In this document: positions 1-35,715 of the stretch, piece by piece
How positions within the stretch are numbered: position 1 is the first letter of the stretch
Layout of the letters: every line of letters starts with the position of its first letter
Source of the DNA: Clostridiaceae bacterium
GTDB lineage: Bacteria; Bacillota; Clostridia; Clostridiales; Clostridiaceae
Length of the DNA: 35,715 nt
NCBI GenBank assembly: GCA_014380625.1
Contig: JACMJL010000131.1
Span: 1-35,715 of the forward strand
Direction of reading: 5' to 3'
Position numbers and translations under genes: made by a program
Notes under the pieces: generated by a model
What the model saw: the letters and a program-made list of their open reading frames with translations, nothing else
The model's database searches: none
Told to the model about the DNA's origin: nothing

Positions 1-246
1 AGAATAATGTCCTATTAAGAGGATATAATATATTCTTTGTAAAGACCAAGTTTACATAGTAAACTTCAAAAGCTTTGACGTTAGTCAAAGATTAAATCTG
101 GTAATTATGGCGTTAAGGGGTTGAAGTCCTAAATGGACTTTAACGGGTAATTTACTGACGGAAGTCAGTGATCTAAATTACCCCGGGATTACCCATGTTG
201 GGATAATCTTTCTGTTAATGAAAAATTATTATGAAATTTTTAGAAA
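1..246 (+). other. rRNA operon spacer with serial hairpins
   Basis: Non-coding spacer upstream of the 5S gene. It holds a run of short inverted repeats: AGTTTAC/GTAAACT near 49-66, CTTTGAC/GTCAAAG at 73-90, AAGTCC/GGACTT near 125-141, and a nested stem GGGTAATTTA/TAAATTACCC at about 145-183 enclosing CTGAC/GTCAG. No 23S sequence was recognised, so the window probably starts just past the 23S 3' end. The hairpins are consistent with rRNA processing structures; that role is inferred. Confidence 0.5.
94..119 (+). repeat. 26-nt duplicate of the 5S rRNA 5' end
   Basis: Positions 94-119 are identical to 244-269, which contains the first 23 nt of the 5S gene. After 119 the two copies diverge completely, so this is a 5S 5'-end fragment, probably left by recombination between rRNA operons. 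It could mispair with or mimic the 5S 5' strand during processing; that is speculation. Confidence 0.85.
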
Positions 247-364
247 TCTGGTAATTATGGCGTTAAGGGTAACACCCCTTCCCATCCCGACCAGGTCGGT
301 TAAGCCTTATCGCGCCGATGGTACTGCAGGGGCAGCTCTGTGGAAGAGTAGGTTGTTGCCAGGT
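247..364 (+). rRNA. rrf: 5S ribosomal RNA
   Basis: The segment starts TCTGGTAATTATGGCG and ends GTTGCCAGGT, so the termini pair as helix I. It contains the conserved internal blocks CCCATCCCGA, CGCCGATGGTACTGCAGGGG and GAGAGTAGG-like GAAGAGTAGG. The length of about 118 nt is normal for clostridial 5S. A strong terminator follows directly. Confidence 0.95.
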
Positions 365-365
365 C

Positions 366-400
366 AAAAAATACTAAGCTTTAAGCTTAGTATTTTTTTA
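366..400 (+). terminator. Rho-independent terminator of the rRNA operon
   Basis: Near-perfect palindrome built from AATACTAAGCTT and its complement with A-runs on the 5' side and a T-run on the 3' side. It lies 2 nt after the 5S end and between convergent transcription units, so it may act in both directions. Confidence 0.85.
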
Positions 401-416
401 TTTAGAAATTTTAGCG

Positions 417-1052
417 TTACAGTGATTTTAATTGTATGTTATTTTTCATGTATTCTACAATTAGTTCATCCAAGTATTGGCTTATAATTAACTTTTCCTT
501 ATCTTCTACTGTTTCATCTGATGATAAGCACATTTCATTTAAAATATCTCTTAATTCTTCAATTTTACTATTTAATATTGATAATCTATTAGAATCCATA
601 TTAATATAATCATCATTTATCAAGGTTCTATTATTAACACTTATAAGTCCATCACTAATGGCCTTTTCATTTAGTTCATTAATTATAACACCAATATTGG
701 CATTACTATTAATATCAAATATCATTCCATTTTTCGAGATGTCTTTTAACATTTCAATAACATACACTTCACCCTCTATAAGTACAGGAGTTGAAGTTAC
801 TAAGATAACTTTATTGTGAACATGTTCTATTTTTATAAATGTATCTTTTTCAATATAGGATTTCATTGAAATACAATTATTACAAACCCTATCTCTTTTC
901 CAGTGGGCATAGCATCTACCCTCAATATTTTTAATTTCTTTATCTTTAATAATTATTGATTTCTTATTAGTAGGATCAACAATTCTAATAATGTCATAAT
1001 TACCTTCTAGTAGTGACAATTTTTCTTTTAGTTGTTCATACAAATCCTTCAA
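417..1052 (-). CDS. PAS-like sensor fused to a Spo0E-like phosphatase domain
   Basis: A 211-aa protein with a TTG start preceded by AGGAGGAG. Residues 1-115 resemble the PAS-like sensory domain found at the N-terminus of clostridial GGDEF proteins, with C47, C57 and C60 in the characteristic C-Y-x-x-W...C-x-x-C pattern. Residues 125-150 (NEKAISDGLISVNNRTLIND) look like the first strand/helix of a GGDEF domain (D-x-L-T-x-x-x-N-R-R-x-x-N), but no GGDEF motif follows. Instead residues 160-203 read as a Spo0E-like helical hairpin with the signature SQYLD at 191-195. Spo0E-family proteins dephosphorylate Spo0A~P and so delay sporulation. A role coupling a cytoplasmic signal to Spo0A phosphorylation is inferred. 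Family assignment of the C-terminus is fairly sure; the ligand is unknown. Confidence 0.75.
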   Translation of the reverse strand: MKDLYEQLKEKLSLLEGNYDIIRIVDPTNKKSIIIKDKEIKNIEGRCYAHWKRDRVCNNCISMKSYIEKDTFIKIEHVHNKVILVTSTPVLIEGEVYVIEMLKDISKNGMIFDINSNANIGVIINELNEKAISDGLISVNNRTLINDDYINMDSNRLSILNSKIEELRDILNEMCLSSDETVEDKEKLIISQYLDELIVEYMKNNIQLKSL

Positions 1053-1198
1053 TTTAACTCCTCCTAATGTAACTTATACAAATATTCTATTAACATTTTT
1101 TATCTTGTACATGAGTTTATCAATATCAGTATGAATAATCCTCAACTGGTCCTTTTCTACACTATTCAAACTGTGGAGGTTTACGATTGATGAATACT

Positions 1199-1765
1199 TT
1201 AATTATCCAAAATTCCAAATTCCTTAATTAAGTTATAAATATCTCTACTTAAACCATTATTGTCATTACAGTTATACATTTGCTCATTTATTTCAAGCCC
1301 ATTTTTTTCTGTACCATGTTCCATCGTTGGTAGTGGATCTTTTGTTATTAAATTATTATGCACATAAAGGTGAATAATTTTCCTTTTTTTATATTCGTAG
1401 GTGCTTATAATAATAAGATAATCTGAAGCATAAGTTTCTGGTACTATACTTCTAGTTGCACTTTTAGTATACCTATACTTATTTATGGTTTCTAATACCT
1501 TATTCATTTTTGCTTTATCTCTAATTTCAACGTTTTTATCTTTTACATTAACGTTTATGTAGTCTGTATTATAAGCCTCAAAAATGTTACTAATCGGACA
1601 ATAATAAAATGCTAAAACAATAGACATAATTAAAATAGGAAGAATAACCGAAATACCTAGTTTTCTAAATTTTTGTTTTCTAGTTATAATATTGTAAATC
1701 AAATATATTATAAATAAAATAATTATATAGGGTAAAAGTAAAATTAAATAATTAATTATTTTCAA
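1199..1765 (-). CDS. Hypothetical membrane protein
   Basis: A 188-aa protein not recognised as a known family. It probably starts at a TTG; AAAAGGATGG lies upstream. Two hydrophobic segments are visible, about residues 5-27 and 36-56, separated by a short basic loop (ITRKQKFRK). The remaining ~130 residues are hydrophilic and likely extracytoplasmic, with alternating strands such as YLIIIST and KIIHLYVHNN suggesting a small beta-rich domain. It lies alone on the minus strand, 147 nt upstream of the PAS/Spo0E gene in the same direction. No function can be assigned. Confidence 0.6.
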   Translation of the reverse strand: MKIINYLILLLPYIIILFIIYLIYNIITRKQKFRKLGISVILPILIMSIVLAFYYCPISNIFEAYNTDYINVNVKDKNVEIRDKAKMNKVLETINKYRYTKSATRSIVPETYASDYLIIISTYEYKKRKIIHLYVHNNLITKDPLPTMEHGTEKNGLEINEQMYNCNDNNGLSRDIYNLIKEFGILDN

Positions 1766-2116
1766 AACAAATCCATCCTTTTCTTGTAATATGTTAATTC
1801 ATAATTTCATACTAGTTGCCCTTATTAAATTATAGAACATATTAATGGAACTATTCAAATATTTAACTAAAGATGAAGAATTTCTAAAATTTCATATATT
1901 CTCACACTTAATCGTTGGAAGATAGGAGGGACAGGGGTGAATAAAAAAAGCTTTTTTAATTTGTTTCACTTGGATTAAGTTGTATTCATTTATACAGAGG
2001 TGGAAAATAATATTTAGAAACACAGGTGTCGTTGATTATACTTTTTATTTTTGATATAATAGTCAAATCAATTGAAACTTACGAATTGTTTCAGAATAGA
2101 GGAGAAAAAATAACTA
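1766..2116. other. Intergenic region between divergent genes
   Basis: About 350 nt with no ORF I can support. It holds the upstream region of the minus-strand membrane protein, a short AAAAAAGCTTTTTT palindrome near 1945-1958, and the promoter of the HAD gene. Confidence 0.5.
2032..2060 (+). promoter_or_regulatory. Sigma-A type promoter of the HAD gene
   Basis: TTGATT at 2032-2037, a 17-nt spacer, and a perfect TATAAT at 2055-2060. It sits 57 nt upstream of the start codon at 2117. Confidence 0.7.
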
Positions 2117-2908
2117 ATGAGTAGAAAAATAATATTTTTTGATATTGATGGAACTATAATTATTGAAGATACCCACATTATACCTAAAAGTACTGTGAAG
2201 GCAATAAAAAGGGCTCGTGCTAATGGGCATTTAGCTTTTATTAATACTGGTAGAACATTTTTTAATGTAACAGAAAACATCCGTGAAATTGGATTTGATG
2301 GTTATGTCTGCGGGTGTGGGACTTACATTCACTATAAGGGCGAAACACTATTAGCAAAATCTCTTGATCATGAAACTTGTATTGAAATTATAAAAAAGCT
2401 TCGTGAATGTGAAATCGAAGCAGTTTTTGAAAGCTGGGATGGTGTTTTCTTTGATCAAACTAAACCTGCCAGAGGTGAATTAGCTCAGTTAAAAGACCAA
2501 TTTGGGTTACAAGGCTTTGACGTAACGAAATCTTGGGATGATCCAGACATTGTTTTTGATAAATTTGTTGTATGGTCAAATGAAGACAGTGACTTTGAAA
2601 CTTTCTATTCTTATATTACTAAAGATTTTGACTATATTGATCGTGGTAATAGATTTGGAGAAGTGGTTCCTAAAGGATATTCAAAAGCAACTGGAATTAA
2701 GTTCCTCCAAGAATACTTTAGTATCCCTTTAGAAGATTGTTATGCCATTGGAGATAGTTCTAATGATTTATCTATGCTTGAATATGTTCCTAATAGCATT
2801 GCTATGGGAAATAGTACTCCATTCTTATTTGACTTAGTATCATTTACTACCCATAACATAGAGGATGACGGTATCGAATATGCATTAGCATACTATAAAA
2901 TTATCTAA
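2117..2908 (+). CDS. Cof-type HAD family hydrolase
   Basis: A 263-aa protein of the HAD-IIB (Cof) class, which are cytoplasmic Mg-dependent phosphatases acting on sugar phosphates, pyridoxal phosphate or FMN. Motif I is D9-I-D11-G-T at the extreme N-terminus, motif II is the T of INTGRTF, and motif III/IV is GDSSND at 212-217. The Lys of GYSKATG upstream fits the conserved motif III lysine. The stretch between about 85 and 185 is the C2-type cap domain that sets substrate specificity. The start is supported by GAGGAG upstream. The AEC transporter follows after 34 nt and may be co-transcribed. The exact substrate cannot be read from sequence. Confidence 0.88.
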   Translation: MSRKIIFFDIDGTIIIEDTHIIPKSTVKAIKRARANGHLAFINTGRTFFNVTENIREIGFDGYVCGCGTYIHYKGETLLAKSLDHETCIEIIKKLRECEIEAVFESWDGVFFDQTKPARGELAQLKDQFGLQGFDVTKSWDDPDIVFDKFVVWSNEDSDFETFYSYITKDFDYIDRGNRFGEVVPKGYSKATGIKFLQEYFSIPLEDCYAIGDSSNDLSMLEYVPNSIAMGNSTPFLFDLVSFTTHNIEDDGIEYALAYYKII

Positions 2909-2942
2909 GACTTGGAATAATTCTAGTAGAGGAAGTAATAAA

Positions 2943-3905
2943 ATGGACATATTTATATATATTTTAACTCGAAATATTTTACCACTAGTTCTAATTATCG
3001 TTATTGGATTTCTGCTAAGCAAGAAATTTGAATTAGATATTAATACCTTAAGTAAAATTAACTTCTACATATATGTGCCTTTCTTTATTTTTATTCAGAT
3101 ATATTCCACAAATCTGCCTAAAGAAATGTTCAAGGTGCTGATTTTCGTTATTTTACTTGCTATTGCTAATACTACTTTAACAAATGTAGTTGCAAGACTA
3201 AGAAGATATGATGAAGGGTATAAAAATGCTTTTGTAAATTCTATAATGTTTTATAATTCTGGAAATATAGGTATTCCACTAATTACACTAATATTTAGTA
3301 GTGGACCTTTCTTAATAGAAGGTAAGACGCCTTTTTTAACATTAGCTTTAACTACTCAGATTGTTGTACTAATTGTACAAAATATATCTACAAACACCAT
3401 TGGATTTTACAATGCGGGGAAAGGTAATATGCACTGGAAGGAATCAGTGAAGAGTATACTCCAAATGCCAACAATCTATGCTATACCACTGGCGTTTATT
3501 TTTAAAATGGCACCTTTAAAATTGGAGACTCTGCCGCTATGGCCAGGTTTAATATATATAAAGGATGGTTTAATTTCTTTTGCGTTAATCACTCTTGGAG
3601 TACAATTATCAAAAACAAAATTATCTTTTAAAAACATAGATGTTTATCTTTCTGCTTCACTTAGACTTCTCGGAGGACCCCTTCTTGCCTTTGTTATTCT
3701 AAAGTTACTTGGAGTAACTGGCGTAGCAGCCCAAACCTTAATGATATCCTCCTCCATTCCTACAGCTGTTAATACCGCGTTAATTGCTGTGGAAAGAAAC
3801 AATTATCCTGATTTTGCTTCCATGGCTGTAATGACTTCAACAATACTTAGTTCAATAACCTTAGTTATTGTTGTTTATGTGTCAAGATTGATTTTTCCAA
3901 TATAA
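2943..3905 (+). CDS. AEC family transporter
   Basis: A 320-aa integral membrane protein of the auxin efflux carrier (AEC) family. About ten hydrophobic segments are visible, arranged as two five-helix repeats with the cytoplasmic loop around residues 150-175. Typical features include an N-terminal NILPLVLIIVIGFLL helix, the N-S-G-N-I-G-I-P-L block near 104-112, and a C-terminal SSSIPTAVNTALIA block. Bacterial members export or import small organic acids. RBS GAGGAAG precedes the ATG. It sits 34 nt after the HAD gene. A shortened, broken copy of this gene lies at 4528-4858, so the locus has been duplicated. Confidence 0.88.
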   Translation: MDIFIYILTRNILPLVLIIVIGFLLSKKFELDINTLSKINFYIYVPFFIFIQIYSTNLPKEMFKVLIFVILLAIANTTLTNVVARLRRYDEGYKNAFVNSIMFYNSGNIGIPLITLIFSSGPFLIEGKTPFLTLALTTQIVVLIVQNISTNTIGFYNAGKGNMHWKESVKSILQMPTIYAIPLAFIFKMAPLKLETLPLWPGLIYIKDGLISFALITLGVQLSKTKLSFKNIDVYLSASLRLLGGPLLAFVILKLLGVTGVAAQTLMISSSIPTAVNTALIAVERNNYPDFASMAVMTSTILSSITLVIVVYVSRLIFPI

Positions 3906-4174
3906 TCTTGACACTCTGTTGACAATGGATTCCTTTACAAAGTAATTTAACACCTGAAGTTTTGTAAGTTGTTTATATGAGAAAATAAAGAAATAATAAT
4001 TAAATGGATGAATTAATAATTTATTTGATTTATGCTCAAGGGATTAAATTCATCAAATATTAGGCGAATCAACGAATATAGTGTATAAATTTATTATTTT
4101 CAATACTTGTTTCACACTTATCTATAGTGATTCATAATATATTAAGTAAAGTTTTTAAAAGGAGATAATTAATA

Positions 4175-4507
4175 ATGTTTAATTGTCCATATTTTTCATG
4201 TGAATATTATCCAATGGAGTTTCGCCAAAAACCTAAAGCACCGAGCGTACCACCACCAAGTAAAAAACCAAGTAAACCGAGTAAACCGAGCGCAGGACTA
4301 TTTCTACTATCGAGTGGTGAAGCAGTTACTCCATGTCTTCATAAACTCACTTATGTATGGTTAACAAGTGGTAGTGAAGGTTGGATGTATCCAATTTATA
4401 CAGATTCCACAACTGTAGGTGGTTATATGTGGAATGAATTTTCGCGTCGTTATTTTTATATAACAATCGATGCAAAAAATATTGATGTAGTTACATGTGA
4501 TATTTAA
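4175..4507 (+). CDS. Small Pro/Ser/Lys-rich conserved protein
   Basis: A 110-aa protein with a strong RBS (AAAAGGAGATAA). The N-terminal 40 residues hold a low-complexity stretch of PPPSKKPSKPSKPS type. The C-terminal 60 residues (from about CLHKLTYVW to VVTCDI) form a compact, aromatic-rich domain beginning and ending near a Cys, which resembles short proteins common in Bacillus and Clostridium that have a Pro-rich leader and a C-L-x-x-x-T-Y-x-W-L...W-x-Y-P core; their function is not known to me. Upstream, CATAATATA at about 4132-4140 fits the sigma-E/K -10 pattern, so a sporulation role is possible but unproven. It lies between the intact AEC gene and its broken copy. Confidence 0.65.
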   Translation: MFNCPYFSCEYYPMEFRQKPKAPSVPPPSKKPSKPSKPSAGLFLLSSGEAVTPCLHKLTYVWLTSGSEGWMYPIYTDSTTVGGYMWNEFSRRYFYITIDAKNIDVVTCDI

Positions 4508-4527
4508 AGTGACTGAATAAACGTTTT

Positions 4528-4858
4528 AATTTTACACTTTTAGTTCTAATTATTGTTATTGGATTTTTGTTAAGCAAAAGCTTTGATTTGGATATTAATA
4601 CCTTAAGTAAAATTAACTTCTGCATCTAGGTACCTTTTTTAACATTAGCTTTAACTACTCAGATTGTTGTACTAATTGTACAAAATATATCTACAAACAC
4701 CATTGGATTTTACAACGCGGGGAAAGGTAATATGCACTTGAACGAATCAGTGAAGAGTATACTCCAAATGCCAACAATCTATGCTATACCACTGGCGTTT
4801 ATTTTTAAAATATTACCTTTAAAATTGAAGACTCTACCGCTATGACCAGGTTTAATGT
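4528..4858 (+). pseudogene. Degenerate, internally deleted copy of the AEC gene
   Basis: This stretch is nearly identical to two separate parts of the AEC gene: about 2980-3079 and 3331-3556. The 252-bp deletion between them lies at a GCCTTT microhomology and is a multiple of three. The copy has no start, carries an in-frame TAG just before the deletion junction and a TGA where the intact gene has TGG (Trp), and stops at the end of the homology. It is clearly non-functional as a transporter. Confidence 0.9.
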
Positions 4859-4894
4859 AAATAGACAGTTCTCAATTTGAGAACTGTCTATTTA
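4858..4894. terminator. Bidirectional terminator hairpin
   Basis: AAATAGACAGTTCTC pairs with GAGAACTGTCTATTT. It lies 19 nt past the stop codon of the minus-strand alarmone synthetase and so mainly terminates that gene. Confidence 0.8.
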
Positions 4895-4912
4895 CTGTCT
4901 ATATTATTAGAA

Positions 4913-5593
4913 TTAACCCAACTCATCTACTTGCATTTGTATATTTTGCATTTTCATATCTGTTTCTGATATAATATTTGCACATTCTTTTAAATCATTT
5001 TTAATATAAAGTGGAATTCTCTCCCCTTTTTTATAATATAACTTATGTTCTAAACTTGCCCAAAAGTCCATAGCAATTGTTCTTATTTGTACTTCTACTC
5101 TAAGGGGTTCTACATGGTCTGAAAAAAATACAGGAATTTCTAAAACCATATGAAGACTTCTATAACCGTTAGGTTTAGGATTTTTAATATAATCTTTTTC
5201 TTTAATTAAAGTAATATCTTCTTGGCGTTTAAGCATATCTGCAACCTCGTATATATCACTAAGGAAGGAACATACAACTCTTATTCCGCCTATATCATCG
5301 AAATTTTTTCTCGCAGATTCAATATCTGGTTTTAAGTTTTTACGTAGGAGTTTGTCCATCATACTCTTATGGGATTTAACTCTAGATTTCATGTATTCAA
5401 TTGGATTTCTTTTTCTACTTATTTTAAATTCATAGTCTAAAATCTCAAGTTTAGTACTAATTTCCTTTATAGCACAACTATAAATCATTACAAGCTCATC
5501 TATTTCCTCCATTGTGTTTTTAATATCTTTTGGAGATATCTCTTTAAATACTTCGTTAAAGAGTACTTCATCTCTTTTTCTTGAATTACTCAT
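4913..5593 (-). CDS. Small alarmone synthetase (RelQ/YjbM type)
   Basis: A 226-aa single-domain (p)ppGpp synthetase: it transfers pyrophosphate from ATP to GDP or GTP in the stringent response. The RelA_SpoT synthetase fold spans about 50-190. Visible hallmarks are KSRVKSHKSM (substrate-binding lysines), the FDDIGGIRVVC block, KDYIKNPKPNGYRSLHM (G-loop, GYRS), and VEVQIRTIAMDFWASLEHKL, which carries the catalytic Glu of EVQIRT. There is no N-terminal hydrolase domain and no TGS/ACT domain, and the C-terminal helix is short, as in RelQ and RelP. RBS AAAGGAGC is 9 nt from the ATG. It is transcribed alone and ends at a strong hairpin. Confidence 0.92.
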   Translation of the reverse strand: MSNSRKRDEVLFNEVFKEISPKDIKNTMEEIDELVMIYSCAIKEISTKLEILDYEFKISRKRNPIEYMKSRVKSHKSMMDKLLRKNLKPDIESARKNFDDIGGIRVVCSFLSDIYEVADMLKRQEDITLIKEKDYIKNPKPNGYRSLHMVLEIPVFFSDHVEPLRVEVQIRTIAMDFWASLEHKLYYKKGERIPLYIKNDLKECANIISETDMKMQNIQMQVDELG

Positions 5594-5896
5594 GAATATT
5601 TTGCTCCTTTTCTTCTAATTGTCATGTTAAATATAATTACATATTTAAATTATCAATCTTACCTTTTATATAATAATTCACAAGGATATTCGTATTATAA
5701 TATAAATATCCTGTATAGTCTAGTGATATACCAAATGAAATATTTAGGTGAACGCAAATAGTATGTAGAAGGATAACGATTATTTAAAGTCATTTTTAGT
5801 GGGTTTTTTACTGAAAATATAAAGGTGATTTAAAGATTGCTGGAGAATATTAACATTGTTGTATAGCATTGCATAAAAAAATAAGGAGTGGTTTAA
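5594..5896. other. Divergent intergenic region with a palindrome
   Basis: Region of about 300 nt between the alarmone synthetase (minus) and the next plus-strand gene. The only clear structure is AGGATATT at 5683-5690 matched by AATATCCT at 5705-5712, with a TATTATAATA core between. It could be an operator overlapping a -10 element. No gene is visible. Confidence 0.4.
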
Positions 5897-6619
5897 ATGC
5901 CTAATAAAAATTCAGGTTTACCCCAAAAGGGAAGCAGGTTCTATCTACAACAATATATGCTTAATGCAAAAGAGGAATTATCAGAGTTAATACTTTCTGC
6001 ATCTCCATCACTAGTAGCCTTCATTGATAGTAAAACTAAAATAGAGTGGAAGTCACCTTTAGAGAAATCAGAAAAACCAGATAAGGAAGAGTTCTATGAG
6101 TATAGAGATGATTTTTTAGAAGTTTTAGGATTAGAGGAAGGTATTCTTGGGCAAGCCAAAGGAAAAGTAGCAAAGTTTTGGTCTAAGAATGGTCCTCAAT
6201 GGGATGGGTTAGCAACAGTTGTTGGTGCGGATGGAGAAAAAGGATTATTACTTATTGAAGCAAAGGCACATCCTGATGAAACTAAATCAGATATAAAGGC
6301 TGAGTCTAAGATGAGTATTTATAAAATAGAAAATTCAATAGAAGCTGCCCAGCGATACTATGGAATTAAACCTGTGAATTGGACTAAGCAGTATTATCAA
6401 CTTGGAAACAGAATTGCATTTTTGTATTTTATGAATGAAATTTTACATATTCCTACTTGGTTGGTTCTAACTAACTTTACACAGGGGCAGTATATAACTA
6501 CCACTTTAGAAGAATGGTTAATACATTATCATAACATTTATAGTAAAATGGGTATAAAACATACTAATCATAAATTATTAAACAATATTATTCAGATATT
6601 TCCTAATGCCAAAGACTAA
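5897..6619 (+). CDS. PD-(D/E)XK nuclease-like protein
   Basis: A 240-aa soluble protein of unknown specific function. The pattern W-D-G-L-A-T-V at about 101-107 followed by GLLLIEAKAH around 115-124 fits the D...E-x-K active site of the PD-(D/E)XK fold, with D102, E120 and K122 as the candidate metal-binding triad. Later helices include IENSIEAAQRYYG and YYQLGNRIAFLYFMNE. I cannot tell whether it cuts DNA or is a non-restriction relative. RBS AAGGAG lies upstream of the ATG. The stop codon abuts a GGGGACGGGG repeat, and a fragment of an unrelated gene begins directly after that. Confidence 0.6.
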   Translation: MPNKNSGLPQKGSRFYLQQYMLNAKEELSELILSASPSLVAFIDSKTKIEWKSPLEKSEKPDKEEFYEYRDDFLEVLGLEEGILGQAKGKVAKFWSKNGPQWDGLATVVGADGEKGLLLIEAKAHPDETKSDIKAESKMSIYKIENSIEAAQRYYGIKPVNWTKQYYQLGNRIAFLYFMNEILHIPTWLVLTNFTQGQYITTTLEEWLIHYHNIYSKMGIKHTNHKLLNNIIQIFPNAKD

Positions 6620-6640
6620 GGGGACGGGGTTGTTGACAAC
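6620..6640 (+). repeat. GGGGACGGGG repeat, copy 1
   Basis: Begins on the base after the TAA of the nuclease-like gene and ends TTGTTGACAAC. The 3' half can form a GTTG/CAAC mini-hairpin. It marks the junction between an intact gene and a gene fragment. Confidence 0.9.
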
Positions 6641-6852
6641 GTTATCAAAAGAAAAATCGGTATGATAGGGAAGATGAAAAAGCCTATTATTCCTTCAATA
6701 TTATAGATAACAAAATAATAGGAAGTATTATTATCGGGGACAAGTCACTCTCTATGAAACTAAAACAAGCTGTTGAAAAAGGCGAATATTTTCTATATGC
6801 TATGTTTAATAGTGCTGATAATATTATACAAAAGTTACGAGTTATCAAATAA
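6637..6852 (+). pseudogene. 3' fragment of a flavin-dependent oxidoreductase
   Basis: An open frame of about 71 codons without a start begins inside the preceding repeat and runs to TAA at 6850-6852. The reading KAYYSFNIIDNKIIGSIIIG, then DKSLSMKLKQAVEKG, matches the C-terminal region of NADH:rubredoxin-type FAD/NAD(P) oxidoreductases, where an (I/L)-x-G-D motif precedes a K-L-K-x-A-I/V helix. The N-terminal FAD and NAD domains are absent. The remnant is interpreted as the tail of a gene whose 5' part was lost when the upstream segment was joined at the repeat. Confidence 0.55.
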
Positions 6853-7140
6853 CTTTAATAATTAACCAGCTAGGCATGTATTTCGAGTAGAATAAGTTAA
6901 TTAAGGTAAAAAATCAATATATCCTCCTTTAAGGATGCAATATTTTATAATTGTGTCCTTATTTTACTATTTAGAATATTATTATTATTGATTCAAGTGG
7001 ACCTCCACTCGTGACTTCAGTGATGAGTTAGGTATACAAATATAATGCAACATATATTGAGAAAATATTTAGTACAATCATTGAAAATATTGAATTGTAG
7101 TGATACATACGTTACACTAAGCATGAGGTGACATAAAATA
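6853..7140. other. Non-coding region upstream of an IS remnant
   Basis: No gene visible. Around 6933-6964 an imperfect hairpin, AAGGA/TCCTT with inner CAAT/ATTG, could be a terminator or a subterminal hairpin of the adjacent IS200/IS605 element. Confidence 0.35.
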
Positions 7141-7376
7141 CTAACAAAGCAGCTAGAAACATATCTGATAGAATTATTAAAAAAGATAGTAATAGATAAT
7201 GATTTTACAATACTTGTAATTAATAGTGGCCTAGATTATATTCATTTGTTAAAAGAATGTAAACCACAGTATTATATCCCGGACATATGTGGAATCCATC
7301 ATATTTTATAGCCACTGTTTCAGAAAATACTGAGGAACAAATTAGAAATTATATAGCAAGTCAGAAAGAAAAATAA
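7141..7376 (+). pseudogene. IS200/IS605 family transposase (TnpA) remnant
   Basis: Two pieces in different frames give LTKQLETYLIELLKKIVIDN...DYIHLLKECKPQYYIPD and then GHMWNPSYFIATVSENTEEQ...IASQKEK followed by a stop at 7374-7376. These match the first third and last third of Y1 transposases of IS200/IS605 (the HVHLL-type metal-binding motif, here altered to YIHLL, and the catalytic-Tyr helix region with W-x-P-S-Y). The middle is deleted at YYIPD/GHMW with a frame change, so it is dead. It lies 18 nt upstream of the GMP reductase gene. Confidence 0.85.
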
Positions 7377-7394
7377 AGTTTGGAGATGTAATTA

Positions 7395-8369
7395 ATGGAT
7401 AATGTGTTTGATTATGAAGATATACAATTGATTCCAGCAAAATGTGTGGTAAATAGTCGATCTGAGTGTGATACAACTGTAATCTTAGGTGCCCATACCT
7501 TTAAGCTTCCTGTAGTACCTGCAAATATGCAGACTATTATAGATGAAAAAATTTCAATTTACTTAGCAGAAAATGGATACTTCTACATTATGCATCGGTT
7601 TGAACCAGAAAAGAGAATAGATTTTATAAAAACTATGAAATCACGAGGTCTAATTGCATCTATTAGTGTTGGAGTAAAAGGTGAAGAACATAAGTTTATT
7701 GAGCAATTAGCTGAGGAAAATCTTTCCCCAGAGTATATTACTATTGATATCGCACATGGTCACTCGGATATAGTAATAGAAATGATTAAACATATTAAGA
7801 AACACTTGCCTAATTGTTTTCTTATTGCAGGAAATGTGGGAACTCCAGAAGCAGTAAGAGAATTAGAACATGCTGGCGCGGATGCAACAAAGGTGGGCAT
7901 TGGACCAGGAAAAGTATGCATAACTAAAATTAAAACTGGATTTGGAACTGGTGGTTGGCAATTAGCTGCATTACGTTGGTGCTCAAAGGCTGCAAGTAAG
8001 CCCATTATTGCAGACGGAGGCATTCGAAACCATGGTGATATAGCTAAATCAGTTAGATTTGGTGCGTCTATGGTGATGATTGGCTCATTATTTGCTGGAC
8101 ATGAAGAATCTCCAGGACATACAATAGAGAAAGACGGAAAGCTGTATAAAGAATATTTTGGTTCAGCTTCGGAATATCAAAAGGGTGAAAAGAAAAATGT
8201 AGAAGGTAAAAAAATGATGGTGGAGTACAAAGGTTCTTTAAAAGATACTTTGATAGAAATGCAGCAAGATCTTCAATCCTCTATTTCTTATGCTGGAGGA
8301 AACAAGCTAGAGGCAATTCGTACTGTAGATTATGTGGTGGTTAAAAATTCTATATTTAATGGTGATTAA
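7395..8369 (+). CDS. guaC: GMP reductase
   Basis: A 324-aa cytoplasmic enzyme that converts GMP to IMP with NADPH, recycling guanine nucleotides to the purine branch point. It is a TIM-barrel protein of the IMPDH/GMPR superfamily without CBS domains. Visible hallmarks are the N-terminal [13 protein letters not shown], the [10 protein letters not shown] loop, the catalytic loop [12 protein letters not shown] with Cys175, and the phosphate-binding [15 protein letters not shown]; the length fits the Bacillus GuaC type (326 aa). RBS TTGGAG precedes the ATG. No purine riboswitch was recognised upstream; the IS200 remnant occupies that space, so the native regulatory region may have been displaced. 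A repeat and a terminator follow. Confidence 0.95.
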
Positions 8370-8390
8370 GGGGACGGGGTTGTTGACAAC
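8370..8390 (+). repeat. GGGGACGGGG repeat, copy 2
   Basis: Starts on the base after the guaC TAA stop codon, ends TTGTTGACAAC, and is followed by TTAATCAAA as in copy 3. Confidence 0.9.
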
Positions 8391-8409
8391 TTAATCAAAT
8401 GGTAGTAAG

Positions 8410-8455
8410 AACCCTTCCTGTGTTATTGCTAGAGGATAATACAGGAAGGGTTTTT
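8410..8455 (+). terminator. guaC terminator
   Basis: AACCCTTCCTGT pairs with ACAGGAAGGGTT over a 19-nt loop, followed by TTT. Confidence 0.85.
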
Positions 8456-8503
8456 ACATATCGAATTTCAGACTACAAATAAAAATCATTGGAGGGCTAA
8501 AAT

Positions 8504-8977
8504 ATGAAGTATGAAGCAAATAGTCTAGAGGAATATATCAATCAATTACCATCCGACAGAAAAGACGCAATTGAGAAACTGAGAAAAACCATCAATGAAA
8601 ATATACCAACTGGTTTTCAAGAAACTATGGCATATAATATGATTTCCTATGTTATACCTCATAGTATTTATCCGCCTGGATATCATGTTAATCCAAAGGA
8701 GCCAGTACCATTTATTAGTTTAACTTCTCAAAAAAATTATATAGCCCTTTACCATATGGGGATTTATAGTTTTACATCTATTTTGACATGGTTTAAAGAG
8801 GAATATGGCAAGTATGTTAAGACAAAAATTGATATGGGGAAAAGCTGTATTCGCTTTAAAAAGGTGGAGGACATTCCTTATGATCTGATAGCAGAGCTTT
8901 GCAGAAAGATAACCTTAGAGGATTATCTTAAAAGGTATGAGGCTGAGGTGACAAGACATCTTCAAAAAAACACCTAA
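8504..8977 (+). CDS. DUF1801 (YdhG-like) domain protein
   Basis: A 157-aa protein of the DUF1801 family, the fold shared with the frataxin-like YdhG of Bacillus. Residues 6-24 (NSLEEYINQLPSDRKDAIEK) give the typical N-terminal helix. The core FISLTSQKNYIALYHMGIYS and the C-terminal MGKSCIRFKKVEDIPYDLIAEL fit the family. Some members bind iron or act in stress; the specific role here is unknown. RBS TGGAGGG precedes the ATG. The stop codon directly abuts the stop of the convergent minus-strand gene. Confidence 0.8.
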   Translation: MKYEANSLEEYINQLPSDRKDAIEKLRKTINENIPTGFQETMAYNMISYVIPHSIYPPGYHVNPKEPVPFISLTSQKNYIALYHMGIYSFTSILTWFKEEYGKYVKTKIDMGKSCIRFKKVEDIPYDLIAELCRKITLEDYLKRYEAEVTRHLQKNT

Positions 8978-9217
8978 TTACTTATTAGCGCCTCTCCTTT
9001 TACTCCATATATTAGTAGTTTTAAGAAAAAGGAACTCTAATATGAATATGATTATTGTTACTATTATAATATATAATGCAAAACCGGATGATAAAATTTT
9101 AGTATGACTAACTCCCCAAGCGTTAGTCACAATGTCAGCAATTGAAAATGCTATTCCATATTCAATAATATAACTTATAAGTCTAATGAAATGTTTAGTT
9201 ATTTTATTTTTCTTCAT
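8978..9217 (-). CDS. Small membrane protein
   Basis: A 79-aa protein with two hydrophobic segments, about residues 10-32 and 44-66, and basic ends (MKKNKITK and KRRGANK), predicting both termini inside. RBS GGAGGCAAG lies upstream of the ATG. It converges with the DUF1801 gene with zero gap. No family recognised. Confidence 0.55.
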   Translation of the reverse strand: MKKNKITKHFIRLISYIIEYGIAFSIADIVTNAWGVSHTKILSSGFALYIIIVTIIIFILEFLFLKTTNIWSKRRGANK

Positions 9218-9275
9218 AATATCTTGCCTCCAAAAAAATTAATAATTTAATGAAAAATGAAATTTTCTATTTAAG

Positions 9276-9416
9276 ATGTGTTTTACAATAAACTCAATCT
9301 CTTTTGAAGGAAGTAAATGGCGTTCCGGTCTCGGTGCTATAGGATTCTCATTTCAAGCGCAAAAGAAAGATGGGAAGTGGGAACTTGAAAACGTGGGGAT
9401 GAATTGGATAAGTTAA
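9276..9416 (+). pseudogene. Fragment of an unknown gene
   Basis: An open frame of 46 codons ends SGLGAIGFSFQAQKKDGKWELENVGMNWIS in two blocks, with protein-like beta-strand composition (F-x-F-x-A-x-x-K-D-G-K-W) typical of a secreted-protein C-terminus, but no RBS or convincing start. A terminator and a repeat follow, so it may be the tail of a lost gene. Family unknown. Confidence 0.35.
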
Positions 9417-9423
9417 TTAACAA

Positions 9424-9444
9424 GGGGACGGGGTTATTGACAAC
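9424..9444 (+). repeat. GGGGACGGGG repeat, copy 3
   Basis: Lies 7 nt after the TAA of the gene fragment; ends TTATTGACAAC and is followed by TTAATCAAA, as in copy 2. Confidence 0.9.
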
Positions 9445-9458
9445 TTAATCAAAATAAG

Positions 9459-9504
9459 AAAGTATAGTAATCTCAATTTGAGAAAGCTATGCTTTTTCTT
9501 TTTT
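9459..9504 (+). terminator. Terminator after the gene fragment
   Basis: AGAAAGTATAG pairs with CTATGCTTTTTCT with an inner TCTCAA/TTGAGA stem, followed by T6. It presumably served the gene of which only a fragment remains. Confidence 0.7.
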
Positions 9505-9617
9505 GAATGTAACATAGCAACATAATTATGCACCTTAAGAGATACTGTATTGCATTGGAAAACATTATGAGATATATTGGAATTAATTACAAGCTAAGTC
9601 ATTATAGGAGGCTGAAA

Positions 9618-10055
9618 ATGAAGGTAAGAATCGAGTATATATCTGAAGGGGAAAATGAAATACTCATAAGATGTGACAAAATTAACGATGAAATTTTAGG
9701 AATCATGGATTTAATGAATTTAAAAAGGAAAAAAATCACAGGACATAAAAATGGAGAAACATATTTGATGGAACCTTCACAGATTTACTACTGCGAAAGT
9801 GTAGATAGTTCAATATTTGCGTATACTGAAGGCGATGTCTATAAAATACAAATTAGTCTATTTGAACTGGAGACTATGTTTAGAGATTTTGGATTCTTCA
9901 GATGCAGTAAATCCTTGGTTATCAATCTGAAGGTGCTGGTAAGTTTAAAAAGCCTCATAGGAAATCGAATTGATGCCACCTTGAAAAATGGTGAACACAT
10001 TATTATATCTAGGCACTACGCAAAACAATTGAGAGAGATACTTCAAGATTACTAA
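9618..10055 (+). CDS. LytTR family DNA-binding regulator
   Basis: A 145-aa protein consisting of a short N-terminal segment and a LytTR DNA-binding domain at about 50-145, with the family hallmarks GETYLMEPSQIYYCES (first strands), FFRCSKSLVINLKVLVSL and ISRHYAKQLREIL. There is no receiver domain. Such stand-alone LytTR proteins usually pair with a DUF3021 membrane protein that controls them, and one follows after 24 nt. I chose the ATG at 9618 because TAGGAGG lies 6-7 nt upstream; an in-frame upstream start at 9528 has no RBS. It likely regulates the ABC transporter genes of this operon. Confidence 0.88.
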   Translation: MKVRIEYISEGENEILIRCDKINDEILGIMDLMNLKRKKITGHKNGETYLMEPSQIYYCESVDSSIFAYTEGDVYKIQISLFELETMFRDFGFFRCSKSLVINLKVLVSLKSLIGNRIDATLKNGEHIIISRHYAKQLREILQDY

Positions 10056-10079
10056 TTATTTTAAGAAGGAGGAGTAATA

Positions 10080-10553
10080 ATGAAAAAAATTGCCAAGTTA
10101 TATAAATGGGAGTTTAACAATGAATTATATGCAAGTATTTATTTTGTAACAATGTTAGGTATTTATAGCATTGAAGTTCTACTTAACGGTGAGAGAAGTA
10201 TTGATATTTTTATTATGCTGGAGATGCTTTGTGTGTGCTATATCATCGCAATTATTCAAAGAAAAGTATTCTCCGAAAGTTCAAGGAATATGGAAAGGTT
10301 TATGAAGCTTAGAACTTTGTTATGGTACGGTTTGTCTAGTTTTGTGTTGGTGCTTTCCTGCTTTGTATTTAATTGGTTTGAATATTTGCAATCTTGGGCT
10401 ATGGGTGTATTTATTGTAAGTATGGTAATTGGCTTTGTATTCATTTGGATCGGTATTCGTATTATCAATAAAATCGATACTAAACATCTAAATGATTTAT
10501 TAAGTAATTATCAAGAAAATTCAAAAAGTAATGGAAGAGAGAGTGACCTATGA
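10080..10553 (+). CDS. DUF3021-like membrane protein
   Basis: A 157-aa protein with four predicted membrane helices (about residues 20-35, 42-60, 80-98, 106-128) and hydrophilic ends. The size, topology and position after a LytTR gene fit DUF3021 proteins, which act as membrane partners that hold the LytTR regulator in check. RBS AAGGAGGAG precedes the ATG. Its stop overlaps the start of the ABC ATPase gene (ATGA), showing translational coupling. The DUF3021 assignment rests mainly on context and topology. Confidence 0.65.
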   Translation: MKKIAKLYKWEFNNELYASIYFVTMLGIYSIEVLLNGERSIDIFIMLEMLCVCYIIAIIQRKVFSESSRNMERFMKLRTLLWYGLSSFVLVLSCFVFNWFEYLQSWAMGVFIVSMVIGFVFIWIGIRIINKIDTKHLNDLLSNYQENSKSNGRESDL

Positions 10554-11428
10554 ATAATATTATTGAAATAAACAATTTAACCAAGCTGTATGGAATGGAA
10601 AGGGGTATAACAGACTTAAGCTTGTCTGTTAGCAAAGGAGATATCTTTGGATTTATGGGGCCTAATGGAGCTGGAAAGTCTACCACCATAAGACTTTTAT
10701 TGGGGCTCATATCTCCAAATTCAGGTTCTATGACCATATTTGGAAAAGACCTTAAAAAAAATCAGGTTGAGATTCGTAAGAGAATTGGCTATATACCTTC
10801 AGAAGCCATGTTTTATCCTAGTATGAGGGTTGAGGAAGTAATTAATCTTGCAGCTAAATTACACAAAAAAGATTGTAAAAAAGTTTCATTGGAGCTCTGT
10901 GAAATTCTGCAAGTGGACAGGAAGAAGAAAATTGAGGCTCTGTCACTGGGTAATAGGAAAAAGATCAGTATTATCTGTGCGCTGCAACATGAACCGGATT
11001 TATACATCTTTGATGAACCCACATCCGGGTTAGATCCATTAATGCAGAAGGTGTTTTATGATTTAGTACTTGAGAGAAATAAACAAGGTGCTACAGTTTT
11101 TTTGTCCTCTCATATTTTATCGGAAATCCAACGGTATTGTCACAATGCAGCTGTTGTTCGCCAAGGGAAATTAATAGCTGTGGATTCTGTGGAACAATTG
11201 ACGAAGACCCAGGTGAAGAAGATTAAAGTCTTTGGGATATCATCCTTGCCAAGGCTTGAAGGGTGCTTTGAGGTGTGTGAAATCCATCAGGGTGTGAGTT
11301 TCTTGTATAATGGGGAAATGGCTCAGCTGATCAGTGCCCTTAACGGACTGCCAGTAAAGGATCTGCTCATTGAAGAACCATCCTTAGATGAGATTTTTAT
11401 GAGGTATTATGAGAAGGAGGAAAATTAG
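10550..11428 (+). CDS. ABC transporter ATP-binding protein
   Basis: A 292-aa ATPase of the DRA/NatA-like class that powers ABC-2 exporters. Walker A is GPNGAGKST at 37-45, the Q-loop region follows in RIGYIPSEA, the signature is the divergent LSLGNRKK, Walker B is LYIFDEP, with a SGLD D-loop and H-loop in FLSSH. The ~70 C-terminal residues form the accessory domain common in drug and antimicrobial-peptide exporters. It overlaps the previous gene by 4 nt and ends just before the permease start. The substrate is unknown; self-protection against a peptide or drug is a reasonable guess. Confidence 0.93.
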   Translation: MNNIIEINNLTKLYGMERGITDLSLSVSKGDIFGFMGPNGAGKSTTIRLLLGLISPNSGSMTIFGKDLKKNQVEIRKRIGYIPSEAMFYPSMRVEEVINLAAKLHKKDCKKVSLELCEILQVDRKKKIEALSLGNRKKISIICALQHEPDLYIFDEPTSGLDPLMQKVFYDLVLERNKQGATVFLSSHILSEIQRYCHNAAVVRQGKLIAVDSVEQLTKTQVKKIKVFGISSLPRLEGCFEVCEIHQGVSFLYNGEMAQLISALNGLPVKDLLIEEPSLDEIFMRYYEKEEN

Positions 11429-11429
11429 A

Positions 11430-12218
11430 ATGACAATTGTAAAACATGAATTAAAGATGAACTTGAAGTCACTCCTAATTTGGTCTATAACAATTGGCAT
11501 TATGGCCTTTGCTTTTATGCTTATGTTCCCATTGCTGAAGGATAGTTTGAAAGGTATGGAGGATCAAATCAAAAGTATGAAAGAATTTTCTGCAGCCTTT
11601 GACCTTGATAAATTAAGTGTTTATACGCCAATGGGCTACTACGGAACACAAGTTGGATATATACTCTCATTAGGAGGTTCAATGTTTGCAGCGTTGTTAG
11701 GAACTGGCATGCTATCAAAGGAAGAGGGGGGACATACTGCAGAGTTTTTGCTTTCTACTCCCATCAGCCGTGGAAATGTAGTACTACAAAAGATGTGGGC
11801 TATGCTTATTACTATCATTCTTTTTGAACTTGCTTATATTATCTTGATACTAATTTCATTTATATTAATTGGAGAACCCATAGCTGGAAAAGAGTTCTGG
11901 CTTTATCATGTGGCTCAGTTTTGTATGCACTTGGAAATTGCTTGCATCTGTTTTTGTATATCTGCATTTCTTAAAAAAGCAAGTATTGGATTAGGTCTAG
12001 CACTATCACTTTCACTCTATTTTTTAGATATTATTGAAAAGACAATCAGCAAACTAGAAGTCCTAAAATATATCACACCATTTACCTATGCAGGCGCAGG
12101 AGATATCATGACCAATGGTAGAATTCAAGGTGACTTGCTTCTTATTGGAATTACTGTAAGCATCCTATGCGTAACAATCTCTTATGTGAAGTATGTGAAA
12201 AAGGATATAGCTGCCTAG
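11430..12218 (+). CDS. ABC-2 type transporter permease
   Basis: A 262-aa permease with about six hydrophobic segments: 17-39, a long soluble stretch, about 75-92, 115-145, 155-180, 185-205 and 230-250. The EFLLSTPISRGNVVLQKMW motif after the second helix is typical of ABC-2 permeases and contacts the ATPase. I chose the ATG at 11430 because AAGGAGGA lies 8 nt upstream; an earlier in-frame ATG at 11409 overlaps the ATPase gene. It completes the LytTR-DUF3021-ATPase-permease operon. Confidence 0.9.
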   Translation: MTIVKHELKMNLKSLLIWSITIGIMAFAFMLMFPLLKDSLKGMEDQIKSMKEFSAAFDLDKLSVYTPMGYYGTQVGYILSLGGSMFAALLGTGMLSKEEGGHTAEFLLSTPISRGNVVLQKMWAMLITIILFELAYIILILISFILIGEPIAGKEFWLYHVAQFCMHLEIACICFCISAFLKKASIGLGLALSLSLYFLDIIEKTISKLEVLKYITPFTYAGAGDIMTNGRIQGDLLLIGITVSILCVTISYVKYVKKDIAA

Positions 12219-12265
12219 GTACAATTTTTACTGCTAATATAGGATTAATAAATAGGTTAAAATAG

Positions 12266-12295
12266 AAACATCAGAGAAATCTGGTGTTTTTATTA
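12266..12295 (+). terminator. Terminator of the LytTR/ABC operon
   Basis: AAACATCAGA pairs over 10 bp with TCTGGTGTTT around a GAAA loop, followed by TTT-A-TT. Confidence 0.8.
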
Positions 12296-12308
12296 TTGCA
12301 AAAAAAAG

Positions 12309-12355
12309 GTTGACAAGTCAACGTAAATTCAATATAATAAGGTTGACAAGTCAAT
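12309..12355 (+). promoter_or_regulatory. Promoter with paired MarR operators
   Basis: TTGACA at 12310-12315, a 17-nt spacer, TATAAT at 12333-12338: a consensus promoter. The -35 is embedded in GTTGACAAGTCAAC (12309-12322), and a second copy, GTTGACAAGTCAAT (12342-12355), lies at the transcription start. Both are inverted repeats of TTGAC/GTCAA; centres are 33 bp apart. Binding of the downstream MarR product here would block both -35 recognition and promoter clearance. Confidence 0.85.
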
Positions 12356-12378
12356 CATAATGCAAGGTGGTGATAACT

Positions 12379-12813
12379 TTGAATGAAGAAATGATGTTTT
12401 TGGTAAAGTATAATAGCAGGATTTTTAGGAACACACAGATTTATCTGGATAGGGTTTTAAAACAATATGAATTAAGCAGTGGAAGTTACCCTTATCTATT
12501 TATACTAGATGAAAATGAAGGCATTAGTCAAAATAAAGTAAGTAAGGAGTTAGGTTGCGATAAGGCTATGTCCGCTAGAACTATCACAAAACTAATAACC
12601 ATTGGTTACATATATAAGAGACAAGATAAAGAGGATTCTAGAGCCTATGAGTTATATTTAACAGAAAAAGCTAAAGTTATAATACCTAAAGTTCATGAGG
12701 AAATTCAAAATATGGTGGCTTTGATAACTGAAGATATAAATGAAGAAGATAAGCTTATTACTATGAATTCTTTAAAAAAGATCTTAAGTAATGTAAAAAG
12801 CTTGAAAGTATGA
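12379..12813 (+). CDS. MarR family transcriptional regulator
   Basis: A 144-aa winged-helix repressor of the MarR/SlyA type. The helix-turn-helix is GISQNKVSKELGCDKAMSAR (about 45-65), followed by the wing YIYKRQDKEDSRAYELYLTE with the conserved D-x-R. Flanking N- and C-terminal helices form the dimer interface. I prefer the TTG at 12379, since AAGGTGG lies 8 nt upstream; a GTG at 12367 overlaps that RBS. The promoter carries two operator-like repeats, and the efflux pump follows after 15 nt, so ligand-relieved autorepression of a drug pump is the likely logic. Confidence 0.9.
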   Translation: MNEEMMFLVKYNSRIFRNTQIYLDRVLKQYELSSGSYPYLFILDENEGISQNKVSKELGCDKAMSARTITKLITIGYIYKRQDKEDSRAYELYLTEKAKVIIPKVHEEIQNMVALITEDINEEDKLITMNSLKKILSNVKSLKV

Positions 12814-12828
12814 GGAGGAATTTAAAAT

Positions 12829-14250
12829 ATGGAATCAACAAATGAGAGAAGCAGATGGGGAATATTGATTATAGTTTTAATGCTAACTTTTATGGCAACT
12901 CTGGATGGTAGTATTGTAAATGTGGCATTACCTAAGATGGCTAAGGACTTACAAGTAACAACAGCCAATATTCAATTGGTAGTGACAAGTTATTTAATTA
13001 TTATTGCAGCAACTATATTAGTCTTTGGAAGACTAGGAGATATAATTGGAAAAACAAAGGTATTTAAGTTTGGATTAGCATTATTTACATTTGGGTCTTT
13101 GCTATGTGGACTTACAAGTTCACTTCCAATATTAATTATAGCAAGAGTAATACAAGCAATTGGAGCCGCTGGGTGTATGGCTAATAGTCAAGGTATTATA
13201 ACTGAAATATTTCCAGCAAATGAAAGAGGAAAAGCCCTTGGTCTTACAGGAACGGCTGTAGCTTTAGGTGCTCTGGTAGGACCAGCACTAGGTGGATTTA
13301 TTGTCGAGGGAGCTAGTTGGGAATATATATTTTTAATAAATGCACCTATAGGCCTGGTCACTTTATTTTATGCTTTTAGGTTACTACCTAAAGGTCACAA
13401 AACAGCAAAGGGAAGGTTGGATGGAGTAGGAGCTGTACTATTTATGTTTACCATAGTTCCTTTATTTGTAGCTTTAGGTGCAGGACAGAGTGTTGGATTT
13501 ATGAACCCAATAATTTTATTAGGCTTTTTTATAGCTGTTGTTTCTTTTATAGCATTTATTATGGTGGAAAATAAGAGAGTTGACCCTTTAATACAACTTG
13601 AAATTTTTAAGAATAAATTATTCTCCTTGAGTATATTTTGTGGATTTATATCTTTTGTAGCAATATTTTGCATGAATATTATTCAACCCTTTTATCTTCA
13701 AGATGTTATGTCCTTTTCTCCAGCTCATACTGGATTGATCTTGATGATTTACCCTTTGATTTTGACAGTGGTAGCGCCTGCTAGTGGACATTTATCTGAT
13801 AAGATTGGGTCAGAAGTTTTAACTTTTATTGGATTAGTGCTCACAAGTTTAGGCTTATTATTAATGTCAACTTTAAATGAAAATTCTACCCAATTAAGTA
13901 TGGTAATATTTATAGCAATTATGTCAATTGGTAATGGATTATTTCAATCACCTAATAATTCCTTAGTAATGTCTACAGTACCAAAGGATAAGCTTGGAAT
14001 TGCTGGAAGTGTAAATGCACTTATCAGAAACCTGGGAATGGTATGCGGAATAGCTTTAGCTACTACTCTTTTATATAGTAGAATGAGTTTTAAGCTTGGA
14101 TATCATGTAACAGATTATGTGATTGGAAGAAATGATGCTTTCATATATGGAATGAAAACTGTATATATAGCTGCCGCAATAATTTGTTTGGTTGGAGCTG
14201 CCTTAACTTTTTTTAGATTGCCAAAATTGTCATGGGGACGGGGTTCTTGA
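12829..14250 (+). CDS. MFS drug efflux transporter, DHA2 (14-TM) family
   Basis: A 473-aa proton-driven multidrug exporter of the EmrB/QacA type. Visible motifs are ATLDGSIVNVALPKMAKDL (motif D1, residues ~24-42), GRLGDIIGKTKVFKFG (motif A) and LGLTGTAVALGALVGPALGG (motif C, antiporter). About 14 hydrophobic helices are present. RBS GAGGAGG precedes the ATG. It is co-transcribed with the MarR gene. The last residues WGRGS and the stop TGA are encoded by a GGGGACGGGG repeat, so the native C-terminus has been replaced by a repeat insertion after the last helix. Confidence 0.93.
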   Translation: MESTNERSRWGILIIVLMLTFMATLDGSIVNVALPKMAKDLQVTTANIQLVVTSYLIIIAATILVFGRLGDIIGKTKVFKFGLALFTFGSLLCGLTSSLPILIIARVIQAIGAAGCMANSQGIITEIFPANERGKALGLTGTAVALGALVGPALGGFIVEGASWEYIFLINAPIGLVTLFYAFRLLPKGHKTAKGRLDGVGAVLFMFTIVPLFVALGAGQSVGFMNPIILLGFFIAVVSFIAFIMVENKRVDPLIQLEIFKNKLFSLSIFCGFISFVAIFCMNIIQPFYLQDVMSFSPAHTGLILMIYPLILTVVAPASGHLSDKIGSEVLTFIGLVLTSLGLLLMSTLNENSTQLSMVIFIAIMSIGNGLFQSPNNSLVMSTVPKDKLGIAGSVNALIRNLGMVCGIALATTLLYSRMSFKLGYHVTDYVIGRNDAFIYGMKTVYIAAAIICLVGAALTFFRLPKLSWGRGS

Positions 14251-14254
14251 CAAC
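14234..14254 (+). repeat. GGGGACGGGG repeat, copy 4, inside a CDS end
   Basis: Overlaps the 3' end of the efflux pump gene. Read in the pump frame it encodes G-R-G-S and then TGA, which is the T-TGA of TTGACAAC. Confidence 0.9.
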
Positions 14255-14261
14255 TTTATTT

Positions 14262-14331
14262 GTATAGCACAAATAGAATAAAAAGACACATTACGACACA
14301 AAGGTGCTAATTTTTACGATTTGTGCTATAC
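14262..14331 (+). repeat. 13-bp perfect inverted repeat
   Basis: GTATAGCACAAAT at 14262-14274 and ATTTGTGCTATAC at 14319-14331, separated by 44 nt. TATAAT at 14332-14337 follows directly. It could be paired operator half-sites, a stem in the ctc leader, or a small mobile-element relic. The flanking 14332-14538 shows no gene. Confidence 0.6.
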
Positions 14332-14538
14332 TATAATTATGTTTTACATTACACGTGTTATCTTTTGGGTAGGAGTGCTGGTTGTTTAATATAAGTATAT
14401 TGAATTTTCAAGTGCTGTTGGTTAAAAAATGAATTCTTTAAAAGTTTATCATAAGTTTCTTTAGAAATTATTATTGGTAACATAGGTATGCAAGATAATA
14501 AACACGATGGCTATATAAGCCAAAAGGAGTTAATTATT

Positions 14539-15144
14539 ATGGAAGAAGTTATTTTAAATGCATTTGAAAGAACCGCTGAAAATAAAAAGTTTAAAGAAGA
14601 TGGATTTATTGCAGGTGTAATTTATGGGGATAGTATTAAGGAAGCAACTTCTGTGAAGTTCGAACTTCTACCCCTTAAAAAAATACTTGTACAACATGGT
14701 TCTAACGCAAAAGTATGGGTTGCATTAGGGAAAGATAAGAAATTTGGATTTATAAAAGAAATTCAAAGGCATGCTGTAACTGCAAAAATTAATCATATAG
14801 ATGTACAACTTGTTTCAAAAAATCATGAAATAAAGTTACAATTACCTATCTCTTTCAAGGGTGAAGAAACTCTTATTTCAAGATTACTTCAATTACAGAT
14901 TCTTAAATCTGACATTGAAGTTTTCGGAAAAATGGCTTTAATGCCTGATTCAGTAAGTGTTGATGTATCAGAAAAAGAATTTGGAGATACAATTACAATA
15001 AAGGACTTTTCATTAGATGAACAATTAAAAATAAATGATAAAGCTGATGAAGTCTACGCAACTGTAGTAGAATTTAAGGATCAACTTAATACTGAAGTAA
15101 CTGATGAAGCAGTTTCTGCTGAACCTGAAGTTAAGACAGCATAG
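14539..15144 (+). CDS. ctc: Ribosomal protein bL25 / general stress protein Ctc
   Basis: A 201-aa protein of the two-domain bL25 (TL5/Ctc) type that binds 5S rRNA in the large ribosomal subunit. The N-terminal 5S-binding domain (about 1-90) has the usual GFIAGVIYGDSI and later FIKEIQRHAVTAKINHIDVQLV. The C-terminal beta domain (about 95-185) has ...VFGKMALMPDSVSVDVSEKEFGD.... The tail is acidic. The ATG at 14539 has AAGGAG 9 nt upstream; the longer in-frame start at 14488 has no RBS. In Bacillus this gene belongs to the stress regulon, but no sigma-B site can be named here. Confidence 0.93.
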   Translation: MEEVILNAFERTAENKKFKEDGFIAGVIYGDSIKEATSVKFELLPLKKILVQHGSNAKVWVALGKDKKFGFIKEIQRHAVTAKINHIDVQLVSKNHEIKLQLPISFKGEETLISRLLQLQILKSDIEVFGKMALMPDSVSVDVSEKEFGDTITIKDFSLDEQLKINDKADEVYATVVEFKDQLNTEVTDEAVSAEPEVKTA

Positions 15145-15161
15145 AGTAATAATTAAATAAA

Positions 15162-15196
15162 GAAAAAAGGATGAGCTAAACTCATCCTTTTTTCTA
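15162..15196. terminator. Bidirectional terminator after ctc
   Basis: GAAAAAAGGATGAG pairs perfectly with CTCATCCTTTTTTC over a 5-nt loop. It separates ctc from the convergent TMEM175-like fragment. Confidence 0.9.
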
Positions 15197-15478
15197 TGTA
15201 TCCATAAGTTTTCGTGGTTTTCTGAATCTCCTAACATGCTCATGTTGAAGTTCATGTTCATTTCCAACTGCGGGGACAACACTCTTGGGATTTTGAATGA
15301 CCCATTTTGTAAATAAGGGGACTAATGACAAGAAAAAAAGAAATAGTATATTAAGCCATAAAACTGTGTTACCAAACTGTTTCAAGTCATCAAAAAGGCG
15401 ACGGTGTTGGTTCCAAAAATTTCCTGAAACTATAAAGCTAACAAAATATATAATAATGGAACAAATGATGTCTGCCAT
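15194..15478 (-). pseudogene. Truncated TMEM175 (DUF1211) family protein
   Basis: A 94-aa frame holding ISF-x-x-x-G-N-F-W-N-Q-H-R-R-L-F and NTVLWLNILFLFFLSLVPLFTKW, which are helices 2-3 of TMEM175-type potassium channels (full length near 190 aa). The pore helix 1 with its FSDGV motif is missing, and the neighbour gene starts where it should be. The basic His/Arg-rich tail (EHELQHEHVRRFRKPRK) is not typical. Coding potential continues in frame upstream of the ATG to about 15508. I read it as a 5'-truncated and probably also 3'-altered gene. Confidence 0.6.
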
Positions 15479-15510
15479 TAAGATTGCATTAACTTCTCCT
15501 TTTATTTCAA

Positions 15511-16227
15511 TTATTTAATGTTTAATAATATATTTCGTATCTTATCAGTATAAATTTTGTCTAAATGCTGGGTACAGTATTGAAAGTTATCCATACTTGA
15601 TACTTTAGAAATTCCCATGCTTACAAATTCACTGTCAAGTTTTTCAATAATAAAGCGGGAGTCACCATTATTTTTATTTCCACCCACATCAGTTAAATGA
15701 ATTTTAGTCCCATTATTAAATTGAATAATATAATAAAAATCACCCTTTAAATAATGTGTAAAAGGAGAACGTCTTTTGTTACCGTAAACTCCTGCGTCAA
15801 TTTTTACAATATCCTTGTATAGATATTCCTTGCCCAGTGGTGATAAAAATGTATACTCTATTATCTTATTATTGGTTATAACTGTAACATTAAAAAATAT
15901 AGTGTATATCAGAAGTATATTAAGTGCAACGAAAGTAAAAAGAAATGATATTTTATTCCTTTTGATAAAGCTTTTTTTTAAAGTAATAACCCATAATATA
16001 AAAGTTTTAAAATCCTTGTTGAAAAAATAAACAAATCCAAATATAATGTAGAACTCATAAATAAACACTAAATTTGAAAAAGGATATTTAAAAATCCAAA
16101 TAATATACTCTTTAGGTAAAAATAAATTTCCTTGAATAGCTCCTATCAAGTACATACAGCCTACTGATAATATAAGTATACAAATTAGAGAAATTATCCA
16201 AAAAGTAATTGTCTTTAGTATTTTCAT
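15511..16227 (-). CDS. Membrane protein with a PH-like C-terminal domain
   Basis: A 238-aa protein; the ATG at 16227 is chosen because CAGGAG lies 8 nt upstream, rather than an earlier start at 16257. Four hydrophobic segments are seen, roughly at 5-28, 38-65, 70-80 (weak) and 88-112. The remaining region (VTVITNNKIIEYTFLSPLGKEYLYKDI and onwards) alternates strands and a final helix, similar to bacterial PH-like domains that follow membrane segments. No enzyme motif. Function unknown. It is divergent from the DUF1648 gene. Confidence 0.6.
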   Translation of the reverse strand: MKILKTITFWIISLICILILSVGCMYLIGAIQGNLFLPKEYIIWIFKYPFSNLVFIYEFYIIFGFVYFFNKDFKTFILWVITLKKSFIKRNKISFLFTFVALNILLIYTIFFNVTVITNNKIIEYTFLSPLGKEYLYKDIVKIDAGVYGNKRRSPFTHYLKGDFYYIIQFNNGTKIHLTDVGGNKNNGDSRFIIEKLDSEFVSMGISKVSSMDNFQYCTQHLDKIYTDKIRNILLNIK

Positions 16228-16485
16228 AGGTTCAACTCCTGTTTTTTTTTGACTCACTTTAATATTATTATACTATATTTTTGTATAAAGTTTGTTTTTA
16301 AAATCATGAAATAGTTAATACTTCTAATATGAAGTATGGTAGGTTTTGTTTGGTAAATAAATAATAACTTTCAGACTGAAATTCAGACATTTAAAACAAC
16401 TTTCAATAGGTTTTATACGCTAACTATAGTTTTATTCAAGTAGAAAATGTATTATTAGGATATTAAGTTGAGAGGAAGGATTAAT

Positions 16486-16995
16486 ATGAATAAAGCAGCA
16501 AGCCAAAGACCAAGTATAAAAGTTGAGAGGACAAATTTTCAAAGGATATTAGGAGTAGCTTCCTTCGTAATACTAGTTATGTTTTGGATATATTTATTTA
16601 CAGAATGGACTTCTATACCAGATAAAATACCAACTCATTTTGGAGTTTTAGGAGAGGTAGATTCATGGGGCAGCAAGAATTCTGTATTAATGTTACCTGT
16701 AATAATGACCGCACTTTACTTGTTGTTGACAATATTATCAGCATTTCCACAATATTATAATTATACTGTAACCATTACTGTTGAAAATGCAGCAGCCCAA
16801 TATAAAAATGCTAGAACTTTAATGTTGTGGATAACACTTCAGCTGGTAGCTGTGTTTTCCTATATAACATATATATCGATACAGATAGGGCTAGGTAATA
16901 ATAAAGGCTTAGGAATATGGTCTTTACCTGTATTTCTAGTGGGAGTGTTTGGAACTGTAATTTATTACATTAGAAGAATGGTTAAACTAAAATGA
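16486..16995 (+). CDS. DUF1648 domain membrane protein
   Basis: A 169-aa protein. The DUF1648 signature I-P-D-K-I-P-T-H-F-G-V-L-G-E-V-D-S-W-G-S-K is at about 44-64, right after the first helix (24-40). Three further helices lie near 68-86, 112-135 and 140-160. DUF1648 is shared with SdpI-type immunity proteins, but the partner SdpI domain is not evident here. The ATG at 16486 has GAGGAAGG 7 nt upstream; a TTG at 16468 has none. A repeat begins just after the stop. Confidence 0.8.
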   Translation: MNKAASQRPSIKVERTNFQRILGVASFVILVMFWIYLFTEWTSIPDKIPTHFGVLGEVDSWGSKNSVLMLPVIMTALYLLLTILSAFPQYYNYTVTITVENAAAQYKNARTLMLWITLQLVAVFSYITYISIQIGLGNNKGLGIWSLPVFLVGVFGTVIYYIRRMVKLK

Positions 16996-16998
16996 CAT

Positions 16999-17019
16999 GG
17001 GGACGGGGTTATTGACAAC
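16999..17019 (+). repeat. GGGGACGGGG repeat, copy 5
   Basis: Starts 3 nt after the TGA of the DUF1648 gene; ends TTATTGACAAC. Confidence 0.9.
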
Positions 17020-17164
17020 AATATAAGTATGTTAATTCTATTTATCTTATTATATATGGTATGAAAGAAATATGTGAATCCTGAAGGATAATTGCAGATG
17101 GACATTGAATAGGGTCTCTTATAAGTTAAAGAACTCAGTGTATATAAGAAGGAGTGAGATAAAG

Positions 17165-17935
17165 ATGCTAGGAGCAATAGCTGGAGATATAATAGGTTCT
17201 GTTTACGAGTGGCATAATATAAAAACAAAGAACTTTGAATTATTCTCTCCAAGGTCAAGATTTACAGATGATTCTGTGCTTACAATTGCTACAATGGATT
17301 CCATTATAAATAAAAAGCCTTTTTATGAAAGCTACAAATACTGGTTTAGGAAATATCCTAATGTAGGCTTTGGTGAAGGTTTCAAAAGGTGGGGAATGTC
17401 TGAAACTGTGCAAGGCTATAACAGCTATGGTAATGGATCTGCAATGAGAGTTAGTCCTATTGGGTTTTATTTTAATTCTCTTGAGGAGGTTCTTCTAAAA
17501 GCACAAGAAAGTGCTATTGTTACCCACAACCATCCAGAGGGTATAAAAGGTGCACAAGCTATCGCAGCTGCAATATTCCTGGCTAGAAATGGAAGAGAAA
17601 AGAATGAAATAAAAAAATATATTGAAGATAACTTTGGATATGTCCTCAGTGAAAGCATTGATAGTATAAGAAATTGGTACAACTTTGATGTTTCCTGCCA
17701 AGGGAGCATTCCTCAGGCTATAAGAAGTTTTCTTGAATCCACTAGTTATGAGGATGCTATAAGAAATGCAATATCTATAGGAGGCGATAGTGATACCCTT
17801 GCATGTATTGCTGGTGGTATTGCAGAAGCATATTATAAAGAGATACCAGAATATATTACTAAAAGAGCTGAAGAATTATTGACTGAAGAAATGAAAGAAA
17901 TTCTTAAGGCATATTACAAGGGGACGGGTTACTGA
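17165..17935 (+). CDS. ADP-ribosylglycohydrolase family protein
   Basis: A 256-aa protein of the DraG/ARH fold, which removes ADP-ribose from arginine side chains or other acceptors using two Mg ions. Metal-binding motifs are seen: TDDS at about 37-40, the GNGSAMR block near 82-88, and GGDSDT near 210-215. The N-terminal MLGAIAGDIIGSVYE is characteristic. The ATG at 17165 has AAGGAGTG upstream; an earlier start lacks an RBS. The last residues K-G-T-G-Y and the stop are encoded by a GGGGACGGG repeat, so the C-terminus is repeat-derived. No ADP-ribosyltransferase gene is visible nearby. Confidence 0.92.
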   Translation: MLGAIAGDIIGSVYEWHNIKTKNFELFSPRSRFTDDSVLTIATMDSIINKKPFYESYKYWFRKYPNVGFGEGFKRWGMSETVQGYNSYGNGSAMRVSPIGFYFNSLEEVLLKAQESAIVTHNHPEGIKGAQAIAAAIFLARNGREKNEIKKYIEDNFGYVLSESIDSIRNWYNFDVSCQGSIPQAIRSFLESTSYEDAIRNAISIGGDSDTLACIAGGIAEAYYKEIPEYITKRAEELLTEEMKEILKAYYKGTGY

Positions 17936-17939
17936 CAAC
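17920..17939 (+). repeat. GGGGACGGGG repeat, copy 6, inside a CDS end
   Basis: One G shorter than the other copies; ends TTACTGACAAC. In the glycohydrolase frame it encodes G-T-G-Y and then TGA. The missing G changes the frame relative to copy 4, yet a stop still results. Confidence 0.88.
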
Positions 17940-17949
17940 TAGCTAGAGA

Positions 17950-17985
17950 AAATAAGGGTATCCGATTTAGTGGATACTCTTATTT
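17950..17985 (+). terminator. Terminator after the glycohydrolase gene
   Basis: AAATAAGGGTATCC pairs with GGATACTCTTATTT (one G-U pair), loop of 8. Confidence 0.85.
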
Positions 17986-18028
17986 CCTAAATCCTCTGAC
18001 CTGCTTCTTGGGAGAAAAATAGCTACTA

Positions 18029-19231
18029 TCAAGGTAGATAAACTCCATCTACCTTTAATACCACATCGTTTGCAGTTTGAATTTTACACAATGTAGAGGA
18101 CTTATCACTATTAATATAGTTTTTAAACTGATCATAGGATACAGGCACATTCTTTAGGTCATCCTGGGTTTGTTCTAGGAAAAGATTAACTAAAGTAATT
18201 GCTGCATTTTTTGATATCTCATAGGTCTTTAACGCTTTACTACTATTGACTATATAATAATCATTATCAACAGTTTCTCCATTTTTTTTCGCTGCTGCAA
18301 TTGCTGCATCACCGTTTAAAAACTGAATCTCATCATACTCTAAATACCTCTTACCGCCATCTTCATATACCCTCTGAACATATCCGTTAAGAAGGGATTT
18401 AACAACTGGTTTGGCGTTCACCGTCAGATTTAGTTGTACTTTCTTTTCATATTTTTCTACAGTTCCTAAAAAGTTTTGAGTGCCTACCTTATTGTTATCT
18501 ACAGCTATGGGATCCCAGGTCACCTGAAGGTCCATTATAGTGTTATCACTCATGGACGCCTGTAGCTTAGCTGGAAGTGTATAAGCCTGCCCCTGAGTTA
18601 TTGTGGCTTTAATATCCTTAATTGCTAAGATCTTAGCTAAAACTTTTACTGTGAGTAATACTTTCCTATCGTATTCTTCAGAGGTTCCCTGGATACTCAC
18701 ATCTATTAGCTGCGTAGTGTCAATAACTGTAATATCCCACTTTACCTGTACACTAATTTCTTCATTATTAATTTTCATAGTAACTTTTTCTGAGGGTTTA
18801 AAACTGTCATTCTGATAGCAGCTAAGTTCAATCTTTGTTACTTCAAAGCCCTTTTTTATTTTCTCAATATTTCTTTTAATCCCCTCGTCCTCAACTTTAT
18901 TTACCAAGGCTAATTTTAAAAAGTGCAATGCATCATCTTGTCTTTTAGCTTTTATATAAAGATCTTTAATTTCAAGATAAATATCCTTATTTTTGGAATC
19001 TGCTGAAACTGCCTTATTAAAGCTAAGAAGAGCTTCTTCATATTTTCCATTCTGAAGATAATTATCACCTTGTTGAAGGAAGTTTTTAACTTTGCTTGCA
19101 TGGGCGTAGCTGCCTAGAATAATGCCGGACAGTGTAGCTATCAAGATAACTACTATTAATAATAGAACGATTATTTGATTAACTTTTAATTTCCCCAAGT
19201 GAAACTTATAAGATTTATTTTCTTCTTCCAT
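18029..19231 (-). CDS. Membrane-anchored TPR and Ig-like domain protein
   Basis: About 400 aa. A single helix (VNQIIVLLLIVVILIATLSGIIL, about 17-40) anchors the protein, with a short cytoplasmic N-terminus. Residues 45-125 contain two to three TPR units (GDNYLQNGKYEEALLSFNKA and similar). Two bacterial Ig-like repeats follow, each with an L-x-V-x-W-D strand (VQVKWDITVID and LQVTWDPIAVD). The C-terminal part has LEYDEIQFLNGDAAIAAAKK and DNDYYIVN, a beta module often seen in Clostridium and Bacillus surface proteins. The ATG at 19231 is preceded at 14 nt by AAGGTGG; a GTG at 19249 lies within that RBS. Role unknown, outside the cell. Confidence 0.75.
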   Translation of the reverse strand: MEEENKSYKFHLGKLKVNQIIVLLLIVVILIATLSGIILGSYAHASKVKNFLQQGDNYLQNGKYEEALLSFNKAVSADSKNKDIYLEIKDLYIKAKRQDDALHFLKLALVNKVEDEGIKRNIEKIKKGFEVTKIELSCYQNDSFKPSEKVTMKINNEEISVQVKWDITVIDTTQLIDVSIQGTSEEYDRKVLLTVKVLAKILAIKDIKATITQGQAYTLPAKLQASMSDNTIMDLQVTWDPIAVDNNKVGTQNFLGTVEKYEKKVQLNLTVNAKPVVKSLLNGYVQRVYEDGGKRYLEYDEIQFLNGDAAIAAAKKNGETVDNDYYIVNSSKALKTYEISKNAAITLVNLFLEQTQDDLKNVPVSYDQFKNYINSDKSSTLCKIQTANDVVLKVDGVYLP

Positions 19232-19330
19232 ATAATTATTTAGGACCACCTTTTTACTGATTTACACTAATTATATTAAGGTGAGGCTGATTTTAGAAAC
19301 ATAAAAACCTTAATGACCTAACGGTTTTTA

Positions 19331-19359
19331 TTTATTGACTAAGGTTAATATGGTATAAT
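19331..19359 (+). promoter_or_regulatory. Promoter of the TerD-vWA gene
   Basis: TTTATT, a 17-nt spacer, and TATAAT at 19354-19359. Just upstream a AAAAACC/GGTTTTT hairpin (about 19302-19331) lies between the divergent genes and may isolate them. Confidence 0.55.
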
Positions 19360-19414
19360 ATGTTAAGTTACTTGAGGAAAATAGGATAAATTGCTTTATT
19401 GGAGGTTTTTTAGA

Positions 19415-20695
19415 ATGGAAATTCAGGTGCAAAAAGGACAGAAAATAGATATTACAAAAAACCATGGAGAGATAAAAAATCTCAGTGTGGAAATGTATTG
19501 GAAGGTTATTTCTCAAGAGAATTCATCTGATTTTGAAATCGATTCTGCTGCCTTTCTTCTTGATTCTTCTGGGAAAACAACAAAAGACGAAGATTTTATC
19601 TTCTATAACAACCCATTGGGTGGAGAAGACTCTGTGCTACATAACAGTAATCCTCATAAGGCTGATGCAAAGGAGCAACTAAAAATAAAATTAGAGAAGC
19701 TTCCTAAAAACGTTGAAAAAATAGCTTTTACCCTCACAATAAATAATGGTGAAGAAAGATCTCAAAGTTTTAAACAGGTAAGGGGGTTAACCCTTCACAT
19801 ATTAAATGAAGATACAGGTGAGAAAATACTTACTTATGCTATTAATGAAGTGTTTTCAGTGGAAACAGCTATTGTGGTAGCAGAAATTTATCTGTATAAA
19901 GGGGAATGGAAGTTTAATGCTATTGCAAGCGGGTTCAGTGGCGGACTTGCAGCTCTCTGTAAAAACTTTGGTATTCAAGTGGAGGAAGAGAAGGTAGAAA
20001 AGATAAATTTATCGAAAATCAATCTTTTGAAGAAAAAGGTAATGGTGATATTGGAAAAGAAAAAACTAACAGGTGTTTTGGCTAGAGTAGCACTTGTTCT
20101 CGATATATCTGGTTCCATGCATGGTTGCTACAAAAGAGGAACCGTTCAGAACGTATTAGATCGTATCACAGCAGTGGCAGCCAAGTTTGACGATGACGGA
20201 AACTTAGATATGTGGATGTTTGATCATCGATTTCACAGATTACCTCTGGTAAATGAAAATAACTATGAAAACTATATCCATAGAGAGATTCTAGATAAAT
20301 CTAAAAAGGGAGTTTTCAAGGGCAAAATCTTTGGGGCTAATGACGAGCCACCAGTAATGAGGGACGTAATTCATTATTACACTAAAGAAAATAAAAGTCA
20401 GTATCCTACCTTTGTAGTTTTTATTAGCGATGGTGGGGTTAGCAAAAACAGTGAAATTAAAAAAATTATGATTGAAGCATCGCAGTATTCTATATTCTGG
20501 CAGTTTGTAGGAATTGGAAATGCAAACTATGGAATACTTGAAAAGTTGGATAGCATGCCAGGTAGGGTAGTGGATAATGCAAACTTTTTTTCCTTAGATG
20601 ATGTGGATAAAATATCTGATGAGGACTTATATGATCGTTTATTAACTGAATTTCCAGCTTGGTTGAAAGAAGCTAGGATTAAAAAAATACTATAA
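19415..20695 (+). CDS. TerD domain and von Willebrand factor A protein (TerF-like)
   Basis: A 426-aa cytoplasmic protein joining a TerD-type domain (about 1-190) to a vWA domain (about 220-420), the arrangement of TerF in tellurium-resistance clusters. The N-terminus MEIQVQKGQKIDITK is typical of TerD. The TerD part includes GGEDSVLHNSNP and IYLYKGEWKFNAIASGFSGGL. The vWA part has an intact MIDAS start D230-I-S232-G-S234, a threonine/aspartate region near PPVMRDVI, and the strand FVVFISDGGV. TerD folds bind calcium. The rest of a ter cluster is not present here, so this is a solitary copy. The ATG is preceded by TGGAGG. Confidence 0.9.
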   Translation: MEIQVQKGQKIDITKNHGEIKNLSVEMYWKVISQENSSDFEIDSAAFLLDSSGKTTKDEDFIFYNNPLGGEDSVLHNSNPHKADAKEQLKIKLEKLPKNVEKIAFTLTINNGEERSQSFKQVRGLTLHILNEDTGEKILTYAINEVFSVETAIVVAEIYLYKGEWKFNAIASGFSGGLAALCKNFGIQVEEEKVEKINLSKINLLKKKVMVILEKKKLTGVLARVALVLDISGSMHGCYKRGTVQNVLDRITAVAAKFDDDGNLDMWMFDHRFHRLPLVNENNYENYIHREILDKSKKGVFKGKIFGANDEPPVMRDVIHYYTKENKSQYPTFVVFISDGGVSKNSEIKKIMIEASQYSIFWQFVGIGNANYGILEKLDSMPGRVVDNANFFSLDDVDKISDEDLYDRLLTEFPAWLKEARIKKIL

Positions 20696-20833
20696 TCTGA
20701 GTAAAAAGGTATACCAATCTCTTTCTTTGTCCTGTTACTGTTTAGTGATAGTGATTTCCAAGTATTCCATCTTCAGTAAGCTAGCTTGGAAGTTAAGAAC
20801 AGAGGGAATAGATAATGTATTTTGTAATTTTTG

Positions 20834-20862
20834 TTGACAATGTATTTTATTTGAAGTATAGT
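20834..20862 (+). promoter_or_regulatory. Promoter of the efflux-gene leader
   Basis: TTGACA at 20834-20839, 17-nt spacer, TATAGT at 20857-20862. It lies 254 nt upstream of the MFS start, leaving a long leader. Confidence 0.8.
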
Positions 20863-20892
20863 GTCTTTATATTAAAAAAGAAAGGGGTCTTT

Positions 20893-20970
20893 ATGATGAA
20901 TAAATTAGCAACCAGAAATTCCAATAAAAATAATTTAATAATCATAAATAACCTATGTGCTGTTTTTTAA
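20893..20970 (+). CDS. Possible 25-aa leader peptide
   Basis: A short ORF beginning ATGATG, preceded by AAAGGGG at a usable distance, about 30 nt after the promoter and ending 16 nt before a terminator hairpin. The product begins MMNKLATRNSNKNN and ends NLCAVF; it is Asn- and Ile-rich. Position between promoter and tandem terminators suggests a translated leader that senses ribosome stalling. No homologue is claimed. Confidence 0.5.
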   Translation: MMNKLATRNSNKNNLIIINNLCAVF

Positions 20971-20986
20971 GAAGTTTATATTTTAT

Positions 20987-21013
20987 GCCGCAGGTTGTCA
21001 CCTGTGGCTTTTT
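20987..21013 (+). terminator. Leader terminator 1 (attenuator candidate)
   Basis: GCCGCAGGT pairs with ACCTGTGGC around TGTC, followed by T5. A similar hairpin and flank recurs at 24983-25004. Confidence 0.8.
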
Positions 21014-21033
21014 ATTACAAAGATATAATGTTT

Positions 21034-21076
21034 TAAAGCCAGGCTATATTGGTATGTAGCTTGGCTTTAAATTTTT
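21034..21076 (+). terminator. Leader terminator 2 (attenuator candidate)
   Basis: TAAAGCCAGGCTA pairs with TAGCTTGGCTTTA (13 bp, one G-U), followed by AATTTTTT. It lies 40 nt upstream of the MFS start, so it would stop transcription before the gene unless relieved. Confidence 0.8.
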
Positions 21077-21115
21077 TAAGACTTACATAGGAAAATTTAC
21101 ATGGGGGTTTGCATT

Positions 21116-22390
21116 ATGAAAGAAAAAATTACACAAATGAAATTTACTAAAATCTTCAATCCATACAAAGGATTGTCTAGGGAAATTTATATACTAGCTT
21201 TTGGTAGGATGATAAATGCTGCAGGGAGTTTTATTTTTCCTCTTCTAGCACTAATCTTAACATTAAAGATTGGTTTTAATAAAACTGATGCGGGCTATAT
21301 AATATCTGCTTCAGGTATACTCTTTATGTTTAGCGGAATGATAGGCGGCAAGCTAACTGATTGCTTTGGAAGGAAAAAAATAATTATCATATTTAATTCC
21401 TTAGGAGCTATCAGTTATTTAATAGCTGCTTGTTTGGATACTTCTAATTATTTAGTGATTATGATAATTTTGGCAGGGTTTCTTATGGGAATTGCAGGAC
21501 CGGCTTCAGGAGGATTAATTGCTGATATTACTACACCTAAAACTAGAGATGGAGCCTACTCCTTATTTTATATGGCTATGAATGTGGGTTTTACTATCTC
21601 ACCAATAATAGGTGGTTTATTATTAGAAAATTATTTGTGGCTGTTATTTTTACTTGATGGAGTCACTAGCCTTATAGCTGTTCTCTTAACTTATATTTTC
21701 ATTCCTGAATCTATTAATAAAACAAAAGAGAAATTAGGAGAAGATAGAAAACATGAAAAACATGTGGAAGGTTCAATTCTTAAGGTATTATTAGAAAGAC
21801 CAATTCTTATACTTTTCGCAATGGTAATGTTTGGTTATAACTTTGTATATTCACAATGGTGTTTTTTATATCCTTTACATATTTCTAAAATAGTTCCTAA
21901 CAATGGACCTGGCTTTTATGGCACACTAGTTAGCTTTAATGCCTTCATAGTGATAACTATGACTCCAATAATTGTTAAGATAATCTCAGGGAAAAAATCA
22001 ATAGGTAGGATATTTCTTGGTGGAATATTTTATACTATAGGATTTGGAATGCCAGGATTTATTAGTTCTGTGCCTTTTCTATATATTTCTGTGCTTATTA
22101 TTACTGTAGGAGAAATAATAGTTACAACTAGCTCTGGTCCCTTTGTTGTAAATCATACTCCTGCGTCTCATCGTGGTAGAATGGAGGCAGTTATGCCAAT
22201 AATTATGGGATTAGGCTTCACTATTGGACCAGCAATCACAGGTACAATTCTAAAGGTTACCAGCATTGAAAATGGCTGGAGATTTGTTGGCTTAGTTATG
22301 TTAATCTTTACTTTTTTCACATATCTTCTTTATGATTATGATGAACGAACAAAAAATAAAAGTGTATCTAGTTCAGAAATGCCAATATAG
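21116..22390 (+). CDS. MFS transporter (12-TM, drug efflux-like)
   Basis: A 424-aa major facilitator with about twelve helices, in two six-helix halves joined by a charged loop (NKTKEKLGEDRKHEKHVEG, around 205-223). Motif A is GGKLTDCFGRKKIII (about 79-93), and motif C-like GFTISPIIGGLL is in helix 5. This composition is that of DHA1 drug:proton antiporters. The ATG at 21116 has GGGGGT upstream; an earlier start at 21101 overlaps that. It lies behind a leader with a short ORF and two terminators, so expression may be controlled by attenuation in response to a ribosome-targeting compound. The substrate is unknown. Confidence 0.88.
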   Translation: MKEKITQMKFTKIFNPYKGLSREIYILAFGRMINAAGSFIFPLLALILTLKIGFNKTDAGYIISASGILFMFSGMIGGKLTDCFGRKKIIIIFNSLGAISYLIAACLDTSNYLVIMIILAGFLMGIAGPASGGLIADITTPKTRDGAYSLFYMAMNVGFTISPIIGGLLLENYLWLLFLLDGVTSLIAVLLTYIFIPESINKTKEKLGEDRKHEKHVEGSILKVLLERPILILFAMVMFGYNFVYSQWCFLYPLHISKIVPNNGPGFYGTLVSFNAFIVITMTPIIVKIISGKKSIGRIFLGGIFYTIGFGMPGFISSVPFLYISVLIITVGEIIVTTSSGPFVVNHTPASHRGRMEAVMPIIMGLGFTIGPAITGTILKVTSIENGWRFVGLVMLIFTFFTYLLYDYDERTKNKSVSSSEMPI

Positions 22391-22404
22391 AACTTTATTT
22401 AGTG

Positions 22405-22456
22405 AAAAAATGGACTGTCTTAAAATAATTATTTTATTTTGAGACAGTCCATTTTT
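22405..22456 (+). terminator. Terminator of the MFS gene
   Basis: AAAAAATGGACTGTCTTAAA pairs with TTTTGAGACAGTCCATTTTT (about 20 bp with one wobble). Confidence 0.9.
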
Positions 22457-22526
22457 ATTTATTCCTATCATTTAAATAAAGTTCGGAAAAAAACAAATTA
22501 GATTATTTTTACTCTAAAGGTTATAG

Positions 22527-22554
22527 TTGACATAATAGTCAAGTAATATATACT
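22527..22554 (+). promoter_or_regulatory. Promoter with TTGAC/GTCAA operator
   Basis: TTGACA, 16-nt spacer, TATACT at 22549-22554. The -35 is part of the palindrome TTGACATAATAGTCAA (22527-22542). It lies just upstream of the TetR remnant, which probably once bound it. Confidence 0.65.
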
Positions 22555-22589
22555 GTGGGTATATTCAATAAACTGGAGGTATATTTAAT

Positions 22590-22722
22590 TTGGGGATTAA
22601 AGAACGTTTAATTCGTAAAAGTGGAATTATTAATGCAGTTGAAAGGGTATTTTTTAATAAGGGTTTTCAAAATTAAGCAATGGAAGATGGATTGGAAATT
22701 CTGTTACGGTCTATAAAGAGGT
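22590..22722 (+). pseudogene. TetR family regulator remnant
   Basis: After GGAGGT, a TTG-started frame reads MGIKERLIRKSGIINAVERV then FFNKGFQN and a stop; an A-MED block follows, and NSVTVYKE in another frame. This is the N-terminal helix 1 and broken helix-turn-helix of a TetR repressor (usual pattern F-x-x-x-G-F-x-x-x-T-M-x-D-I-A, ...V-x-x-x-T-V-Y-x-Y-F). The recognition helix is partly deleted and there is no ligand domain. The FMN-binding gene follows directly. Confidence 0.75.
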
Positions 22723-22737
22723 AAAGGAGAATTAGGT

Positions 22738-23142
22738 ATGTCAAATGTGAAAAAAATAGTATTGAGTTCGGTTTGTATTATGCTTTTAATTGTTGGGATC
22801 TTTGCAGTGAAGTATTTAATTGACCTTCAGAAATATAAGAAAATAATTAAAGAATTAAAAATTGGTAGCGTGAATTTATCAAAGGTTTCTGATGGAAAAT
22901 ATATAGGTTATTGTAATGGTATTTATGTAGAGGCAAAAGTCTCAGTTAGAGTTAAGGATCACAAGATTACAGAAATAATTATATTAAATCATAAAAATGA
23001 AAGAGGAAAGCCAGCAGAAGTTATTACCGAAAAAGTACTAAAGGCTCAAAGTTTGCAAGTTGACACCGTTTCAGGAGCAACAAATAGCAGTAAAGTAATT
23101 CTAAAATCCATCGAAAATGCATTGAAATCAGGTGACCAATAG
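22738..23142 (+). CDS. Membrane-anchored FMN-binding domain protein
   Basis: A 134-aa protein. Helix 8-27 (VLSSVCIMLLIVGIFAVKYLI) anchors it; the rest is an extracytoplasmic FMN_bind domain of the NosR/NqrC/RnfG type. The motif D109-x-V-S-G-A-T115-N-S is the flavinylation site, where ApbE attaches FMN to the Thr. Upstream, the GKYIGYCNGIYVEAKVSVRVKDHKITEIIILNH region gives the first strands of the domain, described here in two parts: GKYIGYCNG and VSVRVKDHKITEI. Such proteins carry electrons outside the membrane in Gram-positive bacteria. RBS AAAGGAGA precedes the ATG. The regulator upstream is broken, so expression may be constitutive. Confidence 0.88.
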   Translation: MSNVKKIVLSSVCIMLLIVGIFAVKYLIDLQKYKKIIKELKIGSVNLSKVSDGKYIGYCNGIYVEAKVSVRVKDHKITEIIILNHKNERGKPAEVITEKVLKAQSLQVDTVSGATNSSKVILKSIENALKSGDQ

Positions 23143-23202
23143 TGTAGGTGTAGAATCCTATGAAGAGGTACTTAAATCAATAAAATAAAAGAAGTAATAT
23201 AT

Positions 23203-23235
23203 AATCCTGTAGCTGAAAAGTTACAGGATTTTTTT
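23203..23235 (+). terminator. Terminator after the FMN-binding gene
   Basis: AATCCTGTA pairs with TACAGGATT, then T5. Confidence 0.8.
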
Positions 23236-23298
23236 ACAGAGATATTATAAGTTTTATGATATAATTGGTTTAGCAATATTTAGAAAGGGTGTTATAAT

Positions 23299-24972
23299 TT
23301 GAAAAGGATGCTAATGATTTGGTTAGTGGTTACTATCTTCTTAATTCCAGTGAAAGTATTTGCCATAGAAAAAATTTTCACTATAGAAAAATTAAATATT
23401 AAGGCTGAGATTACTGAAGATGCAACTGTTGAGGTGGAGGAGGCATTTAACTACTCTTTTCAGGGAAGCATCACTGGTATTTATAGAAATCTTAAGACTC
23501 AAGGGACTAAGGCTTATGAGGTAAAGGAGATATCTATAATAGATTCAAATAATATTACCACGAATTTGCTAGCCAGCGATGAAGAAACCGATAACACCTA
23601 TAAATTAATACACCCTGAAGGTAATACTCAAATAAAAATTTTTAACAAAAGTAATGATGAAAAAAAGCAATTTATAATTAAATACAATATAATTGGAGCG
23701 GTTTTAAAAAACAGTGATTTTAGTGAGTTAAATTGGAAGTTCTATACTGTAGAAAATCAGCATCCTATTAAAGACGTTCTACTTAACATTAAGCTTAAAA
23801 ATTCAACCTTTAATAAAGATAAGCTTCAATGTGATATCTTTAATACCGGTGGACAATTTACTTCAAGTTATAAAGTTGAAGGCTTAGATATTAAAGTTGC
23901 CAATTTATCAGATACACTAGGCGTGGATTTAAAGTTTCAACCAGACTTTATAAAGGATCAAGGCATTATTGCTGACAATAACAATAACAATAACAATAAC
24001 TTTAACAATAATACAAATGCTATTAATATAACTAATATGGATACTGATACTAATAGTGGTACAGTTATTTTCATATTTATTGGGGTAGGCATAGTAGGTA
24101 TTATTTTTCTTGTTGCTAATTACAACAAAAAGTTTAATGAGGCCTTAGCAGAATATAGATCAAGTTATGATTTTTTTAAAGGTAATACTTTAAGTGAAAA
24201 GCCAGAAGAACTGTCACCTGCTTTCGTGAATTATTTATATAATGAAAAGATAATTTCCAATCTTGCTATACCAGCGACTATTTACTATCTTTCTAACTTA
24301 GGTTTTTATAGCATTAAGAAAGATGTTTTAAAAAAAGGTGATGAATTAAGGTTCTACAGAGATAACAGCAAGCAGCTTCATAACTCAGAACACTTGAACT
24401 TTTTCATTGATTGGATGAGTACTTATGAAAAGAAAGGAAGCTTTAGCTTTAAGGATATAAAGAAAAGTGTGAAATCTAGTAGGGGAACAATGGATTTCAA
24501 CCGTAACTTTACTGAGTGGAAAAAATGTGTTGAAAATGAAGTTAATGCTCTGGGGTATTTTACTATAATAGAAAATAGAAAGGTATTTTCTAATGAGACA
24601 TATAATGAGATGCTCAAGTGGTTAGCTTATAGGAAATTTCTTTCTGAAAGATTTTCTGAAGAAGTACATAAGGTTACGGATATAAATGACGCTATGATTT
24701 ATTCTATAGCCTTAGAATTAGATAAGAAGGAATTAGCGTTAATATCAGAAAAATTAAATATTCAGTCTGACTATGATTATAGTTTTTATACAAACTACAT
24801 TATGTGGGAAGCTGTAAGTCATAATATGTATAATTCTAACCGTGATTCAGGTAGCGGAAGTAGCTTTTTTGGAGATAGTGGCGGTGGTAGTTTTGGGGGA
24901 GATAGTGGCGGTAGTTTTGGTGGAGATGGTGGAGGTTCAGCAGGTGGTGGTGGAGATTCGGGCGCATTCTAA
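23299..24972 (+). CDS. DUF2207 membrane protein
   Basis: A 557-aa protein of the DUF2207 (YciQ-like) family. A signal peptide (1-22, ending VFA) leads to an extracytoplasmic beta domain at about 25-215 with the family motif GSITGIYRNL. An Asn-rich linker (about 226-245, encoded by an AAC/AAT tract) precedes one helix (about 252-275). The cytoplasmic part includes the winged-helix-like ELSPAFVNYLYNEK and ends in a Gly/Ser/Asp-rich low-complexity tail (about 515-557). The start is TTG with AAAGGG upstream. Function of the family is not established. The linker and the tail are prone to slippage, so length may vary between strains. Confidence 0.85.
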   Translation: MKRMLMIWLVVTIFLIPVKVFAIEKIFTIEKLNIKAEITEDATVEVEEAFNYSFQGSITGIYRNLKTQGTKAYEVKEISIIDSNNITTNLLASDEETDNTYKLIHPEGNTQIKIFNKSNDEKKQFIIKYNIIGAVLKNSDFSELNWKFYTVENQHPIKDVLLNIKLKNSTFNKDKLQCDIFNTGGQFTSSYKVEGLDIKVANLSDTLGVDLKFQPDFIKDQGIIADNNNNNNNNFNNNTNAINITNMDTDTNSGTVIFIFIGVGIVGIIFLVANYNKKFNEALAEYRSSYDFFKGNTLSEKPEELSPAFVNYLYNEKIISNLAIPATIYYLSNLGFYSIKKDVLKKGDELRFYRDNSKQLHNSEHLNFFIDWMSTYEKKGSFSFKDIKKSVKSSRGTMDFNRNFTEWKKCVENEVNALGYFTIIENRKVFSNETYNEMLKWLAYRKFLSERFSEEVHKVTDINDAMIYSIALELDKKELALISEKLNIQSDYDYSFYTNYIMWEAVSHNMYNSNRDSGSGSSFFGDSGGGSFGGDSGGSFGGDGGGSAGGGGDSGAF

Positions 24973-24982
24973 TATAATTTAT

Positions 24983-25004
24983 GCCGCAGGTTGTAACCTG
25001 CGGC
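24983..25004 (+). repeat. GCCGCAGG hairpin repeat, copy B
   Basis: GCCGCAGGTT/AACCTGCGGC, a perfect 10-bp palindrome with a 2-nt centre. Similarity to the hairpin at 20987-21008 extends about 40 nt downstream (ACAAAGATATAAT and TTTTAAAGC in both). It lacks a T-run, so it is more a repeat than a terminator, though it sits 11 nt after the DUF2207 stop. Confidence 0.75.
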
Positions 25005-25184
25005 TTGTTAGTACAAAGATATAATATTTTAAAGCTTTAAACTATATGTACTAAATAAAGATAATTTACAGGACATTCTTTTATCATTGGGGCATTTCCT
25101 GCTACATCATAAAAGGAATCAAAAAAATTTGATTTATCTACTTTATTCCCTCATAGGAATATATATAAAAATTAAGAATTTTAA

Positions 25185-25211
25185 GCCGCAGGTTACCACC
25201 TGCGGCTTTTT
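25185..25211 (+). terminator. GCCGCAGG hairpin repeat, copy C, with T-run
   Basis: GCCGCAGGT/ACCTGCGGC around TACC, followed by TTTTT. It lies 14 nt upstream of the left 29-bp direct repeat and would insulate the retron operon. Confidence 0.75.
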
Positions 25212-25224
25212 ATAAAGTTTATAA

Positions 25225-25253
25225 GGTGACAGGCACATGAGTTATGAGTTATT
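25225..25253 (+). repeat. Left 29-bp direct repeat flanking the retron unit
   Basis: Begins GGTGACAGGCACATG and ends AGTTATGAGTTATT. It matches 31928-31956 at 28 of 29 positions in the same orientation. The pair encloses the retron operon and ncRNA candidate. Confidence 0.9.
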
Positions 25254-25265
25254 TGTGACATTTTA

Positions 25266-25295
25266 TTGATTGATGCTTCATAATAATGTTATAAT
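25266..25295 (+). promoter_or_regulatory. Promoter of the retron operon
   Basis: TTGATT at 25266-25271, an 18-nt spacer, and TATAAT at 25290-25295, 86 nt before the first start codon. Confidence 0.65.
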
Positions 25296-25381
25296 TAATT
25301 GAAAAATTATCCAAATAATAAACTTAATGTAAAAATATTGAGATACATTATTAAATTATAGAATTAAGGTGGGTTATTATT

Positions 25382-28381
25382 ATGTTGAAATCTATAAAGA
25401 AATGGTTTTTCAGTTTAATTTCATCTTTATTTAAAGGGAAGAAAAGGATTAACACTGTATATCCAGTGTCAAATAAAAAGGAGTTTAATAAAGGAGGTTT
25501 AAGTGATATGGGTGAGGCACCTCAAAAAATATGGAAGAAGGGATATGCTCCATTAAGAAATGTGGTTTTATGGGGATGGGATGAGAATAATAATCCAAGC
25601 TTTCTAATTCTTTATGGTAGACATCAGTTTAGAGATATAAAAGAAGCCAGTTATAATATGCTTCAGGATGCTGTCAGGTATACTAGCTATACTGTATTCA
25701 AAGGAAAGCAAGGACATTTACCTTCCTTTAAAGCTGTAAAAATAATAGAGGAAAGTGGTTACGGCACAAAAAGGAATAAGGTACCAGCTATGTATTTAAA
25801 AAAAGGCATATCCTATAGTTGGTCTTGGAGAGTTGATAACAAATATATGATCAAAGAATTTCGAAATCTAGAACCTGAAAACCAGGTGATTTTCCCCTAT
25901 TCTATTTCACCATCCTATGCTGAGTACACTGAAAAAATAGAGACTCAAAATATTAATTTTAAGGCCTTCAAACTGGCAAAAGACCCAAATGAAGTTTTAA
26001 AGTTATTTGGGAAGTCAACTCGATATTCTGAACTCATCACTGATATAATGAGCCATCCTAATATTTATATTAGAAAAAAGCGATTGACAGAATTACTCAT
26101 AATGGATCCTCCAAAAGAAGTTTATATCCTACTTTTAGATATGGGAAGTACTGAAGTAATATCAGGTTTATTTCTGGAACTTGCAAAAACCAAGAAGTCC
26201 ATTTTGATTAAAGAAGCAAAGGATTTATTAGAGGCTGAAATGAAGTGGGCGGAGGATAACTATATAAAAGGCGTAAAGAGATGTATAAAGATATATTTAA
26301 ATACTTTGGATGAGAGCTTAAAGGCTAATAGAACAAGGTGGATACGTAAATACCTGTCACGGATGGATTTACATCTTACAAGTATAGATGGCAAGGATAT
26401 TCCCCCTGATAAAATCCTTGAGGGTTCTGCTTATAGAAAGTATGCCAATTCTGGTTTGCTAAGGGATTATTACTGGAGATATGACCGTAATATCAGTAGA
26501 AGCGTAAAATCTGAAATCCCTAGGAGATATGAAGTAGGACCATATTCTGATGGAGTGAGATTAAATCTTGTTGACTTTAAAAACACCATTCAGGAAGCTG
26601 AAATATATGAATTAGCTGATGTTATTGGAAAAATTGCCTATTATTTGGATGCACCTAGATTAACTTATAATTTAAAGGGCAGTGGTAGAATTAAAGCCTT
26701 AAAATATTTAAATAGATACATAATAAGGATTATTAATTCTTATGCTGAGAATAACCCGGAGAAATTCATGGAAGCTATGAGGCACTTATTAACTAGCTAC
26801 ACTGAATATGACTATGATTGTAAGTTTAAAGGTAACTTCCAATTTAATGAGATTTTAAAATATTATTTATATCAGGATTTTAACGAAAAACCACCGGTTG
26901 GTTGGGAAAATTGGAGCCAACGTCATAATTGGATGGCTTGTGACCAACTTATGGAACAGGAAGGTCGGTATGAGTTTATGAAGGATATCTGGGATAATCA
27001 TCTTGAAGAGGTAGCAGATATCGCCACTAAAGCACAGATAAAGCAAGTGATAAAACCCTGCTATTATATGTTAAAGCACTCTTTAAAAGCCCAGGAATAT
27101 ATAGAAAATATAAGATATCAGCAGTTAATCAATTTGACACTTGTAGACTATGAACCACTGGCTGAAATGTTTAAGGATATTCTTAAAAACAAGCTCCAGC
27201 AATTAAATACCTTTGATGCGGAATTAATGATCTATTTAATTGGTTCTTGTGATAAAGGAATCTGTGACCAAGCCATGGAATTTTTTAAGAGAACAAATGG
27301 ATTGTTTTCGGCTTCAGATATAGCAGATCTACTCTTTTTGGATAATCTTCAACAATGGGTAGAATTGTTGAAGCAAAATCTGATTTCTTTTGAGGGATAT
27401 CAATATGTGGAGTTTATTAGGCAAATTATAATCAGAGCAAGTAAGTTCATGAAACTAAATATTAATCTAGATGAGAATGTCAGAGAGGTGCTTTCAATTT
27501 CCACCAATAAAATACCGCAGGTTATGAAGGCTGATAAAATTAAATTAATAGCTGAACTAATTGCTACCACACTTAATGGACCAAAGTTACTAACTTGGAT
27601 TGCAACATTTATAGAAGAAGTAATTTTTTCCGTTCCTTATGAAGAACTTAAGTCTTTACTCTCAGAAATCGTTATACAATCAGTAACAAAGGTGGTTTCC
27701 TCAAGAGTTAAAAGAATTATTTCTGTTTTAGAGTCGATGAAGAACAGAAATCTACCAACAGATTCTCAAATTATAGATATATTGGAGCATGGTAGCTCTA
27801 AGATGATTAAAACATTATTTAGTATCATCCTAGAAAATAGTAAAGAACTTAACAATCGATTTGCAACCTTATTAATTATGTTTGAGTCAGAAGTAACTGT
27901 GCTTAATAAAAAGGCAGAAGAGGTTTTTGAAAGTATGCCACCAGAAAAACAAAAACCCTTGCATCTTATGATTATTGACTCTCCAGTAAGTAAAGCCTAC
28001 TCCTTTGGACTAAAAAAACTAGACCTAATTTACGGAGATATAATCCCTAAAGAGTTTATAATTCAAATGCTAGAACATAGTTCCACAGAAGTGAAAGTTT
28101 ATATATCTGATAAGACTAACAAAATCCTTAATAATTTTGGAAATGGAAATCAGGAAATTTTTATGTATTACTTAAAAACTCTCTTATTACTGCCCAATAA
28201 AGTTTCTAAGAGTAAGGATAGGGTTTATGCAGTTATTCCTAAATTTGCCCATAAATATAAACAGAAATTAGAAGAAATTGAAGGTTTATTACTGGATATA
28301 GGAGGCTCTAATATCATTATAGATTCAGAACGAGCCCTGGTTGCTCTTGCTAAAATCAGAGGGGAGGTGATGCTTAAGTGA
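25382..28381 (+). CDS. HEAT/ARM-like repeat protein of a retron system
   Basis: A 999-aa protein, mostly alpha-helical. The first 43 residues hold a basic/aromatic amphipathic stretch (IKKWFFSLISSLFKGKK) that may contact membrane. Residues ~50-190 form a mixed domain (VVLWGWDENNNPSFLILYGR and following). From about 200 on, helical pairs such as YSELITDIMSHPNIYIRKKR and LLLDMGSTEVISGLFLELAK recur to the end, as in HEAT/ARM solenoids. No catalytic motif seen. A second start at ATG 25508 has a perfect AAAGGAGG 9 nt upstream and would give a 957-aa form without the N-terminal helix. Its stop overlaps the GTG start of the SWIM gene. In type XIII retrons, as I recall them, an ARM protein accompanies a SWIM protein and the RT; its role as effector or scaffold is inferred. 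Confidence 0.8.
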   Translation: MLKSIKKWFFSLISSLFKGKKRINTVYPVSNKKEFNKGGLSDMGEAPQKIWKKGYAPLRNVVLWGWDENNNPSFLILYGRHQFRDIKEASYNMLQDAVRYTSYTVFKGKQGHLPSFKAVKIIEESGYGTKRNKVPAMYLKKGISYSWSWRVDNKYMIKEFRNLEPENQVIFPYSISPSYAEYTEKIETQNINFKAFKLAKDPNEVLKLFGKSTRYSELITDIMSHPNIYIRKKRLTELLIMDPPKEVYILLLDMGSTEVISGLFLELAKTKKSILIKEAKDLLEAEMKWAEDNYIKGVKRCIKIYLNTLDESLKANRTRWIRKYLSRMDLHLTSIDGKDIPPDKILEGSAYRKYANSGLLRDYYWRYDRNISRSVKSEIPRRYEVGPYSDGVRLNLVDFKNTIQEAEIYELADVIGKIAYYLDAPRLTYNLKGSGRIKALKYLNRYIIRIINSYAENNPEKFMEAMRHLLTSYTEYDYDCKFKGNFQFNEILKYYLYQDFNEKPPVGWENWSQRHNWMACDQLMEQEGRYEFMKDIWDNHLEEVADIATKAQIKQVIKPCYYMLKHSLKAQEYIENIRYQQLINLTLVDYEPLAEMFKDILKNKLQQLNTFDAELMIYLIGSCDKGICDQAMEFFKRTNGLFSASDIADLLFLDNLQQWVELLKQNLISFEGYQYVEFIRQIIIRASKFMKLNINLDENVREVLSISTNKIPQVMKADKIKLIAELIATTLNGPKLLTWIATFIEEVIFSVPYEELKSLLSEIVIQSVTKVVSSRVKRIISVLESMKNRNLPTDSQIIDILEHGSSKMIKTLFSIILENSKELNNRFATLLIMFESEVTVLNKKAEEVFESMPPEKQKPLHLMIIDSPVSKAYSFGLKKLDLIYGDIIPKEFIIQMLEHSSTEVKVYISDKTNKILNNFGNGNQEIFMYYLKTLLLLPNKVSKSKDRVYAVIPKFAHKYKQKLEEIEGLLLDIGGSNIIIDSERALVALAKIRGEVMLK

Positions 28382-30186
28382 AAGTTAATTATCAATATGA
28401 AAGTCCCTCAATGTGTTCCATGCAAGGAGATGAGACAATCCTTGGACTTAGTACTGATCTTTCTAGGGAAGAGAAGGTATCCTTTTCTGGGAAGCTAAAA
28501 CATCCTCTTATTTTCCGTGATGCAATGCTTATGTTGCGCAGTATTGTGGTGTCAGATATGGGGAAGAAAAAGAAAGAGAGACTTGAATTTTTTGCTTGGC
28601 TTGATGAGGAAATTGAAAGGCGAATGCTAAAACATGAACAATATGCACCAGGAGTAAGAGATCACTTACAAAAAGATATGAAGGAGTTGATAAGGGAACT
28701 AATACAAAATGATGCAGATATTACGAAGTTGAACCAAGTTAAAAGTGAGCTGAAAAAGGAAATTGATGGCTATGATGTTTGGAAGGACTATAACAAAATA
28801 GAAAGAGCTTTCTGGAAGTTTATAAGAGAGAGGGATCTTTCCCTTTGGATGGTATTGGATCCGGTTATAACGGTGCATCCTGACCAAGTTTCCTTTGAGG
28901 CGTTTTCTATAGATGAATCTACCTATGGATGCCTATCTATTGCAATGGAGGAGTTCGATTTACTTGAAAAACCCCAGTTAGGAACTACAAATATAGATTT
29001 TTCAGCTAAATTAGCTAAGGAAATGGAGAGGTTTCGTACCTATACAAAGGTAGAGTTATCTATAAATCCTGGGGGATTTGCAGTAGATACAGGTATAATG
29101 CCGGAGCATCTTGAAAAGAAAATAGATCTCCCAGAAACTTGGATTAAAGGCTTTAATCAAGTGTCATCAGCGGCAAGTCTGGGAGGAATAGATATTGAAC
29201 TGGCACCTGTGGATATGTATGATATATGTTCCTTTTTAAGAAGACATAAGGCTAAAATCAGCCCTAGATATATGAAATGGATATTAGAGCCAGGAAAGCC
29301 AGTGAAAATTGTGTTTGAACCTTTTGGTAAGGAGCTTACCCTTAAAGGGGTTTATACTGGTGAAAAAAGTCGGGAAGAGAAGATATGGGGAAGAGAGCGC
29401 TGGCTGGTCATTGAAAAGATAATCCCTATTTCAAAAACCTTTAAGATAAGATTACTTGGTTTTGGAATGCCTCAGTTTATCATGGCAGATCTAGGAACAA
29501 TGAAAATGACCATTGGTTTTTCCTCTTGGTCTTCCAATGATTGGGTGAAGGGAACTGCATTTAATATTTTAGGTGGATATATTGGTGATGGAAACTATGA
29601 GGAAGTTTATCCACTACTTAAAGAAGGTCGCTTTTTATCTATGGAAAGTATCTATCACAGCTTAAGGGAAACCTCAAAAGGTGCCAATAAAGCAGGCGTG
29701 GGTATGCTTTTCCGACGAGGTGAAGGGTATTATGATGCTATAAGTGAGACTATTCGGTTTAGACAATTATGTAATATTCCTATTGCTAAAGAACTATATG
29801 AGACCACTGATATAGAGTTAGAAGTTGAGAAACACCTGGAGGTGGGTCTGGAACATTTTAATCTTATGGTCACTCAGGATAAATCCTTTGTTGCCAAACA
29901 ATCTTTTAAAATTCCAAATACTAAATATAGAAACTGGAGATTTAATGGTACAGATGATTTCTCGAGAAAGCATGATTTAACAGAAACCCAGTTAATCATA
30001 GATCAGGACGGACAGATTTCAAAGGTAAAATGTAAATGTAGAGAATTCAATAAGGGACCTAGGAATATCTCAGCGCCTTGTTCTCATATTCTTGCTTTAT
30101 ACGTGACTTACTCAAAGTTTTCAAAGCTTAATTTAAAACCGGATTGTGAATATAAAATGAATGATATTATGGAGATGTTGTTATGA
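28378..30186 (+). CDS. SWIM zinc-finger protein of a retron system (WHSWIM-like)
   Basis: A 602-aa protein. The C-terminal SWIM finger C552-x-C554...C568-x-H570 is complete and expected to bind zinc and probably nucleic acid. The N-terminal 200 residues are charged and helical. The middle (about 240-500) has alternating strands and helices, including GGFAVDTGIMPEHLEKKIDL and GMLFRRGEGYYD, compatible with the winged-helix part implied by the WHSWIM name, but I cannot confirm that fold by eye. It starts with GTG after GGAGGTGAT, overlapping the ARM stop, and its TGA overlaps the RT start, so all three proteins are translationally coupled. It is the likely nucleic-acid-facing partner of the RT or its msDNA (inference). 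Confidence 0.82.
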   Translation: MKVNYQYESPSMCSMQGDETILGLSTDLSREEKVSFSGKLKHPLIFRDAMLMLRSIVVSDMGKKKKERLEFFAWLDEEIERRMLKHEQYAPGVRDHLQKDMKELIRELIQNDADITKLNQVKSELKKEIDGYDVWKDYNKIERAFWKFIRERDLSLWMVLDPVITVHPDQVSFEAFSIDESTYGCLSIAMEEFDLLEKPQLGTTNIDFSAKLAKEMERFRTYTKVELSINPGGFAVDTGIMPEHLEKKIDLPETWIKGFNQVSSAASLGGIDIELAPVDMYDICSFLRRHKAKISPRYMKWILEPGKPVKIVFEPFGKELTLKGVYTGEKSREEKIWGRERWLVIEKIIPISKTFKIRLLGFGMPQFIMADLGTMKMTIGFSSWSSNDWVKGTAFNILGGYIGDGNYEEVYPLLKEGRFLSMESIYHSLRETSKGANKAGVGMLFRRGEGYYDAISETIRFRQLCNIPIAKELYETTDIELEVEKHLEVGLEHFNLMVTQDKSFVAKQSFKIPNTKYRNWRFNGTDDFSRKHDLTETQLIIDQDGQISKVKCKCREFNKGPRNISAPCSHILALYVTYSKFSKLNLKPDCEYKMNDIMEMLL

Positions 30187-31664
30187 CAGAGAATAATGAA
30201 CTTTTGCAAAACAAAAAAGCAGACTACAGAGAAAGCGTGAACAACATGGGTAAAAAGGAATTTACTCTGTTAAAGATGCAGGAATATGGATTTTGGCCAA
30301 AGGATTTACCTACGCCTTACGAAAGGCAAGATGACGAAACACCGGAACAACATAAGGAAAGGCAAACTCTTTTAAAGGAATACCAAAAAATAATTGATAA
30401 TATTGCAAAGTTATATGAGCAAAAGGATGAAATAAATAAAAGATTCCAGGAACTTAGAAAAGAATATGATGAGACCTGGGATGTAGATAAAATCAGGTTG
30501 GATATATCTAAAAAAATCATGGAGGAGTCCATAACTCGACGTAGCGAAAGAAAAAAACGGAAAGAGCTTGAAAAACAACAACAAGCAGAAATATGGCAGA
30601 AAAAAAGAGCTGAAGAAATTTTGTTTATTGGAAAAGGATACTCTCAACTGCTGCAGGATAGGTCAAGTGATGATAATAAATTATCTACACAGGGATTGCC
30701 TCTTATAAAAACTGATAAAGAGCTGGCAGAATTTCTTGGCGTGGAGTATAAACAGCTAAGATTCTTAGTTTATCATAGGGATGTAATTTCTGTTGATCAC
30801 TATCATAGATATACGGTGCCTAAGAGAAGGGGCGGAGTTCGAAATATAGCGGCTCCAAAACCAATGTTGAAAACTATTCAACGAAAGATTTTGGAGGAAA
30901 TTTTATCTAAACTAACCGTTTCAGAGTATGCACATGGCTTTTTAAAGGGAAAATCCGTTGTTTCGGGAGCACAGGCCCATATTGGACAACACACCTTATT
31001 AATTAACATGGATCTGGAGAATTTCTTTCCTACTATTACCTTTGAAAGAGTCAGAGGCATGTTCATGGCTTTTGGGTACTCTGGCTATATTTCATCCTTG
31101 CTAGCAATGCTTTGTACCTATTGTGAACGTATGGCTATAGAGGTCAGGGGAGAAATAAGATATGTGAAAACATCACCAAGAATCCTGCCCCAAGGCTCTC
31201 CAGCAAGTCCTATGATTACTAATATAATTTGTGTGAAACTTGATAGAAGATTAAGTGGCTTAGCAGAGAGAACCGGCTATATTTACACAAGATATGCAGA
31301 TGATATGAGTTTTAGTTTGAAAGAAGAGAATTATATGGATGAAGGGAAATTATGTGGTTTGGTTTCAAAAATAGTAAATGAAGAAGGTTTTAAACTCAAT
31401 AAAACTAAAACCAGATTTTTACGAAAAAATAATCGTCAGTGCATTACGGGAATTGTTATTAATAGTGAACAACTTGGTGTACCTAGAAAATGGATACGAG
31501 CCTTTAGGGCGGCTGTTCATAATGCCAATAAATTAAAACTTACTGGAACTGTGCCTTCAAAAGTGAAAAATGAAATATCAGGAATGGCAGCATGGGCAAA
31601 AAGTGTTAATGCTGAAAGGTATAAAGAGGTCATTGCTGCGGCTATAGCGGTGATACAAGATTAA
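30183..31664 (+). CDS. Retron-type reverse transcriptase with coiled-coil N-terminus
   Basis: A 493-aa RT. The palm motifs are clear: motif A D277-L-E-N-F-F-P-T-I, the LPQGSPASP block, the catalytic Y371-A-D-D374, and I421-T-G423, which matches the V-T-G of retron RTs. GAQAH before motif A corresponds to the retron N-A-x-x-H. No maturase, integrase or RNase H domain is present, which argues against a group II intron or retroelement. Residues 1-175 form a charged, helical extension (about 50-150 is strongly coiled-coil, e.g. RSERKKRKELEKQQQAEI) not present in the usual ~320-aa retron RTs. The structured RNA element 50 nt downstream is the proposed template. It would make multicopy single-stranded DNA joined to RNA. 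Confidence 0.93.
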   Translation: MTENNELLQNKKADYRESVNNMGKKEFTLLKMQEYGFWPKDLPTPYERQDDETPEQHKERQTLLKEYQKIIDNIAKLYEQKDEINKRFQELRKEYDETWDVDKIRLDISKKIMEESITRRSERKKRKELEKQQQAEIWQKKRAEEILFIGKGYSQLLQDRSSDDNKLSTQGLPLIKTDKELAEFLGVEYKQLRFLVYHRDVISVDHYHRYTVPKRRGGVRNIAAPKPMLKTIQRKILEEILSKLTVSEYAHGFLKGKSVVSGAQAHIGQHTLLINMDLENFFPTITFERVRGMFMAFGYSGYISSLLAMLCTYCERMAIEVRGEIRYVKTSPRILPQGSPASPMITNIICVKLDRRLSGLAERTGYIYTRYADDMSFSLKEENYMDEGKLCGLVSKIVNEEGFKLNKTKTRFLRKNNRQCITGIVINSEQLGVPRKWIRAFRAAVHNANKLKLTGTVPSKVKNEISGMAAWAKSVNAERYKEVIAAAIAVIQD

Positions 31665-31675
31665 TAATATATAAC

Positions 31676-31704
31676 TTGAATTTACATTTTTAATATGGTA
31701 TAAT
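31676..31704 (+). promoter_or_regulatory. Promoter of the candidate retron ncRNA
   Basis: TTGAAT at 31676-31681, a 17-nt spacer, and TATAAT at 31699-31704. Transcription would start near 31711, 17 nt before the a1 arm. No ORF follows for 400 nt, which fits an RNA gene. Confidence 0.8.
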
Positions 31705-31710
31705 TTTACA

Positions 31711-31925
31711 TAGATTAAAAGAGCAGTAATATACTCCTTGGCCTTTATACCTCGGCGCTGCGCCGCGGTTGAGATTTACCATACATACATCATCAGGTTC
31801 TGCGCAATTCGCTTCGCTACTACTACTGTGCCCATTTAAAAAGGATCCTTCGGTTTTGGGACAGTAGTAGTGCTACGCTGAAGTGTCAAAACCAGATAGG
31901 AGAGTAGTTAGCAAGGAGTCTATTG
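31711..31925 (+). ncRNA. Candidate retron msr-msd RNA, downstream of the RT
   Basis: A GC-rich, highly structured island in AT-rich DNA. Arms a1 (31728-31740, AATATACTCCTTG) and a2 (31912-31924, CAAGGAGTCTATT) are complementary at 12 of 13 positions and enclose the rest, as in retron ncRNAs. Next to a1 is G31741, a possible branching guanosine. An msr-like hairpin lies at 49-69 of this block (31749-31769: C53-C66 side arms CGGCG/CGCCG with one mismatch below). The long msd-like hairpin is 31810-31885: lower stem CGCTTC/GAAGTG, upper stem ACTACTACTGT/ACAGTAGTAGT (11 bp), then CCCA/TGGG and an A/T stem around a GGATCC loop. The order a1-msr-msd-a2 is on the plus strand behind a good promoter. 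That it is the RT template is inferred. Confidence 0.75.
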
Positions 31926-31927
31926 TT

Positions 31928-31956
31928 GGTGACAGTCACATGAGTTATGAGTTATT
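31928..31956 (+). repeat. Right 29-bp direct repeat flanking the retron unit
   Basis: Begins GGTGACAGTCACATG and ends AGTTATGAGTTATT, one substitution from the left copy. It lies 3 nt beyond the a2 arm of the ncRNA candidate, so it marks the 3' edge of the unit closely. Confidence 0.9.
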
Positions 31957-32000
31957 AAAACACCTGTATTTGGTAATGTTATCAAATACAGGTGTTTTTC
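31957..32000 (+). terminator. Terminator after the retron unit
   Basis: AAAACACCTGTATTTG pairs perfectly with CAAATACAGGTGTTTT over a 10-nt loop, then TT. It would end the ncRNA and operon transcripts before blaI. Confidence 0.9.
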
Positions 32001-32036
32001 ATGAATAAAAAAACATACTAAAATTGTAAAAATATG

Positions 32037-32090
32037 TTGACTAATCCAAATTACAGTTGTAAACTTAAGATAGCAATTACAAACGTAAAC
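32037..32090 (+). promoter_or_regulatory. Promoter and two BlaI/MecI-type operators
   Basis: TTGACT at 32037-32042 and TAAACT at 32060-32065 with 17-nt spacing. Operator 1 (ATTACAGTTGTAAAC, 32050-32064) covers the -10. Operator 2 (ATTACAAACGTAAAC, 32076-32090) lies downstream. Both fit the TACAnnTGTA pattern of BlaI/MecI boxes, the second imperfectly. Confidence 0.8.
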
Positions 32091-32110
32091 GAAATGGAGG
32101 TAGAATAATA

Positions 32111-32494
32111 ATGGGTGAAATTCCAAAAATATCAAATGCTGAATGGGAAGTAATGAAAATAATATGGAATCATTCTGAGATAACATCAATCAATATTATT
32201 CAGGAATTAAAGGATAAAGCAGCGTGGAAACCTGCTACGGTTAAAACTCTAATTAACAGATTATTAAATAAGAATGCAATTGGGTTTAATAAATCAGGTA
32301 CTGAATATATATATTTTCCTTTGTTGGCAGAAGAGGAATGTATAAAATCAGAAAGTCAGTCCTTTATTAATAGAGTATTTAATGGTTCTATGAAATCAAT
32401 GCTCTTAAACTTTGTTGAATCAAAGGAGATATCTGAAATGGATATAAATGAATTGAAAAACATACTAAACCAATCAAGTAAAAAGGAAGGTTGA
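32111..32494 (+). CDS. BlaI/MecI family transcriptional repressor
   Basis: A 127-aa winged-helix repressor. ISNAEWEVMKIIWNHSEITS at 7-26 is the signature N-terminus, followed by the recognition region WKPATVKTLINRLLNKNAIG and the wing NKSGTEYIYFPL. The C-terminal helices dimerise and include the region cleaved by BlaR1 in other systems (around the SFINRVFNGS segment). RBS TGGAGG precedes the ATG. Two matching operators lie upstream, so autorepression is expected. The M56 protease gene follows with overlapping or nearly overlapping reading frames. No beta-lactamase gene is present in the window, so the real target may be envelope-stress related. Confidence 0.92.
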   Translation: MGEIPKISNAEWEVMKIIWNHSEITSINIIQELKDKAAWKPATVKTLINRLLNKNAIGFNKSGTEYIYFPLLAEEECIKSESQSFINRVFNGSMKSMLLNFVESKEISEMDINELKNILNQSSKKEG

Positions 32495-32499
32495 GGTTT

Positions 32500-34005
32500 A
32501 TGGGTATTTTAAATGTTTTTGAGCTGATTCTACTTTCATCCTTAATTGGTAGCTTAATTTTAATAATCATATTAATTATTAAAAGTATATTTAGAGATAA
32601 ATTAAATTCTACCTTTCACTATTATATATGGCTAATATTGCTCATAAAACTAATAATTCCTGTTGGACCACAATCCCCTTTAAATATTTCTAATATATAT
32701 ACAAATTCTTATGTACAGAGTATCACAAATACAAACACACAAATAAATCCTTCAAAACAACTCGAAACTACAGATTTGGATGGTGAAACATCAATAAGTC
32801 CAAGTAATAGTGTTAGGAGCCTACCTTTAATAAGTAAAGTTAATATTGAAAAAGTGTTCTGTTTCATATGGATATTTGGAACTCTATTATTAATAGGGGA
32901 ATTAGGTATAGGATATAAAAAACTTAAAAGTATTGTTGACTCTTCTATAAAAGATATAAACAGTGGACATAAAGAAATTTTATATACTTGTATGAAAGTT
33001 ATGAATATAAGAACTCAGGTAGAACTATCCTATTCTGAAAAAATAAGTAGTCCTTCTTTATGTGGGATTCTTAAACCAAAGATATTAATTCCAGTAATTG
33101 TAGCAGCCAATGTTTCTGATGAGGAGTTTAAGTATATTATAATGCATGAGTTAACTCACTTTAAAAGTAGGGACATATTTATTAATTTGATCGTAACTTT
33201 ATTAACTAGGGTTTACTGGTTTAATCCAATTTTGATATATGGTTTCCATAAAATGAGACAAGACTGTGAAATTTCCTGTGATGGTCAAGCTATTTCTTAT
33301 TTAGAGGATGGGAAAAACCTTCAATATGGAAACGCAATAATTAGAGTATTGGAGTTAGGTGGTAAAGGCAATAGACTTATGGGTACTACATCAATGGTTA
33401 TGAATAGTTCTGAAATAAAAAGGAGAATTGTTATGATTTCAAAATATAAGAAGGTAAATATTAAAAATATATTATTAGGTGCTATCATCGTAGTTATTAT
33501 AGGTGGCTTAGGAATAGCATTAAACACTTCAAAATCAAAGACACAAGAAAAAAGACCAGTTGCCCTTGCTGAAGAATTTGTTAGAAACATCTATACAGTA
33601 GATGCAAAAAAAGTTGCTGAGTTTAAGAAATTTTATACCACAAATGTATACAGTGAAGAATATATGAAGATTTATCAGTCCCTTGATAAAAACATAGAAC
33701 CTTTAATGACAAAAGAAGGGTATGAAGCTATTACAGCCAATACATTCAATTCGGTAACTACGAGAATCTGTGATGCTGGTAATTATACCGCACAGGTTAC
33801 AGATTTTTCTTTAGATAAAAACGTGTACGGAGAGAATGAAGATAAAGTAAGATATCATTATGAAGTTAAATTGAAGTTTATCTCTTCTGATGGGAAGATC
33901 GAAAAAGCAGATGTATCAAAGGGAGCTGTAGAACTTTTAAAAGAAAATGGTCAATGGAAAGTGTGGATATTTACTATAATTGAATTTCCTAAATTATATA
34001 AATAG
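32500..34005 (+). CDS. BlaR1-like M56 family metallopeptidase
   Basis: A 501-aa membrane protease that would cleave the BlaI repressor. Helices are at about 8-30, 33-50, 110-130 and 322-340. The zinc motif H216-E217-L-T-H220 with E-I-S-C-D further on gives the M56 active site. The C-terminal 155 residues (LAEEFVRNIYTVDAKKVAEF to KVWIFTIIEFPKLYK) are an NTF2-like/DUF4829-type domain outside the membrane, replacing the penicillin-binding sensor of true BlaR1, so the signal is probably not a beta-lactam. I chose ATG 32500 because AAGGAAGG is 11 nt upstream; a TTG at 32491 overlaps the repressor stop but is too close to the RBS. Confidence 0.88.
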   Translation: MGILNVFELILLSSLIGSLILIIILIIKSIFRDKLNSTFHYYIWLILLIKLIIPVGPQSPLNISNIYTNSYVQSITNTNTQINPSKQLETTDLDGETSISPSNSVRSLPLISKVNIEKVFCFIWIFGTLLLIGELGIGYKKLKSIVDSSIKDINSGHKEILYTCMKVMNIRTQVELSYSEKISSPSLCGILKPKILIPVIVAANVSDEEFKYIIMHELTHFKSRDIFINLIVTLLTRVYWFNPILIYGFHKMRQDCEISCDGQAISYLEDGKNLQYGNAIIRVLELGGKGNRLMGTTSMVMNSSEIKRRIVMISKYKKVNIKNILLGAIIVVIIGGLGIALNTSKSKTQEKRPVALAEEFVRNIYTVDAKKVAEFKKFYTTNVYSEEYMKIYQSLDKNIEPLMTKEGYEAITANTFNSVTTRICDAGNYTAQVTDFSLDKNVYGENEDKVRYHYEVKLKFISSDGKIEKADVSKGAVELLKENGQWKVWIFTIIEFPKLYK

Positions 34006-34023
34006 CTAAATGACAAGGGGATA

Positions 34024-34043
34024 GTGTCAACAACCCCGTCCCC
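34024..34043 (-). repeat. GGGGACGGGG repeat, copy 7, inverted
   Basis: The only copy on the minus strand: GTCAACAACCCCGTCCCC on the plus strand, with one base missing near the TTGACAAC end. Together with AAGGGGA at 34015-34021 it makes an AAGGGGA/TCCCCTT inverted pair. Confidence 0.85.
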
Positions 34044-34077
34044 TTGGTTTACTTAAATGAGATAGGAGGATATGAAA

Positions 34078-35118
34078 ATGAAATATCTTAGTAAAGAGTT
34101 GAATGATTGGGCAATAGATAAAATCAAGAAAGAATATCCGAAGGATATATGCTTATTAATAGGACATGAGCATTGGAAGATAGCACCGGATGGAGAGGAC
34201 ATAGCCTTTAATTTTTTCATTCCAGCTACGGATAGAGGCTACCAATTATCACAGACATTTATAATTGATGGTATTGGATATGATTTATTTCCTATGTCCT
34301 GGGAAAGGGTAGAAGGAATTGCCAATTTAAATGAAAGCCTTGCAACCTGTTTGGGGGATGGCGTTATCTTATATGCAAGAAAAGAAGAAGATAAAGAGCA
34401 TTTTCTAAAATTACAGAAACAGTTAAAGAATAATCTGAATAATTCTGAACTTACTTACAGGAAGGGACTTGAAAAGATAAACATGGCAATGGAATTGTTA
34501 CAAAACATGCTTTATGAAAAATCACTCAGTGGCATACGGAAGGCTAGTGGCTACATTGTGGCTTATTTAGCTGAAGCAGTTGCTACTGTAAACGGAACTT
34601 ATTTTCAAAGCGGACCAGAAAATCAGATTACAGTGCTAAGCAAGATGACAGACCTTCCAGATGGGTTTATTTCTATGTACCAGAATATTGTTATGGCAAA
34701 AGGTATAGAGGAAACCAAAGAATTATGTTATAAGATGGTGGGAACAACTCGTGAATTCTTTAATCAGAGAAAAGTGGAGAAGGAAACAAAGATAAGAGAA
34801 TATAATTATGAAGAATTGGCAGGATGGTACCAGGAAGGCTCTTATTGGTTCCGTAGAATTTATTATTATTGCGACCAGAAGGATTCAGTAAACTGTTTTG
34901 CCTGGGGATGTTCAATGCAGCGTGAGGTTGACTGGGCAAGAGAGGAATTTGGATTGGAAACAGTGAATCTGATGGATGTTTTTGATCCTGCAGACTTAAG
35001 AATTTTCCATAAGCGTGCAGAAGAGCTTGAGAACTATATTGTTTCTGAAATCGAAAAAAATGGTGTGAAAATTCGTAAATTTCAAAACTTAGATGAATTT
35101 TTGAAACAGAATAGTTAA
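34078..35118 (+). CDS. Nucleotidyltransferase-like protein
   Basis: A 346-aa protein with an N-terminal half resembling minimal nucleotidyltransferases: IAFNFFIPATDRGYQLSQTF, then GIGYDLFPMSWERVEGIANL and LATCLGDGVILYARKEEDKE, a layout shared with kanamycin-type NTases and small antitoxin-like NTases. The canonical G-S-x10-D-x-D is not clear, so activity is doubtful. The C-terminal half is helical (e.g. KINMAMELLQNMLYEKSLSG), as in HEPN-like or KNTase C-terminal domains. I chose ATG 34078 over 34072 since AGGAGGA ends 7 nt upstream. The CD3324-family gene follows after 13 nt in the same direction. Confidence 0.6.
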   Translation: MKYLSKELNDWAIDKIKKEYPKDICLLIGHEHWKIAPDGEDIAFNFFIPATDRGYQLSQTFIIDGIGYDLFPMSWERVEGIANLNESLATCLGDGVILYARKEEDKEHFLKLQKQLKNNLNNSELTYRKGLEKINMAMELLQNMLYEKSLSGIRKASGYIVAYLAEAVATVNGTYFQSGPENQITVLSKMTDLPDGFISMYQNIVMAKGIEETKELCYKMVGTTREFFNQRKVEKETKIREYNYEELAGWYQEGSYWFRRIYYYCDQKDSVNCFAWGCSMQREVDWAREEFGLETVNLMDVFDPADLRIFHKRAEELENYIVSEIEKNGVKIRKFQNLDEFLKQNS

Positions 35119-35131
35119 GGAAGGCAGATGT

Positions 35132-35392
35132 ATGAAATATTTTAATGCTTCCGATATATTGCCAGATGAGTTACTCCGGGAAGTTCAAAAGTACGCGCAG
35201 GGAAAAGCCTTATATATCCCTAAAAATAATGAACGTAGAAAATGGGGCGAAGGCTCCGGCGCCAGAAGCTATTATGAACAGCGCAATGAAGAAATACAAA
35301 AGAAATTTACTAGAGATCAAATTTCTATGGAAGCACTAGCAATAGAATATTGCCTTTCTATAGAAACAATCCGTAAAATTTTGTATAAGTAA
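35132..35392 (+). CDS. CD3324 family small HTH protein
   Basis: An 86-aa protein beginning MKYFNASDILPDELLREVQK, the signature of the clostridial CD3324 family. KALYIPKN and RRKWGEGSGARSYYEQRNEE follow, and a helix-turn-helix at about 58-84 (ISMEALAIEYCLSIETIRKI) resembles the Mor/HTH fold. Likely DNA-binding, target unknown. GGAAGG lies about 10 nt upstream of the ATG. It may be co-transcribed with the NTase-like gene. Confidence 0.85.
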   Translation: MKYFNASDILPDELLREVQKYAQGKALYIPKNNERRKWGEGSGARSYYEQRNEEIQKKFTRDQISMEALAIEYCLSIETIRKILYK

Positions 35393-35414
35393 AAAAGTAG
35401 CTGAGTACAATTTT

Positions 35415-35448
35415 AACCCAGAGGGATGTTGAATCCTTTCTGGGTTTT
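35415..35448. terminator. Terminator between convergent genes
   Basis: AACCCAGAGGGAT pairs with ATCCTTTCTGGGTT (one wobble/bulge), then TTT. Confidence 0.75.
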
Positions 35449-35466
35449 CATTTTCCTATTTCACAA

Positions 35467-35715
35467 CTATCCTTGGGATCCCCAAATAGCTACATTCTGA
35501 TTATCTAAAACAAACATATTATCTTTCCATTTTAAAGTATTCATAACATAACCTAAAGAGTCTGCATTGTATCTTCCAGCTATTTTTTGATATGCCAATA
35601 ATTCATATACTTTATTTGAATCAAAGTCCACTGGATATAAGCCACTAATGGGATTTACAAATCCTTCAATTGGATTCTTTAGCTTCCCACTTTTGTCGTA
35701 GATTTCATCTAGATA
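35467..35715 (-). CDS. C-terminal part of a protein, cut by the window edge
   Basis: Minus-strand frame open from the window edge to TAG at 35467-35469; 82 residues. PISGLYPVDFDSNKVYELLA is reminiscent of FG-GAP/VCBS-type repeats (P-V-D-F-D-x-D-x-x-Y-E-L-L), and the end NQNVAIWGSQG looks like a natural C-terminus. The family was not fixed; probably an exported protein. Confidence 0.7.
   Translation of the reverse strand, partial: YLDEIYDKSGKLKNPIEGFVNPISGLYPVDFDSNKVYELLAYQKIAGRYNADSLGYVMNTLKWKDNMFVLDNQNVAIWGSQG

Follow-up and report, generated by a model that had tools for sequence, protein, structure and literature searches.

Retron-Eco1 (Ec86) and the other canonical retrons carry their non-coding RNA upstream of the reverse transcriptase (RT) gene in one polycistronic cassette. 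According to PMC6868368, the Ec86 RNA has the order a1-msr-msd-a2, and canonical retron RNAs have an msr hairpin of 7–10 bp, an invariant G at the inner end of a1 and one long msd hairpin. In the same source the priming G of validated retrons sits in an AGC context, validated msd stems generally hold mismatches or wobbles, and retron RNA searches are described as having looked upstream of the RT. In the DRT2 and DRT9 systems an RT is likewise paired with a structured RNA; these RTs are only distantly related to the one considered here. We know of no a1/a2 branched-priming layout in DRT2 or DRT9. Retron type XIII was reportedly defined in the survey of Mestre 2020. PADLOC, besides its protein models, has covariance models of msr-msd RNAs (PMC9252829).

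The DNA analyzed here, referred to as the window, is a single stretch of 35,715 nucleotides. The same three protein models that make up PADLOC retron_XIII match all three proteins of its three-gene operon (25382–31664), which by these models is a type XIII retron and is predicted to be an anti-phage system. The locus resembles Ec86 in its RT family and in the a1-msr-msd-a2 order of its RNA, and canonical retrons in the msr hairpin, the invariant G and the single long msd hairpin. Unlike in canonical retrons, the RNA lies 3' of the RT, likely under its own promoter, and in other type XIII loci it is found divergent, on another contig or in arrays. The context of the candidate priming G is UGG instead of AGC, and the upper msd stem is almost free of wobbles. 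We hold it to be highly probable that the block at 31728–31924 is a conserved RNA gene travelling with the type XIII RT, most likely its msr-msd template for msDNA. The features of the locus are as follows.

25382–28381, + strand: WGR_XIII protein, 999 aa (PADLOC 78 bits, a weak and partial match)
28378–30186, + strand: SWIM_XIII protein, 602 aa (PADLOC 579 bits)
30183–31664, + strand: retron reverse transcriptase RT_XIII (PADLOC 536 bits), with YADD, region X GAQAH and region Y ITG
31676–31704, + strand: likely promoter of the RNA gene, TTGAAT-17-TATAAT with TG before the -10
31728–31924, + strand: member of the retron ncRNA (msr-msd) family; covariance model match over 31718–31931 at 191.8 bits, the window sequence itself being among the 52 sequences from which the model was built
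31728–31740, + strand: a1 arm (helix 1)
31741, + strand: candidate priming (branch) guanosine directly after a1
31749–31769, + strand: msr hairpin, 9 positions with a 3-nt loop (helix 2)
31796–31893, + strand: msd hairpin, predicted RT-DNA template (helices 3–5)
31796–31812/31877–31893, + strand: lower stem of msd, conserved (covariation helices)
31819–31835/31856–31871, + strand: upper stem of msd, variable (covariation helices)
within 31796–31893, + strand: apical part of msd, containing GGATCCTTCGG (helix 5)
31912–31924, + strand: a2 arm (helix 1)
31957–32002, + strand: likely terminator, a 20-nt inverted repeat with a 2-nt spacer (31957–31998) followed by T's

A 29-bp direct repeat (25225–25253 and 31928–31956, 28/29 alike) brackets the whole cassette including the RNA and may mark a recombination or insertion boundary; relatives of this repeat are scattered in the genome, at 10 places when a 21-base core is allowed up to 2 mismatches. 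The operon is preceded by two hairpins of nearly identical sequence (GCCGCAGGTT..AACCTGCGGC), which lie at 24983–25006 and 25183–25206, 176 nt apart.

By sequence comparison the window RT, the sole RT_XIII match in its genome, is a member of the retron clade and not of the DRT clade. A search of the PDB with its profile returned retron RTs as nearest entries (Ec86 with E 3e-64, Ec67 also among the best), and Drt2 with E 2.6e-10. No NCBIfam model reached its cut-off, retron models included; St85 gave 223.8 bits against 235 and Drt2 41 bits against 390. Among 16 aligned RTs, region X reads GAxxH in 13, AAxxH in 1 and NAxxH in 2, with the A and H invariant and the N of NAxxH replaced by G or A in 14, and region Y reads VTG in 5 and ITG in 11. 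PMC6868368 gives precedents for both changes: two validated retrons also have the N of region X replaced, and V to I in region Y is known from the validated RT-Vch2. The gene order of the operon recurs in relatives. As for the companion proteins, the AF2 model of WGR_XIII (pLDDT 86.5) consists of an N-terminal beta region followed by a HEAT/ARM-like alpha-solenoid, and its Foldseek matches were mostly HEAT/ARM solenoids. Residues 36–386 of SWIM_XIII are predicted to adopt a PCNA-like sliding-clamp fold with a helical insert. The likeness to PCNA and DNA sliding clamps is one of predicted fold, at about 11% identity, and the insert and a C-terminal SWIM zinc finger, itself a weak match, distinguish the protein from those clamps.

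When the window was searched with Rfam 15 at gathering score, only a 5S rRNA gene (247–364) was detected and nothing for the RNA block; around 31600–32110, lowering the threshold to E up to 10 gave only matches far below gathering scores and no relevant family. No tRNA genes were found in the window. The folding energy of 31726–31924 is low compared with shuffled versions (z = -2.9; 1 of 200 shuffles as low). A sequence-only reading of this stretch had described complementary ends, a small hairpin and a large one. The ends indeed pair at 12 of 13 positions (31728–31740 with 31912–31924), and the small hairpin was borne out at 31749–31769, with 9 positions, one mismatch and a 3-nt loop. For the large hairpin, the proposed 11-bp upper stem stood (31819–31829/31861–31871) and the proposed extent of 31810–31885 did not, the hairpin running from 31796 to 31893. 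The proposed a1-msr-msd-a2 order fits the covarying structure in relatives, whose same intergenic position holds a covarying RNA, as that reading would lead one to expect; this last comparison was run in part.

For the 24 copies located 3' of the RT, the proportion of pair cells that do pair is 93.8%, compared with 34.6–45.5% in six slid versions, and two-sided changes occur at 38 of 60 pairs, whereas shuffles average 18.1 +/- 2.3 and none of 500 reaches 38. In this set the a1/a2 helix alone (13 positions) has 95.2% of its cells paired and two-sided changes at 11 of 13; the apical helix 5 has zero two-sided changes and is uncertain. RNAalifold over 52 copies, comprising the 3' and divergent sets, gave 36 pairs, 27 of them with two-sided changes. 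Seven planctomycete copies fold alike, with two-sided changes at 39 of 81 pairs against 21.7 +/- 3.0 in shuffles. Because the upper msd stems fail to align across clades, the covariance model R1 was built without them and the stem was counted on clade alignments. Covariation in the divergent clade rests on the 52-copy RNAalifold and on comparisons of array units, alignment A7 not being counted. Together, these data show at the level of covariation that the a1/a2 pairing, the msr hairpin and the msd hairpin form. The G at position 31741 is kept in 52 of 52 aligned copies, in the context UGG in 51 and CGG in 1, and never AGC.

A scan of reference genomes for the RT yielded 66 loci, of which 55 (L003–L057) are close relatives. 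The RNA was present within the fetched stretch in 43 of the 55, and a whole-genome search added 8 of the remaining 12, so that 51 of 55 carry it. No RNA was found in L015, L020, L031 and L032, all of them MAGs; in two, a contig end interrupts the operon. Among 393 sampled genomes of the class to which the window belongs, full-length SWIM_XIII and a full RNA occur in exactly the same 6, and none of the 387 genomes lacking a full-length SWIM_XIII match has a full copy; a further 35 genomes of this sample gave only weak SWIM_XIII matches (E 1.4e-8 to 9.9e-4) and no RNA. Among 58 genomes of the family of L057's organism, SWIM_XIII was detected in 9 and the RNA in the same 9, and in 0 of the 49 others; in G064 and G075 some of the RNA consists of pieces truncated by contig ends. 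Screening of the two samples used stricter filters and scored few candidates in each genome, so degraded or weak copies may have been missed. The RNA thus co-occurs with the type XIII genes. One fragment of 38 bits was detected in G281 (L132), a genome in which no SWIM_XIII match was found: it keeps the promoter site, the a1/a2 ends and part of msr and has most of msd deleted, as a relic of the RNA gene would.

In the window and its genome, the covariance model found one convincing copy, the block at 31728–31924, and, apart from weak matches, none just upstream of the operon or elsewhere. The absence of an ncRNA before the operon, as claimed from the sequence, therefore held: the one other candidate upstream of 25382 is a weak match at 366–401 on the minus strand (36 bases, 17% G+C, 19.6 bits, E 0.009 over 67 sources) that looks like chance, and four further matches in the same genome all have E >= 0.4. 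Viral contigs contained no relative of the type XIII RT or SWIM protein, phage records gave no blastn match to the window RNA, and the RT matches in plasmids (527 records) were all less than 60% identical, the named ones among the 15 listed being other retron or general RTs. As side observations, L012 and L017 are type XIII retrons with the RNA on contigs labelled Lokiarchaeota MAG, and SWIM_XIII also has matches in Methanosarcina acetivorans, used as a control genome.

The promoter proposed for the RNA was found as described, with TTGAAT at 31676–31681, 17 nt and TATAAT at 31699–31704, and in addition a TG before the -10; the site starts twelve bases past the RT stop codon. A best-of promoter score separated the 3' set weakly from shuffles (mean 9.6 against 8.4), and fixed patterns were used instead because this test is weak for that set. 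The pattern TTGANN-17-TAWAHT precedes 15 of 23 3'-located copies, 11–22 bases ahead of the modelled start, at a rate of 0.7% in mononucleotide shuffles, and TTGACW-16-TAYAMT precedes 20 of 20 divergent copies, at a shuffled rate of 0.005%; both patterns were picked after inspecting the sequences. Between the RT and the RNA, L011 has an ORF of 280 aa and L017 one of 779 aa on the opposite strand. These ORFs and the pattern in 15 of 23 copies support an independent promoter as likely, and the divergent position and the copies on other contigs in three MAGs further support an independent gene. Sequence patterns thus suggest that the RNA gene is likely transcribed from its own promoter. The pattern is absent in 8 of the 23 copies; among these, L033, L012, L053 and L028, which start 19–55 bases behind the RT stop, may be transcribed by read-through. 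A consensus terminator scan did not list the inverted repeat at 31957–32002.

The position of the RNA relative to the operon differs between clades. In the window and 23 relatives it is found 3' of the RT gene and on its strand (at 0.8–3.2 kb from the RT in L011, L030 and L017), and 24 relatives carry it ahead of the operon, on the opposite strand. In three MAGs (L023, L044, L051) it is on another contig, where the surrounding ORFs show no RT, and for L054 the contig of the RNA relative to the operon is undecided. The RNA-bearing contigs L116, L117 and L118, in three MAGs, are without the operon and place the RNA beside ORFs that by eye are metabolic or regulatory; these copies could be trans-acting or binning errors. 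Ten of the 11 distant loci L058–L068 were searched by an msr-motif pattern, L068, a fragment, being left out. Seven of the ten, all planctomycetes, have the RNA on the same strand, either 5' of SWIM (5) or between SWIM and RT (2). The pattern found nothing in L058, L061 and L067; in L058 the stretch between SWIM and RT does contain a long hairpin, one that lacks the msr motif. On a quick RT tree with SH-aLRT support only, the five position states need 6 changes (minimum 4, shuffled mean 26), and all 24 divergent rows fall in one 29-row branch (support 99) nested among 3' rows. Since the states cluster on the tree, the 3' place is common to a clade and not an accident of the window genome. These results show that the RNA gene has a movable position and copy number.

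Copy number varies through tandem arrays, detected in at least 7 of 51 genomes: six units in G072, four in G073, three in G074 and two each in L035, L050, G064 and G065. The G073 array (locus L057) sits on a complete chromosome, NZ_CP097810.1; G070 (three copies) and G075 (two) were left out, their copies being on separate contigs. The six-unit array (L119, 5010–6398) and the four-unit array (L120, 7607–8530) have related units in the same order, some of which appear duplicated in one genome. Units from six of the arrays, compared in 27 pairs, share an average identity of 86% in the scaffold and 61% in the msd hairpin, and 26 of the 27 pairs differ more in the hairpin than in the scaffold. Eight comparisons between orthologous or duplicate units of G072 and G073 showed 24 stem pairs with two-sided changes, none with a one-sided change and 4 that were broken. 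A promoter-like site is found only before unit 1 in G072, G073, L035 and L050, before both units in G065 and before none in G074. To our knowledge, these would be the first multi-template retrons. The partial literature searched yielded no paper on natural tandem retron units and one reference to retron arrays for editing. The engineered arrays of Gonzalez-Delgado 2024 reportedly likewise use several retron units together; by the title they serve genome editing, whereas the type XIII arrays are natural.

If msd worked as RNA, G-U pairs would be tolerated in its stem; if it works as cDNA, a G-U pair of the RNA becomes a C-A mismatch. In 62 sequences from three clades (25 from the 3' clade, 30 divergent, 7 planctomycete), G-U pairs make up 8 of 1009 pairs in the upper msd stem, 140 of 548 in the msr hairpin and 64 of 957 in a1/a2. 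The contrast recurs in all three clades: in the 3', divergent and planctomycete sets respectively, the counts are 5/351, 3/517 and 0/141 for the upper stem, 58/215, 60/270 and 22/63 for msr, and 20/346, 35/499 and 9/112 for a1/a2. The methods of assigning pairs differed among the three parts, the msr pairs being taken from a fixed 9-position hairpin and the msd pairs from RNAfold, and the sequences are related; Fisher values therefore overstate the significance. The 1x1 mismatches in the upper stem are 5 A-C and 4 others. G-U pairs do persist in the lower msd stem: each of the 24 copies of the 3' set has one, and almost every planctomycete copy has two. Judged by its pairs, the upper msd stem works as DNA, and the DNA-like pairing is limited to that stem. 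Upper-stem lengths are narrow (medians 14, 17 and 20 bp). Palindromic 6-mers, ACTAGT and ACCGGT among them, occur 18 times in these stems in the divergent clade against 7.3 in mononucleotide shuffles, a weak lead as the stems are related; they are not in excess in the 3' clade (2 against 4.4) or in planctomycetes (1 against 2.5).

The strict pairing and the drift of the upper stem might instead reflect correction of an inverted repeat at the DNA level, through template switching as the DNA is replicated, with no part played by selection on msDNA; in that case the retron ncRNA would stand and the G-U argument would fall. Such correction would also give the excess of two-sided over one-sided changes seen between array units (24 against 0, with 4 broken). 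We consider it unlikely, however, as the msr hairpin on the same DNA retains many G-U pairs (140 of 548) and the pattern is found in three clades with narrow stem lengths (medians 14, 17 and 20 bp).

Two other readings concern the RNA as a whole. It could be a template of the RT in a DRT-like synthesis, protein-primed or templated outside the retron scheme, with no branched priming at the G; the structured ncRNAs of the DRT2 and DRT9 RTs and the missing AGC context would agree with this. The RT nevertheless matches retron RTs far better than DRT RTs, the a1/a2 pairing and the msr/msd order fit the retron scheme, and all three protein models are those of retron type XIII, which together make DRT-like synthesis very improbable. 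A structured regulatory RNA unrelated to reverse transcription, for instance a leader of the downstream BlaI/BlaR1-like genes (32111–34005) or a 3' element of the operon mRNA, would account for a strongly folded block preceding a regulator gene. Its co-occurrence with type XIII genes, the clade in which it lies at the operon's opposite end and on the opposite strand, the terminator-like repeat between the block and 32111, and the avoidance of G-U pairs in the upper msd stem all argue against such a role, to which we give hardly any credence.

Several observations speak against the msr-msd template reading: the UGG context of G31741, the replaced N of region X in 14 of 16 RTs, the RT scores below every NCBIfam cut-off, the 4 of 55 relatives in which no RNA was found, the 8 of 23 copies lacking the promoter pattern, and the G-U pairs of the lower msd stem. 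Under this reading, the RNA would be transcribed from its own promoter at 31676–31704 and is predicted to end near 32000. Its ends pair as a1/a2 and its msr and msd hairpins form, as covariation shows. The RT would then bind msr, prime at the invariant G31741 and copy msd from about 31911 back to about 31785. The resulting RT-DNA would be roughly 110–125 nt long, with the upper stem as a strictly Watson-Crick DNA duplex. By the retron paradigm, the RT-RNA-DNA complex would hold both companion proteins in an inactive state until the DNA is disturbed by a phage activity; PMC12548924 presents methylation of the RT-DNA as a proposed trigger in some retrons. Most speculatively, the PCNA-fold protein may grip the msDNA duplex; this would account for a stem whose pairing persists although its sequence varies freely. 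We tentatively propose, as a possibility that we would not yet favor, that type XIII is a multi-template, clamp-gated class. One RT would copy movable, independently transcribed msr-msd units, as many as six of them served by a single promoter, into DNA hairpins that differ while their scaffold stays constant. The PCNA-like protein would grip each hairpin as duplex DNA, so that each unit would be a separate bait for a phage DNA-modifying or DNA-binding activity and arrays would widen the range of phages sensed.

By its parts, the system is a retron of known type, and the 3' position of its RNA may already be known. In the literature searched, seen in part and with Mestre 2020 outside its scope, the 3' position, the mobility, the natural arrays, the DNA-like pairing and the clamp fold were not found. 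The movable RNA gene shows where retron RNA searches confined to upstream sequence can miss, and its covariance model, for an RNA with no Rfam 15 match, lets type XIII RT-DNA be tested at once. The predicted clamp fold is a concrete starting point for studying an effector that Pfam hardly annotates. The lack of G-U pairs offers a way of telling from sequence alone which part of such an RNA functions as DNA, and the natural arrays would be useful both in the study of sensing and in producing several DNAs within a single cell.
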